Source: Haploplasma modicum ATCC 29102 (GTDB taxonomy: Bacteria > Bacillota_I > Bacilli_A > Acholeplasmatales > Acholeplasmataceae). Taken from it: a stretch of 64,000 nt of DNA. The position numbers and the translations under genes were made by a program. The first letter of the stretch is position 1. The number at the start of each line of letters is the position of its first letter. Below the pieces are notes generated by a model that had not been told where the DNA came from, did no database searches, and was given only the letters and a program-made list of their open reading frames with translations. The stretch is from the NCBI RefSeq assembly GCF_000687835.1, contig NZ_JHYB01000002.1:186001-250000 (forward strand). The letters run 5' to 3'. Below are positions 1 through 64,000 of the stretch, in pieces.

Positions 1-2
1 GT

Positions 3-254
3 ATTATTTTTTTAGATGAACCCACAAGTTTACTTGGTACAGTTTTGACTGATAAAGTGTTATCTCCGATAGAAGACTTGAAAGATTTAGGTAAAGATTT
101 TATATTTGTAACTCATGTCATTAGTTTTGTTAAGGACTTTGCTGATTATGTTATTTATTTAAATGATAGTTAAATAATAGAGCAAGGGAAACCTATATTT
201 TTAGATAATCCTGAAACACTTGAATTAAAAAAATTTATGAGTCGTGTTAGATAG
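3..254 (+). pseudogene. Decayed C-terminal fragment of a polar amino-acid ABC transporter ATPase (GlnQ/HisP type)
   Basis: The frame starting at base 3 reads a Walker B/D-loop-like segment (IIFLDEPTS), then an H-loop region (FVTH), and ends EQGKPIFLDNPE...KFMSRVR. This is the usual C-terminus of GlnQ-type ATPases, which end EQG.P..iF.NP...FL. Two things show decay. The D-loop SALDPE has become SLLGTV. A TAA at 171-173 interrupts the frame before IIEQG, and homology continues in the same frame to the TAG at 252-254. The gene enters from outside the window, so its 5' part cannot be judged. It lies tail-to-tail with galM. Pseudogene status is inferred from the stop plus the motif loss. Confidence 0.75.
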
Positions 255-267
255 AAAAGTTGTCCTA

Positions 268-1227
268 TTAGACATCTTTTTTATCTTTTAAACAATATTT
301 AATTGTTGATTTATATGTTTTATCTTTTTTTAAGATTATATTAGAAAAATTATCATGATTAATCGCATCAGGCTCAAAACTTGGCTCAATAGCTAACCCA
401 ACGTGTTTAACGTATTGTCTTTCTAATAGGGGTTGTTTTAATGGAAAGTTTGCTGAATAAATTTGAGCTCCTGGATAAGAGGTTCTAATTAGAAGTTTTT
501 TATTATTATAAGAAAGTAAGATTTTTCTTTGTCTATTAAATAAGAAGAAGTTATCAATCCCTCCTAGTTTAATAAAACTTTCATCCTTAATAATATCTCT
601 TATAAAGTTATTTTCTCTAAAATCTAATAAAGTATCAGAATTATTTAAAATGTTTCCATTTACGGCTTGAGTTTCATCAATTTCAAGTGATCTATTTGAA
701 TCCATATATAATCTGTGATTTAATATATCCTTTTCGTCACTTAAATTAAAATAACTATGATTTGTAATGTTTAAAATAGTATCTTTATTTGATTTAGCTT
801 TATAAGTAATTTTCAAACTATTTTTGCAAATCTTATAAGTTACAAATAAAGTAATATCACCTGGATAGCCATCTTCCATATCATAATTTGTAGCCTTTAG
901 TATTAAAGTATTGTTAGTTTTCTTAACTAAATTGAAGTTTTTATTACTAAATCCTTTAGGACCACCATGACCTGAGTTTGTTCCAAAGTTTTTATCTAAC
1001 TCATATTTTATTCCATTTAAATGAAAAACTCCATCTTTTATTCTATTGGTTACCCTGCCTATTGTTTTTCCTAAATATCCATTACCATGATGCTTGTAGT
1101 CTTTTAATTCTTTATTTGTAATGACGATATTTTTCATATCTTTAAAACCATACCACTTATAAATAGTTGCTGCAAAACTTAAAATTTCAACTTTTTGATA
1201 TTTATTTTCTAATTTATATACTTCCAT
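268..1227 (-). CDS. galM: Galactose mutarotase (aldose 1-epimerase)
   Basis: This 319-residue protein has the normal length for the aldose 1-epimerase family. It interconverts alpha- and beta-galactose in the cytoplasm so that GalK receives the alpha anomer. Visible signatures are GRVTNRI (57-63), the GHGG segment with His87, NHSYFNL (156-162) with the likely catalytic His157, and GLAIEPSFEPDAIN (277-290) with the likely catalytic Glu281. An AAGGGGA Shine-Dalgarno precedes the ATG. The gene is transcribed divergently from the lacI/galT/galK operon across a 111-bp intergenic region and completes the Leloir pathway. Confidence in function is high. Confidence 0.92.
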   Translation of the reverse strand: MEVYKLENKYQKVEILSFAATIYKWYGFKDMKNIVITNKELKDYKHHGNGYLGKTIGRVTNRIKDGVFHLNGIKYELDKNFGTNSGHGGPKGFSNKNFNLVKKTNNTLILKATNYDMEDGYPGDITLFVTYKICKNSLKITYKAKSNKDTILNITNHSYFNLSDEKDILNHRLYMDSNRSLEIDETQAVNGNILNNSDTLLDFRENNFIRDIIKDESFIKLGGIDNFFLFNRQRKILLSYNNKKLLIRTSYPGAQIYSANFPLKQPLLERQYVKHVGLAIEPSFEPDAINHDNFSNIILKKDKTYKSTIKYCLKDKKDV

Positions 1228-1275
1228 ACTATCTTCCCCTTAATTGTTATAATCAAATTTTAACACAAAATATAA

Positions 1276-2311
<1,036 letters not shown>

Positions 2312-2315
<4 letters not shown>

Positions 2316-3781
2316 GACAAGATATTGAAAATTTAATTAATTATGAAATTAAAAATAATGTTATTACTAAAAGAGATTATATATATGTTAAAAATCAAAT
2401 TTATGGACTACTTAATTTAGAATTAGACTATAAAGAGTATAAACCAGTTGATATTTTATATCCATCTGATGCATTAAATAATATCTTAGATAAACTAGAA
2501 GCGAGTAATATGCTTGATGGCTCACAAACTGCAAGAGATTTATTTGATTCAAAAATAATGAATGTTTTTGCAAAATTACCCTCCACTATTCAAAATGATT
2601 TTGACTTACTTAAAAGTACTAATAACAAACTAGCTACAAGAAATTTATATGAGTATGTAACCCACTTAAACTATATTAGAAAAGATAGAATAGATAAAAA
2701 TATAGCTTTTAAAAGAGCATCTAAATATGGTTTTTTAGAAATAACAATTAATCTCTCAAAACCTGAGAAAGATCCAAAAAGCATAGCAATGGCGTTAAAC
2801 GCGAAACAAAGTGAATATCCAAAATGTTTGTTATGTAAAGAAAACGAAGGATTTTTAGGTAATTTTAGTAGAGATTCCCGCAACCAACATCGCTTAATTC
2901 AGTTTAACCTAAAAGATGAAAAGTGGTTTTTTCAATATTCTCCGTATATATACTATAATGAACATGCAATTGTCTTTAGTGATTCGCATCACCCAATGAA
3001 AATTGAAAATAAAACATTTGAAAGATTGCTTGATTTAACAGATGAATTTGATGGATACTTTTTTGGGTCAAATGCAGACTTACCAATTGTTGGGGGATCA
3101 ATCTTAACGCATGAACATTATCAAGGTGGTAGTCATGTTTTTCCAATTGAATTAGCAAGTTCATTATATGAGAAAAACATTGATAATACGATATTTAAAA
3201 TATTAAATTGGCCACTTTCTACCATTAGAATTGAATCAAAGAAAAAAGAAAAAGTACTATTATTTGCAAATAAGATACTAGAAACATGGAAAAACTATTC
3301 AAATCAAGAACTTAATATTAAAGCATATACTAATGAAGTGCCACATCATACAATAACTCCTATTGCAAGAAAAAAAGATAATAAGTATGTACTTGATTTA
3401 ATTTTAAGAGATAATCAAACAAGTATCAAACATCCAGGTGGTATATATCATCCACATGAAGATAAATGGCATATTAAAAAAGAAAATATTGGTTTAATTG
3501 AAGCAATTGGTCTTGCAATTTTGCCAGGTAGATTAAAAGATGAGTTAGAAGATGTAAAAGATTATTTACTTTTTGATAAAAAATTAAATGATAATTCCAT
3601 AAAACATCAAAAGTGGGCAGATAGTTTTAAGGCTCTTGCAACAAAAGAAAATATCGATGAACTAATTGAAAGTGAACTATCTAAAAAGTTTGAAGAAATA
3701 TTAGAAGACTGTGGAGTTTTCAAATTAAATGATTTAGGAATTAATCAATTTATTAAATATTTAGAAGGGGTTATTTTATGA
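2312..3781 (+). CDS. galT: UDP-glucose--hexose-1-phosphate uridylyltransferase (Firmicutes-type GalT)
   Basis: This 489-residue protein has the size of the Gram-positive class of galactose-1-phosphate uridylyltransferase, not the roughly 350-residue enterobacterial class. It exchanges UMP between UDP-glucose and galactose-1-phosphate. Family segments seen include SRNQHRLIQFNL, the histidine-rich GGSILTHEHYQGGSH, EVPHHTITPIAR and HPGGIYHPHEDKWHIKKENI. It overlaps the upstream regulator by ATGA (2312) and overlaps galK by ATGA at 3778, implying tight translational coupling. The galT-galK order, with galM divergent, makes a Leloir cluster. No galE lies in the window. Confidence 0.93.
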
Positions 3782-4935
3782 AAAAATTAGTAATTGAAGG
3801 GTTTAAAGATGTATTTAAAGAAGAAGACAAAATAAGAACATATTTTTCACCAGGACGTGTTAATTTAATAGGTGAGCATATTGATTATAATGGTGGATTT
3901 GTAATGCCTGCAGCAATAACTTACGGAACATATGGGGCAGTAAGACTTAGTGAAGATGATAAGGTTAGATTATTTTCACATGGATTTAGTAAGGAAGTTA
4001 AAGCTTTTAGCTTAAGCGAATTAGATAAAAGCGAAACTCATGACTGGACTGATTATGTTAAAGGAGTATTTTTCATATTAAGAAAACATGGTTATATAAT
4101 TGATAAAGGATTTGATTTATATATAAACTCAAATATGCCAACTAGTGCAGGACTATCATCATCATCATCACTAGAATTACTTATTTTAGTAATTCTAAAT
4201 GATTTAAATAATCTAGGACTAACAAAAAAAGAGATGGCAATACTTGGCCGCGAAGTTGAAAATGAATATATTGGTGTAAATAGCGGTATAATGGATCAGT
4301 TTTCGATTGCAATGGGTAAAAATGAACATGCAATTTTATTAAACACAAGCACATTAGACTTTAATTATGTACCATTAAAATTAGGTGAATATGAGTTACT
4401 AATTGTAAATACCAACAAAAAAAGAGGCTTACATGATTCTAAGTATAATGAAAGATTTAACGAGTGTAGAAGTGCCCTTGAAATACTTAAAAAACATTAT
4501 AAAATTGCAGACTTATGTAGCCTAAAGATTGATGAGTTAGATAATATTGAAAAAATATTAAATAATCAAATATTATTTAAACGCGTAAAACACGTTATAA
4601 CCGAACAACAAAGAACAATAGACAGTATGAATGCCCTAAACAATAATGATATTGCTTTATTTGCTAATCTTATGACAAAATCACATATGTCATTAAAAGA
4701 TGACTATGATGTTACAGGCATTGAGTTAGATACTTTAGTTTTTGCTTTACTTGAAAATGGAGCATTAGGTGCAAGAATGACTGGTGCTGGTTTCGGTGGA
4801 TGCACAGTTTCAATCGTAAAAAAAGATTTAATTGGTAAAGTAGTAAAAGAAGTAAAAACTAAATATAATGAAGTAATGGGCTATGAACCTTCTTTTTATA
4901 ATGTCATAGCAGCAGACGGAACTAAAGAGATTTAA
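3778..4935 (+). CDS. galK: Galactokinase
   Basis: This 385-residue GHMP kinase phosphorylates alpha-D-galactose at C1 using ATP. The galactokinase signature SPGRVNLIGEHIDYNGG lies at 24-40. The GHMP ATP-binding loop PTSAGLSSSSSLE is at 121-133 and GIMDQ is at 170-174, with Asp173 the likely catalytic base. The C-terminal GARMTGAGFGGC motif is present. The length is normal and the start is set by the ATGA overlap with galT. The stop codon sits inside a strong hairpin that separates this gene from the two-component system. Confidence 0.95.
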   Translation: MKKLVIEGFKDVFKEEDKIRTYFSPGRVNLIGEHIDYNGGFVMPAAITYGTYGAVRLSEDDKVRLFSHGFSKEVKAFSLSELDKSETHDWTDYVKGVFFILRKHGYIIDKGFDLYINSNMPTSAGLSSSSSLELLILVILNDLNNLGLTKKEMAILGREVENEYIGVNSGIMDQFSIAMGKNEHAILLNTSTLDFNYVPLKLGEYELLIVNTNKKRGLHDSKYNERFNECRSALEILKKHYKIADLCSLKIDELDNIEKILNNQILFKRVKHVITEQQRTIDSMNALNNNDIALFANLMTKSHMSLKDDYDVTGIELDTLVFALLENGALGARMTGAGFGGCTVSIVKKDLIGKVVKEVKTKYNEVMGYEPSFYNVIAADGTKEI

Positions 4936-4957
4936 AGTCTTTGACTTTTTTCTCTTT
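4924..4957 (+). terminator. Intercistronic hairpin after galK
   Basis: AAAGAGA (4924-4930) pairs with TCTCTTT (4951-4957), and AAAGTC (4934-4939) pairs with GACTTT (4943-4948) around a TTT loop. A small U-rich internal loop separates the two helices. The structure spans the galK stop. It lacks a long trailing U tract, so it may be a partial terminator or a 3'-end-stabilising hairpin before the yesN gene. Confidence 0.6.
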
Positions 4958-4980
4958 ATTATTATATAAAAGGAGTAGTT

Positions 4981-6564
4981 ATGTATAAATTAAGTGTAGT
5001 AGACGATGAACATATTGTATTAGAAAGATTAAAACAAATGATTGCTAAAATTAATGATGAAGATTTAGTTTTAGAAAGTAGTTTTGATAATGGTGATGAT
5101 GCATATAATCAGTTATCAATTAATCCACCAGATATTTTAGTAACCGATATTCATATTCCTTTTATTAATGGAATTGAATTATCTAAAATGCTCAAAAAAA
5201 TTAATCCATTAATAAAAATAATAATCATAACTGGATATGAAGAACTTAGTTATGCAAAGGAAGCAATTGATTTAGAAGTTGTTGGTTTTATTTCTAAACC
5301 AATAAGTTTTGATGAACTTTCAAAAATAATTACAAAAGCAAAAAATAAAATAGAACTAGAAAAATCTGTTGAAAACAACATTGATGAATTTAATCAATTT
5401 TATCATGACAATATTGCTGTAATTAGAGAGAATTACTTATCTAAACTTTTAAACAAAAATGTTGTTAATGATAATTTTAAATATCAATTAGACCGAATAA
5501 ATATCAATTTAGACTACAGCAATTTCGTAGTTGGATATTTTGATTATGATCAAATTTATAAAGATGAAGATAAAGAAATGTTTGAAAAACTTATTTCAAA
5601 TCAGTTATACATCAGTGGTTTTAACTATCACTTATTCCACAAAGAATATGATCTTGTTGTTCTTCTTAAGAAGAGTGAGAGTTTTATAAAGGAAAATCTA
5701 ATTGATACAATGAAGTTAATTATAGCAAAAGCTAAATTACAATTAAGTATGGAAATAAGTATTGGACTAAGTAGTTTTTCTAATAATAAACCAAACTATA
5801 AACAACTATACTTAGAAAGTAAAAATGCAATAACATCAAGAAAATTATTTGGTGGTATGCAAGTATTTCTCTACAGTGATTTAGAAAAAGATAATAAAAA
5901 TAGTTATTTAATAGATGACAATATTTATAAAAAATTAACTTATATGGTTAGATATGAACAAGATAACACAAAAGCAAAAAATGTTTTAGTAGAGATTAAA
6001 CGAATTATCACATATACAGAATATTTAAACGTCTATGAGTTTAATTTATCTAATATCTTAAACTCAATACTTAAAGGATTAAGTGAAGAAGCTAATTTAA
6101 ATAAAGATGAAATAAGTTATAGTCATCTTTATAAAACTTTGTTAAGTTTTAAAACTGTTGATGAAGCATTTAACTGGTTTAATGAATTAGTTTCAAAAAT
6201 ACAAAACATTAATTATAGTTACATTGAAAATAAAACTAGTCATAATATGAATTTAATCTTAGAATATATTAATAATAATTATACTGATAGTAATCTAAAT
6301 TTAGAAACATTAGCTGATATGGTAGGATTTAGTATTAGTTATATAACAACTTTGTTTAAAACAAACTATAAAACAACATTTGTTAAATATCTAACTAATA
6401 TTAGAATGGAAAAAGCAAAAGAATTATTGCTTAATACACCAAATAAAATTATTGAAATTGCAAGTCTTGTAGGATATAATGACCCATACTATTTTAGCCA
6501 TTCATTTAAAAAGCATTTAGGACTATCACCTAAGGAGTACCGTGATGAACATGAAAACTCCTAA
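4981..6564 (+). CDS. YesN-type response regulator with AraC DNA-binding domain
   Basis: This 527-residue regulator has an N-terminal receiver domain (about 1-120) with acidic residues D8/D9, phospho-acceptor Asp56 in DILVTD and Lys106 in FISKP. A long, weakly conserved central region follows. The C-terminal AraC/XylS domain (about 425-527) has two helix-turn-helices, seen as LNLETLADMVGFSISYITTLF and IIEIASLVGYNDPYYFSHSFK. The start has AAGGAG upstream. It overlaps the sensor kinase gene, as usual for YesN/YesM pairs. By context it probably activates the downstream mglBAC transporter in response to a sugar signal. Confidence 0.9.
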   Translation: MYKLSVVDDEHIVLERLKQMIAKINDEDLVLESSFDNGDDAYNQLSINPPDILVTDIHIPFINGIELSKMLKKINPLIKIIIITGYEELSYAKEAIDLEVVGFISKPISFDELSKIITKAKNKIELEKSVENNIDEFNQFYHDNIAVIRENYLSKLLNKNVVNDNFKYQLDRININLDYSNFVVGYFDYDQIYKDEDKEMFEKLISNQLYISGFNYHLFHKEYDLVVLLKKSESFIKENLIDTMKLIIAKAKLQLSMEISIGLSSFSNNKPNYKQLYLESKNAITSRKLFGGMQVFLYSDLEKDNKNSYLIDDNIYKKLTYMVRYEQDNTKAKNVLVEIKRIITYTEYLNVYEFNLSNILNSILKGLSEEANLNKDEISYSHLYKTLLSFKTVDEAFNWFNELVSKIQNINYSYIENKTSHNMNLILEYINNNYTDSNLNLETLADMVGFSISYITTLFKTNYKTTFVKYLTNIRMEKAKELLLNTPNKIIEIASLVGYNDPYYFSHSFKKHLGLSPKEYRDEHENS

Positions 6565-8269
6565 AAGTAAACCGCTTTGGTTAATTATTACAAGTACATT
6601 TGTTTTAATGATGACTCTACTTGTAATAGGTATTGTTTTTATTTCCCAATTAACATTTTCAAGAAATACTAACAATATAACAAAGATACAAGCTGAAACA
6701 ATTAATGAACAAATTGTTTATAATTTTGAGATGTATACAAATGATATTATTAATATTTCAAATCAAATTCAGACACTAATTTCTAATGAGAATATAAGAG
6801 TAAATAAGGATAAAACTTTAGAATTAATTAATACAGTTAGTTATCTTGATCCAAAATATGAAGAAATCTCCATTTATGATTTATCAGGCAATTTATTAGT
6901 AAGTACTAATAACGATTCTATTTTAAGTGATGTTACAAAAGAAGACTGGTTTATAGAAGCAAAATTAGATCAAACAACCCACTTTTATTCAAGACCTGAA
7001 TATGTAGATGGTAAATATAAAATAAGTATATCTAAGTATGTTCCAATAGATAAGTATAATGAATATGCAATCTTAAAAATGTATTTAGATTTTTCAGACT
7101 TGATAAATATAGCAGATAAATCAAATCTTGGCAATAATGGTCATATTTCAATTATTAACAATAGATATGAATATATTTATTCATCTAAGACAAGTGATTA
7201 TACTGATGAAACTGAAATCAAACTTTTTAAAACAACCATTCTAGGTAATGATACAGTAAAAGTAAATGATTTACATATGTATTTTATTTTAAGCTCAATT
7301 AGTAATACTCCATGGCGAATAGGAGTCTATTTAAATATTAATGATAATATTCAATCAAGTCGTGCATTTTTATTATCAACAACCCTATTTACTACAATTT
7401 TTCTTCTTATTTCATCATTGATATTTTATTCGATCTCAATTGGCATAACTAGACCTTTAAACAAGTTAAAAGATGCTATGAGCAATATTGAAAGAGATGA
7501 GAAATTAGACTTAACTAAGGTAGAAATAACATATCCTAAAGAAGTTGAAATATTAAGTAATAATTTTAATATTATGATTAATAGAATTGATAATTTAATG
7601 AACAGTGTCATTAAGGAAAAAGAGTTACAAAGAAAAAGTGAATTAAAAGCACTTCAAAATCAAATCAATCCACATTTTTTGTATAACACATTAGATTCAA
7701 TTGTATATATGGTTGATAATAATGATAATAAATCAGCAACAATGATGATTTTAGCCTTATCTAAATTATTTAAAATAAGTATTTCAGGGGGAAGAAATAT
7801 TATAACTGTCAAAGATGAAATAAGTCATGCAGAGAGTTATCTACTAATTCAACAAGTTAGATATAAAGATAAATTTACTTATGAAATAAATATTGAAGAT
7901 GAATCAATATTAGAACTTAAGACGATGAAATTAATTCTACAACCACTAATTGAAAATGCTCTTTATCATGGTATTAATAAAATAACAGATAATGGTAAAA
8001 TATATATTAATGTTTCTAGATATAATGAATTAATAAAATTTGAAGTTATTGATAATGGTTATGGAATGACAGAAGAAAAAATTAAAGAACTTTATCAAAT
8101 GATGGATAATGACGACTTATCAGATGGTGTTGGTATTAAAAATATTTATCAAAGATTAAAAGTTTATTATGGTAAGTCTGCAAAACTAGAAATAACTAGC
8201 CTTGCTGATGAAGGAACTTCAATCATAATATTAATTCCAGTAGGTGATGAAAATGAAAAAAATAATTAG
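6545..8269 (+). CDS. YesM-family sensor histidine kinase
   Basis: This 574-residue membrane kinase has an N-terminal transmembrane helix (about 12-35), an extracellular Cache-like domain (about 40-270), a second helix (about 275-300), a HAMP linker, and a LytS/YesM kinase core. That core has ALQNQINPHFLYNTLDSI with phospho-acceptor His377, N-box PLIENALYHGI and G-box GYGM/GVGIKN. I chose ATG 6545 because AGGAG (6533-6537) is 7 bases upstream; a GTG one codon earlier and an ATG at 6551 are alternatives. It overlaps the response regulator by 20 bases and is followed directly by a sugar-binding lipoprotein, its likely extracytoplasmic signal partner. Confidence 0.9.
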   Translation: MNMKTPKSKPLWLIITSTFVLMMTLLVIGIVFISQLTFSRNTNNITKIQAETINEQIVYNFEMYTNDIINISNQIQTLISNENIRVNKDKTLELINTVSYLDPKYEEISIYDLSGNLLVSTNNDSILSDVTKEDWFIEAKLDQTTHFYSRPEYVDGKYKISISKYVPIDKYNEYAILKMYLDFSDLINIADKSNLGNNGHISIINNRYEYIYSSKTSDYTDETEIKLFKTTILGNDTVKVNDLHMYFILSSISNTPWRIGVYLNINDNIQSSRAFLLSTTLFTTIFLLISSLIFYSISIGITRPLNKLKDAMSNIERDEKLDLTKVEITYPKEVEILSNNFNIMINRIDNLMNSVIKEKELQRKSELKALQNQINPHFLYNTLDSIVYMVDNNDNKSATMMILALSKLFKISISGGRNIITVKDEISHAESYLLIQQVRYKDKFTYEINIEDESILELKTMKLILQPLIENALYHGINKITDNGKIYINVSRYNELIKFEVIDNGYGMTEEKIKELYQMMDNDDLSDGVGIKNIYQRLKVYYGKSAKLEITSLADEGTSIIILIPVGDENEKNN

Positions 8270-9203
8270 TTATATAATTTTAATAACATTAGTAGTATTA
8301 CTAAGTGGTTGTAAAAACAATAGTCATAAAAAAATTGGAATCCTAATTTATGATAAGGAAGATACTTTTATGAAAGAATATTTAACTTCTGTAATAAATA
8401 CTATTGAAGAGGAATATTATTATGAAGTAGGATTCGCGGATAGAAATCAACTTAAACAAACAAGTCAGTTTATTAATTTTATTGATAGAAAATTTGATTT
8501 AATCATTGTAAATGCAGTTGATAGATTACAATCAGGTTCATTCATAGAAAAAGCAGAACAAAATAATATCCCTTTAATATTTATTAATAGAGAACCGCAA
8601 TCCTTATTAAATGATAGTAAAAATAGCTATTATGTAGGATCAGATAGTAAAAATACAGGTCTTTTACAAGCAAACATTGTAAAAGAAATGGTCGCTAACT
8701 ATAAAATTAAAGATAAAAATAATGATGGAACTATTCAAACAATTATTTTAAAAGGTGAACAAAGTCATCAAGATTCAGAGTCTAGAACAATTGAATTTAT
8801 TGATTCCTTAGGAAAACTTGATGTTTCATATGAACTACTTGCTATAAGTGTAGCTAACTGGGATAGAAAACAGGCGTTTGATAAAATGAAAGAATTAGAC
8901 CAAATGCTAGATAACATTGAGCTCATTGTTTCTAATAATGATGATATGGCACTTGGAGCAGTAGACTATTTAAAAGAAAAATATGGGGAAATAGATTTGA
9001 AAATTATTGGTGTGGATGGTACTAATAGTGGACTTAATGCAATAGATAATAATGAAATTTATGCAACAGTAACTAATGATATTGTTGCACAAACTGAAGC
9101 AATTAAGAAAATAACTGATTATTTATTAAAGGGGATCATTGATTCAGACTTCAACTATGAAGAGAGATTTCAACTAATAAAAGGGGAAATAGTAAAAAAA
9201 TAA
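8253..9203 (+). CDS. MglB-like sugar-binding lipoprotein, probable sensor component
   Basis: This 316-residue lipoprotein has a signal peptide ending at lipobox LSGC (Cys20) and a type I periplasmic-binding fold. It resembles the downstream MglB: FINRE near 110, the Ca-loop-like DKNNDGTIQ (154-162), and SNNDDMALGAVDYL. ATG 8253 is preferred because AGGTG lies 6 bases upstream and the product begins as a clean signal peptide; the gene overlaps the kinase end. Its position in the yesN-yesM operon, separate from the mglBAC transcript, suggests it binds sugar for the kinase, not for transport. Clostridial XylFII-LytS/YesN systems are a known analogue. The sensing role is inferred. Confidence 0.8.
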   Translation: MKKIISYIILITLVVLLSGCKNNSHKKIGILIYDKEDTFMKEYLTSVINTIEEEYYYEVGFADRNQLKQTSQFINFIDRKFDLIIVNAVDRLQSGSFIEKAEQNNIPLIFINREPQSLLNDSKNSYYVGSDSKNTGLLQANIVKEMVANYKIKDKNNDGTIQTIILKGEQSHQDSESRTIEFIDSLGKLDVSYELLAISVANWDRKQAFDKMKELDQMLDNIELIVSNNDDMALGAVDYLKEKYGEIDLKIIGVDGTNSGLNAIDNNEIYATVTNDIVAQTEAIKKITDYLLKGIIDSDFNYEERFQLIKGEIVKK

Positions 9204-9220
9204 GCGTTTTCATATTATGT

Positions 9221-9263
9221 GTCAAATTTTACATTGTTTTAAGTCATATTTTACATTTTATTA
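9221..9263 (+). promoter_or_regulatory. 22-bp-period direct repeat upstream of mglB (candidate YesN box)
   Basis: GTCAAATTTTACATT at 9221 recurs as GTCATATTTTACATT at 9243. Over 21 bases the two copies match at 18 positions. The 22-bp period (about two helical turns) is the geometry expected for a dimer of an AraC-type regulator. The downstream copy covers the poor -35 region (9256-9261) of the mglB promoter, whose -10 TATAAT is at 9279-9284. This fits a promoter that needs an activator, most simply the YesN-type regulator encoded just upstream. Confidence 0.6.
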
Positions 9264-9276
9264 TAAAGCGCTTACA
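9263..9276 (+). promoter_or_regulatory. cre-like operator (CcpA/LacI family) in the mglB promoter
   Basis: ATAAAGCGCTTACA carries the AAGCGCTT core of catabolite-responsive elements. On the opposite strand, TGTAAGCGCTTTAT matches 13 of 14 positions of the consensus TGWAARCGYTWNCW. It lies between the -35 and -10 positions of the mglB promoter, where a bound repressor would block RNA polymerase. No CcpA gene is in the window, and the neighbouring LacI-type gene is frameshifted, so the binding protein is unknown. Confidence 0.6.
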
Positions 9277-9313
9277 AATATAATTGAAGTAGATAAAAAA
9301 TTAGGAGGAAAAA

Positions 9314-10339
9314 ATGAAAAAAATAATTTTATCGATTTCAATTTTAGTTTTAGGCTTAGTACTAGTTTCATGTACTAAAAGTGATGAGTTTGTAGTTGAT
9401 GTGTTCATTTATGAATACTCAGATACATATATTGGTGGAGTAAGATCGGAATTAGAAAAACAACTTAAGGGTATAGATAACTTAAAATATCAATTCCATG
9501 ATGCAGCATCAAGTCAAGAAACACAAAATACACAAATTGATGCAGCAATAACAAAAGGCTCAAATTTATTAGTAGTTAACGTTGTTGAAACTGAATCAGC
9601 AAATGTTGTTATCGAAAAAGCAAAAGATGCAAAACTTCCTGTATTATTCTTTAATAGAGAAATAACAGATGCAGCAGTTAATTCATATAAAGGACAAACA
9701 GCATTTATTGGAACTGACCCAGATGAAGCTGGATACATGCAAGGATCACTAGCATTTGATATTTTAACAAAAGACTATGCAAAATCAGATCGTAATAGTG
9801 ATGGTAAAATTGGTTATGTAATGTTAAGAGCAGATTTAGATAATCCTGAAGCAAATGGTAGAACAAGATATTCAATCGAAGAAGCAAATAGATTATTAAC
9901 TGAAGCTGGTAAACCAGCATTAGATAAATTAGCAGAAGATCAAATGGCTGCATGGGATACTGCAAAAGCTAAAACATTATTTGAAGCAGTTATTTCAGAT
10001 TCAGCTGTATTAGATAAAATTGATATCGTTTTTGCAAATAATGATGATATGGCACTTGGTGTAATTCAAGCATTAAAAGAAAAAGGATATAATGGAACAG
10101 ATAAAACTAAATATATTCCAGTCTTAGGTGTTGATGCAACAGCTACAGCAGTAGATGCAATTAACAGAGGAGAAATGGCAGGAAGTATTAAACAAGATGG
10201 TGTTGCAATGGCAACAGCAGTTAGAGAATTTATTCAAAATATCCAAAATGGCCAAAAATTCAATGAAGGATTAAGCTATGAGTTTGAAACAGGTGTAGAT
10301 AAAGTACGTATTCCTTACGCAAAATTTACAAAGGAATAA
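9314..10339 (+). CDS. mglB: Galactose/methyl-galactoside-binding lipoprotein of the Mgl ABC transporter
   Basis: This 341-residue lipoprotein has a signal peptide with lipobox LVSC (Cys20). The sequence resembles enterobacterial MglB/GGBP: LFFNREI (111-117), the Ca-binding-loop-like DRNSDGKIG (159-167), MAAWDTAKAK, and ANNDDMALGVIQALKEKGYNG. It captures galactose, glucose or methyl-galactoside at the membrane surface for MglA/MglC. AGGAGG is well placed before the ATG. Its own promoter region carries a direct repeat and a cre-like site. A hairpin separates it from mglA, which would favour extra binding protein over the ATPase and permease. Confidence 0.9.
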   Translation: MKKIILSISILVLGLVLVSCTKSDEFVVDVFIYEYSDTYIGGVRSELEKQLKGIDNLKYQFHDAASSQETQNTQIDAAITKGSNLLVVNVVETESANVVIEKAKDAKLPVLFFNREITDAAVNSYKGQTAFIGTDPDEAGYMQGSLAFDILTKDYAKSDRNSDGKIGYVMLRADLDNPEANGRTRYSIEEANRLLTEAGKPALDKLAEDQMAAWDTAKAKTLFEAVISDSAVLDKIDIVFANNDDMALGVIQALKEKGYNGTDKTKYIPVLGVDATATAVDAINRGEMAGSIKQDGVAMATAVREFIQNIQNGQKFNEGLSYEFETGVDKVRIPYAKFTKE

Positions 10340-10358
10340 GATCATTTGAATTTTATAA

Positions 10359-10390
10359 GTAAGGCGATTATTTATTAATCGCCTTATCTT
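10359..10390 (+). terminator. Intercistronic hairpin between mglB and mglA
   Basis: AAGGCGATTA (10361-10370) pairs perfectly with TAATCGCCTT (10376-10385) around TTTAT. No long U tract follows (ATCTTATCTT). It is best seen as a partial terminator or mRNA-stabilising stem that lets mglB transcripts outnumber mglAC. Confidence 0.7.
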
Positions 10391-10411
10391 ATCTTAGAGA
10401 AGAGGTATTAT

Positions 10412-11911
10412 ATGAGTGATATTTTATTAGAAATAAAAAATATAAGTAAATCATTTCCAGGCGTTAAAGCATTAGATAATGTCTCGCTAGACGTTAGAGC
10501 TTCAGAAGTTCATGCTTTAATGGGTGAAAATGGTGCTGGAAAATCAACATTGATGAAATGCTTGTTTGGGATTTATCTTGAAGATAGTGGGGAAATATTT
10601 TTAGAGGGAAAAAAAGTTCACTTTAATAATGCACTACAAGCATTAAATAGTGGAATTGCAATGGTTCAGCAAGAATTAAATCAAGCTACTAAAAGAAATG
10701 TAATGGATAACTTATGGTTAGGAAGATATCCACTTAAATATAAGTTCATGCTTGATGAACCAAAGATGTATAAGGAAACAAAAAAATTATTAGAAGAATT
10801 TAACATTGATGTTGATCCAAGAGAAACTTTATCGAACTTGTCTGTTTCAAAAAGACAAATGATTGAAATTATTAAGGCAGTATCACATAATGCTAAGGTA
10901 ATAGTTTTTGATGAACCAACATCTTCACTTTCAGATCAAGAAGTTGAACAATTATTTGCAATAATAAAAAAATTAAAAGAAAAAGGCGTTGGTATAATAT
11001 ACATCTCACATAAGATGGAAGAAATATTAGCAATCTCAGATAGAGTAACAATTATGCGCGATGGTAAATATATTTCAACAAATAATTCTAAAGATTTAAC
11101 CATGGATAAGATTATTAAAGATATGGTTGGTAGAAGTTTAGAAAGTAGATTTCCCATTAGAGAAAAGAATGTTGGAGAGATCTTACTTCAAGTTAAAAAC
11201 TTAGGTGCAACACATCGTTCACTTGTAAAAGATGTATCGTTTGATCTTAGAAAGGGCGAAATACTTGGTATTTCTGGACTAGTTGGCGCAGGAAGATCAG
11301 AGATTTTAGAACTTATTTTTGGATATATGAGTAAAGAACAAGGTGAAGTTATTTTAAATGGTAAAAAACTTAATATTAAAAATACTAAAGATGCAATTAA
11401 AAATGGGTTTGCTATGATTACAGAAGAGCGAAGAGAAAATGGAATTTTTGGAGTTTTGAGTGTTAAAGAAAATGCAGTTATATCTAATCTTAATTCATAT
11501 AAAGAATATAAACTAGCTTTAAATGATAAGAAAATGCAATATGACACCAATAAAATAATTGATGAAATGAGTGTAAAAACACCTTCGTCAAAGACAAAAA
11601 TTTCAAGTCTTTCAGGTGGAAATCAACAAAAAGTTATTATTGGTAGATGGTTATTGACTAAACCTGAAATCTTATTAATGGATGAGCCAACTAGAGGTAT
11701 TGACGTTGGCGCAAAATATGAAATTTATCAGTTAATGAACAAGATGGTAGATGAAGGGAAATCAATAATTATGATTTCATCAGAAATGCCTGAATTGATT
11801 GGAATGTCAGATCGTATTATGGTTATTTCAAATGGAAAAGTAGCTGGAATTGTTGATACAGATAAAACTTCTCAAGAAGAAGTAATGACCTTAGCAACTA
11901 AATATATTTAA
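10412..11911 (+). CDS. mglA: Galactose/methyl-galactoside ABC transporter ATP-binding protein
   Basis: This 499-residue protein has two fused ABC domains, as in carbohydrate-uptake-2 ATPases (MglA/RbsA/XylG). The first half has Walker A GENGAGKST, LSVSKRQMIEI in the signature position and Walker B VIVFDEPTSSL. The second half has the degenerate SGLVGAGRSE in place of Walker A, LSGGNQQKVIIGRWL and LLMDEPTRGIDVG. It powers sugar import with MglC in the cytoplasmic membrane. It lies between mglB and mglC (12 bases before mglC). Confidence 0.95.
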   Translation: MSDILLEIKNISKSFPGVKALDNVSLDVRASEVHALMGENGAGKSTLMKCLFGIYLEDSGEIFLEGKKVHFNNALQALNSGIAMVQQELNQATKRNVMDNLWLGRYPLKYKFMLDEPKMYKETKKLLEEFNIDVDPRETLSNLSVSKRQMIEIIKAVSHNAKVIVFDEPTSSLSDQEVEQLFAIIKKLKEKGVGIIYISHKMEEILAISDRVTIMRDGKYISTNNSKDLTMDKIIKDMVGRSLESRFPIREKNVGEILLQVKNLGATHRSLVKDVSFDLRKGEILGISGLVGAGRSEILELIFGYMSKEQGEVILNGKKLNIKNTKDAIKNGFAMITEERRENGIFGVLSVKENAVISNLNSYKEYKLALNDKKMQYDTNKIIDEMSVKTPSSKTKISSLSGGNQQKVIIGRWLLTKPEILLMDEPTRGIDVGAKYEIYQLMNKMVDEGKSIIMISSEMPELIGMSDRIMVISNGKVAGIVDTDKTSQEEVMTLATKYI

Positions 11912-11923
11912 AGGAAGGTATTT

Positions 11924-12955
11924 ATGAAAGAAAGATTAAGTAATATAACAAGAAAACAAGTAAGTGAATTTATTATTAATAACTCACTATATATTTTATT
12001 AGGATTATTTATTTTAGTAGTTACAATTATGCAACCAAGATTTTTATCAATTAATTCGATAATAAACGTATTAACACAAACTGCATTTAGATTACCAATA
12101 GCGCTTGGGATTGGTGGAATTATTGTTTTAACTGGGACAGATTTATCAGCTGGTAGAATAATTGGATTAGTTGCTGTTATTACAGCGAGTCTACTTCAAA
12201 GATCTGATTATCCATCAAAAATGTTTCCAGCACTTGGAAATGTGCCAATTTTTGGTGTTTTAATTCTAGTAATGTTTATTGGTGGACTAATTGGTTTATT
12301 CAATGGATTTTTTGTTGCAAAGTTTAAACTACATCCATTTATTGTAACTCTATCAACCCAGTTAATAGTTTATGCTATAAGTTTACAATATATTAGTTTA
12401 GGAACTAATGCAGGTAAACCAATTGGTGGACTTAGACCAGATTTTAGTAATGCTGTAACTGGAGAAATGTTTAGAATTTTTGGGGTGAAAGTACAATTTT
12501 TAGTATTATATGCTGTAGTTGCACTTATAGTTATGTGGTTTGTCTGGAATAAAACAGTTATTGGTAAAAATATGTTTGCGGTAGGTTCAAATCCTGATGC
12601 AGCAACAGTATCTGGTATTAATGTTAACAAAACAATTATGCTTGTATTTTTAATTGCCGGTGTTTTATATGGATTAAACGGTTTTTTAACTAGTGCATAT
12701 GTTGGATCAAATAATGCGGCAACTGGTGTTAACTTTGAACTTGATGCCATTGCAGCCTGTGTTATAGGCGGCGTATCATTCTCTGGTGGGGTTGGTAAGA
12801 TTAAAGGAATTTTATTAGGTGTATTCTTATTACAATTAATTACTGTATCATTCGTATTCTTGGGGATTGATGCGAATTTACAATATGCAATTAAAGGTTT
12901 TGTTATTTTATTTGCAACAGCAATTGATATGAGAAAATATTTAGTAAGAAGATAA
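11924..12955 (+). CDS. mglC: Galactose/methyl-galactoside ABC transporter permease
   Basis: This 343-residue polytopic permease belongs to the CUT2 family. Family segments include TGTDLSAGRIIGLVAVI, FKLHPFIVTLSTQLI, the cytoplasmic NPDAATVSGINV, and GGVSFSGGVGKIKGILLGVF. It forms the transmembrane channel with MglA. The start has AAGGAAGG upstream. Its TAA stop overlaps the start of the next small ORF (TAATG), extending the operon to two short membrane proteins. Confidence 0.94.
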   Translation: MKERLSNITRKQVSEFIINNSLYILLGLFILVVTIMQPRFLSINSIINVLTQTAFRLPIALGIGGIIVLTGTDLSAGRIIGLVAVITASLLQRSDYPSKMFPALGNVPIFGVLILVMFIGGLIGLFNGFFVAKFKLHPFIVTLSTQLIVYAISLQYISLGTNAGKPIGGLRPDFSNAVTGEMFRIFGVKVQFLVLYAVVALIVMWFVWNKTVIGKNMFAVGSNPDAATVSGINVNKTIMLVFLIAGVLYGLNGFLTSAYVGSNNAATGVNFELDAIAACVIGGVSFSGGVGKIKGILLGVFLLQLITVSFVFLGIDANLQYAIKGFVILFATAIDMRKYLVRR

Positions 12956-13107
12956 TGGAAGAAAAAGACAAAAAAAAGGAAGAGAAGCACGCGATCAATA
13001 AAGGGGGATTTTATGCTAATCTAAATGGAAGTACAAAAGGATTTACAATTTTTATTATTATTTCTTCAATTGTATTTATTTTGCTTATTTTATTATTAGT
13101 TATTTGA
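12955..13107 (+). CDS. Small single-pass membrane protein (50 aa) at the end of the mgl operon
   Basis: This ORF starts MEEKDKKKEEKHAINKGG and ends with a hydrophobic stretch, about residues 30-50 (FTIFIIISSIVFILLILLLV). It therefore has a very charged cytoplasmic N-terminus and one C-terminal transmembrane helix. Its ATG overlaps the mglC stop (TAATG), giving translational coupling, and AGAAGATAAT upstream offers only a weak ribosome site. TGA ends it just inside the Shine-Dalgarno of the next gene. I recognise no family. A transporter-associated microprotein is possible but not shown. Confidence 0.6.
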   Translation: MEEKDKKKEEKHAINKGGFYANLNGSTKGFTIFIIISSIVFILLILLLVI

Positions 13108-13116
13108 GGTGATTAA

Positions 13117-13386
13117 ATGTATATAGTAATTTTATTAACAGTGATTTCAAGTCTTTCTGTTTTAGTTCTTGCTTTTCAAATGGAAAGGGAAAAAAATACT
13201 GATAAAAAAACAATTAAATTAAGTTATGTTTATATCTCAAGTATTTTAATGGGAGCTTTTGGAGCAATTTTTGCAATGATTGGTTTCAATTTTGAAACGA
13301 AAAATCGAAAATTTATTATAACAGAAGTAATACTTACCATAATTCAGATTGCACTAATTATATTAGCTTATAAATATCTATATTAA
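13117..13386 (+). CDS. DUF1294-like small membrane protein
   Basis: This 89-residue protein has three predicted hydrophobic segments: residues 1-18, 38-55 and 67-86. The middle, GAFGAIFAMIGFNFETKNRKFIITEVIL, resembles the GG.lG..lGM..FrHKT.k..F pattern of DUF1294 proteins, so a distant relationship is likely. The usual histidine is not conserved. GAGGTG lies 5-10 bases before the ATG, overlapping the preceding stop. It is the last gene before a terminator, so it belongs to the mglBAC transcript. Function unknown. Confidence 0.65.
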   Translation: MYIVILLTVISSLSVLVLAFQMEREKNTDKKTIKLSYVYISSILMGAFGAIFAMIGFNFETKNRKFIITEVILTIIQIALIILAYKYLY

Positions 13387-13388
13387 TC

Positions 13389-13413
13389 AAATAGGTTTTA
13401 ACCTATTTTTTTA
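13389..13413 (+). terminator. Rho-independent terminator of the mgl operon
   Basis: AAATAGGTT (13389-13397) pairs with AACCTATTT (13400-13408) and is followed by a run of T. It closes the mglBAC operon with its two small membrane genes. Confidence 0.85.
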
Positions 13414-13458
13414 AAAGATAAATATTGTTTGTCCACTGAACAAAATATTTAAAATCAA

Positions 13459-13486
13459 TTGATTTACTATATAATTATGATATAAT
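13459..13486 (+). promoter_or_regulatory. Sigma-A-type promoter for the Wzz-like gene
   Basis: TTGATT (13459-13464) and TATAAT (13481-13486) are separated by 16 bases, with TGA just before the -10. The start codon lies 32 bases downstream. Confidence 0.75.
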
Positions 13487-13517
13487 ATCATTATAAAAAT
13501 TGAAGGAGATTGAATTA

Positions 13518-14789
13518 ATGGATAATCTAGAACAAAATAATGAAATAAGTTTATATGATTTATGGATAAAAATTTGGAAAAATAAAATCTTAATAATAAT
13601 TGTTACACTATCAATAACATTGGTTGGCGTTGCAACACTTTATTTTATAAATAGAAAAACTTCATATGTTTCAAATAATTTCAACTATAATTTTATTGGG
13701 TCAGATACTGGTTTGTATGCTGATGGTTCTATTTTTGATTTTAGATCTCTGGAAAATGAGGAATTTTTAACTAAAATAAAAAATAGAAATCTTGAAAAGT
13801 TTAAGACGTTAAATATTGATGAACTATTAAATGATGATAAATTATTATTTGATGTTAATGAAAAAAAGGATGAAAAGAATGAAGTTGTTATTGAAAGATA
13901 TTTTAAAATAAATATGCCCACAAAACACTTTAATTATAATAAAAATTTAGCAAAAGATTTTATTAAGGAAATTCATAAAGAAGTCTTAGAAGTAGCAAAA
14001 GAAAAAAATAATAGCCTTAATCTTGTTAACTATTTTGACAGTAATTCAATTTTTAACACAGAAGTTACCGAAATATTAGAAGGATTAACATATGATCAAA
14101 TTTTTTATCAGATTAGAAATCAATATACTCTAACATTAAATGGTTTTCAAAAATTTATTGATAAATATGGTCAAGTAACAATTGATGGTGTTAATATAGA
14201 TAAATTACAAACTGACTACATTTTTTGGTATAATACAGTTGTAAATGTAGAAGGTTTAGAAGAAGAAGTAAATCAGAAAAATTATATTAGAAACTATGAA
14301 GAAACGTTAAAAAATGTAAAACAAAAGTTACTTATGCTTGAAAAAGAAATAGAAATCAACAACAAGGTAATTAGTGATTTAATTGATATACTTAACCAAG
14401 TTCCACTTCCAGGTACAATATTAGATTTAGAAGTTTATAATAAGGAAATTGAAAAAAGAACTATCGAAAATGTTTACTTAAATTATGAGAAAAATGAATT
14501 AGAAGCCTTAATTGCAGTTGATAATCAAAATATAGATGAAGCATTTGAAACATTCGTACTTGATTCTGTAGAAAAAATGTCTGATACGGTAAAATATTTT
14601 AATAAATTTAATTTAGATTATACAAATTCACTTGTTAGATATCAAAGAACTACAAGTCCTGAATTTGAAGTTAAGAAAGACTTTAATATGCCACTTATGA
14701 GTGTTGTTATTTTAATGATTGGTGGAATTATTGGTTTAACAACTGGTTTTATTAAGGAGTCTTCAAATAAAAACAAAGAATTAAATTAA
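13518..14789 (+). CDS. Wzz/chain-length-determinant-like membrane protein
   Basis: This 423-residue protein has an N-terminal cytoplasmic segment (ISLYDLWIKIWKNK), a transmembrane helix (about 25-46), a long charged extracellular coiled-coil-like region (about 50-390) and a C-terminal helix (MPLMSVVILMIGGIIGLTTGF). That architecture is typical of polysaccharide copolymerase/Wzz-type proteins. ATG 13518 is chosen because AAGGAGAT (13503-13510) is 7 bases upstream. It is monocistronic, with its own promoter and terminator and no glycosyltransferases nearby. The Wzz assignment is by architecture and N-terminal motif only; another two-helix surface protein is possible. Confidence 0.6.
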   Translation: MDNLEQNNEISLYDLWIKIWKNKILIIIVTLSITLVGVATLYFINRKTSYVSNNFNYNFIGSDTGLYADGSIFDFRSLENEEFLTKIKNRNLEKFKTLNIDELLNDDKLLFDVNEKKDEKNEVVIERYFKINMPTKHFNYNKNLAKDFIKEIHKEVLEVAKEKNNSLNLVNYFDSNSIFNTEVTEILEGLTYDQIFYQIRNQYTLTLNGFQKFIDKYGQVTIDGVNIDKLQTDYIFWYNTVVNVEGLEEEVNQKNYIRNYEETLKNVKQKLLMLEKEIEINNKVISDLIDILNQVPLPGTILDLEVYNKEIEKRTIENVYLNYEKNELEALIAVDNQNIDEAFETFVLDSVEKMSDTVKYFNKFNLDYTNSLVRYQRTTSPEFEVKKDFNMPLMSVVILMIGGIIGLTTGFIKESSNKNKELN

Positions 14790-14797
14790 TATATATT

Positions 14798-14833
14798 AAG
14801 GATAATCATTTACTAAAAGATTATCCTTTTTGT
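14798..14833 (+). terminator. Rho-independent terminator
   Basis: AAGGATAATC (14798-14807) pairs with GATTATCCTT (14819-14828), followed by TTTTT. It ends the Wzz-like gene. Confidence 0.88.
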
Positions 14834-14868
14834 TTTACATTAATAGATTATATATTCGTACATTTAGA

Positions 14869-14897
14869 TTACAAATATATAATTTTTATAGTATAAT
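14869..14897 (+). promoter_or_regulatory. Sigma-A-type promoter
   Basis: TTACAA (14869-14874), a 17-base spacer and TATAAT (14892-14897) precede the unknown membrane gene at 14961, leaving a leader of about 55 bases. Confidence 0.75.
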
Positions 14898-14960
14898 AGA
14901 AGTAGTGATAACAAATATTTAAACTTATATTTTTATATTAAATAGAAGGATTGGTGACTT

Positions 14961-15803
14961 ATGAAAAGTTCAAAAAGTACAAAGGTTTTAATCATAGTGT
15001 TAGTCATTGTGTTTATCCTCTCAGTTATTTCTTTATTCTATGGAGACTATCTTGCGGCTAATTTTGATGTTATTGGAATTAGAATTGCTGTTTTAATTGT
15101 GGCATTTGCTTCATTTGGAGCAAGTACAGCTTTTAGTTTAATGGTTTATGTTCATAATAAAACAGTTAGCAAGATTAACGATGACTCAAACTACCGTGCT
15201 GAACTATTTAGAGAATTACAATTTGCTGCAAATAACTACTCAACAATTGAATTTAATGATAGAGCTTTAATCTATTCTGAATCTCCAAGATATGTTCCAA
15301 GATTTTATAGTAAAGAATCCCCGAGTTTTCATATGATGCAAGAAGGATTAGACTTAAATGAGGAATTAATGTTTTACTCAATGAGAATTCCATTTAAAGT
15401 AGTAGAGGGAAAAACTGCAGGTAGTATTTTACTTAGCAACATTAAATTTGAGCGTGACTTAGAAGTGTTTAAATTTAAACCGCTTGAACACGAAGAAGAA
15501 ACACAAGGATATATTTTATATAATGAACAGACAAAAAGAAATAATGTGATTATTAATTTAGTATTTAACAAAAACAGTAATTTTTTTAAAGAAGATATAT
15601 TAAACCCTTTTTCTAAGATTAAAATTTCAATCAGTGTTGTAAGTATCTTAGGTGTAACAATTAAGGGAATAAGTGAGTTATATTTTACAAATCCAACCCA
15701 AATAGAAGGAGTTGGATTACATACATATAAAATAAACTCATCAAATTTTAGACTAACAAAACAGCCTTTTATTGAACACTTAGATTATAACGAATATATA
15801 TAA
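14961..15803 (+). CDS. Membrane protein of unknown function (two N-terminal helices)
   Basis: This 280-residue protein has two N-terminal transmembrane helices (about 8-29 and 38-66) followed by a soluble region of about 210 residues. That region contains FRELQFAANNYSTIEFNDRALIYSESPRYVPRF and several alternating beta-rich stretches. I do not recognise the family. It is monocistronic, with its own promoter and a strong terminator, and AGAAGGATTGGTG upstream gives the ribosome site. No neighbour suggests a pathway. Confidence 0.75.
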   Translation: MKSSKSTKVLIIVLVIVFILSVISLFYGDYLAANFDVIGIRIAVLIVAFASFGASTAFSLMVYVHNKTVSKINDDSNYRAELFRELQFAANNYSTIEFNDRALIYSESPRYVPRFYSKESPSFHMMQEGLDLNEELMFYSMRIPFKVVEGKTAGSILLSNIKFERDLEVFKFKPLEHEEETQGYILYNEQTKRNNVIINLVFNKNSNFFKEDILNPFSKIKISISVVSILGVTIKGISELYFTNPTQIEGVGLHTYKINSSNFRLTKQPFIEHLDYNEYI

Positions 15804-15807
15804 AAAT

Positions 15808-15843
15808 AAGGTGGACTTAAGATAACTTAAGTCCACCTTTTAT
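15808..15843. terminator. Strong bidirectional terminator
   Basis: AAGGTGGACTTAAG (15808-15821) pairs perfectly over 14 bp with CTTAAGTCCACCTT (15826-15839). T-rich sequence follows on the right and A-rich sequence precedes on the left. It serves both the gene ending at 15803 and the opposing permease gene. Confidence 0.9.
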
Positions 15844-16947
15844 TTATTCATCTTTAAAGAGTGAAGATTGCTTAAAATGCTTCCAAATAACGATTATTAT
15901 ACCACCGAGTGGTATTGATAGAATTATTCCCCAAACCCCTAAAATATAGCCAAAGAATAACATGAAACCAAGAATTAGTGCTGAGTTAATCTTCATTTCT
16001 TTACCTGAGAGAGCTGGAACAATAATATTACCTTGTATAAACTGGACAGCAATGTTAATTGTTATTAAAATTATAATTACGGTTAGACTATTTAGGTGCC
16101 AAGCTTGATTGTATAAAATATTTGATCCATTAGCAGCAAATAAGTATATTACAGGTACAACTATTCCAAAAGTTGGACCGACATAAGGTATTAAATCTAA
16201 GATGGCAATTAAGAATGCAAATAAGAAAGCATAACCAACAGGTAGACCTAAGAGTAGATATACAACAACAAAGATTACAAATAAGAAAATCATTGATAAA
16301 ATTTTACTTCTAAAATAAGCAACAACAACATCATTTGAATCATTTAGTATCGGGATAACATTTTTTTGCCATTTGCTTGGAATATTATCTTTGATAGTTA
16401 ATTCAATAGTTTCATCAATACTTAACATGTGCCATAAGAAAATTGGAACTAAAATTATTGTCATAACTGTTTGAGCGATTAAAGAAACTAATGAAGGAAG
16501 TGAGCCAAAAAATAAAGTTATGTCAAAGTTTTCAATATAATCATTAATCATTACATAAACAGATCCAAGATTATATTTTTCTAAAAATAATCTAACTTCC
16601 TCTAAAAAGACGGGATCAGTTAATTGTTCATAAAGTAATACACCCTGTGTATATGAAAAATAAATTATGAAAAATAATAAAGCAATAACTACGAGTAAGA
16701 AAAGAACTAAAGATATCGCAATAGCAACTTTTTTATTCACTTTATGTTTCTTAACAAGCCTTTTTGTAAAAGGATTAATTAGATAAAGGATAATCAGAGA
16801 TATTAATATTGGTGTTAACACCAATTTTAATGCTCCAAAAACCTTGGAAATGATATTTGATGGAAAATAAGTATTTAAAGCATGAAATATTAATAATGAT
16901 ACTAAGACTAATAAGATTATTAATAAGGTTTTAATTGTATTTTTCAT
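15844..16947 (-). CDS. AI-2E family transporter (PerM/YdiK-type permease)
   Basis: This 367-residue polytopic protein has about eight hydrophobic segments and the family's C-terminal pattern. Recognisable parts are LPVGYAFLFAFLIAILDLIPYVGPTFGIVVPVIYLF, QFIQGNIIVPALSGKEMKINSALILGFMLFFGYILGVWGIILSIP. The family is annotated for autoinducer-2 export, but members transport varied substrates or act as ion antiporters, so no substrate is assigned. It is monocistronic, with AGGT upstream of the ATG. Confidence 0.85.
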   Translation of the reverse strand: MKNTIKTLLIILLVLVSLLIFHALNTYFPSNIISKVFGALKLVLTPILISLIILYLINPFTKRLVKKHKVNKKVAIAISLVLFLLVVIALLFFIIYFSYTQGVLLYEQLTDPVFLEEVRLFLEKYNLGSVYVMINDYIENFDITLFFGSLPSLVSLIAQTVMTIILVPIFLWHMLSIDETIELTIKDNIPSKWQKNVIPILNDSNDVVVAYFRSKILSMIFLFVIFVVVYLLLGLPVGYAFLFAFLIAILDLIPYVGPTFGIVVPVIYLFAANGSNILYNQAWHLNSLTVIIILITINIAVQFIQGNIIVPALSGKEMKINSALILGFMLFFGYILGVWGIILSIPLGGIIIVIWKHFKQSSLFKDE

Positions 16948-17032
16948 ATTTTACCTCCGGTTAATACGTAAATTATAACATATTATATTTTAAACTTTAC
17001 AATATTAAGCAAATAATGTATTATAACAATGC

Positions 17033-17370
17033 GGGGATGTACTGGTCTCGATAGGGTACCGTAAAATATATAAGCATGTCTTGGTTACTCAAGTAAAAAA
17101 GTCGGGTTATTTAATAACCGGAAACCAAAATTTACAATTCGCTGCTTAAGATAAAGTAGCCAGCAATAATAGAAGCACTTACCTTTTATTTGCGCTCTTA
17201 ACTGTAAGTTATATTTAACTAACTCCTTTAAGTTAAATGAATTATAAAGGATTGTACTATTAACTTTTGTTTGTTTAGTTAATAGTATGAAAAACATAAA
17301 TAAACTAAACATGTAGAAAGTATATTTGAAAGTTTCTTACACAGGGGTTCGACTCCCCTCATCTCCACCA
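17033..17370 (+). ncRNA. ssrA: Transfer-messenger RNA (tmRNA)
   Basis: The 5' end GGGGATG (17033-17039) pairs with CATCTCC before the encoded CCA at 17368-17370. The T-arm is seen as AGGGGTTCGACTCCCC. The inferred resume codon is GGA at 17120, preceded by TAACC as in the Bacillus tmRNA context. The frame gives G-N-Q-N-L-Q-F-A-A then TAA at 17147-17149, that is a tag (A)GNQNLQFAA, shorter than the Bacillus tag. With SmpB (not in this window) it rescues stalled ribosomes. A -10-like TATAAC lies at 17022-17027. Confidence 0.95.
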
Positions 17371-17388
17371 ATATATATAAAATAATTT

Positions 17389-17445
17389 CCTTAACTCTTA
17401 ATATTACAAACTATTTGTAATGAAAAGAATTAGGATTTTTTTATT
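17389..17445 (+). terminator. Probable tmRNA terminator
   Basis: ATTACAAA (17403-17410) pairs with TTTGTAAT (17414-17421). The flanks CCTTAACTCTT (17389-17399) and AAGAATTAGG (17425-17434) extend the stem with mismatches, and a T run follows. Confidence 0.6.
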
Positions 17446-17570
17446 TTTAGTGATAGAAACAAAAAAAAATAAATTAATATAAAAAGTAAAAACACTTTTA
17501 ATTATGTATGATACTATATTCATTAAAATATTTTTGATATAATAAAAATATCAAATTGGGAGGTTTTAAC

Positions 17571-17912
17571 ATGACTGTAGATGAATACGTTAATGGACTA
17601 AACGAGCCACAAAAAAGTATTATAAATAAAATTAGATTAAATATTAAAAGCTTATTTCCAGATTCAAAAGAAGTAATATCTTATGGAGTTTTAGCATATA
17701 AGATCAATAAGACATTCTTTTATTGTGGGGCATTTAAAAATCATATTAGTGTTTTTCCACCACTTCCTAAAGATATACTAATTGAAGAAACTAAAATATA
17801 TAGAAATAGTAAAGATAATCTAATTTTCCAGGTTAACAAAGAAATACCTTATGATTTAATTAATGAAGTTGCTAAAATACTTTTTGAGATTTATGAATAT
17901 AATAAAAAATAA
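17571..17912 (+). CDS. DUF1801 (YdhG-like) protein
   Basis: This 113-residue protein starts MTVDEYVNGLNEPQKSIINKIR and contains PDSKEVISYGVLAYKI, the pattern of the DUF1801/YdhG family. That family has a small frataxin-like alpha/beta fold, sometimes annotated as an intracellular iron chaperone. ATG 17571 is chosen because GGGAGG (17558-17563) is 7 bases upstream. A -10 TATAAT lies at 17538-17543. It is monocistronic. Biochemical role is unproven for the family. Confidence 0.8.
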   Translation: MTVDEYVNGLNEPQKSIINKIRLNIKSLFPDSKEVISYGVLAYKINKTFFYCGAFKNHISVFPPLPKDILIEETKIYRNSKDNLIFQVNKEIPYDLINEVAKILFEIYEYNKK

Positions 17913-17952
17913 GAAGTTCTAATGAATAATAATCATTAAAACTTCTTTTTAA
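17911..17952. terminator. Terminator between convergent genes
   Basis: AAGAAGTTCTAATGA (17911-17925) pairs with TCATTAAAACTTCTT (17933-17947) with one mismatch, followed by TTTTT. It overlaps the stop of the DUF1801 gene and faces the nitroreductase gene. Confidence 0.85.
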
Positions 17953-17961
17953 TTAAATACT

Positions 17962-18567
17962 TTATTTATATATTACTGTATCTTCTAAACCTAATCTAAG
18001 TGAGGCAAAACCTTCCTCATCTTTTTTTCCAATAGATACAATTAAGATAGGAAGTAGTTTTTTATCGATGTCTAATGCATCATTAATTGTCTGGTGATTA
18101 AACCCGCCAATTGGACATGTATCATAACCATAAGATTTTGCTACTAACATTAATTGCATTGCAAGTAGTCCACCATCAATATATGCATCTCTTTTTAAGT
18201 GATCACTAGTAAATTTTTCTTTGTAAATAAGTGCATTTTCAATTTGTCTATCTCTAACTTCCTTTGGCATTAAGCCATTTTCATATGCCATATTAAAAAT
18301 TTTAGGAGCCATATCAAACTTTTCTAAATCACTAAAAATTATTATAAATGCACTTGAAGTTTCAAGTTGAATTTGATTACCGTAAAGTACATCTTTTAAC
18401 TTTTCTTTTTCCGCTTTTGATCTTACAACAACAACTCTATTTGGTTGCATATTCATACTTGTTGGAGCTCTAAAAGCCTCTTTTAAGATTTTATTTAATA
18501 TATCATCTGGAATTTGATGATTTTTATCGTATTTTCTAATTGATTTTCTATCTGTAAAAACGCTCAT
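17962..18567 (-). CDS. Nitroreductase-family NAD(P)H:FMN oxidoreductase
   Basis: This 201-residue flavoprotein of the nitroreductase fold starts MSVFTDRKSIRKYDKNHQIP. RKSIRKY is the typical FMN-phosphate-binding start. RAPTSMNMQPNRVVVV follows, then GLLAMQLMLVAKSYGYDTCPIGGFN in the C-terminal half. It likely uses NAD(P)H to reduce nitro compounds or quinones in the cytoplasm; the physiological substrate cannot be predicted. It is monocistronic and convergent with the DUF1801 gene. Confidence 0.87.
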   Translation of the reverse strand: MSVFTDRKSIRKYDKNHQIPDDILNKILKEAFRAPTSMNMQPNRVVVVRSKAEKEKLKDVLYGNQIQLETSSAFIIIFSDLEKFDMAPKIFNMAYENGLMPKEVRDRQIENALIYKEKFTSDHLKRDAYIDGGLLAMQLMLVAKSYGYDTCPIGGFNHQTINDALDIDKKLLPILIVSIGKKDEEGFASLRLGLEDTVIYK

Positions 18568-18637
18568 TTTATTCCTCTATTCTTTAAAATATCAATAAAT
18601 ATTTTATCATATATAAAAAAATAAGCCACTGATTGGC

Positions 18638-19120
18638 TTATTTTAAAAGTTCAATTAAATCATCTCGCTTACTAATAATACGGTAAAATGGATAGCCTAG
18701 TAAATATAAAACAACTGCTTGTCCAAAGCTTACTGTAAGAATAGTAAGTAAAAGTGGAGCTTCGGCTAAAAAATGAAGCATAAATCCAATTATTAATCCA
18801 TTTGCAATGACTGGAAAAAATAAGCCAATTAAAGGTTTCTTTCTAAAAAGAATTAAACCAAGTATCCCAATTAGACTGGCTGTTGTACCAAATATAGCAT
18901 CAACTAATCCAAATCCTCCTGGTAAAAAATTGGAAATAAATGTTCCAAGAAGTAACCCGTATATTAACTTAGGATTGAAAATAACAAGTACTAATAAAAC
19001 TTCTGCAATTCTAAACTGAATTTCTCCTGAACTCATAAAATTAAATGCTAAGACTAAAACAATATAAACTGCTCCAAATAATGCATTTAAAGTAAGATTT
19101 TTTACTTTAAAATCTTTCAT
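18638..19120 (-). CDS. queT: Queuosine precursor transporter
   Basis: This 160-residue integral membrane protein belongs to the QueT (COG4708) family. It starts MKDFKVKNLTLNALFGAVYIVLV and has about five helices, with FRIAEVLLVLVIFNPKLIYGLLLGTFISN and FGLVDAIFGTTASLIGI. It is an S-component of an energy-coupling factor transporter for preQ1/queuine-type bases. The start at 19120 is fixed by AGGGAGGA just upstream; longer reading through the leader would translate the riboswitch and is rejected. It is divergent from tgt, so precursor uptake and its use in tRNA are neighbours. Confidence 0.9.
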   Translation of the reverse strand: MKDFKVKNLTLNALFGAVYIVLVLAFNFMSSGEIQFRIAEVLLVLVIFNPKLIYGLLLGTFISNFLPGGFGLVDAIFGTTASLIGILGLILFRKKPLIGLFFPVIANGLIIGFMLHFLAEAPLLLTILTVSFGQAVVLYLLGYPFYRIISKRDDLIELLK

Positions 19121-19124
19121 AATT

Positions 19125-19168
19125 CCTCCCTGTTTTAATTTATTTGCTGGTTTCCTAGGGTACAGCAA
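19125..19168 (-). promoter_or_regulatory. preQ1 riboswitch (class I-like) controlling queT translation
   Basis: Read on the minus strand, TTGCTG (19168-19163) pairs with CAGCAA (19149-19144). The enclosed loop holds CCCT, and an A-rich strand AUAAAUUAAAAC follows, then AGGGAGG. Pairing of loop CCCU with AGGG makes the H-type pseudoknot of preQ1-I aptamers and buries the Shine-Dalgarno. The A-rich tail closely resembles that of the known Thermoanaerobacter preQ1-I element. Ligand binding would therefore repress translation of the precursor transporter. Confidence 0.82.
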
Positions 19169-19175
19169 TAATACT

Positions 19176-19209
19176 TTTGTATTATACCAAAATTATGTTA
19201 TAATATCAA
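19176..19209. promoter_or_regulatory. Overlapping divergent promoters of queT and tgt
   Basis: On the minus strand, TTGATA (19209-19204), a 17-base spacer and TATAAT (19186-19181) form a near-ideal promoter for queT. On the plus strand, TATAAT (19199-19204) with a weak TTTGTA (19176-19181) 17 bases upstream serves tgt. The two share the same 34 bases, so polymerases would compete. Confidence 0.75.
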
Positions 19210-19225
19210 TCACGGAGTTGGTATT

Positions 19226-20335
19226 ATGGGAATTAAATTTGAAGTCTTACATGTATGTAAGCAAAGTGGAGCAAGATTAGGAAAATTAACTACACCTCAT
19301 GGTGTTTTTGAAACACCTTTTTTTATGCCGGTTGGCACACAAGCAACCGTTAAAACACTTGAAGTTGATGAAATTAAAGAAGTATCTGAAGGATTAATCT
19401 TAGGTAATACATATCACTTATGGTTACAACCAGGTAATGAAATAGTAAAAAAACATGGTGGAATTAGAGGCTTTATGAACTGGGATGGGGCACTACTTAC
19501 TGATAGTGGTGGTTTTCAAGTATTTTCACTTAGTGGACTTAGAAAAATCACTGAAGAGGGAGTTCATTTTAGACATCATAAAAATGGATCTAAACTTTTT
19601 TTAAGTCCAGAAGATGCAATTAAAATTCAAGAAGATTTAGGAGCTGATATCATCATGAGTTTTGATGAATGTCCACCTCCATATGAAACATATGATTATA
19701 TGAAAAATAGTGTAGAGCGAACAATTAGATGGGCTAAACGTGGTAAAGATGCACTTAAATCTGATCAAGCTTTATTTGGAATTGTTCAAGGTGGGTTAAA
19801 TAAAGAACTTAGAGAATATAGTGCAAAAGAATTAATGAAAATTGATTTTCCAGGTTATTCGATAGGTGGTCTATCGGTTGGTGAAACTAAGGAAGAAATG
19901 TATGAAATTACTAAGTTTTTAAATCCGATCTTACCATTTGATAAACCAAGATATTTAATGGGGGTAGGAGCACCAGAGGACTTAATTATGAACGTAATTA
20001 ATGGTGTTGATATGTTTGACTGTGTCCTTCCAACTAGAAATGCTAGACATGGTAGTGCACTTACAACTTATGGTAAAGTTAATATTAAAAGACAAGAGTT
20101 TGAGTCAGATTTAGAACCACTAGATCCAAAATTAAATAATAGACTTAATAACTATTCAAAATCTTACTTAAGACATCTTTTTAAGGCAGAAGAATTTTTA
20201 GGAATGAAATTACTTACTTATCAAAATCTTTCCTATTTAAAACATTTAATGAGTGAGATTAGACAAGCAATCAAAGAAGATAGATTATTAGATTATTTAG
20301 AAGAGATGAAACAAAATACAAATTACTTTAAATAA
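19226..20335 (+). CDS. tgt: tRNA-guanine transglycosylase lacking the zinc site
   Basis: This 369-residue bacterial-type Tgt exchanges guanine-34 for preQ1 in GUN-anticodon tRNAs. The TIM-barrel core is intact: DSGGFQ (93-98) with general acid Asp93, SFDECPP (145-151), GGLSVGE (214-220) and [13 protein letters not shown] with nucleophile Asp265. Cys149 and Val218 match preQ1-accepting bacterial enzymes. The C-terminal zinc motif is gone: where others have C-x-C-x2-C before NYS, this one reads [12 protein letters not shown], and the fourth ligand in TYHNL is Gln333 (TYQNL). The start ATG follows CGGAG. Confidence 0.93.
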
Positions 20336-20336
20336 A

Positions 20337-20365
20337 TTGATAATATTTAGTTAAAAATGTATAAT
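20337..20365 (+). promoter_or_regulatory. ftsZ promoter
   Basis: TTGATA (20337-20342), a 17-base spacer and TATAAT (20360-20365) lie immediately after tgt and 31 bases before the chosen ftsZ start. Confidence 0.82.
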
Positions 20366-20396
20366 ATAAACAAGAGTGAAGTGGGAGGAAATTAAG

Positions 20397-21524
20397 ATGC
20401 TTTTTGACAATTCAGTAGAGTTTAGCCAAAAACCGATTATTAAGGTTATTGGTGTTGGAGGAGGCGGAGGTAATGCTGTTGATCGTATGATTAGAAACGA
20501 TGTTAAAGGTGTTACTTTTGTTGATGTGAATACTGATGCCCAAGTTTTAAAAAAATCAAGAGCAGAAGAACGTCTTCAAATCGGAAAAAATTTAACTAGG
20601 GGATTAGGTGCAGGTGCAAAACCAAATATTGGTTATGAAGCTGCAATGGAATCAATTGATGATATTAAAGAAATATTAACAGGTTGTGATATGGTATTTA
20701 TTACTGCAGGTATGGGTGGTGGAACTGGAACTGGTGCTGCTCCTGTGATTGCAAAAATATCAAAAGAAATGGGAATTTTAACGGTTGCTATCGTAACTAA
20801 ACCTTTTAACTTTGAAGGTAAAAAACGTATGGATTTAGCAATCGAAGGTTTGGAGAATCTAAAACCACATGTTGATACATTAATTGTTGTACCAAATCAA
20901 AGATTAATTGAAGTATCAAATGAAAATACCCAATTATTAGAAGCATTTAAAGAATCAGACAATGTTTTAAGACATGGGGTTCAAGGGATTGCAGAAATTA
21001 TTGCTATTCCAGGATTAATTAACGTTGACTTTGCAGACGTTAGATCAATTATGCAAGATAAAGGTACTGCATTAATGGGAATTGGTATTTCAAGTGGTGA
21101 AAATAGAGCAATCGATGCTGCAAGAAAAGCAATTCATTCAAAATTACTTGAAGTTTCAATTGATGGTGCAACAGATGCAATTGTTAATATTGCATCAGGA
21201 ACAAATGTTACATTATTTGAAATGGAAAATGCCGTACAAGAAATTAGAAATGCTGTTGAAAATGATTTAAATATTATTTATGGAACAACAGTAAATGCTG
21301 ATTTAGATGATGAATTAATCGTTACAGTTATTGCAACTGGCTATGAACTTAGAGCTAAAGAAAAGACATTTGATAATTTTGCATCAGAATTATTTAATAA
21401 AACAACAGATGAACAAATGACTTTTTCAAAAGAAGGATTTATTACAAGTCCAGTTGAAAAAGACATAGAAGTAAATGATAAACCAAAGAGTAAGGTAAAC
21501 TTACCTTCTTGGTTAAAAAAATAA
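20397..21524 (+). CDS. ftsZ: Cell division GTPase FtsZ
   Basis: This 375-residue tubulin homologue forms the cytokinetic ring. It has the nucleotide-binding [13 protein letters not shown] (19-31), tubulin signature [10 protein letters not shown] (107-116), and the T7 synergy loop [12 protein letters not shown] short linker leads to the C-terminal tail LPSWLKK, probably the SepF/FtsA-binding peptide. ATG 20397 is preferred because GGGAGG (20383-20388) is 8 bases upstream; the GTG at 20376 would place that site inside the gene. No dcw cluster surrounds it. It is followed by ychF, and sepF lies one gene further on. Confidence 0.95.
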
Positions 21525-21541
21525 GGCGTAAGCCTTTTTTA
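21523..21541 (+). terminator. Small terminator after ftsZ
   Basis: AAGGC (21523-21527) and GCCTT (21532-21536) around GTAA form a short stem overlapping the ftsZ stop, followed by a T run. The short stem may allow read-through into ychF 20 bases on. Confidence 0.65.
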
Positions 21542-21560
21542 ATGGAAAGAGGAACAAAAT

Positions 21561-22658
21561 ATGTTAAAAGCAGGAATAGTAGGTTTACCAAATGTTGGTA
21601 AGTCAACATTATTTAACGCAATTACTAAAGCAGATGTGCTTGCTGCAAATTATCCATTTGCGACAATTGACCCTAATGTTGGCGTGGTTTTAGTACAAGA
21701 TGAAAGACTTTATGAGTTAGAAAAAATAATTAACCCACAAAAAGTAATTCCAACAACATTTGAATTTACAGATATTGCAGGATTAGTTAAAGGTGCATCA
21801 CAGGGCGAGGGACTTGGTAATAAGTTTTTAAGTCATATTCGTGAAGTAGATGCAATTTGTCACGTTGTTAGATGTTTTGTTGATGAAAATATTACACATG
21901 TTAATAATAAAATTGACCCTATTGATGATCTTGATACAATTAAAATGGAATTAAAACTTGCAGACTTAGAACAAATTGAAAAAAGACTACCAAGATTAAC
22001 AAAACAAGCAAAACAAAATGAACGTGAAATTGTTTTAGAATTACAAGCACTTACAAAAATTAAAGAGGCAATTTTAAATGATATTGATCCAAAGACTGTT
22101 GATTTAAGTGAAGATGAATTTAAACAAATCAAAAACTTTAACATGCTTTCTTTAAAGCCATCAATTTATGTTGCAAACGTTGCAGATTTTGAGTTAAAAA
22201 ACCCAGAATCTAATAAAAACTATTTAGATTTATTAGAATATGCTAAAAAAGATAATACTATTGTTGTTCCAATTAGTGCACAATTAGAAATGGAAATTGC
22301 TCACTTAGATTATGAAGATCAATTACTTTTCTTAGAAGAATATGGTGTAAAAGAAAGTGGACTAAATAAATTAATTAAAGAAGCATATCATTTATTAGGT
22401 CTTAGAACATATTTTACAGCAGGTGTTAAAGAAGTTAGAGCTTGGACTTTTGTTGAAGGTATGAAAGCACCACAATGTGCTGGAATTATTCATACAGACT
22501 TTGAAAGAGGCTTTATTGCAGCTGAGACTATTGCATATGATGATTTAATTAAAGCAGGTTCAAGACAAATAGCAAAAGAACAAGGAAAAGTTAGAATTGA
22601 AGGAAAAGAATACGTTGTAAAAGACGGAGATATTTTAAATTTCAGATTTAACGTTTAA
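21561..22658 (+). CDS. ychF: Ribosome-associated P-loop ATPase/GTPase YchF (OLA1 family)
   Basis: This 365-residue protein has normal YchF length. G1 is GLPNVGKST (8-16), then FATIDPN, G3 FTDIAGLVKGASQGEGLG, and a NVAD segment replacing NKxD, typical of the ATP-preferring YchF group. A coiled-coil region lies in the middle. The C-terminal TGS-like domain has TYFTAGVKEVRAWTF, CAGIIHTDFERGFI and KEQGKVRIEGKEYVVKDGDILNFRFNV. It binds ribosomes and affects translation and stress responses. AAGAGGAAC precedes the ATG. Confidence 0.95.
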   Translation: MLKAGIVGLPNVGKSTLFNAITKADVLAANYPFATIDPNVGVVLVQDERLYELEKIINPQKVIPTTFEFTDIAGLVKGASQGEGLGNKFLSHIREVDAICHVVRCFVDENITHVNNKIDPIDDLDTIKMELKLADLEQIEKRLPRLTKQAKQNEREIVLELQALTKIKEAILNDIDPKTVDLSEDEFKQIKNFNMLSLKPSIYVANVADFELKNPESNKNYLDLLEYAKKDNTIVVPISAQLEMEIAHLDYEDQLLFLEEYGVKESGLNKLIKEAYHLLGLRTYFTAGVKEVRAWTFVEGMKAPQCAGIIHTDFERGFIAAETIAYDDLIKAGSRQIAKEQGKVRIEGKEYVVKDGDILNFRFNV

Positions 22659-22733
22659 AAATTATTAAATAAATACTTTTTTTAAATTATTATGATAAAA
22701 TAGAATAGTAAATTGTATTAAAAGGAGGAGCAA

Positions 22734-23060
22734 ATGGGATTTTTTAGTTTTCTTAAGAAAAAACCAGTTGAAGTAGTTAATCAAGTTGAAAAATCTTCAC
22801 TAATTGTTTTTGAACAATTATTTGAAGCAAATGATGAATACTTAACTAAATTAGCAACAGATTTAATTAATGGTAAACCATTAGTAATTAATTTGGAAAA
22901 ATTAGAAATTGATGATGCTAATAAGATTATTGCTTTCCTATCTGGTGTAGTTTACGCAATAAATGGTGAAATTATTGAAATATCTAGAACAATTTTCTTA
23001 TTTGGTGATGAAGATTTATTCAAAGATGGTTCGATAAAGAAATTTATTGATAATTTATAA
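22734..23060 (+). CDS. sepF: Cell division protein SepF
   Basis: This 108-residue protein has an N-terminal amphipathic, membrane-targeting start (MGFFSFLKKK). The SepF core follows: KPLVINLEKLEIDDANKIIAFLSGVVYAINGEIIEI and IFLFGDEDL. SepF polymerises and tethers FtsZ to the membrane. AAGGAGGAGC lies just before the ATG. It is 75 bases after ychF. Its stop is about 10 bases before the ileS T-box, with no obvious promoter between. Confidence 0.93.
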   Translation: MGFFSFLKKKPVEVVNQVEKSSLIVFEQLFEANDEYLTKLATDLINGKPLVINLEKLEIDDANKIIAFLSGVVYAINGEIIEISRTIFLFGDEDLFKDGSIKKFIDNL

Positions 23061-23070
23061 TTTAATCTTA

Positions 23071-23259
23071 CGATGAAGAGAATAACCATTATATAAGATT
23101 TACTAATAAGCGATTTAGGAATTGGTGTAAGCCTAAAAGTAATAATATAATGTAATCAACTTGGAGTAAATTAATAATTGAGTGCTAGATATTTTATCTG
23201 GAACTAAGGTGGTACCGCGTATTTTATACGTCCTTAGCTTATTAAGGACGTATTTTTTT
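23071..23259 (+). promoter_or_regulatory. T-box riboswitch (isoleucine) before ileS
   Basis: The T-box AAGGTGGTACCGCG is at 23206-23219. The bulge UGGU matches a tRNA with A73. The terminator ATACGTCCTTA (23226-23236)/TAAGGACGTAT (23242-23252) is followed by seven T. A full-length Stem I is visible: TTTAGG...CCTAAA caps a loop with TTGGTGTAAG, an AGCGA-type bulge lies below, and ATC (23155-23157) is a plausible Ile specifier. Uncharged tRNA-Ile would favour read-through. No promoter is evident between sepF and this element. Confidence 0.92.
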
Positions 23260-23286
23260 ATATTTAAATAACTTGAGGTGAAAGAA

Positions 23287-25992
23287 ATGGAATTAAAAGA
23301 CACATTATTAATGCCAAAATCAAATTTTCCGATGAGAGGAAATTTAGGCGTTAGAGAAAAAGAGTTTCAAGCAAAATGGGAAGAAATGGATTTATACAAT
23401 AAAGTTTTAGAAAAGAATAAGGATAATACACCGTTTATCTTGCATGATGGACCTCCATATGCAAATGGTAATATCCATATTGGTCACGCCCTACAAAAAA
23501 CTTTAAAAGACTTTGTTTTAAGATATAAAACAATGAAGGGTTTTTATGTTCCTTTTATTCCAGGTTGGGATACTCATGGACTCCCAATTGAAAATGAAGT
23601 AGTAAAAAAAGGAATTAAAAGAGAAGAGCATTCAATCGTAGACTTTAGATTAAAATGTGAGATGTTTGCTTTAGAACAAGTTGAAAAACAAAAATCACAA
23701 TTTAAAAGATTAGGAATATTAGGGGATTGGGATAATCCTTATTTGACTCTAGATAAAAAATATATTGCAGATCAATTATTAGTATTTGGAAAAATGGCTG
23801 AGAAAAATTTAATTTATCGTGGCCTAAAACCAGTTTACTGGTCACCAAGTAGTGAATCAGCTTTTGCTGAAGCTGAAATTGAATATCAAGATAAAGAATC
23901 ACTATCAATCTTCTTTAAATTTCCATTAGTAAATCAAAATAATGAATTAAAAGATGCAAATCTTCTAATTTGGACAACAACTCCATGGACACTTCCAGCA
24001 AACCTTGCTGTATCAGTTCATCCTGATTTTAATTATGTTTTAGTTGATACAAAATTTGGAAAATTAGTTTTACTAGAAGATTTATTAGAAAGTTTAAATC
24101 AAAAATTAAACTTAGAAGCATTAAATGTAATTAAAAGATTCAAAGGAAATGAACTAGAAAATATTGAATATAAACATCCATTATATGACCGTATCTCAAA
24201 AGTTATCTTAGGAAAACATGTAACAAACACAGATGGTACTGGTTTAGTTCATACTGCCCCTGGCCATGGTGAGGATGACTATGAAGTAGGATTACTTTAT
24301 AAGTTAGACATCTTAAGTCCAGTAGATGGTAAAGGTGTAATGACTAGTGAGGCTGGAAAATATGAAGGATTATTTTATGAAGTTGCAAACAAAGAAATTG
24401 TTAATGATTTAGAAGAACTTGGTTATCTCGTTAAACAAGAAAAAATTGTTCACTCATACCCACATGACTGGAGAACTAGAAAACCAATTATTTTTAGATC
24501 AACCCCACAATGGTTCGCAAGTATCGATCCTTTGAGAGAAAATTTATTAGAAGAAATTAAAAATATTAACTGGACTCCTGCATGGGGTGAAGTTAGATTA
24601 TCAAATATGATTGAATCGAGAAATGACTGGGTAATTAGTCGTCAGAGAGTCTGGGGTGTTCCACTACCAATTTTCTATGCAGAAAATGGTGAAGCTGTCT
24701 TAGACTATGAAATAATCAAACATATTTCTAGTTTAGTAAGAGAACATGGTATTAATATTTGGTACGATTATGATGTTAAAGATTTAATGCCTAAGGGATA
24801 TAAAAACGTAAATAGTCCAAACGGAATATTTACAAAAGAAAAAGACATTATGGACGTTTGGTTTGACAGTGGTACATCTTATAAGGTTTTAGAAGAAAGA
24901 GGCCTACCAACTCAAGCTGACCTATATTTGGAAGGTTCTGACCAATATCGTGGATGGTTTAACTCATCACTTACAACAAGTGTTGCAGTTACAGGTAAAT
25001 CACCATATAAAAATGTTGTTAGTCACGGATTTGTTTTAGACGGACAGGGCTACAAAATGAGTAAGTCAAAAGGCAACGTAATTGATCCAATTAAAATGAT
25101 GGATCAACAAGGTGCGGACTTACTAAGATTATGGGTAGCAACAACATCTTATCAAAGTGATGTTAGAATTAGTGATGAACTAATTAAACAAACAAGCGAA
25201 TCATATAGAAAAATAAGAAACACATTTAAATATATGTTAGGTAATTTATTTGATTTTGATCCAAGTAAGAACTATATCAGCTATTCAATGCGTGGTAAAC
25301 TAAATAGATTAATGACACTTAAATATCGTGAAGTTGTAAATAAAGTAATTGATGCATATGATAACTATGAGTTTGATAAAGTATATAGAATAATTATGCC
25401 ATTTATTATTAATGATGTATCAGCATTTTATCTAGACTTTATTAAAGATGTTTTATATATTGAATTAGAAAATAATTTTGAAAGAAGAGCAATTCAATCA
25501 ACTCTATATGATATCTTACTAGGATTATTAAAATTATTAAATCCAATTATTCCACATACAACAAGTGAAGCATACTGGGAATTACCACATAGACAATATG
25601 AAGATATTTATCTAGAAAGTATGCCTGAGAAAAATGATTTTACCGATCAAAAATTAGTTGATTCATTTGCAATTTTTGAAGAATTAAGAGAAGAAGTTCT
25701 AAAAGAATTAGAAACAGCAAGAATTTTGAAAGTAATTGGTAAGTCATTAGAATCATTAATTGAATTAAAATTAACAAAAGAACAAATTGAAGCAATAAAA
25801 TATTTAGATCTTGATTTAGAGTTAGTCTTAATTTCTTCAAAAGTTATTGTAACTGAAGGAAATATGTTAGAAATTAAAGTAAGTAAATATGGCGGACATG
25901 TTTGTGAAAGATGTTGGAGAACATTTAAGAAATTAAATTCAAACAATTTATGTGAAAGATGTAATAATGTTGTGGAGGAATTAAATAAATGA
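23287..25992 (+). CDS. ileS: Isoleucyl-tRNA synthetase
   Basis: This 901-residue class I synthetase has the HIGH motif HIGH (64-67, GNIHIGHALQ), the KMSKS loop YKMSKSKGN and the editing-domain TTTPWTLPAN. The connective region has WFDSGTS and GSDQYRGWF. A C-terminal zinc finger, CERCWRTF plus CERCNN, marks the bacterial type. ATG 23287 is chosen because AGGTG is 6 bases upstream; the GTG at 23278 lies within that site. Expression is under the T-box. It overlaps surE by ATGA. Confidence 0.96.
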   Translation: MELKDTLLMPKSNFPMRGNLGVREKEFQAKWEEMDLYNKVLEKNKDNTPFILHDGPPYANGNIHIGHALQKTLKDFVLRYKTMKGFYVPFIPGWDTHGLPIENEVVKKGIKREEHSIVDFRLKCEMFALEQVEKQKSQFKRLGILGDWDNPYLTLDKKYIADQLLVFGKMAEKNLIYRGLKPVYWSPSSESAFAEAEIEYQDKESLSIFFKFPLVNQNNELKDANLLIWTTTPWTLPANLAVSVHPDFNYVLVDTKFGKLVLLEDLLESLNQKLNLEALNVIKRFKGNELENIEYKHPLYDRISKVILGKHVTNTDGTGLVHTAPGHGEDDYEVGLLYKLDILSPVDGKGVMTSEAGKYEGLFYEVANKEIVNDLEELGYLVKQEKIVHSYPHDWRTRKPIIFRSTPQWFASIDPLRENLLEEIKNINWTPAWGEVRLSNMIESRNDWVISRQRVWGVPLPIFYAENGEAVLDYEIIKHISSLVREHGINIWYDYDVKDLMPKGYKNVNSPNGIFTKEKDIMDVWFDSGTSYKVLEERGLPTQADLYLEGSDQYRGWFNSSLTTSVAVTGKSPYKNVVSHGFVLDGQGYKMSKSKGNVIDPIKMMDQQGADLLRLWVATTSYQSDVRISDELIKQTSESYRKIRNTFKYMLGNLFDFDPSKNYISYSMRGKLNRLMTLKYREVVNKVIDAYDNYEFDKVYRIIMPFIINDVSAFYLDFIKDVLYIELENNFERRAIQSTLYDILLGLLKLLNPIIPHTTSEAYWELPHRQYEDIYLESMPEKNDFTDQKLVDSFAIFEELREEVLKELETARILKVIGKSLESLIELKLTKEQIEAIKYLDLDLELVLISSKVIVTEGNMLEIKVSKYGGHVCERCWRTFKKLNSNNLCERCNNVVEELNK

Positions 25993-26720
25993 ACATTTTA
26001 TTAGTTAATGATGATGGAATTGAATCAAAAGGATTAGAAATTTTAGCAAGAGCACTTACTCCTCATGGTAAGGTCTATGTCTCAGCACCTGCAGTACAGC
26101 AAAGTGCAAAAAGTCATGCTATTTCACTTTCAAGTACTTTAAAAATTGAACAAGCACCGCTAATACCAGGTACACTTGGGGCACTTAAAGTCTATGGGAC
26201 ACCAGCCGATGCTACAAGAGCAGGACTTTCCTTATTTAATATTGAATTTGATTTAGTAGTATCAGGAATTAATGATGGACCTAACATTGCGATGGATATT
26301 TTATATTCAGGAACTGTTGGTGCTGCAAAAGAAGCTAAAATTTACGGTGTAAATGCAATTGCAATCTCAGCTGACAATCTAGAATTAGATTACTTATATG
26401 ACGAAGCAATTAAAACATTAGATGAAGTAATTGAAAACAAAAGTTATATTAATGATGGTATTTTAAACATTAATTTCCCTAAATTTAGTTTTGAAAAACC
26501 TAAAGGTGTTATTTATACTCACCAAGGAAGAAGATATTATCATTCAGAATTTGTGAAAAAAACAAATGAAGAAGATACTTATTATTTAAAGGGAAGTCTG
26601 ACTAGATATAACGAAGAATTAACAAGTGATGTTTGGGCTTTTGAAAATGGCTATATTTCAATTACACCAGTTACATTATCAAGAACTGATTTTGACTTAT
26701 TAAATAAGTTAAATAAATAA
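25989..26720 (+). CDS. surE: 5'/3'-nucleotidase SurE
   Basis: This 243-residue phosphatase starts MNILLVNDDGIESKGLEILA, in which Asp8-Asp9 are metal ligands. It then has APAVQQSAKSHAISL, VYGTPADATRAGL and LVVSGINDGPNIAMDILYSGTVGAAKEA, all SurE signatures. It hydrolyses nucleoside 3'- or 5'-monophosphates with a divalent metal. The start overlaps the ileS stop by ATGA, so it shares the T-box-controlled transcript. Confidence 0.94.
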   Translation: MNILLVNDDGIESKGLEILARALTPHGKVYVSAPAVQQSAKSHAISLSSTLKIEQAPLIPGTLGALKVYGTPADATRAGLSLFNIEFDLVVSGINDGPNIAMDILYSGTVGAAKEAKIYGVNAIAISADNLELDYLYDEAIKTLDEVIENKSYINDGILNINFPKFSFEKPKGVIYTHQGRRYYHSEFVKKTNEEDTYYLKGSLTRYNEELTSDVWAFENGYISITPVTLSRTDFDLLNKLNK

Positions 26721-26764
26721 AAAAAACATTTATATGATAAAATAGTATAGACAGAGGTGATTAT

Positions 26765-27619
26765 ATGGATTTTTTTCGCTTGCATTTCTTTAAAGCAAAT
26801 ACTAGAGATATCAACATTGAAGCAGTTATTGCTTTCTTTGAAGTTATTGACGGTATAACAATTGATGATTCAAACAATCGCTTAGTTTTTAACTATGTAG
26901 ATCCTAGACTGGATTTAACTTGTAGATTTTTTTTCATGCCTAAATCTCAAGTTAAAGAAATTTATCGCTTAGATCCAAAATATTATGATTTAAATTTCCA
27001 ATTAGAAATTTCAACACTTGCTCCAGACTTTTTTGTTGAAAAAGTTTTACAAATAACAAAAAGATTAGTAGATAAGTTTAGTCTATTTGTTTTCCATGAA
27101 ACATTTGTTGATGTCTTACAATATAGAAGAGACTTAGTTATGAATATCTTTATGCGTATTAAACAAAAATATTTAGAGTTGAATCCTAAATTACTAAATG
27201 AATATGCACTTGTTAGAAAAGATAAATTACACGGAATATTAAGATATTTAAATGACATTTATGAACTTCAAAAACACTATCAACAAGAAGAAACGATTGT
27301 TCCATTTTATTTATTTATGAAAATGGAAGATAAAAGTGTAAAAGTAGCATTTGAATGGAAATATGATACCTTAACAGTATTACCAATATATCTAGATTAT
27401 ATAATAGTTAATAGAGGAAATGATTCTTCAATAATTAATGCAGATGAGTTTTATGAAGTAGCAGGAAAATATCTAGAAGAAGTACCTGGTTTTTTAAAAG
27501 GAACATATGTTGTTCCTAAGAAAAACTTAAAAAAAATAAATAAGATTTTAAAGAAGTATAAATTTAGTAAAATTAAAGAAGCATTTGAATTTATTAAACA
27601 TACTAAATTAATAGATTAG
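26765..27619 (+). CDS. Conserved-looking protein of unknown function (284 aa)
   Basis: This is a soluble, Lys/Phe/Tyr-rich protein starting MDFFRLHFFKANTRDINIEAVIAFFEVI. It has no signal peptide or membrane helix. Notable segments are YVDPRLDLTCRFFFMP near 45-60 and FYLFMKMEDKSVKVAFEWKYD near 185-205; a basic C-terminus (KKNLKKINKILKKYKFSK) follows. I do not recognise the family. AGAGGTGA gives a good ribosome site. It is followed 10 bases later by the YczE-like gene, suggesting one operon running on to deoC and deoD. Confidence 0.7.
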   Translation: MDFFRLHFFKANTRDINIEAVIAFFEVIDGITIDDSNNRLVFNYVDPRLDLTCRFFFMPKSQVKEIYRLDPKYYDLNFQLEISTLAPDFFVEKVLQITKRLVDKFSLFVFHETFVDVLQYRRDLVMNIFMRIKQKYLELNPKLLNEYALVRKDKLHGILRYLNDIYELQKHYQQEETIVPFYLFMKMEDKSVKVAFEWKYDTLTVLPIYLDYIIVNRGNDSSIINADEFYEVAGKYLEEVPGFLKGTYVVPKKNLKKINKILKKYKFSKIKEAFEFIKHTKLID

Positions 27620-27629
27620 GAGAGAAAGT

Positions 27630-28319
27630 GTGAACAGAAAAAATATTAGATTTGCCTTTTTCCAAATATTATCACTAATCTTACTCGCTCTTGGAGTAGC
27701 TGGTGTTATTATATCAGGACTTGGTGCTGGTGCAGTTGATGCTCTCGCATACTTTTTAATGAGAAGTACAAAGTTACTAGATGTTGGAAATTGGACAATC
27801 ATAATTAATGTTTCATTAGTTTTATTTTTATTAATAACAACTAGAAAATTAGCAGTACTATTTACCCTTTTAGTTGTCTTTGTTATGGGAGAGGCAATTA
27901 ATATTTGGATTAATAGTTTTGAAAAAATATTTAATCTAGTTTTAAAAGATGGTCAAACATTATTTAGTACCGATAGGTTATTAATAGCAATTATTATTGC
28001 ACTAGTGTCACTTGTAGTTATGGCAATTAGTGTTGCAATTATGATTAAAGAGAAAACTGTTAAATCACCATATGATGAGTTTGCTATATTCTTAGCAGAT
28101 AAATTAAACAATTATTCTCTAGCAAAAATATTACTAGATGGAACATTTATGTTAGTTGCATTCTTAATTGCAATTTTAACTAAAGGTGTTAATTTTACAG
28201 AACAAATAAATGTATTTAGTTTGATAATTGTATTTGGTTTAGGACCACTTATCAATTTATTTACAAATTTGTTTACAAATGGAATTAAAAATAAAAAACA
28301 ATTAGTAGTTAGTGAATAA
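27630..28319 (+). CDS. YczE/YyaS/YitT-type membrane protein
   Basis: This 229-residue polytopic protein has about five or six hydrophobic segments. The start RFAFFQILSLILLALGVAGVIISGLGAGAVDAL resembles the YczE/YitT family pattern in which a G-rich first helix is followed by a loop with GT/GA-DAL. Function in this family is largely unknown. A GTG start at 27630 follows AGGAGAGAAAG. It lies 10 bases after the unknown protein and precedes deoC. Confidence 0.7.
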   Translation: MNRKNIRFAFFQILSLILLALGVAGVIISGLGAGAVDALAYFLMRSTKLLDVGNWTIIINVSLVLFLLITTRKLAVLFTLLVVFVMGEAINIWINSFEKIFNLVLKDGQTLFSTDRLLIAIIIALVSLVVMAISVAIMIKEKTVKSPYDEFAIFLADKLNNYSLAKILLDGTFMLVAFLIAILTKGVNFTEQINVFSLIIVFGLGPLINLFTNLFTNGIKNKKQLVVSE

Positions 28320-28340
28320 AAATATGAAAGGATTTAATAT

Positions 28341-28361
28341 ATGAGAATATATTATTGGTAA
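28341..28361 (+). CDS. Possible six-codon leader ORF before deoC
   Basis: ATG at 28341 has AAAGG (28327-28331) nine bases upstream and reads M-R-I-Y-Y-W-stop, ending five bases before the deoC ATG. The deoC start itself has no convincing Shine-Dalgarno, so ribosomes finishing this mini-ORF may re-initiate on deoC. It could also be coincidence in AT-rich DNA. Confidence 0.35.
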   Translation: MRIYYW

Positions 28362-28366
28362 GACAG

Positions 28367-29041
28367 ATGAAATTAAACAAGTATATTGATCATACAAAGT
28401 TAGGGGCAAATGTTACTAAGGATCAGATAGATAAACTGCTTAGTGAAGCTAAGACATATGACTTCAAGAGTGTTTGCGTTAATCCAATTTGGGTTTCATA
28501 TGCCAAAGATGCACTTAAAAATACAGACGTTTTAGTTTGTACAGTTGTTGGATTCCCACACGGAACTCATACAGCAATCGTTAAAACACAAGAAACACTA
28601 GATGCTGTTATCAACGGTGCCGACGAGATTGATATGGTTATTAATGTTCATGCCCTTAAATCAGGTAACTATGACCTCATTTTAGATGAAATTGAAGGTG
28701 TTGTAGTAGCTGCAAGTGGTAGAACAGTTAAAGTAATTATTGAAACTTGTTATTTAACAAAAGAAGAAATTGTTAAAGCATCAAACCTTGTAGTTGAAGC
28801 AGGCGCACAGTTTGTAAAAACATCAACAGGATTTGGTACCGGTGGAGCAAATGTTGAAGATGTTAAATTAATGAAAGATACAGTTAAAGAAAATGCATTA
28901 GTTAAAGCTTCAGGTGGAGTTAGAACTTATGAAGATGCTATGAAAATGATCGATGCAGGTGCTTCAAGAATTGGTACTTCTAATGGAGTCGACATCGTTA
29001 TGAAAAAGGAGAATAAAAATGATACCAACACCACATATTGA
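28367..29041 (+). CDS. deoC: Deoxyribose-phosphate aldolase
   Basis: This 224-residue class I aldolase cleaves 2-deoxyribose-5-phosphate to glyceraldehyde-3-phosphate and acetaldehyde. It starts MKLNKYIDHTKLGANVTKDQI, as family members do. Signatures are VVGFPHG, ADEIDMVIN with catalytic Asp, the Schiff-base lysine in FVKTSTGFGTGGA, and VKASGGVRT. The TTG four codons upstream is a possible alternative start. The C-terminus extends past the usual GTSNGV end as a charged tail and overlaps deoD by 23 bases. It works with deoD and pdp in nucleoside catabolism. Confidence 0.93.
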   Translation: MKLNKYIDHTKLGANVTKDQIDKLLSEAKTYDFKSVCVNPIWVSYAKDALKNTDVLVCTVVGFPHGTHTAIVKTQETLDAVINGADEIDMVINVHALKSGNYDLILDEIEGVVVAASGRTVKVIIETCYLTKEEIVKASNLVVEAGAQFVKTSTGFGTGGANVEDVKLMKDTVKENALVKASGGVRTYEDAMKMIDAGASRIGTSNGVDIVMKKENKNDTNTTY

Positions 29042-29729
29042 GTTAAAAGACAAAAATTTAATTGCTAAAACAGTAATTATGCCAGGAGATCCACTTAGAG
29101 CAAAATTTATTGCTGAAACATTCTTAACCGATGTAGTACAAATCAACGGTGTAAGAAATATGTTAGGTTATACTGGAAAGTTTGGTAAAAAACTTGTTAC
29201 TGTAATGGGTTCAGGAATGGGAATGCCAAGTATAGGAATTTATTCATACGAATTATATGCATTTTATGATGTTGAAACAATTATTAGAGTAGGTTCAGCT
29301 GGTGCATATACAGATAGACTTAATTTATACGATGTTGTTTTAACAAAAAATGCATGGACAGAATCAAGCTATGCTAAAACAATGGGAGTAACAGGAAGCA
29401 AAAAAATATCAGCAACTACTTCAACAAATAATCGTTTGAAAAAAGCAGCTGCAAAATTAGATATTAAATTACACGAAGAAACAATTCACTCTTCAGACGT
29501 ATTTTACCGTAATAATCACAATGAATATAAAGAAATTTATGAAAAACATAATGCAGTTTGTGTTGAAATGGAATCATTTGCATTATTTGCAAATGCAAAA
29601 GCATTAGGCAAAAAAGCAGCTTGTTTATTAACAATTTCAGATTCATTAGTAACTAGAGAAGCAACTTCTTCAGAAGAGAGACAAAAATCATTTAAAGATA
29701 TGATTCTTGTTGCTCTAAATAGTATTTAA
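29019..29729 (+). CDS. deoD: Purine nucleoside phosphorylase
   Basis: This 236-residue protein is a DeoD-type (hexameric, bacterial) phosphorylase. It starts MIPTPHIELKDKNLIAKTVIMPGDPLRAKFIAE and has GSGMGMPSIGIYSYEL, IRVGSAGAY, VEMESFALFANAKA and LTISDSL. It releases purine bases and (deoxy)ribose-1-phosphate. AAGGAG lies inside the end of deoC, 11 bases before the ATG. It is last in the operon, ahead of a strong terminator. Confidence 0.95.
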   Translation: MIPTPHIELKDKNLIAKTVIMPGDPLRAKFIAETFLTDVVQINGVRNMLGYTGKFGKKLVTVMGSGMGMPSIGIYSYELYAFYDVETIIRVGSAGAYTDRLNLYDVVLTKNAWTESSYAKTMGVTGSKKISATTSTNNRLKKAAAKLDIKLHEETIHSSDVFYRNNHNEYKEIYEKHNAVCVEMESFALFANAKALGKKAACLLTISDSLVTREATSSEERQKSFKDMILVALNSI

Positions 29730-29761
29730 TCAATTAACTGATTAATTAATAAAACTTAGAT

Positions 29762-29799
29762 AATAACTTGTAAACTTAGGTTTATAAGTTATTTTTTTT
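29762..29799 (+). terminator. Rho-independent terminator after deoD
   Basis: AATAACTTGTAAAC (29762-29775) pairs with GTTTATAAGTTATT (29780-29793) with one G-U pair, followed by a T run. Confidence 0.88.
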
Positions 29800-29895
29800 A
29801 CTAAAATATAAAGTATTATATAATAATAAATCAAATTTGGTAATTTTTATTATTTATACTAGTTGGTTATAATAAAATAAAAAAAGGAGATTATA

Positions 29896-30246
29896 ATGTT
29901 GAATCAACTAGTATTAGTAGGAAGAATTACACATGAACCAGAACCACTTATCTTAGAAGATGGAAAAAAAGTACTTAAATTTCAGTTAGCTGTTCAAAGA
30001 TCATTTAAAAATTATAATGGTGAGTATGATACTGATTTTATTTCAGTCACAGCATGGGAGGGATTAGCAAGTACAGTTAAAAGTTACACGTCAAAGGGAG
30101 TTATGCTTGCAGTAAAAGGCAGAATTCAGTCATGGCAATATAAATTACCTGATGATAAAAAACTAGGTATGATAGAAGTTATTGCAGAAAAAATTACTTT
30201 TTTATCTAGCAGCAAACAAAAATTGGAAAAGGAATTAGAGGAATAG
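29896..30246 (+). CDS. ssb: Single-stranded DNA-binding protein (short form)
   Basis: This 116-residue OB-fold protein starts MLNQLVLVGRITHEPEP and has the family segments LKFQLAVQRSF, DFISVTAWEGLASTV and GVMLAVKGRIQSW. It ends KQKLEKELEE at about the OB fold, with no Gly/Gln-rich linker and no acidic DDDIPF-type tip. It therefore resembles SsbB-type paralogues more than a main SSB, which may lie elsewhere. It is monocistronic, with AAAGGAG before the ATG, a -10 TATAAT at 29868-29873 and its own terminator. Confidence 0.88.
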   Translation: MLNQLVLVGRITHEPEPLILEDGKKVLKFQLAVQRSFKNYNGEYDTDFISVTAWEGLASTVKSYTSKGVMLAVKGRIQSWQYKLPDDKKLGMIEVIAEKITFLSSSKQKLEKELEE

Positions 30247-30268
30247 GAGTATATCTTATTCCTTTTTT
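30239..30268 (+). terminator. Terminator after ssb
   Basis: AGGAATA (30239-30245) pairs with TATTCCT (30257-30263), followed by TTTTT. It overlaps the ssb stop codon. Confidence 0.8.
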
Positions 30269-30344
30269 ATTAGTCGTTAAAAATTTAGTATTAATTTCAT
30301 TAAAACAGTAAAAATATGATAGAATATTATAAGGAGTGATTATT

Positions 30345-31718
30345 ATGAACATTAACTTCAAAGAAGAAGTATTAAAAAGAAAAGAAGAAATTATTAAAGA
30401 TTTAAGTAATTTAATTAAAATTAATTCAGAACTTACAACATTTGACCCAAATAGAGTAGAGGCTCCTTTTGGTGAAGGTAATAAGGAAGCACTTGATTTT
30501 ATGTTAAACTTAGGAAAAAAAGATGGTTTTAAAACATTAAATGTCGATAACTATGCTGGTCACATCGAGTACGGAGATAGCAAAGATTTTGTTGGAATTA
30601 TTGGTCATCTTGACGTTGTTCCAGCAGGAAGTGGTTGGACATATCCACCATACGGTGCAGAAATTCATGATAATAAAATGTATGGTCGTGGAACAGAAGA
30701 TGATAAAGGACCGACAATGGCAGCGTATTATGCACTTAAAATATTAAAAAAACTAAATGTTCCTTTAACAAAGAGAGTTAAACTTATTTTAGGTAGTGAT
30801 GAAGAAAGTGGTTGGAGATGTGTAAATCATTATTTTTCAAAACATCCAGAAACACCAGTTTCAGGATTTATTCCTGATGCAGATTTTCCTTTAATTTATG
30901 CTGAAAAAGGGATAGTAAGAATAAATATTGAAGGAACTTTCGATCAATCAAAATTAATTAGCTTTACTGGTGGACTTAGAGATAATATGGTTCCCGATAA
31001 TGCAAAAGCAATATTAGTAAATGATAAAGAATTACTAAATAATTTTAAGAAATATTTAAATGATAATAATATTAATGGTAAATACGAAGTTGTAGACAAT
31101 AACTTAGTACTATCAGTAGATGGTATTAGTGCTCATGGATCAACACCTGAACTAGGTAGTAATGCAATTGATTTATTAAATAACTTCTTAATTGAAAATA
31201 ATATTAAAAATGAATTAACAACTACAATCGATAAGTACTTAAGTAATGAAACAAGAGGAAGTAAATTAAAAATCAATTACACTGATGCTGAAATGGGCGA
31301 TTTAACAGTTAACTTAGGTGTATTAGAATCTAAGTTGAATGAATTTAAGTTAGTTCTTAACATTAGATATCCAAATGGTGTAGTTTTTGAAGAATTATTT
31401 GATAAAATCAAAACATTATTTAATGACTATAAAGTAAGTTATAATCATCATCAAAAATTATTGTATAATGATCCAAATTCAGAATTGGTAAGTAAATTAA
31501 TGAAAGTTTATCAAAAACATACAAATGACCAAGATGCAAAACCTATAACAATTGGTGGGGGAACATTTGCTAGAGCAATGCCAAATGTAGTTGCTTTTGG
31601 ACCACATTTCCCAGGTAAACCATCATTTATCCATCAAAAAGATGAATATATCGATATTGATGATTTTATTTTAGCAACAATTATTTATACTGAGAGTTTA
31701 TATGAATTAGCAAAATAA
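30345..31718 (+). CDS. pepV: Xaa-His-type dipeptidase PepV (M20 metallopeptidase)
   Basis: This 457-residue peptidase matches PepV length. Metal-binding segments are [42 protein letters not shown] and the C-terminal [17 protein letters not shown]. It removes N-terminal residues from dipeptides in the cytoplasm, supplying amino acids. ATG 30345 is chosen because AAGGAG (30331-30336) is 8 bases upstream; a GTG at 30336 overlaps that site. It is followed 19 bases later by thyA. Confidence 0.93.
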
Positions 31719-31737
31719 AAATTTAAGGGGAGATTTT

Positions 31738-32604
31738 ATGCGTAAGTATTTAGATATGTGTTTAGATATCTTAACTAATGGAACTAAGAAAAGTGATCGT
31801 ACAAATACAGGAACAATTAGTATGTTTGGCTATCAAGTTAAATATGATTTAAGTGAGGGTTTTCCTTTACTTACCACTAAAAAAGTTCATTTAAAATCGA
31901 TTATTTATGAACTATTATGGTTTATTAGTGGAGATACAAACATTAGATATCTAGTATTAAATGGCGTAAACATTTGGAATGAATGGCCATATGACAATTA
32001 TAAGAAAAGTCCAGACTATCAAAATGAAACATTAAAAGAATTTGTTGAAAAAATAAAAAATGATGAAGAGTTTGCTAATAAATATGGTAATTTAGGACCT
32101 GTTTATGGTAGTCAGTGGCGCAACTTCAATGGCATAGATCAAATTAGTGAATTAATTAATGGATTAAAAAATAATCCAGATTCAAGAAGACATATTATCT
32201 CTGCTTGGAATCCAGCAGAAATAAAAGACATGATGTTACCACCATGTCATGCATTTATGCAATTTTATGTAAATGATAATAAATTATCACTTCAACTCTA
32301 TCAAAGAAGTGCAGATATTTTTCTAGGAGTACCATTTAATATCGCATCTTATAGTCTATTCTTAATGATGGTAGCACAAGTTACTAACTTAGAAGTGGGA
32401 GAGTTTATTCATACTATGGGAGATGCTCATATTTATTTAAATCATGTTGAGCAAATTAACCTACAGTTAACTAGAACTCCTAAAAAATTACCTAAAATGG
32501 TAATTAATAAAGATATAGTTAATATAACTGACTTCAAATATGAAGACTTTACCTTAGAAGAATATGACCCATATCCGTTAATTAAGGGAGTTGTTGCTGT
32601 ATGA
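31738..32604 (+). CDS. thyA: Thymidylate synthase
   Basis: This 288-residue ThyA makes dTMP from dUMP and methylene-tetrahydrofolate. The substrate and catalytic loop [11 protein letters not shown] carries the nucleophilic cysteine. [20 protein letters not shown] and [12 protein letters not shown] are further signatures, and [12 protein letters not shown] supplies phosphate-binding arginines. AAGGGGAG lies before the ATG. Its end overlaps folA by ATGA, the usual thyA-folA coupling that regenerates tetrahydrofolate. Confidence 0.96.
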
Positions 32605-33071
32605 TTACATTAATATGGGCCATGGATGAAAATTGGCTTGTAGGCAAAGATTCTAAGCTTCCTTGGCATATTAAAGAAGATTTAAAGTACTTTAAGAGTA
32701 AAACTAATGATCAAATTGTATTAATGGGACATATAACCTATATGTCAATGAAAGGTTATTACAAAGATAAACCTTTTCCATTTAAAAAAGTGTATGTTGC
32801 TAATTTGGAAGATACAACCTACAAAGATGCAACACTAATAAAAGACATTAATGCATTTTTAGCAAACAATAAAGAAAATTTGTTTGTAATTGGTGGCCCA
32901 ACAATTTATAGGCTATCTCTTCCTTATGCAGATAGACTTTTAATCACATATATCTTAAATAGATATGAAGGAAATGTTTATTTTCCAAAATTTGATTTAA
33001 ATAAATTTAAATTATTAAACTATAAGACAGAAAATATGTTAATTTTTTCTGAATATGAAAGGATAAAATAA
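32601..33071 (+). CDS. folA: Dihydrofolate reductase
   Basis: This 156-residue protein has normal DHFR length. It starts [32 protein letters not shown], with the substrate-binding acidic residue in [21 protein letters not shown] and [24 protein letters not shown] bind NADPH. It is the partner of ThyA (ATGA overlap). The gene runs directly into plsC, whose ATG follows the stop at once. Confidence 0.94.
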
Positions 33072-33869
33072 ATGATATCTATAATATTTTTAGTCACATG
33101 GATGTTAACCATTTATTTTGGCTATACGTTATTCTCATTTTGGTTTTTAATACCAGTTTATATAATTCTAGGCTATTTTGTTGGTATACTAGTTTTAGCT
33201 ATTTTATTAATTTTATTAATGCCTTTAATGAAAATTACAAAAGTAAACACTAAGTTTAAGTATTACTTATCAAAAAGTGCAGCTAAATTCCTCAGTTTCT
33301 TTATATTTAGAGCAGTAGTGGATGTTGAGGGAAAAGAAAATATTCCAAAAAATGGTAAACTAACTTTGTATGCTAATCATAAATCACAAACAGATCCAGT
33401 ATTAATTATGACAGCTTTAAATCGTGGTTTAGCTTTTACCCCTAAAATTTCACTATATAAAATACCAATTTTATCAAATTACATGTCATATGTTGGGTGT
33501 TTGCCAATTGATCGAGATGACAATAGAAAAACTGCTAAGACAATGATAAAAGCAATTGAAAATGTGAAAAAAGGACATGCAATGTTAATTTTCCCAGAAG
33601 GTGGAATTAAAACTAGGGAAACTGAGGAAATTCTTGAAATTAAAGGTGGAGCATTCAAAATTGGAACAAAAGCAGAGTCTGATTTTTTACCAATAACAAT
33701 TATTGGTGGTACAAAATTTTCTAAGAAAAGATTTTTCTTGAAATTCTACAAGGTCAGACTCATAATTCATCCGATTATTAAATATGAGACAGTATCTCAT
33801 CTTCAAACAACCGAACTTGGAGAATTAATAAAAGATACAATTAATGAACCATTTAGTAACTTAAAATAA
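33072..33869 (+). CDS. plsC: 1-acyl-sn-glycerol-3-phosphate acyltransferase
   Basis: This 265-residue membrane enzyme has two N-terminal hydrophobic helices (about 1-60). The LPLAT motif I is NHKSQTDPV, with catalytic His and Asp. Motif II lies near YVGCLPIDRDD and motif III is FPEGGIKTR. It acylates lysophosphatidic acid to phosphatidic acid. Its ATG abuts the folA stop. AAAGGATAAA serves as ribosome site. A strong terminator ends the pepV-thyA-folA-plsC group. Confidence 0.92.
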   Translation: MISIIFLVTWMLTIYFGYTLFSFWFLIPVYIILGYFVGILVLAILLILLMPLMKITKVNTKFKYYLSKSAAKFLSFFIFRAVVDVEGKENIPKNGKLTLYANHKSQTDPVLIMTALNRGLAFTPKISLYKIPILSNYMSYVGCLPIDRDDNRKTAKTMIKAIENVKKGHAMLIFPEGGIKTRETEEILEIKGGAFKIGTKAESDFLPITIIGGTKFSKKRFFLKFYKVRLIIHPIIKYETVSHLQTTELGELIKDTINEPFSNLK

Positions 33870-33874
33870 TAAAA

Positions 33875-33914
33875 AATAGTTTAGTTTGGATTAAACCTGA
33901 CTAAACTATTTTTA
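33875..33914. terminator. Terminator between convergent genes
   Basis: AATAGTTTAGT (33875-33885) pairs with ACTAAACTATT (33900-33910), with A and T tracts on both sides. It separates plsC from the opposing phosphatase gene. Confidence 0.85.
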
Positions 33915-33926
33915 TTAATTTATAAA

Positions 33927-34508
33927 TTACGCTTCATCATTATTATGAGTTTCAATTAAATTAAAATTTGATCCATCAAAATCAAAGACGTGAATTGAAC
34001 AATTACCTAAATAAAAATTAGTATAATTATATTTGTTTTCATCCATTAAAACATAAATTGTTCTAATAACATGAGCATGAACTGTTAAAATAAGTGTTTG
34101 ATCAGAATGATTCAAATAAAGATTACTTATAGCACTTTTAATTCTTTTTTTAAGTGTTTCTGTATCTTCAAAGCCATTTTCATTAAATCCATCTTGCATA
34201 ACTATAGGAAATGACTCTTTAATTTCTGTTAGTTCATATTGCCCAAAGTCACGCTCAACTAGTAAATTATCTAATATAATATTATCTTTATAGTTATTTT
34301 TTTTAGCTATTAAATAAGCTGTTTCAAACGCTCTTGAAAGCGGGCTTGAAACTATTTTATCAAACTTGAAATTTAATTGTTTAATTAATTGACCAGTTTG
34401 CTTAGCTTGTTTTATTCCTGTTTTATTTAGTGGTTCATCAATTCTTCCTTGGACAAGTCGTTTTAAGTTATAGTTTGTTTGACCATGTCTTACTAAATAT
34501 ATACGCAT
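33927..34508 (-). CDS. Histidine phosphatase family protein (phosphoglycerate-mutase-like)
   Basis: This 193-residue protein starts MRIYLVRHGQTNYN, the RHG motif with the phospho-accepting His8. SSPLSRAFETA supplies the second arginine, ERDFGQYE follows, and VHAHVIR carries the C-terminal catalytic histidine region. It is an acid-phosphatase-type branch-1 enzyme. Whether it acts on sugar phosphates, nucleotides or alpha-ribazole phosphate cannot be told. It is monocistronic. Confidence 0.85.
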   Translation of the reverse strand: MRIYLVRHGQTNYNLKRLVQGRIDEPLNKTGIKQAKQTGQLIKQLNFKFDKIVSSPLSRAFETAYLIAKKNNYKDNIILDNLLVERDFGQYELTEIKESFPIVMQDGFNENGFEDTETLKKRIKSAISNLYLNHSDQTLILTVHAHVIRTIYVLMDENKYNYTNFYLGNCSIHVFDFDGSNFNLIETHNNDEA

Positions 34509-34573
34509 ATTATCACCTTTTCCTTTATTATTATAACATAATATAGTAAAATAATCTTAGAGGAGTTGATTAT

Positions 34574-35869
34574 ATGCATATTGTAGATTTAATCATTAAA
34601 AAAAGAGATGGTAATAAACTATCAAAGGAAGAAATTTATTACTTAATTGACAACTATACAAATGGTAATATTAAAGATTATCAAATGAGTGCACTACTTA
34701 TGAGTCTTTTTTATGTAGGTATGACTGATGAGGAAGCAACCAACTTAGCTCTTGCAATGCGAGATAGTGGTGATATCTTTGATTTAAGTTCAATTAATGG
34801 AATTAAAGTTGATAAACATTCAACTGGCGGTGTTGGTGATACAGTTACCTTAATTTTAGGACCATTACTAGCTGCATGTGGAGCAAAGGTTGCGAAAATG
34901 AGTGGTAGAGGCCTAGGCCATACTGGTGGAACTATTGATAAATTAGAAAGTATTCCTGGTTTTAGAGTAGAAGTTCCTTTTACTGACTTTTTAAAACAAG
35001 TAAACGAAATTGGTGTTTCAATTATTGGTCAAAGTGGTGATGTTGCGCCAGCCGATAAAAAGTTATACGCACTTAGAGATGTAACAGGGACTGTTGATAT
35101 CATTCCTTTAATTGCATCAAGTATTATGTCTAAAAAACTTGCAAGTGGTAGCGATGCTATTTGTCTTGATGTTAAAGTAGGTTCTGGTGCCTTTATGAAA
35201 ACAGTTGAAGATGCAACTAAACTTGCAAAATTAATGGTAAGTATAGGTAATTTAGCAGGTAAAAAAGTAACTGCAATCTTAACTAGCATGGAAGAACCAC
35301 TAGGTCATTATATTGGTAATGGTCTTGAAGTATATGAAGCAATTCTTGCATTATCAGGAAAAGGACCTAAAGATGTCTTAGAAGTAACAAATGTGATTAG
35401 TTCTCATTTATTAGTAGATGCTAAACTTGCAAAAGATATCGATGAAGCTCTAGAAATGTTAGATGAAGTAATTAAAAATGGTAAAGCTTTAGAAAAATTA
35501 AGAGAAATGGTAATTGCTCAGGGTGGTGATGTTTCTTATATTGATAATCCAGAGAAACTATTTTCCCATAAAAAAGTTTTAGTTAAAGCATTAAAATCAG
35601 GATATGTCGAAAAGATTAATGCTAGTGAAATAGGAGTTGCAGCAAGTAGACTTGGAGCTGGACGTGAGTTTAAAGAAGATATAATTGATTTAAAAGTTGG
35701 TTTAGATCTCCATGTTAAAATAGGTGACAAGGTTAATAAAGGTGATACAATTGCAACTTTATATGTAACAGAAAAAGGAATTGAAGAAGCAACTAATCTA
35801 ATTATTAATAATATTATAATTGGCGATAAGCACTTAACTAATAAACTTATTTTAGGAATAATTAAATAA
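34574..35869 (+). CDS. pdp: Pyrimidine-nucleoside phosphorylase
   Basis: This 431-residue protein of the thymidine/pyrimidine phosphorylase family starts MHIVDLIIKKRDGNKLSKEEI. It has KVDKHSTGGVGDTVTLILGPLLAACG (phosphate and deoxyribose site), KMSGRGLGHTGGTIDKLE, and KVGSGAFMK. The C-terminal SRLGAGRE region matches the pyrimidine-nucleoside phosphorylase fold. It makes uracil or thymine plus (deoxy)ribose-1-phosphate, complementing DeoD and DeoC. AGAGGAG precedes the ATG. It is monocistronic with a strong terminator. Thymidine phosphorylase (DeoA) is the main alternative name. Confidence 0.93.
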   Translation: MHIVDLIIKKRDGNKLSKEEIYYLIDNYTNGNIKDYQMSALLMSLFYVGMTDEEATNLALAMRDSGDIFDLSSINGIKVDKHSTGGVGDTVTLILGPLLAACGAKVAKMSGRGLGHTGGTIDKLESIPGFRVEVPFTDFLKQVNEIGVSIIGQSGDVAPADKKLYALRDVTGTVDIIPLIASSIMSKKLASGSDAICLDVKVGSGAFMKTVEDATKLAKLMVSIGNLAGKKVTAILTSMEEPLGHYIGNGLEVYEAILALSGKGPKDVLEVTNVISSHLLVDAKLAKDIDEALEMLDEVIKNGKALEKLREMVIAQGGDVSYIDNPEKLFSHKKVLVKALKSGYVEKINASEIGVAASRLGAGREFKEDIIDLKVGLDLHVKIGDKVNKGDTIATLYVTEKGIEEATNLIINNIIIGDKHLTNKLILGIIK

Positions 35870-35876
35870 AACTTAT

Positions 35877-35914
35877 AATAAAGTAGATCTCAAATCGATT
35901 TACTTTATTTTTTT
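35877..35914 (+). terminator. Terminator after pdp
   Basis: AATAAAGTAGATC (35877-35889) pairs with GATTTACTTTATT (35897-35909) over 13 bp with one G-U, followed by T residues. Confidence 0.88.
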
Positions 35915-35927
35915 ATTAATTAATGTT

Positions 35928-36017
35928 ACTATAGTTTTGCTACGGGGTGCCCAATGGGCTGAGAGATTAACATCGACTCGCATAACCTGATCTAGTTAGT
36001 ACTAGCGGAGGGATAGT
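35928..36017 (+). promoter_or_regulatory. TPP (thi-box) riboswitch
   Basis: The aptamer shows the conserved CGGGGTGCCC, GGGCTGAGAGA, ACCTGATCTAGTTAGTACTAG and GCGGAGGGA blocks. ACTAT (35928-35932) and ATAGT (36013-36017) can close P1. It precedes a thiamine transporter gene, so bound TPP should lower expression. Confidence 0.95.
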
Positions 36018-36038
36018 TTAAAATATTTTTTTAACTAT

Positions 36039-36066
36039 TTCTTTGGTATGCCAAAGAATTTTTTAT
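36039..36066 (+). terminator. Riboswitch expression-platform terminator
   Basis: TTCTTTGG (36039-36046) pairs with CCAAAGAA (36051-36058), then TTTTTTA. It lies between the TPP aptamer and the thiT start. An alternative pairing of ATAGTT (36013) with AACTAT (36033) competes with the aptamer P1; exactly how this couples to termination is not resolved. Confidence 0.8.
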
Positions 36067-36082
36067 TTATAGGAGGAGAAAT

Positions 36083-37081
36083 ATGCAAAATAAAGAAAAG
36101 TTAGTAAGTCTTATTTTAAGATTAATACTAAACTTGATATTAGTTACTTCAGCAAGCCTAATTTTAGGAAGCCTGAGTAATGGAATTGTTATTGGTAGAA
36201 CAGAGAATAAAGAACTTATATATAGTAACATGAGTTTATTACTGCCAAAAGTATTAGTTATAATTAGCATAGTTTTAATTGCTATACTAGTTATATTAGA
36301 TTTGATTAAATTAGGTAATCATTTATTAGAAGATTCTAAGAATAAAAAGTATATTAAAATTACTTTATATGCTCTATTCTTAATAATAAATATATATACT
36401 TTAATAATATTTCCGATTGATCAAGATAAAAGAAACGGATTTGCCTTTGGATTTTCACTCGCAAATGCAATTATTAGTATTACTTTAATTTTAGAGCTTG
36501 TATTTTCATTTATAGAGAAAAAAGAAACTTCTAAAATTACCGTAGAAGTTTTATCAGAAGGTGCTATCTTTGCTGCTCTTGCAGTAGTATTATCATTAAT
36601 TTCAAAAATGATTCCTGCACTTGAATTACCAAATGGTGGAAGTTTTTCATTATCAATGTTACCACTATTCATTTTTGGCTTAAGAAGAGGAGTAAAAGCT
36701 GGAGCAATCATGGGATTTACTTATGGAGTAGTAAATCTACTTACAGATGGCTTTATCTTACATGTTGGATCAATCTTTTTTGACTATTTAATCCCTTTTA
36801 CTTTATTAGTAGCAGTAAGTGGTCTTTTTAGCAAAAAAGCCCAAGAAGGCTCTTTAAAGTCAGTTATTTTGGCAGTTTTAATTGGTTCATTCTTAAGATA
36901 TGTAATGCATGGTTTATCAGGGGTTATTTTCTTTAGCGATTATGCTGATGGTAAAAATGTATGGTTTTATTCATTTATTTTATATAACTTACCATATATG
37001 GCTGTATCAGCATTAGCTAGTTTAATTTTCGTTATTATGCTAAGTAAGAAATTTATTTATTTAGAAACAAGACTTAAATAA
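36083..37081 (+). CDS. thiT: ThiT-like thiamine transporter S-component with extra N-terminal membrane domain
   Basis: Residues 155-332 match ThiT, the thiamine-binding component of ECF transporters: EGAIFAALAVVLSLI, ELPNGGSFSLSMLPLFIFGLRRGVKAG, RYVMHGLSGVIFF with the likely thiamine-contacting His, and a YN near the end. Residues 1-150 are extra. They contain about four hydrophobic helices (9-31, 53-75, 92-111, 123-145) absent from the usual roughly 180-residue ThiT. The TPP riboswitch upstream supports thiamine or a precursor as substrate. AGGAGGAG is well placed. The 3' end overlaps the opposing recU gene by 25 bases. Confidence 0.88.
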   Translation: MQNKEKLVSLILRLILNLILVTSASLILGSLSNGIVIGRTENKELIYSNMSLLLPKVLVIISIVLIAILVILDLIKLGNHLLEDSKNKKYIKITLYALFLIINIYTLIIFPIDQDKRNGFAFGFSLANAIISITLILELVFSFIEKKETSKITVEVLSEGAIFAALAVVLSLISKMIPALELPNGGSFSLSMLPLFIFGLRRGVKAGAIMGFTYGVVNLLTDGFILHVGSIFFDYLIPFTLLVAVSGLFSKKAQEGSLKSVILAVLIGSFLRYVMHGLSGVIFFSDYADGKNVWFYSFILYNLPYMAVSALASLIFVIMLSKKFIYLETRLK

Positions 37082-37635
37082 TATTCATCAATAATTTTTA
37101 AATAATCTAATCTTGGATTATATTTAATATTAATTTCATAAGCACTTTGTAGAAATTCGGTATAAGGAATCGACTTTCTCTCAGTGCTTTTTTTATCCCA
37201 ATATTTAGCTAAAATACTAAATGGCAAGAAAAAATACTTGTTATGTTTTTTAAAATGAACAATTAAAAAAGCAATCCCACCATGTTTTTCAACATTTCTC
37301 AAATGAGTTACTTGATGTTCGTGAATATTACTTAATGGATAAGCTGTTTTATTATTAGTTTCTTTAGCATCAAAGTCAATATACTTACCCTTATAGATTC
37401 CATTAAAGTCAGTTGTAGATGGAGTTTTATAATAAGCCTCAGTAATTTTAGCCTTATTTCTTGACGGATAACTAACATTTACAATTTGTACTGGGGTAGG
37501 TTTTTTATGAATCACAGCAATATCATTAACTAAATAATAGTTATTTGTATACTCTAAATCACTTTCTAGAGTCATGCCTAGATTTGCATAATTAGTTTCC
37601 TGTTTAACTAAAGTTTTTTTATTTGGATATTTCAT
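37057..37635 (-). CDS. recU: Holliday junction resolvase RecU
   Basis: This 192-residue resolvase is of the Gram-positive RecU family. It starts MKYPNKKTLVKQETNYANLGMTLE and has the catalytic region TPSTTDFNGIYKGKYIDFDAKET and the stretch HEHQVTHLRNVEKHGGIAFLIV. Asp76 corresponds to the TTDYNG aspartate. Where Bacillus RecU has Glu in DFEAKET this protein has Asp89, a conservative change at a metal-ligand position; Lys91 is kept. The usual ponA neighbour is absent. Confidence 0.92.
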   Translation of the reverse strand: MKYPNKKTLVKQETNYANLGMTLESDLEYTNNYYLVNDIAVIHKKPTPVQIVNVSYPSRNKAKITEAYYKTPSTTDFNGIYKGKYIDFDAKETNNKTAYPLSNIHEHQVTHLRNVEKHGGIAFLIVHFKKHNKYFFLPFSILAKYWDKKSTERKSIPYTEFLQSAYEINIKYNPRLDYLKIIDEYYLSLVSK

Positions 37636-37803
37636 TTAATCACCATTTTTATTTTAACATTATTTAGATATTTTTTAAAGGTAAAAAGAGTTCTAAAACA
37701 TTAGCTATTTAATTTATTAAAATAAATAAAATGCTTTCATGAATATTTTAAATAAAACATGTTATAATAAGAAAGTAATAAGACGATAAAGGAAGTGAAT
37801 ATA

Positions 37804-39477
37804 ATGAGTCAAATTCGTTTTTTTGCCCTAGGCGGATTAGCTGAAAATGGAAAAAATATGTTTGTAATAGAAGTAGATAATGATTTATTTATTTTAGATG
37901 CAGGTATTAAATATCCAGGTAGCGAACTCTTTGGGGTTGATGAAATAGTACCAGACTACAAAATGTTAATAAGAGTGAAGAATAGAATAAAAGGTATTTT
38001 TTTAAGTCATGCTCATGAGGATCATATAGCAGCCTTATCACATATTTTAAAAGATATTAATGTACCTGTTTATGCTACTAATTTCACAATGGAAATAGTG
38101 AAAGATAATTTAAAAGAAGCAGGTTTAAAATTAGAAGATTATACATTAAATGTTATAAGTCAAAATAATATAATTAAATTTGGCAATGTTAGAATTACAT
38201 TTTTTAATACTACGCATTCAATTCCAGAATCAGTTGGTATAGCAATTCAAACTACTAAAGGAAATATTGTATATACTAGTGATTTTACATTTGATCAATC
38301 TGGTGATATTAAATATCAGACAGACTTTGCAAAAATCAATCAATTAGCAGAAAAAAATGTTTTAGCACTTTTAATTGAATCAATTGGTGCAAATGATGTT
38401 AGAACAAGTAATATGCAATTAGAACTTGATCATAAATTAAATAGTGTTTTTTCAAATGCAGAAGGTAGAATTTTAGTTTCATTATTTTCTTCGGATCTGC
38501 AAAAAATTCAAAGAATTATTGATATCGCAATCGAACACAATAAAAAGATAGCAATTATTGGAAGAAAAGCTCAAAGAATAGTTGATATTGCAATTAACGA
38601 AGGTTACTTAAATATTCCTGAAGCATCTTTAATTAACTTAAAATTTATTGATGATAAAAATAAAAATGATGATAAGAATATTGTTGCTTTAATTACCGGA
38701 AACAGACATGAACCATTTTATATGATTCAAAGAATGTGTAAAAGAAGTGATAGATTAATTCATATTAATGATCGTGACACAGTTTTGATTATGACAGCAC
38801 CAGTACCAGGTACTGAAAAAATGGCAGCAAGAACACTAGATATTTTATTTAGAAGTGATGCAAAAGTTGAAGTTGTAAACCCAAGATTATTATCATTAAA
38901 TCATGCAAGTAGTGATGAAATAAAAATGATGATCAATATGTTAAAACCACAGTATATTATTCCAGTAATTGGTGAGTTTAGACATCAGTATCGCGTTAGA
39001 AAACTTGCTAATGGCTTAGGATACAGTGATGATAGAATCTTTAATATGGATAATGGTGATGTTTTAACATTTGCTGATGAACCATTTGTAAGTAAAGGTG
39101 AAATTGGAGCTGGAGAAATCTTGATTGATGGAACTGCAGTTGGTGATGTTAATGACTACGTACTTAGAGATAGAGAAATACTAGCAGAAGATGGGGCATT
39201 AATAATAGTTGCTCATGTTAATCCAAGAAAAAAAGAAATTGTTGGTGATGTTGAAATAGTAACTAAAGGATTTGTTTATATTAAGGAAGCAGAAGAATTA
39301 TTAAATCAAATTAAAGAAACATTCTTAGAAACAAGTAAAGATCATTTAAATAATAAATATATTAATTGGAATGATTTTAAAAAAGATGTAAGAAATGACT
39401 TAGCAAAATTCATTTATACTGAAACAAGACGTAATCCAATTATTATTCCTGTCATAGTTTCAACAGAAATTAAATAA
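37804..39477 (+). CDS. rnj: Ribonuclease J
   Basis: This 557-residue metallo-beta-lactamase/beta-CASP RNase starts MSQIRFFALGGLAENGKNMF. The zinc motif HAHEDH is in FLSHAHEDHIAALSH. FNTTHSIPESVGI and YTSDFTFD follow, and beta-CASP ends with IIPVIGEFRHQYR. It does 5' exonuclease and endonuclease RNA turnover and 16S maturation. ATG 37804 is chosen because of AAAGGAAGTG just upstream; a -10 TATAAT lies at 37763-37768. J1 and J2 cannot be told apart here. It acts alongside PNPase and RNase P encoded later in the window. Confidence 0.93.
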   Translation: MSQIRFFALGGLAENGKNMFVIEVDNDLFILDAGIKYPGSELFGVDEIVPDYKMLIRVKNRIKGIFLSHAHEDHIAALSHILKDINVPVYATNFTMEIVKDNLKEAGLKLEDYTLNVISQNNIIKFGNVRITFFNTTHSIPESVGIAIQTTKGNIVYTSDFTFDQSGDIKYQTDFAKINQLAEKNVLALLIESIGANDVRTSNMQLELDHKLNSVFSNAEGRILVSLFSSDLQKIQRIIDIAIEHNKKIAIIGRKAQRIVDIAINEGYLNIPEASLINLKFIDDKNKNDDKNIVALITGNRHEPFYMIQRMCKRSDRLIHINDRDTVLIMTAPVPGTEKMAARTLDILFRSDAKVEVVNPRLLSLNHASSDEIKMMINMLKPQYIIPVIGEFRHQYRVRKLANGLGYSDDRIFNMDNGDVLTFADEPFVSKGEIGAGEILIDGTAVGDVNDYVLRDREILAEDGALIIVAHVNPRKKEIVGDVEIVTKGFVYIKEAEELLNQIKETFLETSKDHLNNKYINWNDFKKDVRNDLAKFIYTETRRNPIIIPVIVSTEIK

Positions 39478-39484
39478 AAAATAG

Positions 39485-39539
39485 TCCCACTTTATGAAAT
39501 ATTTAGTAATAAATATCGATAAAATGTGGGATTTTTTTA
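39485..39539 (+). terminator. Terminator after RNase J gene
   Basis: TCCCAC and GTGGGA near 39485 and 39532 close a long interrupted hairpin with an inner ATATTT/AAATAT stem, followed by TTTTTTT. Confidence 0.75.
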
Positions 39540-39560
39540 TTTATAAAACATTTAAAAAAA

Positions 39561-39656
39561 TTGAAACGCTACCATTTAAAAAAGAAAACATTTTCATAAA
39601 AAGTAAGCGTTATTAAAAATCGAAACACTTTTTTTAAGAAAATTTAATGCTATAAT
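39561..39656 (+). promoter_or_regulatory. Promoter region with repeated GAAACGCT/AAGCGTT-like motifs
   Basis: TTGAAACGCTACCA (39561-39574) and AGTAAGCGTTATTA (39602-39615) each match about 12 of 14 positions of the cre consensus. A third GAAACAC follows at about 39622. A -10 TATAAT sits at 39651-39656. The repeats suggest an operator or activator region for the small gene at 39689. With such AT-rich DNA the cre resemblance alone is weak evidence. Confidence 0.4.
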
Positions 39657-39688
39657 TTATGTGTAAAGATAAGAAGGAGGAAGAAAAA

Positions 39689-39913
39689 ATGTTTAAACAT
39701 ATATCAGAAAACAAATACGAATTTAACGTAAGAAGAGTTGCAGAATTAGATAGATTACTTTTAGAAAAAGAAAGACAATTAAGTAATACTACAGGATTAT
39801 TAAATACTTTCAAATTAAAAAGTGAAATTAAAAAACTTTACAAGTTAATCGTTGAGTATGGAAACGAAGTTATTGAATACGAATACAATAAAGCAAACTT
39901 CGAACTAAATTAA
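39689..39913 (+). CDS. Small charged helical protein of unknown function (74 aa)
   Basis: This 74-residue soluble protein starts MFKHISENKYEFNVRRVAELDRLLLEKERQLSN and is almost entirely predicted helix, likely a short coiled-coil hairpin. There is no signal peptide and no membrane helix. ATG 39689 is chosen because AAGGAGG (39674-39680), an ideal Shine-Dalgarno, is 8 bases upstream; the upstream in-frame codons would cover that site. It has its own promoter and terminator. The ideal ribosome site and codons rich in AAA/GAA suggest strong expression. No family recognised. Confidence 0.75.
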   Translation: MFKHISENKYEFNVRRVAELDRLLLEKERQLSNTTGLLNTFKLKSEIKKLYKLIVEYGNEVIEYEYNKANFELN

Positions 39914-39956
39914 AAGAAGTGTTAATTATAATTAGGTAATTAGCACTTCTTTTATT
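39914..39956. terminator. Terminator between convergent genes
   Basis: AGAAGTGTTAATTA (from about 39916) pairs with TAATTAGCACTTCT (ending about 39951) with one G-U, followed by TTTT. It separates the small protein gene from rarA. Confidence 0.82.
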
Positions 39957-39965
39957 TATATATAT

Positions 39966-41213
39966 TTACTTTTTTTCTTTAACTCTACGAATGCCTTTTA
40001 TTTTATCTATTTCAAGCAATCTTTTGTTTAACGCTGCTTCATATTTACTTTCATCTTTAGGTTCATAATAAATATCAGATTCAATTTTTTTAGGTAAGTA
40101 TCTTTGATCGTTTAATGAACCAGCTGAATCATGGGGATAATGGTAAATTGATGGATCAGCTTTTATTAAGTTATTGTCTATATAATTAGGTACATCACTA
40201 GCATTTGTTTGATTATATCTAGTAAGCGCCTTATCAATTGCAAGATATGCGGTATTTGATTTAGGGCTAACCGCCATATCAATTACAACTGCTGATAAAA
40301 TAATTGAAGCCTCAGGAAAACCAATAGTCTTACATGCATGATATGCATCCATTACCTTACCACCCATTGCAGGTTGAGCTAGACCAATATCTTCATAAGC
40401 TATTACAATTAGTCTTCTAAGAATACTTTCTAAGTCACCAAGTGTAATTAGTCTTGCAAGATAGTGAAGACTTGCATCAACATCAGATCCTCTGATTGAT
40501 TTTTGTAGGCCACTTAATAAAAGATAATAATTATCTTGATTTTTATCTAAATTAAATTTTGGATTACCTAAAATAGATTTGATTAGTTCTTTCGTTAGAG
40601 TTGCGCCATCTTCTAGGTAGAGTGTTGCGGTATCGATTAAGTTTAGAAGAGATCTTGCTTCATTGTTGGCATATCTAATTAATAAATCCATAGCCTCATC
40701 ATCAATACTAATTTCTATATCTAAATATTTTAAAGCTTTAAATATTAAGTTTTTTAAATCCTTATCACTAATTGGATTTAATTCATAAATATTAACCCTG
40801 CTCCTAATCGCCCAGTTTACACTATGATTTGGATTAGTAGTAGTTAAACCGATCATAGTTACTTTACCATTTTCTAAATAAGGTAATAAAAAATCTTGAA
40901 TATCGCTTTTCATGCGATGAACTTCATCAACAATTAATACTATATTATTAAAATTAGTAGTATGAATGATATCTTGAAGTCTTGCTTTATTATCAGTAGA
41001 AGCATTGAAAATGAAGGATTCCATATTAATCTCTTTACTAAAAATATTTGCAATTGTTGTTTTACCGGTTCCAGGTGGCCCATATAACACAAAAGATAAT
41101 GGTTTATTTTTCATAACCATTTTTCTAATTATTCCGTTTTCTCCTACTAAATGATCTTGACCTAAAATATCATCAAAGCTCTTTGGTCGCATTTTGCTTG
41201 CTAGTGGTTCCAT
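39966..41213 (-). CDS. rarA: Replication-associated recombination protein RarA (MgsA)
   Basis: This 415-residue AAA+ ATPase starts MEPLASKMRPKSFDDILGQDHL. Walker A is GPPGTGKTT, Walker B region IVLIVDEVHR, sensor 1 GLTTTNP. The C-terminal tetramerisation part has IRGSDVDASLHYLARL, IVIAYEDIGLAQP and YHYPHDSAGS...QRYLP. It acts at stalled replication forks. It is transcribed against the small upstream gene, and its 5' end faces apt across about 120 bases that hold an inverted repeat. Confidence 0.94.
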   Translation of the reverse strand: MEPLASKMRPKSFDDILGQDHLVGENGIIRKMVMKNKPLSFVLYGPPGTGKTTIANIFSKEINMESFIFNASTDNKARLQDIIHTTNFNNIVLIVDEVHRMKSDIQDFLLPYLENGKVTMIGLTTTNPNHSVNWAIRSRVNIYELNPISDKDLKNLIFKALKYLDIEISIDDEAMDLLIRYANNEARSLLNLIDTATLYLEDGATLTKELIKSILGNPKFNLDKNQDNYYLLLSGLQKSIRGSDVDASLHYLARLITLGDLESILRRLIVIAYEDIGLAQPAMGGKVMDAYHACKTIGFPEASIILSAVVIDMAVSPKSNTAYLAIDKALTRYNQTNASDVPNYIDNNLIKADPSIYHYPHDSAGSLNDQRYLPKKIESDIYYEPKDESKYEAALNKRLLEIDKIKGIRRVKEKK

Positions 41214-41260
41214 TAAATCACATCCTAAATTAATTATACCATTATTACTATAATATAAGG

Positions 41261-41299
41261 TGGTACTTATTGTTAAAAAGTACCATTTTGTGGTAAAAT
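41261..41299 (+). promoter_or_regulatory. apt promoter with overlapping inverted repeat
   Basis: TTGTTA (41270-41275), an 18-base spacer and TAAAAT (41294-41299) make a plausible promoter. The inverted repeat TGGTACTT (41261-41268)/AAGTACCA (41278-41285) brackets the -35 with a 9-base gap. It could be a repressor operator or, if transcription starts further upstream, an RNA hairpin. Confidence 0.45.
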
Positions 41300-41331
41300 A
41301 GTAACGTATAAATTATATGTTGGAGGTTAAC

Positions 41332-41844
41332 ATGGATTTAAAAAAATATATAGCAAGTGTTGAAAATTTTCCTAAAGAAGGAATATTATTTAGAGATATT
41401 ACGCCATTAATGGCAAATGGAGAAGCATATAAATATGCTAATGATAAATTAATTGAATTTGCAAAAGAAAAAAAAGCAACATTAATTGTTGGACCAGAAG
41501 CTAGAGGTTTCATTTTTGGTTGTCCAGTTGCTCATAGTTTATCAATTGGTTTTGTTCCAGTTAGAAAACCTGGTAAATTACCTAGAGAAACAGCAGACAT
41601 AAAGTATGATTTGGAATATGGAAGTAACTCACTTTCAATTCATAAAAATGATATTAAAAAAGGTGAACGTGTCTTAATTATTGATGACTTACTAGCAACA
41701 GGTGGGACAGTTAAAGCTACAATTGACTTAGTTGAAAGTCAAGGTGGAGTTGTTGTGGGAGTTGGATTTTTAATTGAATTAGAAGATTTAAAAGGTAGAG
41801 AATTAATCAAAGAGTATGATTGTTTATCATTAGTAAAATACTAA
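41332..41844 (+). CDS. apt: Adenine phosphoribosyltransferase
   Basis: This 170-residue salvage enzyme converts adenine and PRPP to AMP. It starts [27 protein letters not shown] and has [15 protein letters not shown] and the PRPP motif [20 protein letters not shown] 41332 is chosen because GGAGG (41322-41326) is 5 bases upstream. It lies 20 bases before rel, the common apt-rel pairing. Confidence 0.95.
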
Positions 41845-41863
41845 GAAAATAGGAAGTGATATT

Positions 41864-44041
41864 ATGGTAGATTCATTATTTGAATCACTCGCTAAGGTAT
41901 ATGAAGAATATATCTTAAATGAACAAGATAGAAACCAGATAGAAAAAGCATATATTTTAGCACGTAATAGTCACCAAGGCCAACTTAGAAAATCTGGTGA
42001 GCCATATATTACTCACCCAGTTGCTGTTGCAATTATTTTAGCTAACGTAGGCAGTGGACCAAATACACTACAAGCTGCACTACTTCATGATGTTGTTGAG
42101 GATACAAGTGTAACTTTAATGGATTTAAGCAAAGAATTTGGTAAAGATGTTGCATTCATCGTTGATGGGGTAACAAAATTAACGAAACTAGAGTTTCATG
42201 ATGCACCATCACAAGCAGATAATCATCAAAAAATGTTAATTGCAATGGCTAAAGATATAAGAGTAATTTTAATTAAAATTGCAGATAGACTTCACAATAT
42301 GCGAACTCTTGATTCAATGAGACCAGAAAATCAAATTAGAATTGCTAAAGAAACTCTTGAAATATATGCACCTATAGCTCATAAATTAGGGTTATTCGTG
42401 ATTAAAGCAGAACTAGAAGATCGTGCTTTAAAATATGCAGAACCAGCAAAATATTATGAAGTATCAAGACTTATTCAATCTAAAAAAGATGAAAGAGAAG
42501 AAAGTATTAATAATATTACAGGTGTAATTGATAAATTATTAAAAGACAATGGTTTAACAAATTATAAGATAAAAGGTAGAATTAAAAATATTTACAGTAT
42601 ATATAAGAAAATGTATATTAACAAACGTAGTTTTGAAGATATTTATGACCTTTTAGCAATTAGAATAATAGTTGATAAAGTTGAATCATGTTATCAGTCC
42701 CTAGGGCTAATTCATGCTAATTTCACCCCGATTCCAAGAAGATTTAAAGACTATATTGCTGTTCCAAAACCTAACCTTTATCAATCATTACATACTACTG
42801 TTTTGTTTAATGACGGAACACTTTTTGAAGTGCAAATTAGAACAAAAGAGATGGATGATGTTGCTGAATTAGGGGTTGCAGCACATTGGGCTTATAAAGA
42901 AAATAAAAACTATTCAAAAGAACGTGAACAATTTGAAATGGCACAAAAACTCAAATGGTATGGTGAATTACTAAAAATGAGTGAAGATATTGATGACATT
43001 TCTAGTGGTTCTGAAGAGTTTGTTGAAAGTGTCAAAGGTGATATTTTAGGTGCCAATGTTTATGTCTTTACACCTAAAGGTGAAGTAATAGAATTACCTA
43101 AGGGAGCAACACCAATTGACTTTGCTTATAGAATTCATAGTGATGTTGGAAATAAAATGGTTGGTGCAACCGTTAATAATAAGATAGTATCACTTGATTC
43201 AGAGTTAAAGACTGGTGATATTGTCTCTGTTAGGACAAATAAAAGCTCATTTGGTCCTAGTGAATCTTGGTTAAAGATTGCTAAGTCCAATCATGCTAAA
43301 CATAAAATAAAGTCATTTTTAAATAAGAAAAATGCAGAAATGTTAGCTGAAACTGGTAAAGATATTATTTTAAGAGAACTAAATAATAATAAAATATCAG
43401 AAGACATTACAGATGAATTTGTAAAAGAACACTTTAGTAAAAATGGCGTTAGAAATCTAGAAGATTTATATGTTGAAATTGCTAAAAATAATATTAGTGC
43501 AAAAACAGTTATTGCAAAAATTGTTGGTACTGAAATTAATAAAGAACAATATCTACAACGTCAAATGGAAAAAACCACAAGAGCAATTCACTCAACAAGT
43601 GAAACTGGTGTAATTGTTGAAGGATTAACTAATCCACAAATTAAACTAGGTAGTTGTTGTTTTCCAATACCTGGAGATAATATTTTAGGTTATGTGTCAA
43701 AGGTTGGTGGAATTGTAGTGCATGATATTAATTGCCCTAATGTAATTAGCCTTGATCAAAATAGAAAAATAGAAGTTTATTGGGCAACTAAAGTTGATAG
43801 AAAATTCCCAACTCTCCTTAAAATCATTGGACCAAGTAAACCGACATTCCTTTATGACATTGTAAAAATCGTTAATGCTTCTAATGTTAACGTTGCTGAG
43901 ATGAACTCAAATACAACACAATCATTAGAAACAGTTATAAAGTTAAAAATATTAATTGAAGATAAAGAAAAGTTAGAAAAACTAATTGCAAATATTCAAA
44001 AAGTTAGTGATGTTTATAGCGTGGAGCGTGATTATAGATGA
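41864..44041 (+). CDS. rel: Bifunctional (p)ppGpp synthetase/hydrolase Rel
   Basis: This 725-residue long RSH protein has an N-terminal hydrolase with THPVAVA and the metal site LLHDVVEDT (His75, Asp76). DRLHNMRT and a synthetase domain with RFKDYIAVPKPNLYQSLHTTV follow. The TGS domain is VYVFTPKGEVIELPKGATPIDFAYRIHSDVG. A zinc-finger-like LGSCCFPIPGD and a C-terminal ACT domain complete it. It is expected to make and degrade (p)ppGpp on ribosome signals. The stop overlaps the dtd start by ATGA. Confidence 0.95.
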   Translation: MVDSLFESLAKVYEEYILNEQDRNQIEKAYILARNSHQGQLRKSGEPYITHPVAVAIILANVGSGPNTLQAALLHDVVEDTSVTLMDLSKEFGKDVAFIVDGVTKLTKLEFHDAPSQADNHQKMLIAMAKDIRVILIKIADRLHNMRTLDSMRPENQIRIAKETLEIYAPIAHKLGLFVIKAELEDRALKYAEPAKYYEVSRLIQSKKDEREESINNITGVIDKLLKDNGLTNYKIKGRIKNIYSIYKKMYINKRSFEDIYDLLAIRIIVDKVESCYQSLGLIHANFTPIPRRFKDYIAVPKPNLYQSLHTTVLFNDGTLFEVQIRTKEMDDVAELGVAAHWAYKENKNYSKEREQFEMAQKLKWYGELLKMSEDIDDISSGSEEFVESVKGDILGANVYVFTPKGEVIELPKGATPIDFAYRIHSDVGNKMVGATVNNKIVSLDSELKTGDIVSVRTNKSSFGPSESWLKIAKSNHAKHKIKSFLNKKNAEMLAETGKDIILRELNNNKISEDITDEFVKEHFSKNGVRNLEDLYVEIAKNNISAKTVIAKIVGTEINKEQYLQRQMEKTTRAIHSTSETGVIVEGLTNPQIKLGSCCFPIPGDNILGYVSKVGGIVVHDINCPNVISLDQNRKIEVYWATKVDRKFPTLLKIIGPSKPTFLYDIVKIVNASNVNVAEMNSNTTQSLETVIKLKILIEDKEKLEKLIANIQKVSDVYSVERDYR

Positions 44042-44475
44042 AATTAGTAGTCCAAAGAGTAAGCTCTGCAAGTGTTGTTTCAGACGGAGTCTTAACAGGA
44101 AGCATAAATACAGGTTTTTTAGTTCTACTTGGTATTCATAAAGATGATAGTTTAGAATTAATTCCTAAATATGTAAAAAAATTAATTAATCTTAGAATTT
44201 TTGAAGATTCAGCAGGTAAATTAAATTTAAGCATTAAAGATGTCTTAGGTGAGATTTTACTTGTTTCTCAGTTTACACTATATGGTAATGTTGGAAGAGG
44301 TAATAGACCATCTTTTATAGATGCTAAAAATCCGACTGAAGCAATAATAATCTATGAAGAATTTATAAATGATCTAAGTAAGGAAATACCAGTCCAAACT
44401 GGAGTGTTTGGAGCAAATATGCAAGTATCACTCACGAATGATGGCCCAGTGACAATTATAATCGAAGATTTATAA
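44038..44475 (+). CDS. dtd: D-aminoacyl-tRNA deacylase
   Basis: This 145-residue DTD starts MKLVVQRVSSASVV. The catalytic region is LLVSQFTLYGN and the substrate-proofreading Gly-Pro motif is NDGPVT near the C-terminus. It hydrolyses D-aminoacyl (and glycyl-tRNA-Ala) esters. The rel-dtd order and ATGA overlap match the usual Firmicutes arrangement. Confidence 0.95.
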   Translation: MKLVVQRVSSASVVSDGVLTGSINTGFLVLLGIHKDDSLELIPKYVKKLINLRIFEDSAGKLNLSIKDVLGEILLVSQFTLYGNVGRGNRPSFIDAKNPTEAIIIYEEFINDLSKEIPVQTGVFGANMQVSLTNDGPVTIIIEDL

Positions 44476-44504
44476 TTGACAAATAAGCATTTATAATATA
44501 AAAT
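44476..44504 (+). promoter_or_regulatory. Promoter of the hisS-aspS operon
   Basis: TTGACA (44476-44481), a 17-base spacer and TAAAAT (44499-44504) directly follow dtd. Transcription should start near 44511, just before the T-box. A shifted TATAAA at 44497 is an alternative -10. Confidence 0.7.
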
Positions 44505-44520
44505 ATAGAAGTAATTAAAT

Positions 44521-44661
44521 CGTTGATGACAAAGGATGTTGGAAACAACTGTGACACCTTTTGAGACATACATACATAATTAAGCGCTAGTACATACTAG
44601 AATTAAGGTGGCACCGCGGAAAGTATTCGTCCTTATCTTTTTTAAAGACGAATATTTTTTA
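44521..44661 (+). promoter_or_regulatory. Miniature T-box riboswitch (Asp/His) before GNAT-hisS-aspS
   Basis: The T-box AAGGTGGCACCGCGG is at about 44604-44618. The terminator ATTCGTC/GACGAAT is followed by TTTTTT near 44660. Stem I is extremely short. AAAGG (44531-44535) pairs with CCTTT (44557-44561), and GTTG (44538-44541) pairs with CAAC (44546-44549) capped by GAAA. The 3' loop TGTGACA lies between. There is no AG bulge or distal loop. GAC (44553-44555) and CAC (44555-44557) overlap in the specifier position. The UGGC bulge fits a tRNA with G73 (Asp), not C73 (His). A CTAGT/ACTAG hairpin stands in for Stem III. Confidence 0.85.
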
Positions 44662-44678
44662 TTTATATAGGAGGATTT

Positions 44679-45176
44679 ATGATTTATTTAAAAGAAGTGA
44701 GTATAAATGACGCAGAAGATTTGTTTTTAATAGCTAAAAACGATAATGTCACTAAATATCTAACATGGCAATCACATAAAGATATTAGCCAAACAAAAGA
44801 TGTCATCAATAATTTTTATTTAACAAAAGTTAATAGTAATTTACCAAATAGTTTTGGAATTTATCTAGATGATTTAGATAAAATAATTGGTATTATTGAT
44901 TTTTATTTAGAAGATAACTACCCATTTGTTGGATATTTTCTAGATGAAAATTATTGGCATAAAGGAATTATGACTGAAGCACTAAATAAAATTTTAGATA
45001 TAGGATTTAACAAGTTAAATTTTCCTGTAATTAGAATAAGTCACTTTGAGGAAAATATTGGCTCAATGCGAGTTATTTTAAAAAATAATTTTAAACTTAT
45101 AAATAAAATAGTAAAAGATGATAATAAAACTACATTAGTATATGAACTTAAGAAAGGTGATTTTAATGATAAATAA
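44679..45176 (+). CDS. GNAT-family N-acetyltransferase (RimJ/RimL-like)
   Basis: This 165-residue protein has the GNAT pattern: SINDAEDLFLIAKNDNVTKYLTWQSH, IGIIDFYLEDNYPFVGYFLDENYWHKGIMTEALNKILDIGF and RISHFEENIGSMRVILKNNFKLI. The acetyl-CoA loop (Q/RxxGxA) is degenerate as KGIMTEA. It resembles the RimJ/RimL-type subgroup, but the substrate is unknown. GGAGG precedes the ATG. It is the first gene behind the T-box and overlaps hisS by 11 bases, an unusual insertion between T-box and synthetase. Confidence 0.82.
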   Translation: MIYLKEVSINDAEDLFLIAKNDNVTKYLTWQSHKDISQTKDVINNFYLTKVNSNLPNSFGIYLDDLDKIIGIIDFYLEDNYPFVGYFLDENYWHKGIMTEALNKILDIGFNKLNFPVIRISHFEENIGSMRVILKNNFKLINKIVKDDNKTTLVYELKKGDFNDK

Positions 45177-46428
45177 AGTAAAAGGAACATATGATGTTCT
45201 ACCAAATGAACTAGGGAAATGGTATTTTTTAGAACAAAAAATAAAAGAGATAACAAAAAAATATCATTATTATGAATTAAGAACACCAATTATGGAATAC
45301 AGTAATGTTTTTCACCGTGAAACAGAATTAAGTGATATGGTGACTAAAGAGACTTATAATTTTGTTGATAAAGGAAATAGAGATGTTACGCTAAGACCAG
45401 AAGGAACTGCTGGTATTATTAGATCTTATGTTGAAAATAAGTTATATGTAGCAAGTGATCTCCTTAAAGTATATTATGTTGGTCCAATGTTTAGATATGA
45501 AAGACCACAAAAAGGTAGATACCGTCAGTTTAATCAATTTGGCTTAGAAGCAATTGGTTCTAAGAGTAGTTTGTTAGATGCCGAGTTAATAAAGTTATCA
45601 AATGACTTTATTGAAAGTTTGGGTTTAGAAAATGTTACAATTCAAATTAATTCAATTGGTGATAGTGATTCAAGAACTAACTATTTAAATGCATTAGTTT
45701 CCTACCTCACACCATTTTATGAAGAACTATCAAATGATTCTAAAGAAAGATTTAAAAACAATCCTTTAAGAATCTTAGATAGTAAAGACTTAAACGATCA
45801 AAAAATAATTGAAAATGCACCAAAACCAATCGATTATTTATCAAGTTACTCAAAAAAATATTTAGATGATGTTTTAAAATACTTAGAAATTTTTAATGTA
45901 AAATATAATTTAAATAATAAACTAGTTAGAGGATTAGATTATTATAGTGAAGTAGTATTTGAAGTTTTAGCTGATATAAAAGGTCTTGGCAATGGTAATG
46001 TTTTAGGTGGTGGTGGTAGATATGAAAATCTAGTTAGTGAACTAGGTGGACCACAGACTAGTGCAATTGGTATTGCTTTTGGCATTGAGAGATTATTACT
46101 AGCAATTGAACACCAAGAAATAGTAAAAGAAGAAGTAAGTGAAATAGATTCATTCATTATTACATTTAGTGAGAACGAAAAACTATATGGGGCTAAAATA
46201 TTTAATTTACTAAGAGATAAAGGTTTTAATGTAGATATTGAATTTAATAATAAAAACTTCAAACAACAATTAAAAAAAGCTTTAGCTAAAAATAGTAAAA
46301 CACTAATAATTATTGGTGAAAATGAACTTAAAAATGAAACAGTGACTTTAAAAAATACAAGAACAGAAATTCAAACAGAAATTAAACTAAAAGATTTAAT
46401 CACTAACTTAGAAAAGGAAATTAAGTAA
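45166..46428 (+). CDS. hisS: Histidyl-tRNA synthetase
   Basis: This 420-residue class II synthetase starts MINKVKGTYDVLPNE. Motif 2 region is FRYERPQKGRYRQFNQFGLEAIG, and the histidine-specific segments RGLDYYSEVVFE and GGGRYENLVSELGGPQTSAIGIAFGIERLLLA carry the His A box and motif 3. The C-terminal anticodon-binding domain is present. ATG 45166 is preferred because AAAGGTGA (45153-45160) lies just upstream. It runs straight into aspS. Confidence 0.95.
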   Translation: MINKVKGTYDVLPNELGKWYFLEQKIKEITKKYHYYELRTPIMEYSNVFHRETELSDMVTKETYNFVDKGNRDVTLRPEGTAGIIRSYVENKLYVASDLLKVYYVGPMFRYERPQKGRYRQFNQFGLEAIGSKSSLLDAELIKLSNDFIESLGLENVTIQINSIGDSDSRTNYLNALVSYLTPFYEELSNDSKERFKNNPLRILDSKDLNDQKIIENAPKPIDYLSSYSKKYLDDVLKYLEIFNVKYNLNNKLVRGLDYYSEVVFEVLADIKGLGNGNVLGGGGRYENLVSELGGPQTSAIGIAFGIERLLLAIEHQEIVKEEVSEIDSFIITFSENEKLYGAKIFNLLRDKGFNVDIEFNNKNFKQQLKKALAKNSKTLIIIGENELKNETVTLKNTRTEIQTEIKLKDLITNLEKEIK

Positions 46429-48162
46429 ATGAGAACACATTATAATAATGAATTAACAATTAAAAATTTAAACCAAACAGTAACCTTAAATGGTTGGGTA
46501 AGCAAAGCAAGAAACTTAGGAAGTCTATTATTCGTTGACCTAAGAGATAGATTTGGAATAACTCAACTAACTTTTCATGAAAAAAGTGTTTATGAACTTG
46601 CTACAACTTTAAAAAACGAATATGTAATTGAAGTTACAGGAAAAGTAATCGAACGTCAAAGTAAAAATCCTAATATGGTAACAGGAGAAATTGAAGTCTT
46701 AGTTGATAGTCTAACAATTCTTAGTGAGGCTAAACAAACACCAATAATCATTAATGATACTAATAATGTATTAGAGGAAACTAGATTAAAATACCGTTAT
46801 CTTGACTTACGTGGTTCAAAACAACAACAATATTTAATTAAACGTCATGAAATTACACAAGCAGTTAGAAAAGTTTTAGTTGAAAAAGGATTTTATGAAC
46901 TTGAAACTCCTTTTTTAGGAAAATCAACACCTGAAGGAGCAAGAGATTATCTTGTACCATCAAGAGTTCATCCTTCAAAGTTTTATGCACTGCCACAATC
47001 ACCACAAATGTATAAACAATTATTTATGGTTGCTGGATTTGAAAAATATTTCCAATTTGCAAAATGCTTTAGAGACGAAGATTTAAGAGCAGACCGTCAA
47101 CCTGAGTTTACTCAAATTGATATTGAAGCATCATTTGTTAATGAAAATGATATTATGAGTTTTGTCGAAGAAATGCTTAGACGTACTTTTAAAGAAGTAT
47201 TAAATATTAATATTGAAACCCCATTTTTAAAAATGCCATATGAACATGCAATAAGTAAATATGGTAGTGATAAACCAGATATGCGTTTTGAGATGTTAAT
47301 AGAAGATTACACAAATATTTTTAAAAGTGTTGATGTTCCTTTTTTTAATAATGAAGAACATATTAGCGGTATTATTGCAAGTAATTCAAGCTCATTTACT
47401 AGAAAAAAGATTGATGAATTAACAAATCTTGTTAAGAAAAATCATGGTAAGGCACTAGCTTTTATTAAAAATACAAACAATGAGTATACCGGAAGTATTG
47501 CTAAGTTTTTAAATGAAGATACATTTAATAAATTAAATTTAAAAGACAATGAAATTTTATTTTTAGTTCCTGGAAACTATGATGATGTTAAAAATAGTTT
47601 AGGTGCTCTTAGAATTGAAGTAGCAAAAGAATTAGATATCATTGATAATAACAGTTATAAATTTTTATGGGTTACAGATTGGCCACTGCTTGAATTTGAT
47701 TTAGAAACAAATAGATATTATGCAAAACACCATCCATTTACTGCACCAAAGACAATTGAAGAATTAAGAGATACACCAAAAGAAGCAATCGCAAGAGCTT
47801 ATGATGTTGTTTTAAATGGATATGAACTAGGTGGTGGATCAATTAGAATCCATCAACAAGCAATGCAAGATTTAATGTTTAAAACATTAGGGTTTACCGA
47901 ACAAGAAATTAAAGAACAATTTGGTTTCTTCGTTGATGCATTATCATATGGTACACCACCACATGGCGGAATTGCTCTTGGTTTAGATAGACTTACAATG
48001 TTAATGACAAAGACTGAAAATATTAGAGATGTTGTTGCATTCCCTAAAACCCAAAATGCTAGAGACTTAATGATGGATGCACCAAGTTTTGTAACTGATC
48101 TTCAGTTAAATGAATTACATATCAGTGTAGCCAAAGAGGATAAAAAAGATGAAAAGAAATGA
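46429..48162 (+). CDS. aspS: Aspartyl-tRNA synthetase
   Basis: This 577-residue bacterial-type AspRS has an N-terminal OB anticodon-binding domain (VTLNGWVSKARNLGSLLFVDLRDRFGITQLTF). Motif 2 is FRDEDLRADRQPEFTQIDIE, and the bacterial GAD insertion occupies the middle. HHPFTAP and motif 3 GIALGLDRLTMLM complete the core. ATG follows the hisS stop directly. It ends overlapping comEB by 14 bases. T-box control fits its role if the specifier is GAC. Confidence 0.95.
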   Translation: MRTHYNNELTIKNLNQTVTLNGWVSKARNLGSLLFVDLRDRFGITQLTFHEKSVYELATTLKNEYVIEVTGKVIERQSKNPNMVTGEIEVLVDSLTILSEAKQTPIIINDTNNVLEETRLKYRYLDLRGSKQQQYLIKRHEITQAVRKVLVEKGFYELETPFLGKSTPEGARDYLVPSRVHPSKFYALPQSPQMYKQLFMVAGFEKYFQFAKCFRDEDLRADRQPEFTQIDIEASFVNENDIMSFVEEMLRRTFKEVLNINIETPFLKMPYEHAISKYGSDKPDMRFEMLIEDYTNIFKSVDVPFFNNEEHISGIIASNSSSFTRKKIDELTNLVKKNHGKALAFIKNTNNEYTGSIAKFLNEDTFNKLNLKDNEILFLVPGNYDDVKNSLGALRIEVAKELDIIDNNSYKFLWVTDWPLLEFDLETNRYYAKHHPFTAPKTIEELRDTPKEAIARAYDVVLNGYELGGGSIRIHQQAMQDLMFKTLGFTEQEIKEQFGFFVDALSYGTPPHGGIALGLDRLTMLMTKTENIRDVVAFPKTQNARDLMMDAPSFVTDLQLNELHISVAKEDKKDEKK

Positions 48163-48628
48163 TTATATAACTTGGGACCAATATTTCATGGGGGTTGCAA
48201 GTCTATCAGCTCTAAGAAGTAAAGATCCAAACACTAGAGTTGGGGCATGTATTGTTAATGATGAAAATAGAATTATTGGCATTGGTTATAATGGTTTTCC
48301 TAAAGGAGTAAGTGATGACTTATTTCCTTGGGGAAATAACGAAACACTATTTGATTCAAAATATGCCTATGTTGTTCATGCAGAGGCAAATGCTATTTTA
48401 AATGCTACAAGTAGTGTTAAAGATGCAACAATTTATGTAACATTATTTCCGTGCAATGAATGTAGTAAATTAATTATTCAAAGTGGGATAAAAAAAATTA
48501 AGTATGTATCAGATAAATATGCTGATACAGAAGTTCATAAAGCATCAGTTAGAATGTTAGATGCAGCTAATGTTAGTTATGAAAAGATAGAGTTTGGAGA
48601 AATCAAATATGTTGAAGCTATTAAATAA
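48149..48628 (+). CDS. comEB: dCMP deaminase (ComEB family)
   Basis: This 159-residue zinc deaminase starts MKRNDYITWDQYFMGVASLSALRSKDPNTRVGACIV. The zinc and proton-shuttle motif is HAEANAI, and the second zinc motif is PCNEC. It makes dUMP from dCMP, feeding ThyA encoded elsewhere in the window. AAGAGGAT in the aspS end provides the ribosome site. It overlaps the Lon-like protease gene by 20 bases. Confidence 0.92.
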   Translation: MKRNDYITWDQYFMGVASLSALRSKDPNTRVGACIVNDENRIIGIGYNGFPKGVSDDLFPWGNNETLFDSKYAYVVHAEANAILNATSSVKDATIYVTLFPCNECSKLIIQSGIKKIKYVSDKYADTEVHKASVRMLDAANVSYEKIEFGEIKYVEAIK

Positions 48629-49643
48629 GTATAAGAAATGGCTAATCATTTTTAGCTTTGCCTATATTTATATTTTAATGATTTTACTTGCTCCCACAAA
48701 GTTTATCGTTTTAACACCAGGTGAAATTAATAATATCAGTCAAAACTATACAATAGAAGATAAAGAATTTACTAATAATATAAATAGTGTTAGTGTATAT
48801 AGTTGGCAAACTGTTACAACTTTTCAAAGTTGGTTAATAAAAAATAATGATAGATTTGATATAAGAGAAAAAACAGAGTATGATAATTCATTATCTAGAA
48901 AAGAATTAAATATCCAAGGAAATATTTCCCATGAATCTTCCTTGCAAAATGCAATTATTACAGCATATACTTATGCGATGAAGGCTGATGCATCAATTAG
49001 TATAGATTACAAATTAAGAGGGTTTTCAGTTTATTATAGTAATAATAAGGAACTTCAAATTGGTGATCAAATAATAAATATTAATAGTAAGGAAATAAAG
49101 AATAATACATATCAAAAATATTTAGAAGACCTAGATTTATATGTCTCAGATAAAAATTATTTTAAGCCCGATAAAACATATTTTGTTACAATTCAAAGGG
49201 GAAATGAACTAAAAGTAATTAATATTAAAGATACTGATATTATTAGATATTATCCTAAATATGAAATTTTAAGTACATCTCCAGTAATTAAAACAAAAGA
49301 TAATACTAATGTTTCAGGACCAAGTGGAGGAATGATTCAAACTCTTGGCATATATTTAGCTTTAATGGAAATTAACTTACCAAATGTTAAATTAGCTGGT
49401 ACTGGAACAATTAATACAAATGATTTATTCGAAGTTGGGGCAATTGGTGGTATTGTACAAAAATATTATACCGTTAAGAAAAATAAAATTGATTATTTCT
49501 TAGTTCCTAAAAGTAATATTTCAGAACTAAGTGGTGTAATTAATGAAAGTGATAAAGTTAAAGTAATAGTAGTTGAAACTTTTGATGATGTAATATCATT
49601 CATTAGTACTTATAGGAGTGGATTAAATGCTAAAAAAAATTAG
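48609..49643 (+). CDS. YlbL-like membrane-anchored PDZ/Lon-type serine protease
   Basis: This 344-residue protein has an N-terminal transmembrane anchor (about 10-28) followed by TPGEI, as in YlbL. A PDZ domain (about 135-205) includes LQIGDQIININSKEI. A C-terminal Lon-type protease domain has the nucleophile in SGPSGGMIQTLGIY (Ser239) and the catalytic lysine in GAIGGIVQKYYTVK (Lys285). The usual GPSAG reads GPSGG here. ATG 48609 is chosen because GGAGA is 8 bases upstream. Bacillus YlbL degrades a cell-division inhibitor in the DNA-damage response; the target here is unknown. Confidence 0.88.
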   Translation: MLKLLNKYKKWLIIFSFAYIYILMILLAPTKFIVLTPGEINNISQNYTIEDKEFTNNINSVSVYSWQTVTTFQSWLIKNNDRFDIREKTEYDNSLSRKELNIQGNISHESSLQNAIITAYTYAMKADASISIDYKLRGFSVYYSNNKELQIGDQIININSKEIKNNTYQKYLEDLDLYVSDKNYFKPDKTYFVTIQRGNELKVINIKDTDIIRYYPKYEILSTSPVIKTKDNTNVSGPSGGMIQTLGIYLALMEINLPNVKLAGTGTINTNDLFEVGAIGGIVQKYYTVKKNKIDYFLVPKSNISELSGVINESDKVKVIVVETFDDVISFISTYRSGLNAKKN

Positions 49644-50001
49644 TTTAACTTTGACTAAGTATAAAGTTTTAAAACAAAAGATTGATGAAAAAATAAATGT
49701 TAAACAAACAATAACAGCAACACTTGGAACTATTTTAATAAACTTAGTAATATATTTAATTCCAATGCTTCTACTTTATAATCTCATGATTTTTGATCAA
49801 ATTATTTGGCTACTTAAAATAATAGTCTTTGTTTTAATATTTTTGTTTTCATTTTCATATAATTTCTTTTTTGTTAAAATAATTAAAAATTATAATGAAA
49901 ATTTAGAAAAAAATGATTTTAAATATTTAATAATTTTTGAATCTACAATTATATTTTTAGTACTTTCAATGTTTGCAGCTGTAATTATGGTATTGGTATA
50001 A
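49627..50001 (+). CDS. Small membrane protein of unknown function (124 aa)
   Basis: This protein starts MLKKISLTLTKYKVLKQKIDEKINVKQ, a basic amphipathic N-terminus. Three hydrophobic helices follow (about 30-55, 57-86 and 102-124). I recognise no family. Its ATG lies 16 bases inside the protease gene, with AGGAG upstream, and its stop is 4 bases before lspA, so it is tightly coupled to both membrane protein genes. Confidence 0.75.
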   Translation: MLKKISLTLTKYKVLKQKIDEKINVKQTITATLGTILINLVIYLIPMLLLYNLMIFDQIIWLLKIIVFVLIFLFSFSYNFFFVKIIKNYNENLEKNDFKYLIIFESTIIFLVLSMFAAVIMVLV

Positions 50002-50005
50002 TAAT

Positions 50006-50515
50006 ATGTTAATAGGATATCTTATATTACTAGGACTGATATTATTTGATCAGTTAATTAAATTAATTAGCGTATTAACTAAAGTAAGTGGAACATCACT
50101 TATTAAAGTTTTAATACCTAATATATTAGAATTCCATTATCTTGAAAATACAGGTGCAAGTTTTGGAATGTTAGAAGGACAACAAGCATTTTTCTCACTT
50201 ATTACGATTGTTGCTTTAATAATCTTTGGATATTTCTTCTTAGATATTAATTTGAAAGAAAAGAAAGTATTCTCAATTGCAATAATTTTATTTATTGCAG
50301 GGACTTTTGGGAATGCAATTGATCGTATTTTTAGAGATGGTGCTGTAGTTGATATGTTAAATATGCCAATTTTAAATAATTTAATTAGCTTAGTTGGGTT
50401 ATCACCATTTATTTTTAATGTTGCTGATATCTACTTAAACTTTGCTGTTGTCTTATTTATTATTGATATATTATTCTTAGAGAGAAAAAGAGTTGGTAAA
50501 CATGAAAAAAATTGA
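50006..50515 (+). CDS. lspA: Lipoprotein signal peptidase (signal peptidase II)
   Basis: This 169-residue aspartyl protease in the membrane has four helices. It has FDQLIKL, HYLENTGASFGM, and the two catalytic regions GNAIDRIFRDGAVVDML (Asp116) and FNVADIYLN (Asp141). It removes signal peptides from diacylglyceryl-modified prolipoproteins, such as the two sugar-binding lipoproteins of the galactose island. It overlaps rluD by 14 bases, the common lspA-rluD coupling. Confidence 0.93.
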   Translation: MLIGYLILLGLILFDQLIKLISVLTKVSGTSLIKVLIPNILEFHYLENTGASFGMLEGQQAFFSLITIVALIIFGYFFLDINLKEKKVFSIAIILFIAGTFGNAIDRIFRDGAVVDMLNMPILNNLISLVGLSPFIFNVADIYLNFAVVLFIIDILFLERKRVGKHEKN

Positions 50516-51407
50516 TATAAAAGAAGAAGACTTAGGAAATAGGCTAGATTTAGTAATTGGCCTTAAATATAAAGACTTAAGTCGAAATAAGATACAAACA
50601 TTTATTAAAAATGGGGATATTTTAGTAAATAATCTAAAAGTTAAGACAGGGCATATTTTAAAAGATGGTGATTTAGTAACTGCAATAGACTTAGGAATAA
50701 AAGAAGAAATCATTTATAAAGCAGAAAAAGTTAATTTAAATTTAGATATTATTTATGAAGATGATGATCTTTTAGTTCTTAATAAACCAAAGGGTTTAGT
50801 AGTTCATCCTGCAAGCACTTATGATGGTATAACTTTAGTTAATGGCTTACTTTATCAAGTTGATAAACTAAGTACAATTAATGGTGAAAATAGACCGGGT
50901 ATAATCCATCGACTTGATAAAGATACAAGTGGTTTATTACTTGTTGCTAAAAGTGATTTAGCACATAAAAGATTAGCTAAACAAATAGCTAATCATGAAA
51001 TAGATAGAAACTATTATGCAATTTGTTATGGTACTTTTAAAGAAAGTACTGGAACCATTAACATGCCGATTAAAAGAGACCCTAAAGATAGACTTAAAAT
51101 GGCTGTTGTTAAAGATGGAAGAGAAGCTTTAACAAATTTTAAAGTCTTAGAACAGTATAGAAATCATAGTTTATTAGAGTTATCACTAATTACTGGGAGA
51201 ACCCATCAAATTCGTGTCCATTTATCACATATTGGCCATCCAATTTTGGGGGACCAAACATATGGTCCTAGAAAGTTTTATGGCAATACCGGTCAATATT
51301 TACATGCTTTTAGATTAAGTTTCAAGCATCCTATAACAAAGAAATTTATGACATTTGAAACCAAAATGCCAGATGAATTTTTAGAAGCAATTAAAGATAT
51401 TTCATAA
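50502..51407 (+). CDS. rluD: 23S rRNA pseudouridine synthase (RluD/RluA family)
   Basis: This 301-residue protein has an N-terminal S4 domain (EDLGNRLDLVIGLKYKDLSRNKIQTFIKNGDILVN). The catalytic RluA domain has VLNKPKGLVVHPA, HRLDKDTSGLLLVAKS with the catalytic Asp, and LITGRTHQIRVHLSHIGHPILGDQTYG. RluD (sites 1911/1915/1917) is the best guess among RluA-type enzymes. ATG 50502 is taken as start; its Shine-Dalgarno is weak, consistent with coupling to lspA. Confidence 0.9.
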   Translation: MKKIDIKEEDLGNRLDLVIGLKYKDLSRNKIQTFIKNGDILVNNLKVKTGHILKDGDLVTAIDLGIKEEIIYKAEKVNLNLDIIYEDDDLLVLNKPKGLVVHPASTYDGITLVNGLLYQVDKLSTINGENRPGIIHRLDKDTSGLLLVAKSDLAHKRLAKQIANHEIDRNYYAICYGTFKESTGTINMPIKRDPKDRLKMAVVKDGREALTNFKVLEQYRNHSLLELSLITGRTHQIRVHLSHIGHPILGDQTYGPRKFYGNTGQYLHAFRLSFKHPITKKFMTFETKMPDEFLEAIKDIS

Positions 51408-51412
51408 AAAAA

Positions 51413-51440
51413 AGAGTAGTTAGAAATTTCTAGCTACTCT
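51413..51440. terminator. Bidirectional terminator between rluD and rnhC
   Basis: AGAGTAGTTAGAAA and TTTCTAGCTACTCT are inverted repeats with one mismatch, with A residues to the left and T residues to the right. It serves both convergent genes. Confidence 0.82.
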
Positions 51441-51444
51441 AGTT

Positions 51445-52308
51445 TTACTTAATATTCAATCTAGTAATATTTTTAAAGTTTTTCTTTGCTAATTTTAAAA
51501 TTAAACTAGCACCATGTTTCATATATATTTGATCTATTTGTTCGTCAACAGCTTTTGAGGCTCCTTTTAGTAATTTAACATTTAGTTTTTTACTATATTG
51601 TTGCATTTTATATAAAAATGCATATCTTGCAATAATTGCAGCAGCAGCAACAGCAATATGAACAGTTTCTGCCTTAGTATAAAACTGAACATCTTTATTA
51701 ACTAAGAGTTCATCTTTCAAATAGTTAAAATATAATTGAGGTTGACAAAACTGATCAACAATAATCGGAATACTATTATCATTGTTTAATTTGTCGGTTA
51801 AAGAAATAATAGCTTGGTTGTGTAAGTGAGCTTTAATTCTATTTAAATTATACCCTTCATCAATTAGACTATTATATTTATGTGGATCTAAAATTATTAA
51901 GCTATGAGTTAATCTTTTTGCAATCTTAGGTGCATTTTCAATTACATAGCGGTCATTAACTGACTTAGAGTCCCTAATATTTAAATCTTCTAAAAATTCA
52001 ATGTCTTCTAAACTTACATATGCAGCACAAACTGTAACTGGACCAAAAACATCGCCAGTTCCTACTTCGTCTGAACCGATTGCAGCATAATCTTTTCTAC
52101 CTAAATAGTTTTTAATTATTGAGACTTCGTATTTGAGAATTTCGCCTCTAAGCAATAATTTTTTAGAAGTATAACCAATTATTTCTATTTCATTTTTATA
52201 TGCTTGAAAATCGATATGTTCATTACTAGATTCTGTTTTGTAGTCATTATATAAGTCTTTAATTTTCTTGAATTCATCTTCATTTAAAACAAATGTGAAA
52301 TATTTCAT
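51445..52308 (-). CDS. rnhC: Ribonuclease HIII
   Basis: This 287-residue enzyme has the N-terminal TBP-like substrate-binding domain of HIII (about 1-65). The RNase HII/HIII core follows: YAAIGSDEVGTGDVFGPV with metal-binding Asp80 and Glu81, RDSKSVND, and AAAAIIARYAFL. The GSDEVGTGD form with Glu marks HIII. It removes RNA from RNA-DNA hybrids and faces mutS2, its usual neighbour in Firmicutes. Confidence 0.93.
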   Translation of the reverse strand: MKYFTFVLNEDEFKKIKDLYNDYKTESSNEHIDFQAYKNEIEIIGYTSKKLLLRGEILKYEVSIIKNYLGRKDYAAIGSDEVGTGDVFGPVTVCAAYVSLEDIEFLEDLNIRDSKSVNDRYVIENAPKIAKRLTHSLIILDPHKYNSLIDEGYNLNRIKAHLHNQAIISLTDKLNNDNSIPIIVDQFCQPQLYFNYLKDELLVNKDVQFYTKAETVHIAVAAAAIIARYAFLYKMQQYSKKLNVKLLKGASKAVDEQIDQIYMKHGASLILKLAKKNFKNITRLNIK

Positions 52309-52368
52309 TTTTTAACATACTCCTTATGGTATTATTATATCATAAATAATAAAGAAAAGGTGATTTTT

Positions 52369-54678
52369 ATGGATTACTCGCTTAAAACCTTGGAATTCAA
52401 TCAAATTCAAAATAATATAGTAAAATACTGTTACACAGATCATGCAAAAGGGACTATAACTAACTTAATTCCTAATCCAAACATAGATACAGTCAATCAA
52501 AATCTTAATATGACTAATGAAACATTAAAGATAATTGCCAAATTTGGTAAAATTCCTTTTATGGAAGATTTTGATAATATTATCTTGTCAAATAAAGAGT
52601 TAATAGAGAGAGTTTATTCAGTTTTAGAAATACTTCATCTAAAACTTTATTTAAGTATGGAATCTAATATTAGAACATACTTTAAACAAACTGATAAACA
52701 AATCTATATTAATGAACTTACAAATTTATATGATCATGGTTTTATTTTAACAACCTTTAACAAAGTAATTAGTGATTATGGTGATATTTATGATGATGCT
52801 ACTATTGAGTTAAAACAAATTAGAAGTAAAATTAAAAAGTTAAATTTTGATTTAGAACAAAAAATGAATAAACTTTTAAAAACTTATGAATCATATTTAA
52901 CTGATAACATAATAACTACTAGAAATGGTAGATACTGTCTTGCTGTTAAAGAGAGTTATAAAAATAAAATTCCTGGTGTTACTCATGATATTAGTCAGTC
53001 TGGTCAAACTTTTTTTATTGAACCAGAATTAAGTCTTCAAATTTCTGCTGAAATTGAAATGAACAAAATTTTAGAACAAAAAGAAATAACTAAGATTTTA
53101 ATTAATTTAACTAAACTTATTAATGATAATATACTAACACTAAAAGAAAACTTTAATAAACTTTTATTACTTGATTCTATTAGTGCAAAAAGCCTTTATT
53201 CGCTTGAAATTGATGGAATTAAGCCTTTAGTTAATAATACTGGTAATATTAATCTAGTTAATGCAAAACACCCCCTAATTGATAAGAAAGTGGTTGTTCC
53301 AATCTCCCTTAGCATCAATAAGAATAATCATACATTATTAATAACCGGACCTAATACAGGTGGTAAGACAGTTACTTTAAAAACGATTGGTCTTTTAACA
53401 GTTATGACTCAAACAGGTATTTTAATTCCTGTTTCGGCGGAAACTGAAATTGCGATCTTTGATAATATTTTTGTTGATATTGGTGACGAACAATCAATTG
53501 CTAATTCACTTTCAACATTTTCAAGTCATATGGCTAAAATAGTTAGATATATTGATAACTTAACTGATAATACTTTAATATTATTAGATGAGCTTGGAAG
53601 TGGAACAGATCCACAAGAAGGTGTATCACTAGCTATTGCAATTTTAGAAGAGTTTCAAAAGAAGGATACAAGAATTGTTATTACTTCACACTTTTCTGAA
53701 CTTAAAACTTATGCATATGAAAAAGATGATATTAAAACTGCGAGTGTCGCATTTGATAAAGATACATTAAAACCACTTTATTATATTGAACATGGTATAA
53801 GTGGACAATCTCATGCAAGATTAATTGCTAAAAGACTTGGAATGAAATTAGATGTTATAGAAAAAGCTAATCAAGTTTTTTCAAATAATGAAACTAATTT
53901 GAATAAAATATTTAATAGGTTAAGTGAGGAAAAAGAAGAATTTAATAAACGAAGTCTAATTCTAGAAGAAGAACTAAAAAAAGCTAAAGAAAAACAAGAA
54001 GAATATGAAAGAACTAAGAATAAACTTCTAAGTGAACAAAATAATGTAATTCAAAAATTAATTAAAGATCAAGAAAATGTTTTCTTAGAAAAATTATTAG
54101 AAATTGATATTTTAATTGATGAAATTAAAAAAGATAGTAGTAAAGAACATTTGATTGCTAAACTAAAAGGAACTATTAACGAAGATAAAAATATAAAAAG
54201 CATTTATGACAAAACACTAAAAATTGCTAAGGGAGATAAAGTATTTATTAAGCCTTATGGTCAGTATGGTGAAGTAGTCAGCGTTAAAGCAAATAAGTAC
54301 CGCGTTGTTTTTGGCCATTTTGATTTAGAATTTTTACTATCTGATTTAGAATTAGTTAAAAATGAAGTTATTAAAAAAGAAGTTAGAAAAGTATCATCCA
54401 AAAAAGATAAGTCTAATCCAATAACTGATACTAGTAAATTACTTAAACTAGATTTAAGAGGATTTAGATATGAAGAAGTTGCAGAAGAAATGGATAAGGC
54501 AATTGATCAAGCAATCTTGAATAATATTGGATCTCTTACAATTATTCACGGTTTTGGAACTGGTGCCGTTAAAAATGCTGTATATGAATATATCAAGCAC
54601 TCAAAACATATTAAATCAAAGCGTTATGGTGGCGAGGGTGAAGGTTTAAATGGTGCTACGATAATTACACTTAAATAG
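52369..54678 (+). CDS. mutS2: Endonuclease MutS2
   Basis: This 769-residue MutS2 lacks the mismatch-recognition domain of MutS. It has the coiled-coil clamp, the ATPase with Walker A TGPNTGGKTVTLKT, Walker B LLDELGSGTDPQEG and ITSHFSELK, a long C-terminal coiled coil and a KOW-like patch. The C-terminal Smr nuclease domain has LDLRGFRYEEVAEEM and IIHGFGTGAVK. It acts in recombination suppression and ribosome rescue in relatives. ATG 52369 is chosen because AAAAGGTGA is just upstream. Confidence 0.94.
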   Translation: MDYSLKTLEFNQIQNNIVKYCYTDHAKGTITNLIPNPNIDTVNQNLNMTNETLKIIAKFGKIPFMEDFDNIILSNKELIERVYSVLEILHLKLYLSMESNIRTYFKQTDKQIYINELTNLYDHGFILTTFNKVISDYGDIYDDATIELKQIRSKIKKLNFDLEQKMNKLLKTYESYLTDNIITTRNGRYCLAVKESYKNKIPGVTHDISQSGQTFFIEPELSLQISAEIEMNKILEQKEITKILINLTKLINDNILTLKENFNKLLLLDSISAKSLYSLEIDGIKPLVNNTGNINLVNAKHPLIDKKVVVPISLSINKNNHTLLITGPNTGGKTVTLKTIGLLTVMTQTGILIPVSAETEIAIFDNIFVDIGDEQSIANSLSTFSSHMAKIVRYIDNLTDNTLILLDELGSGTDPQEGVSLAIAILEEFQKKDTRIVITSHFSELKTYAYEKDDIKTASVAFDKDTLKPLYYIEHGISGQSHARLIAKRLGMKLDVIEKANQVFSNNETNLNKIFNRLSEEKEEFNKRSLILEEELKKAKEKQEEYERTKNKLLSEQNNVIQKLIKDQENVFLEKLLEIDILIDEIKKDSSKEHLIAKLKGTINEDKNIKSIYDKTLKIAKGDKVFIKPYGQYGEVVSVKANKYRVVFGHFDLEFLLSDLELVKNEVIKKEVRKVSSKKDKSNPITDTSKLLKLDLRGFRYEEVAEEMDKAIDQAILNNIGSLTIIHGFGTGAVKNAVYEYIKHSKHIKSKRYGGEGEGLNGATIITLK

Positions 54679-54687
54679 GCATTTGAA

Positions 54688-54716
54688 TTGCTAAAAATTT
54701 ATTTATAAACTATAAT
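54688..54716 (+). promoter_or_regulatory. trxA promoter
   Basis: TTGCTA (54688-54693), a 17-base spacer and TATAAT (54711-54716) lie 43 bases before the chosen trxA start. Confidence 0.75.
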
Positions 54717-54759
54717 TACTATGTTGAATAAAATTATTTAAAAAGGAAGGATGTATAAC

Positions 54760-55068
54760 ATGATAAAAGAATATGATGGACAAGATTTTCTCGAATTAAC
54801 AAAAGATGGTTCAGTATTAGTACAATACTATGCAGATTGGTGTGGACCATGTCAAATGCTTAAACCAATTATTGAACAATTAGCAACAGAAATGACAGAT
54901 GTGAAATTTTTAAGATTAAACATCGATAACCACCGCGAATTAGCAGTAGCAGCAGGTATTCAATCAATTCCAACAGTTGTAATGTACAAAGATGGTAAAG
55001 AAAATGCAAGAGAAGCAGGATTTAAACCAAAACACTTAATGGAAGCTTGGATTAACAACGCTAAATAA
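54760..55068 (+). CDS. trxA: Thioredoxin
   Basis: This 102-residue thioredoxin has active site WCGPC (Cys28, Cys31), the cis-proline loop SIPTV and typical beta-alpha order. It reduces protein disulfides in the cytoplasm. ATG 54760 is used because AGGAAGG (54744-54750) abuts the earlier in-frame ATG at 54751 and is correctly spaced only from the later one. It is monocistronic between its own promoter and terminator. Confidence 0.95.
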   Translation: MIKEYDGQDFLELTKDGSVLVQYYADWCGPCQMLKPIIEQLATEMTDVKFLRLNIDNHRELAVAAGIQSIPTVVMYKDGKENAREAGFKPKHLMEAWINNAK

Positions 55069-55073
55069 CAATT

Positions 55074-55106
55074 AAAGGACTTAAGTTTAGGCTTAAGTCT
55101 TTTTAT
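55074..55106 (+). terminator. Terminator after trxA
   Basis: GACTTAAG (55078-55085) and CTTAAGTC (55092-55099) flank TTTAGG, followed by TTTTT. Confidence 0.88.
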
Positions 55107-55172
55107 TCTATTAAGATTAGTCAATATTGTATTAATAATAAAGTTACATGATATAATTATATAGGTGATTTT

Positions 55173-56021
55173 ATGGACGGAATTATATTAATTAACAAAC
55201 CAGTTGGCATTACATCTTTTGATGTTGTTAGAAGAGCAAAAAAAATATTTAATACTAAAAAAATTGGTCACACAGGAACCCTTGATCCTTTTGCAAGTGG
55301 ACTTTTAATTTTATGTGTTGGTAAAGCCACAAAACTTGCTACTAAATTAACTAGTGAAATTAAATCTTATGAAGGAATTATTAAGTTTAATAAACATTAT
55401 GATACATTTGATGTTACAGGAAATGTCTTAAATGAGGATAATAAAATTATAACGCTTAGTGACTTAAATAGTATTAAAGAAGAATTTTTAGGAAATCAAA
55501 AACAAATTCCACCTATTTATTCGGCGCTAAAAGTTAATGGTAAAAAACTATATGAATATGCAAGGAAAAATATTGATGTTGAAATAAAACCTAGAGATAT
55601 TGATATTTATGACTTGAATTTTAAAGAGACAAAAACAAGTAATGAATTTTATTTTGATGTCTTAGTTTCCAAGGGCACATATATAAGAAGTTTAGCAGTA
55701 GATATTGCAAGTAAACTTAATACTTATGGTGCACTAAAAACATTAAATAGAACAAAAATTGCAAATTTTAGTTTAGAAAATAGTGTTGATTTAGAAAATG
55801 CAACAACTAATGATTTAATTAGTATTGAAGAAATATACAAAGATAGTAAAAAACTAGTTTTAAGTGATTATTTAATTAAATTAGTCAAAAATGGCATCTA
55901 TTTAGATGAAAGACAAATAATAACTAACAAAGATTTCTTAGTTTATGATAATAACAATAACTTAATAGCCTTATATGAAGTAGTAGATATTAATAAGTAT
56001 AAGCCGTTAATTATTTTTTAA
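55173..56021 (+). CDS. truB: tRNA pseudouridine-55 synthase
   Basis: This 282-residue TruB starts MDGIILINKPVGITSFDVV. It carries GHTGTLDPFASGLL with the catalytic Asp38, IPPIYSALKVNGKKLYEYAR and VSKGTYIRSLA. It makes pseudouridine 55 in the T-loop. The promoter region has TATAAT at 55152-55157, and AGGTGATTTT precedes the ATG. It is followed 12 bases on by ribF, a classical pair. Confidence 0.95.
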   Translation: MDGIILINKPVGITSFDVVRRAKKIFNTKKIGHTGTLDPFASGLLILCVGKATKLATKLTSEIKSYEGIIKFNKHYDTFDVTGNVLNEDNKIITLSDLNSIKEEFLGNQKQIPPIYSALKVNGKKLYEYARKNIDVEIKPRDIDIYDLNFKETKTSNEFYFDVLVSKGTYIRSLAVDIASKLNTYGALKTLNRTKIANFSLENSVDLENATTNDLISIEEIYKDSKKLVLSDYLIKLVKNGIYLDERQIITNKDFLVYDNNNNLIALYEVVDINKYKPLIIF

Positions 56022-56033
56022 GGAGTAAAAAAA

Positions 56034-56936
56034 ATGAAAGTAAAATATTTTAATGATAATTGGATCAATCATGATGCAATTACCCTTACAATTGGAAATT
56101 TTGATGGACTACACCGTGGTCACTTAAAACTAATTGAAATATTAAAAACATATAAAGACACAAAGCATGCTTTAATGACTTTTAATCCTCATCCTAAAAT
56201 TCATTTCAAGGTTAAAGATTTTAAAGTTCTTCAATCAGTCGAAAATAAAATTAAAATGCTAGAAGATCAAGATATTGATTATTTATTTTTAGTAAACTTT
56301 GATAGCGATACAGCAAGTCTTACGGTTGATCAGTTTATAAATAAACTAAAAGACTTAAAAGTGAAAAGAATTATTGTTGGCAGTGACTTTAGATTTGCTA
56401 ATAAGGCTAGTGGTAGTGTTAGTGATTTAAAGAAACACTTTGAAGTAATAATTGCAGATGATATTAGTAGTATTGACAATGTTAGAATTTCTTCAAGTTA
56501 TATAAGAGAGTTACTTTTAGATGGAAAAATTGAGGAAGCAAATAATTTATTAGGTTATAGATATTTTATTGATGGTTTTGTAGAACATGGTAATAAAGTT
56601 GGTCGTACCTTAGGTTTTCCTACAGCTAATGTTAAATATGATAATTCGTTTCTACCTGGTAATGGTGTTTTTGTAACGAGAGTTCTTATACTAAATAATT
56701 GGTATTACGGAGTATGTAATATTGGTAATAATCCAACAGTTAATTATAGTGAAACTAAAAAAGTAGAAGTTTTTCTTCTTGATTTTAATGAAGTAATTTA
56801 TGAAAAAGAAGTAAAAGTCGAGTTTATTAAGAAACTTAGAGACGAAATTAAATTCGATAACATTAATTTATTAATAGAACAAATGAATTTAGATGTAAAA
56901 AATACTAAAAACTACATAAAAAATAATAATTTATGA
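56034..56936 (+). CDS. ribF: Bifunctional riboflavin kinase/FAD synthetase
   Basis: This 300-residue RibF has an N-terminal FMN adenylyltransferase (TIGNFDGLHRGHLKLI, ATP-binding HxxH region, RISSSYIRELL). The C-terminal flavokinase has VEHGNKVGRTLGFPTANVKYD and GVCNIGNNPTVN. It makes FMN and then FAD in the cytoplasm. AAGGAG is just before the ATG. It is second in the truB-ribF-darA run. Confidence 0.94.
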   Translation: MKVKYFNDNWINHDAITLTIGNFDGLHRGHLKLIEILKTYKDTKHALMTFNPHPKIHFKVKDFKVLQSVENKIKMLEDQDIDYLFLVNFDSDTASLTVDQFINKLKDLKVKRIIVGSDFRFANKASGSVSDLKKHFEVIIADDISSIDNVRISSSYIRELLLDGKIEEANNLLGYRYFIDGFVEHGNKVGRTLGFPTANVKYDNSFLPGNGVFVTRVLILNNWYYGVCNIGNNPTVNYSETKKVEVFLLDFNEVIYEKEVKVEFIKKLRDEIKFDNINLLIEQMNLDVKNTKNYIKNNNL

Positions 56937-56962
56937 TAAAATATTATTAAAGAGGTGATTAC

Positions 56963-57286
56963 ATGAAATTAATTATTGCAATAGTTAGTAAAGAAGATGC
57001 AAATAAAGTTCAAAAGGGATTAGTAGAAAATAGATTTTTTGCAACAAGGCTTACAACAGCTGGTACTTTCTTAAGAGCAGGTAATGCGACTTTCTTAATT
57101 GGGGTTAATGATGAAAAAGTACAAGAAGCTTTAGATGTTCTTGAAAAGTTAAGTAAGAAAAGAACAAAACTTGTGCCAAATACAATAGTGAATGAATTTG
57201 GATCATTCTCATCACTTCCACTTGAAGTTGAAGTTGGTGGGGCTACTGTCTTTGTGTTAGAGGTAGATCAGTTCTTAAAGATTTAA
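56963..57286 (+). CDS. darA: Cyclic-di-AMP receptor protein DarA (PstA/YaaQ)
   Basis: This 107-residue PII-like protein starts MKLIIAIVSKEDANKVQKGLVENRFFATRLTTAGTFLRAGNATFLIGV. That is the DarA/PstA signature, with the T-loop and the c-di-AMP-binding stretch near RLTTAGTFL and GNAT. It binds c-di-AMP, implying that this organism makes the nucleotide, although no synthase is in the window. AGAGGTGA precedes the ATG, 26 bases after ribF. Confidence 0.93.
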   Translation: MKLIIAIVSKEDANKVQKGLVENRFFATRLTTAGTFLRAGNATFLIGVNDEKVQEALDVLEKLSKKRTKLVPNTIVNEFGSFSSLPLEVEVGGATVFVLEVDQFLKI

Positions 57287-57289
57287 ATG

Positions 57290-57386
57290 TTGCTTTTATA
57301 AAAAAAAGTGATATAATAAAAAAAGACGCTTACAAGGTTGTAGGAATTGCCGCCTCTACTTTAGTGATGCGAGAAAGGGAATTATA
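57290..57386 (+). promoter_or_regulatory. rpsO promoter and structured leader
   Basis: TTGCTT (57290-57295), a 16-base spacer and TATAAT (57312-57317) precede a leader of about 64 bases. The leader contains GTAG (about 57340) able to pair with CTAC (about 57356) around GAATTGCCGCCT, and a downstream GATGCGAGAAAGGGA next to the ribosome site. Leaders here commonly bind S15 for autoregulation; that role is inferred. Confidence 0.6.
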
Positions 57387-57656
57387 ATGGCTATTAGTAA
57401 AGAATTAAAACAAGAAATTGTTGCAAAATTTGCACAACACGAAGGTGATACAGGTTCACCAGAAGTGCAAGTTGCTATTCTAACTCATGAGATTAATCAG
57501 TTAAATGAACATTTAAAAGCTCATAAACATGATCATCACTCAAGACGTGGTTTATTTATGAAAGTAGGACATAGAAGAAATCTATTAAGCTACTTACGTA
57601 ATAAAGACGTTGCAAGATATCAAGCATTAATCGAAGCTTTAGGTATTAGAAGATAA
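57387..57656 (+). CDS. rpsO: Ribosomal protein S15
   Basis: This 89-residue protein has exact family length. It starts [39 protein letters not shown] and continues [25 protein letters not shown]. It binds the 16S central domain. It precedes pnp, as in many bacteria, but a terminator separates the two. Regulation is probably through the leader. Confidence 0.97.
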
Positions 57657-57671
57657 TTCTAAAATAAATAA

Positions 57672-57708
57672 ATATGACCTTGGTTTGTACTTTGGTCATA
57701 TTTTTTTA
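57672..57708 (+). terminator. Terminator between rpsO and pnp
   Basis: ATATGACC (57672-57679) pairs with GGTCATAT (57694-57701), followed by TTTTTT. Confidence 0.88.
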
Positions 57709-57839
57709 TTATATATGGATTCTTTTTACTAAAACTTCCATTATTGATTAAATATGTATCTAAATAGTAAATATATGGTAAAATATTTAAGTATATAAAA
57801 GTATGAAAAAGAATATAAAATGAAGGAGATTTTATATAT

Positions 57840-59972
57840 ATGAAAATTAATAGATTTGAAACAACATTTGGCAATAGACCACTAATTGTTGAAATTGGTG
57901 AAGTTGCTAAACAAACAAATGCGTCAGCATTAATTCATTATGGAGGAACATCAGTATTATCTGTTGTTGTAAACAAAAATGAAATGTCAAGTGGAGATTT
58001 TTTCCCACTAATGGTTTTATACCAAGAAAAATTATATGCTGCTGGTAAAATTCCAGGAGGATTTTTAAAACGTGAAGGAAGACCAACTGATCATGAAACA
58101 TTAATTTCAAGATTGATTGATAGACCAATTCGTCCATTATTCCCAGAAGGTTTTAAAAATGATGTGCAAATAATTAATACAGTACTATCAAGTGATCCAT
58201 CATGTCCACCTGAAATGGTTGCTTTAATGGGATCATCATTGGTCTTAGAATTATCAGACTTACCATTCTTAGGACCTGTTAGTGGTGTTCATTTAGGAAT
58301 GATTAATAACGAATATGTAATTAATCCAACTGAAGAAGAAATCTTAACATCAGTTCTTGATTTAACAATTGCTGGAACAAGCAAGGCACTAAACATGGTT
58401 GAAGCATCAGCAAATGAATTAAGTGAAGAAGTAATGCTTGATGCATTAAAGTATGGTCATTCAATTATTAAAGAGTTAAATGAATTCCAAAATGAAATTG
58501 TAAGTAAATTAGGTAAAGCTAAAAAAGAATACGAAATGTTCGTATTAAATAGTGAAATTGAACAAGAAGTATTAAAATTTATTGGTACATCATTAGTTGA
58601 TGCTGTAGCAATCGAAGAAAAGTTAGAAAGATATAATAAAATTGATGAAATTAAAACACTTACTTTAAATCACTTTAAAGATCGACCATTCTTTAAAATA
58701 ATTGATGATATTAGTGTTTATGATTATAAAAAAGAAGCAGAATTCTTAAAACATGTAGGAGCAACTCTAGATAAAGTTGTAACTAATGAAGTAAGAAGAT
58801 TAATTACAAAAGATAAAATTAGACCTGATGGTAGAAAAACAGATGAAATTAGACCACTTGCTTCAAGGGTAGGATTACTCCAAAGAACTCATGGATCATC
58901 ATTATTTACTAGAGGACAAACACAAGCATTAGGAACTGTAACATTAGGTGGTCTTGGTGAAGGTAAAATCATTGATGATATTAGAGATGAAGACAACAAG
59001 AGATTTATGTTACATTATAACTTCCCTCAATTTAGTGTTGGTGAAACAGGACGTTATGGTGCTCCAGGAAGAAGAGAAATCGGTCATGGTGCATTAGGTG
59101 AAAAAGCAATTATTCCAGTCTTACCAAGTGAAGATGAATTCCCATACACAATTAGAGTTGTATCAGAAGTTTTAGAATCAAATGGTTCAAGTAGTCAAGC
59201 AACAATTTGTGCTGCATCAATGGCGTTAATGAATGCTGGTGTACCTATTAAAGGTGCTGTTGCAGGGATTGCAATGGGCTTAATTATGGAAGGTGACGAC
59301 TATACTATCTTAACTGATATTCAAGGGATGGAAGACCATGAAGGAGATATGGACTTTAAAGTAGCTGGAACAAAAGATGGTATTACAGCATTACAAATGG
59401 ATATTAAAATCTTAGGTATTACAGATGAAATATTTAAAGAAGCATTAACTCAAGCTAAGGCAGCAAGACTTCAAATTTTAGATCATATGAACTCAGTAAT
59501 TAGTGAAGTTGCTGAAGAAATGAGCCCATATGCACCTAAAGTTAAATTAATTAAAATTAATCCAGATAAGATTAGAGATGTTATTGGTGCTGGTGGTAAA
59601 ATTATTACTCAAATTATTGAAGACAATGACAATGTTAAAATTGATATTGAACAAGATGGTAGAGTATTTATTATGCATCAAGATACAAAAGTAATTAATA
59701 AGGTAAAAGAAATTATCCTAAACTTAGTAAGAGTACCTGAAGTAGGTAAAATCTATGAAGGTAAAGTTGTTAGAATTGAAAACTTTGGTGCATTCGTTGA
59801 GTTATGGGAAGGCCAAGAAGGTTTAGTTCATGTATCTAAATTAAGTAAAGAACGTGTTGAAAAAGTAACAGACGTTGTTAATTTAGGTGATCTAATTCTT
59901 GTTAAATGTATTAAGATTGATGAAAAAGGTCGCGTTGATTTATCAAGAAAAGATGCATTAGAAGAAAATTAA
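57840..59972 (+). CDS. pnp: Polyribonucleotide nucleotidyltransferase (PNPase)
   Basis: This 710-residue protein has two RNase PH-like domains: the first has GGFLKREGRPT and DRPIRPLFP, the second RTHGSSLFTRGQTQALGTVTLG and TDIQGMEDHEGDMDFKVAGT. A KH domain (INPDKIRDVIGAGGKIITQI) and a C-terminal S1 domain (GKVVRIENFGAFVELWEGQEGLVHVSKL) complete it. It degrades RNA 3' to 5' with phosphate. AAGGAG lies 11 bases before the ATG. Confidence 0.96.
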   Translation: MKINRFETTFGNRPLIVEIGEVAKQTNASALIHYGGTSVLSVVVNKNEMSSGDFFPLMVLYQEKLYAAGKIPGGFLKREGRPTDHETLISRLIDRPIRPLFPEGFKNDVQIINTVLSSDPSCPPEMVALMGSSLVLELSDLPFLGPVSGVHLGMINNEYVINPTEEEILTSVLDLTIAGTSKALNMVEASANELSEEVMLDALKYGHSIIKELNEFQNEIVSKLGKAKKEYEMFVLNSEIEQEVLKFIGTSLVDAVAIEEKLERYNKIDEIKTLTLNHFKDRPFFKIIDDISVYDYKKEAEFLKHVGATLDKVVTNEVRRLITKDKIRPDGRKTDEIRPLASRVGLLQRTHGSSLFTRGQTQALGTVTLGGLGEGKIIDDIRDEDNKRFMLHYNFPQFSVGETGRYGAPGRREIGHGALGEKAIIPVLPSEDEFPYTIRVVSEVLESNGSSSQATICAASMALMNAGVPIKGAVAGIAMGLIMEGDDYTILTDIQGMEDHEGDMDFKVAGTKDGITALQMDIKILGITDEIFKEALTQAKAARLQILDHMNSVISEVAEEMSPYAPKVKLIKINPDKIRDVIGAGGKIITQIIEDNDNVKIDIEQDGRVFIMHQDTKVINKVKEIILNLVRVPEVGKIYEGKVVRIENFGAFVELWEGQEGLVHVSKLSKERVEKVTDVVNLGDLILVKCIKIDEKGRVDLSRKDALEEN

Positions 59973-59986
59973 TGATATAATATATT

Positions 59987-60322
59987 GTCAGTGGAAGATG
60001 ATCGAGCCTTTTATAAGGTTAGGAAAGTCCATACTAGCACATTCTGTGATGAATGTAGTGTTTGTGTTTAAGGAAAAAATAACTTAAAGTACCATTAGGT
60101 AACGGCGATTGATGTTCTTTAACTGAGAACTAGATCATAAAGTGCCACAGAAACGAGTTTACTAGTAATAGTAAAATGAAACGCGGTAAACCCCACAAGC
60201 TAGCAACCCAAATTATGGTAGGGGCACGTATTTAGCGAACTAGAAGCGAAGATATGCTACTTAGGTAGAGATAAATGATCATAACTCGAAAGAGATACAA
60301 AATATGGCTTATGCACACTGAT
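59987..60322 (+). ncRNA. rnpB: RNase P RNA (bacterial type B)
   Basis: Conserved parts seen are GGTTAGGAAAGTCCAT near the 5' end, GGTAACGGCGATTGATG, ACAGAAACGAG, GGTAAACCCCACAAGCTAGCAA split over P-stems, GGGGCACG and the 3' AGAGATACAAAATATGGCTTAT. TCAGTG (59988-59993) pairs with CACTGA (60316-60321). A -10 TATAAT is at 59976-59981 just after pnp. It cleaves tRNA 5' leaders. Ends are estimated to within a few bases. Confidence 0.95.
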
Positions 60323-60326
60323 AAAA

Positions 60327-60352
60327 AAAGGACTATTCAATAGTCCTTTTTC
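60327..60352. terminator. Terminator between rnpB and the ATPase gene
   Basis: AAAGGACTA (from 60327) and TAGTCCTTT (to 60349) flank TTCAA, with A residues on the left and T residues on the right. It can serve both convergent transcripts. Confidence 0.88.
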
Positions 60353-60353
60353 T

Positions 60354-63017
60354 TTATTTGTTTTTTAAATTTCTAACAAATTTTTGTGTTTCAACGATTA
60401 ATACTGGAACTAATGATAAGCCAAAGATTACTAACCACTGAATAAATGTTGGGAAAGTCACTTCAAATAGTTTTTGTGTTCCTGGAATTAAAACAACTGC
60501 TAACTGTAATGAGAAACTTACAATAAATGCGTATATTAGCATTTTATTTTGTTTTAAGCTAAAGATTGAATACTTTTCACTACGTGCATTAAAGGCATGG
60601 AATAACTGACTTATTGCAAGTACCATGAATGCCATTGTACGAGCAGAAACTACTTTATCTGCAGTTCCTGGGAAATACCAACCGATTGCAAAGGCAATAA
60701 AAGTAATTACTCCGATTGTAAATCCTTGCCATGCAATTTTAAAGCCTAAGCCATCTGCAAAAATTGATTTTTCATTATCTCTTGGTTGTTGATCCATCAC
60801 ATTAGGTTCTCGCTTCTCAAGACCTAAAGCAATAGCCATTAATGAATCAGTTACTAAATTAACCCATAAGATTTGAACAGCAGTTAATACGTGTGTATCC
60901 CATGAGCTATCTTTAAAGATTACAAGACCAATTGTAACACCGAGCAACATTGTAAATATTTCACCAACATTACAACTTAATAAATAATGAATTGCTTTTT
61001 TAATGTTAGCAAAAATTGTTCTACCTTCACCAACAGCATTAACGATAGTAGCAAAGTTATCATCAGTTAATATCATATCAGCTGCACCTTTAGCAACCTC
61101 AGTACCTGTAATCCCCATTGCAATACCAATATCTGCTTGTTTAATTGAAGGAGCATCATTAACACCATCACCAGTCATAGCTACAACCATGTTTTTTGAA
61201 CGCCATGCTTTAACAATTCTAACTTTATTTTCTGGACTAACTCTAGCATATACTCTAATATGTTCTAGTTTTTCCATAAACTCTTCATCTGATAACTTAT
61301 CTAACTCAGAACCTGTAATAGCAATTGAATCATCTTCTAAGATACCAATATTTTTAGCAATTGCAACAGCAGTATTTTTATGGTCACCTGTAATCATAAT
61401 TGTTTTAATACCAGCTTTTTTACATGTAATAATTGCATCTTTAACTTCAGGACGTTCGGGATCAATCATTCCAACTAATCCTAAGAAGGTTAAGTTATTT
61501 TCAATTTCTTCAGCAGTCATATTTTTATAATCAACGCTACTATCTAATTCTTTATAACCGATTGCTAAAACTCTAAGTGCACTATCTGCCATTTCTTCAT
61601 TAGCTTTTAAAACATCATTGCTACTATTGTTTGATTTATTTAATAAAACATCAGGTGCACCTTTTGTTAATAAATAAGTCTTTCCATCAATAATATTAAT
61701 TGTAGACATTAATTTACGTTTTGAATCAAATGGATATTCAAATATTCTTTCAAAGTTATTGTTTACCTCAATTGGATTATAGTTATATTTAATACCTAAA
61801 TCGATTAATGCCAACTCAGTTGGATCACCAAATTTAACAAAAGTATCATTTTCTTTAACTACTTTAACATCACTAGCAAGAATACCATATTTAATTAAGA
61901 CTTCAATATCTTTATTAACTTTTAAATCAAAAGTAGTATCATATAGTTTATTACCAACATATACTTTTTGAACAGTCATAACGTTTTGTGTTAATGTACC
62001 TGTTTTATCTGAACAAATAATATCAGTAGAACCTAATGTTTCCACTGAAGGTAATGTACGCATAATTGCTTTTTGTTTTACTAAGTTTGTCATACCAAGT
62101 GATAAAACAACTGTAATAATTGCTGGTAATCCTTCAGGAATTGCAGCAACAGCAAGTGCGACAGCAAATGTAAATGAATCTTTAATACTATCAAATGAAA
62201 CAGATCCATTAATAATAATATTTTCAATTACGTCAATTGCAAAGATTAAACCAGTAATTGCAAGAGCAATAATTGCTAAAATCTTACCTAACTGATTAAT
62301 ACTTTTTTGCAGTGGGGTTGGTTCAGATTCAGTTTCTTGTAACATTTTTGCAATCTTACCAATTTCAGTATTCATTCCAATACTTGTTACAATCCCATAT
62401 CCTCTACCATAAGTAATAACAGTACCCATGAAACCTAGATTTAATCTATCGCCTAGAGGTGTATTATCACTTTCAATTACATCATGATGTTTATCAACTG
62501 GAACGGCTTCACCTGTTAGAGCTGATTCATCAACTTTAATATTAACTGATTCAATAATTCTTAAGTCTGCTGGCATAAAGTCTCCGGCTGTAAGAACGAC
62601 TAAATCACCAATAACTAAATCTTTAACATCAATATTAACTTCACGTCCATCTCTTATTACAATGATGTGTGGTGAAGATAATTTTTGAATTGAATCAAGT
62701 GCTTTCTCTGCCTTAGCTTCTTGAAAAACACCTAAAATCGCATTTAAAACAACGATACTAATAATTAGTATACCTTCGGGAATATCACCTGTAAAGATTG
62801 ATATTAGAGAAGCAGCGAATAAGATAAGAATCATAAAATCTTTTAATTGATCAATAAATTTCAATAAGATATTACGTTTTTTAGCTTTATCTAATTCGTT
62901 AAATCCATTTAACTCTCTTCTTTTTAATACCTCCTCATTAGTTAGACCTAACTTCTTGTCAGTATCAAATTTTTTGATTGTCTCATCAACTGAAAGTTGA
63001 TAATTTGTTTTTTCCAT
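60354..63017 (-). CDS. P-type (type IIA, SERCA-like) cation-exporting ATPase, probably Ca2+/Mn2+
   Basis: This 887-residue membrane ATPase has an N-terminal cation-ATPase domain and an A-domain with LTGEAVPV. M4 is AAIPEGLP (292-298) and the phosphorylation site is SDKTGTLTQ (Asp337). The P-domain has TGDGVNDAPSIKQADIGIAMG. M5 NVGE and M6 VNLVTD keep the residues that bind calcium in SERCA. A yybP-ykoY riboswitch in the leader suggests Mn2+-responsive expression, so manganese efflux is likely as well as or instead of calcium. AGGAGGAAG precedes the ATG. Confidence 0.92.
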   Translation of the reverse strand: MEKTNYQLSVDETIKKFDTDKKLGLTNEEVLKRRELNGFNELDKAKKRNILLKFIDQLKDFMILILFAASLISIFTGDIPEGILIISIVVLNAILGVFQEAKAEKALDSIQKLSSPHIIVIRDGREVNIDVKDLVIGDLVVLTAGDFMPADLRIIESVNIKVDESALTGEAVPVDKHHDVIESDNTPLGDRLNLGFMGTVITYGRGYGIVTSIGMNTEIGKIAKMLQETESEPTPLQKSINQLGKILAIIALAITGLIFAIDVIENIIINGSVSFDSIKDSFTFAVALAVAAIPEGLPAIITVVLSLGMTNLVKQKAIMRTLPSVETLGSTDIICSDKTGTLTQNVMTVQKVYVGNKLYDTTFDLKVNKDIEVLIKYGILASDVKVVKENDTFVKFGDPTELALIDLGIKYNYNPIEVNNNFERIFEYPFDSKRKLMSTINIIDGKTYLLTKGAPDVLLNKSNNSSNDVLKANEEMADSALRVLAIGYKELDSSVDYKNMTAEEIENNLTFLGLVGMIDPERPEVKDAIITCKKAGIKTIMITGDHKNTAVAIAKNIGILEDDSIAITGSELDKLSDEEFMEKLEHIRVYARVSPENKVRIVKAWRSKNMVVAMTGDGVNDAPSIKQADIGIAMGITGTEVAKGAADMILTDDNFATIVNAVGEGRTIFANIKKAIHYLLSCNVGEIFTMLLGVTIGLVIFKDSSWDTHVLTAVQILWVNLVTDSLMAIALGLEKREPNVMDQQPRDNEKSIFADGLGFKIAWQGFTIGVITFIAFAIGWYFPGTADKVVSARTMAFMVLAISQLFHAFNARSEKYSIFSLKQNKMLIYAFIVSFSLQLAVVLIPGTQKLFEVTFPTFIQWLVIFGLSLVPVLIVETQKFVRNLKNK

Positions 63018-63035
63018 TTTTCTTCCTCCTTAAAA

Positions 63036-63065
63036 TAAAAAAATTCAAGACAAAACAGCCTTGAA
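63036..63065 (-). terminator. Riboswitch expression-platform terminator
   Basis: On the minus strand, TTCAAGGC (63065-63058) pairs with GTCTTGAA (63051-63044) with one G-U, followed by seven T. The 5' arm overlaps the aptamer's closing strand, so the two folds compete. Confidence 0.85.
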
Positions 63066-63147
63066 AGTCTCGTTACAAGTATCAATCTTGAAATATACCG
63101 GGCAAACGCCGTATTGACGATATATTTATATAAACTACTCCCTTTCA
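63064..63147 (-). promoter_or_regulatory. yybP-ykoY (Mn2+) riboswitch
   Basis: The minus strand reads GTGAAAGGGAGTAG, then ATCGTCAATACGG, GCCCGGTATA and AACGAGACTTTC, the conserved blocks of the yybP-ykoY aptamer. GAAAG and CTTTC close P1. It precedes the P-type ATPase, and metal binding should prevent the overlapping terminator and raise expression. Confidence 0.93.
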
Positions 63148-63198
63148 CAAGTAATTTTACCAAAATTATGTAATTTATACAAGATTAAAGATATATTA

Positions 63199-63227
63199 TT
63201 GCAAACAACATAAAAAAATTGTATAAT
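63199..63227 (+). promoter_or_regulatory. Promoter of the CNNM-family gene
   Basis: TTGCAA (63199-63204), a 17-base spacer and TATAAT (63222-63227). The start codon of the gene is about 160 bases downstream, leaving a long leader. Confidence 0.75.
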
Positions 63228-63233
63228 AATACC

Positions 63234-63393
63234 AATCTATTAAGATTACGAAGGGAAAGAAAACTAATAATGGAAGAATACAGTCATAGGAAGACTGAAA
63301 AAAACGTTAAAGTTAAACGCGATAATATACTAAATTTAAATGACATTTTTTTGGGGTGTCTTTTTTTGTTTAGTAAAAAGAAGGTGACAATCA
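63234..63393 (+). promoter_or_regulatory. Unassigned structured leader with terminator before the CNNM gene
   Basis: The leader holds a CAGTC/GACTG hairpin (63281-63297) and a weak CGTT/AACG hairpin (63305-63319). A terminator-like stem follows: GACATTTT (63342-63349) with GGGGTGTC (63353-63360), then seven T. I could not match it to M-box, yybP-ykoY or another known metal riboswitch. A 44-codon ORF (ATG 63270 to TAA 63404) crosses it and may be a leader peptide, though its ribosome site is poor. Confidence 0.5.
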
Positions 63394-64000
63394 ATGATAA
63401 TTAATGTTGTATTAATATTTGTATTGATTGCAATTAATGGATATTTTTCAGGTAGTGAGGCAGCTATTGTAGGTGCAAATGAAATTAAAGTTAGAAATGA
63501 TGCAGAACTAGGAAACAAAAAAGCAAAATTAGTATTACATTACATAGAAAATCCGACAAAGTTTTTATCGGCGATTCAAGTAGGTATTACATTTATTGGA
63601 TTTGTTAATGGGTTTTTAGCAGCTGAATCATTTAGTAAACCTTTATTTGATTTATTTAATAGCAGAGTTCCAGAAACTGTAATAAAGATTGTAATAACCT
63701 TAATACTTACTTATTTACAAGTAATATTTGGAGAATTATTACCTAAGAACATGGCACTTAAAAATCCAGAAAAATTTATCTACATAACAATTAGACCAAT
63801 AAGCTTATTTAAAAACATTACATCACCACTTGTATTTTTATTTACTAAATCTGCAGATTTTGTAAGTAAAATATTTGGAGTAAGTGATGCAAAAGACAAA
63901 ATGACAGAAGATGATTTAAAAGTCTTAGTATTTGGTAGTGGTGATGCGATTGATGATCAAGAAAAAGAGTTTTTTAAGAAGATTTTAGAGTTTGATGATC
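63394..64000 (+). CDS. CNNM/HlyC-CorC family membrane protein (partial)
   Basis: The first 202 residues are present and the gene runs past the window. It starts MIINVVLIFVLIAINGYFSGSEAAIVGANEIKV, the CNNM (DUF21) pattern: a first helix then FSGSEAA. Two further helices follow, including VIFGELLPKNMALKNPEK, a family hallmark. The last part, TEDDLKVLV...GSGDAIDDQEKEFFKKIL, leads into the expected CBS domains. Members are linked to Mg2+ or other divalent-cation efflux and homeostasis. AAGAAGGTGA precedes the ATG. Confidence 0.9.
   Translation, partial: MIINVVLIFVLIAINGYFSGSEAAIVGANEIKVRNDAELGNKKAKLVLHYIENPTKFLSAIQVGITFIGFVNGFLAAESFSKPLFDLFNSRVPETVIKIVITLILTYLQVIFGELLPKNMALKNPEKFIYITIRPISLFKNITSPLVFLFTKSADFVSKIFGVSDAKDKMTEDDLKVLVFGSGDAIDDQEKEFFKKILEFDD

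Follow-up and report, generated by a model that had tools for sequence, protein, structure and literature searches.

A short T-box leader without elbow-binding arm and Stem II precedes the hisS-aspS operon of Haploplasma modicum and very probably reads tRNA-Asp

Genomic context of the leader

The window, i.e., the whole stretch of 64,000 nucleotides that was analyzed, belongs to a genome of 1.22 Mb with a completeness of 99.75%. Its gene content points to the Acholeplasmataceae, and one genus of the family has phytoplasma-sized genomes. Downstream of relA/spoT and dtd it contains a T-box leader (44511-44662), which is followed by an operon of three genes encoding a GNAT acetyltransferase, HisS, and AspS (Table 1). 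The presence of both synthetase genes, which had been assumed in an earlier sequence-only reading, was confirmed by protein family matches. In 45 of 47 relatives, hisS is likewise separated from the T-box by a GNAT-like gene of similar size; a second T-box of the genome (L001) also precedes a GNAT-like gene. The stop codon of dtd is located at 44475, and a promoter begins directly behind it. Transcription is expected to start near 44511, just ahead of Stem I, and the spacing between promoter and Stem I is repeated in nearly all relatives. The window also contains a TPP riboswitch (35933-36030), the tmRNA (17033-17370), and a class B RNase P RNA (59990-60316), all of which score above the Rfam cut-off.

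Table 1. Positions of leader elements and operon genes in the window
Feature	Position	Strand	Basis
Sigma-70-type promoter TTGACA-N17-TAAAAT	44476..44504	+	11/12 consensus matches; Stem I spacing recurs in relatives
Ultrashort Stem I	44522..44567	+	sequence; compensatory changes in relatives
Basal helix GTT/GAC, 3 bp	44522-44524 with 44565-44567	+	sequence; compensatory changes in relatives
Lower helix AAAGG/CCTTT, 5 bp	44531-44535 with 44557-44561	+	sequence; compensatory changes in relatives
Distal 4-bp hairpin GTTG-GAAA-CAAC, in place of the IDTM-bearing arm	44538..44549	+	kept in nearly all relatives, sequence and loop changed
Specifier GAC (Asp) and conserved purine A	44553..44556	+	reading of leaders and other T-boxes of the genome
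CAC overlapping GAC	44555-44557	+	sequence
Unstructured linker where Stem II and IIA/B pseudoknot would be	44568..44581	+	no predicted structure
AAGCG (RRRNG motif), Stem III CTAGT/ACTAG, AA	44582..44602	+	sequence; two-sided changes at all five pairs in relatives
Antiterminator AAGG/CCTT and GCGGA/TTCGT	44605..44634	+	RF00230 match, covariation, folding
T-box bulge UGGC	44609-44612	+	within antiterminator
Competing intrinsic terminator hairpin and U tract	44618..44662	+	folding
GNAT acetyltransferase, operon gene 1	44679..45176	+	PF13302
hisS, histidine--tRNA ligase	45169..46428	+	TIGR00442
aspS, aspartate--tRNA ligase	46429..48162	+	NF001750 and TIGR00459

The leader has the parts of a transcriptional T-box

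A cmscan search of 401 bases revealed a match to RF00230 at 44514-44637, which covered the full model (1-219) with 46.7 bits and an E-value of 2.6e-9. The default Rfam scan of the window did not report the leader, as this score is below the RF00230 gathering score of 93. A score under the cut-off is expected, because most of Stem I is missing. Together with the T-box signature and the competing terminator, the match verified that a T-box is present where it had been proposed. The 5-bp helix, the specifier loop, the 4-bp helix capped by GAAA, the sequence GTGACACC, the UGGC bulge, and the terminator of the sequence-only reading were all found. Its outline of Stem I was correct with respect to these helices, while it had overlooked a 3-bp basal helix and a K-turn between the basal helix and the lower helix, both of which are supported by the relatives. 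The specifier GAC matches the GUC anticodon of the tRNA-Asp of the host, and the UGGC bulge can pair with the acceptor end GCCA of this tRNA. The predicted folding energies without tRNA are -16.2 kcal/mol for the terminator versus -6.0 kcal/mol for the antiterminator. With about 125 nt up to the end of the antiterminator, the leader may be among the smallest tRNA-sensing switches.

The elbow-binding part of Stem I and Stem II are both missing

It had been claimed that the distal part of Stem I that binds the tRNA elbow (IDTM) is absent. This proved to be true, because only 15 nt, comprising a 4-bp hairpin, lie between the lower helix and GUGAC. A longer Stem I further upstream was also looked for and was not found; the consensus promoter, which puts the start just before Stem I, rules out a hidden upstream extension. 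The description of the reduction was incomplete in one respect, namely that the absence of Stem II had been overlooked. A hidden Stem II with an S-turn and the IIA/B pseudoknot was sought in the linker, but none was found and no structure was predicted. In all 28 ultrashort leaders that were aligned (see below), 12-18 nt devoid of predicted structure lead to Stem III, while this region spans 31-58 nt and is predicted to be structured in asnS, metS, pheS, thrS, and other T-boxes of the same genome.

A conserved GNRA tetraloop was considered as a tertiary contact and was rejected, because its occurrence among ultrashort leaders is confined to the same genus. The ileS T-box of the genome (L009, window positions 23064-23238) has an IDTM and no Stem II, and with 79.6 bits it is also below the Rfam cut-off. 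Stem II also seems to be absent from the T-boxes of alaS, trpS, and tyrS in the same genome, although the class with this feature has been described as glycine-specific.

Conservation of the leader in the family

The leaders of 48 hisS genes of the family were read for comparison. The T-box signature and a hairpin resembling a terminator are present in all 48, and 33 of them do not have a long Stem I, so that the comparison of Stem I lengths suggested earlier showed the short form to be recurrent. An ultrashort Stem I with the specifier in a side loop was found in 30 leaders, a specifier in an apical loop in two, an intermediate form in one (G033), and a long Stem I in 15. The two apical-loop leaders are also transcriptional and precede hisS operons: in G020 (L170) the structure is AAGG-ACCUGUGACAA-CCUU with GAC in an 11-nt hairpin loop, and in G019 (L173/L242) it is AAUUGU-CUGUGACA-ACAAUU with GAC in an 8-nt hairpin loop.

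A covariation analysis was performed with an alignment of 28 ultrashort leaders. The proposed structure was paired in 97% of the cells, and 11 pairs had changes on both sides, compared to a mean of 4.6 in shuffled alignments; none of 500 shuffles reached this number. When the pairing partner was slid as a control, no more than 4 two-sided changes were obtained. Covariation was present in the basal helix, which varies from GUC/GAC to GCC/GGC among the relatives, in the lower helix, in Stem III, and in the antiterminator. The distal hairpins share little sequence, and nearly all of them can still pair. As judged from these alignments, the structure of the leader exceeds chance, i.e., it is kept in the relatives while the sequence changes.

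These results bear on the possibility that the leader is a decaying relic, in which Stem I degenerates and the terminator alone acts as a constitutive attenuator. Such a decay could explain the loss of the IDTM in several lineages, the apical-loop forms in G020 and G019, and the observation that no T-box was found at hisS in the phytoplasma-sized genomes of the family. However, the variable helices show compensatory changes, and GAC, the AAGGUGG-ACCGCG sequence, and the promoter spacing are invariant across about 30 genomes, which makes a relic highly improbable.

The specifier points to tRNA-Asp

In the sequence-only reading GAC and CAC had been regarded as overlapping specifiers for Asp and His. 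A leader of dual specificity, at which tRNA-Asp and tRNA-His both trigger read-through, would be in accordance with an operon that carries both synthetases and with CAC in 34 of the 48 leaders, including that of the window and L122 (GACACC, read by eye). In addition, the S. aureus hisS-aspS T-box has been termed a histidine T-box (PMC7927825), and a two-codon T-box was reported by Saad et al. (2013), according to its citation in PMC7778990, with which the leader shares candidate codons that overlap in the specifier loop. Nevertheless, GAC is present in 47 of the 48 leaders, while CAC is missing from 14, which have CAA (12) or CGC (2) instead, and the CAC status changed at least five times on the HisS tree. 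With its last C, CAC would reach into the lower helix, whose first pair contains this base. In the other clear T-boxes of the genome, which were read by eye, the specifier is followed by a purine and then by the helix (asnS AAC-A, metS AUG-G, pheS UUC-A, serS UCU-A, alaS GCU-A, thrS ACU-A, ileS AUC-A, and trpS UGG-G). GAC-A fits this register and CAC-C does not; the CAC register also lies outside the frames considered by TBDB (PMC7778990). Where CAC is present, it is a consequence of GAC, the purine, and the lower-helix C that is paired with a G.

The discriminator bases were also compared. The tRNA-Asp of the host (anticodon GUC) has G73 and its tRNA-His (anticodon GUG) has C73, and with the relatives included, G73 was found in all 19 complete tRNA-Asp genes and C73 in all 29 tRNA-His genes that were read. 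The proposal that UGGC favors tRNA-Asp is thus in agreement with its pairing with G73. The only T-boxes of the genome with UGGC are those of serS, trpS, and hisS-aspS, and the respective tRNAs Ser, Trp, and Asp carry G73. Among the 48 leaders the bulge is UGGC in 13 and UGGU in 35, and the UGGG that would fit C73 is absent. Two observations count against the Asp reading: UGGU offers G73 only a G-U wobble, and the T-box of the hisS operon in G075 (L163) has GGC at the specifier position and has kept CAC. TBDB leaves the discriminator unscored for His (PMC7778990), and therefore the discriminator argument is weaker than the conservation argument. The second codon, unlike that of a two-codon T-box, is neither conserved nor matched to the register and to C73. 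The claim of two specifiers was therefore abandoned in favor of GAC, and dual specificity is regarded as quite improbable.

Proposed mechanism

The promoter, the structure, the GAC specifier, the UGGC bulge, the terminator, and the operon were established by sequence and comparison. They indicate that the leader is very probably a tRNA-Asp-specific, transcription-terminating T-box, whose only parts are Stem I, which carries the specifier in a side loop, an unstructured linker, Stem III, and the antiterminator/terminator switch. During transcription, GAC of the short Stem I would pair with the anticodon (GUC) of tRNA-Asp. The GCCA end of an uncharged tRNA would then pair with UGGC, Stem III would stack on the duplex, and the antiterminator would hold, so that RNA polymerase could read into the GNAT-hisS-aspS operon. 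Charged tRNA-Asp would be unable to pair at UGGC, and the terminator would form. Aspartate starvation would thus raise HisS together with AspS.

Binding would rest on two base-paired contacts and stacking. Because neither the elbow contact nor the Stem II lid is present, it should be weaker, or more tRNA should be needed, than in the known classes. As transcriptional T-boxes are said to be generally dependent on a long, IDTM-bearing Stem I (PMC7583486), the leader could also be weak. Candidate stabilizers of the complex are the purine after the specifier (by stacking), the K-turn geometry, Stem III docking, and a protein. The last of these leads to a refinement of the tRNA-Asp reading, which overlaps with it: a trans-acting helper (e.g., a protein that binds the K-turn) or a contact with the tRNA that is invisible in the sequence might replace the IDTM and Stem II. 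It is tempting to speculate in this direction, as the K-turn is kept, a complex with a K-turn protein has been described, and thrS gained in vitro function with a protein fraction (PMC7583486). However, no conserved extra motif was found, and the sequences of the distal loop and the linker vary freely, so that such a helper or contact is considered rather unlikely.

Comparison with known T-box classes

Four classes of T-boxes have been described, in which binding is augmented by the IDTM, Stem II, or both (PMC10482949). According to another account, the IDTM is generally indispensable for transcriptional T-boxes, and those with a natural truncation rely on Stem II (PMC7583486). Judged by its predicted structure, the leader fits none of the four classes, as it has neither the long Stem I with IDTM of classes I and II nor the Stem II with S-turn and IIA/B pseudoknot of classes I, III, and IV, and yet it has a terminator. 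The translational control that is usual for classes III and IV is not indicated, because the terminator competes with the antiterminator and the ribosome site AGGAGG (44669-44674) lies downstream of the terminator.

With class II (B. subtilis glyQS) the leader shares transcriptional control, a bare linker in place of Stem II, and Stem III with the antiterminator, but the Stem I of glyQS is long and includes the IDTM, and the class is described as glycine-specific (PMC10482949), while the leader has no IDTM and an Asp specifier. The shortened Stem I without IDTM and the position of the specifier, a side bulge flanked by two helices, resemble class IV (Actinomyces ileS), which in contrast is mostly translational and has kept Stem II. 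The ultrashort class III (Nocardia and Mycobacterium ileS) is also devoid of the IDTM, and the G020 and G019 leaders share its apical-loop specifier; however, this class needs Stem II and is mostly translational. TBDB mentions class I sequences with a truncated Stem I (PMC7778990), and some truncated transcriptional T-boxes may already be listed there.

Origin and distribution of the short form

On the HisS tree the long and short forms of Stem I interleave, with at least four changes, and both forms occur within one genus (g10) at equal distance from the promoter. Repeated loss of the IDTM is the better reading of this pattern, because regaining it from nothing is unlikely; the number of losses is sensitive to weak branches and presupposes that lineages did not exchange the operon. 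Taken together, the short leaders of this Acholeplasma-like family probably represent a fifth T-box architecture, which is transcriptional and reads tRNA-Asp only via the specifier-anticodon and UGGN-acceptor contacts. The IDTM would have been lost several times independently from ancestors that were already devoid of Stem II, with a hairpin loop carrying the specifier as the extreme. The current view that the IDTM and/or Stem II strengthen tRNA binding, and that transcriptional T-boxes generally need the IDTM (PMC10482949, PMC7583486), could be put to the test with this leader, which would reveal how little RNA suffices to read a tRNA. At one operon, and always without Stem II, the family shows Stem I in long, intermediate, ultrashort, and hairpin-loop form. 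This natural series provides ready constructs for asking which contacts matter in the brief interval until the terminator is reached.

A model of the ultrashort form was built from the 28 leaders and applied to 160 genomes of the order and 395 genomes of the class. All of its top scores fell at hisS genes of this family. The same form was not found elsewhere in these genomes: a long Stem I was seen at the further high-scoring sites that were inspected, and the weaker hits were read in part. The model also detected a twelfth T-box of the genome (L216, G000:C2:339137-339305), which had been missed by RF00230 and is located before a tyrS-like gene.
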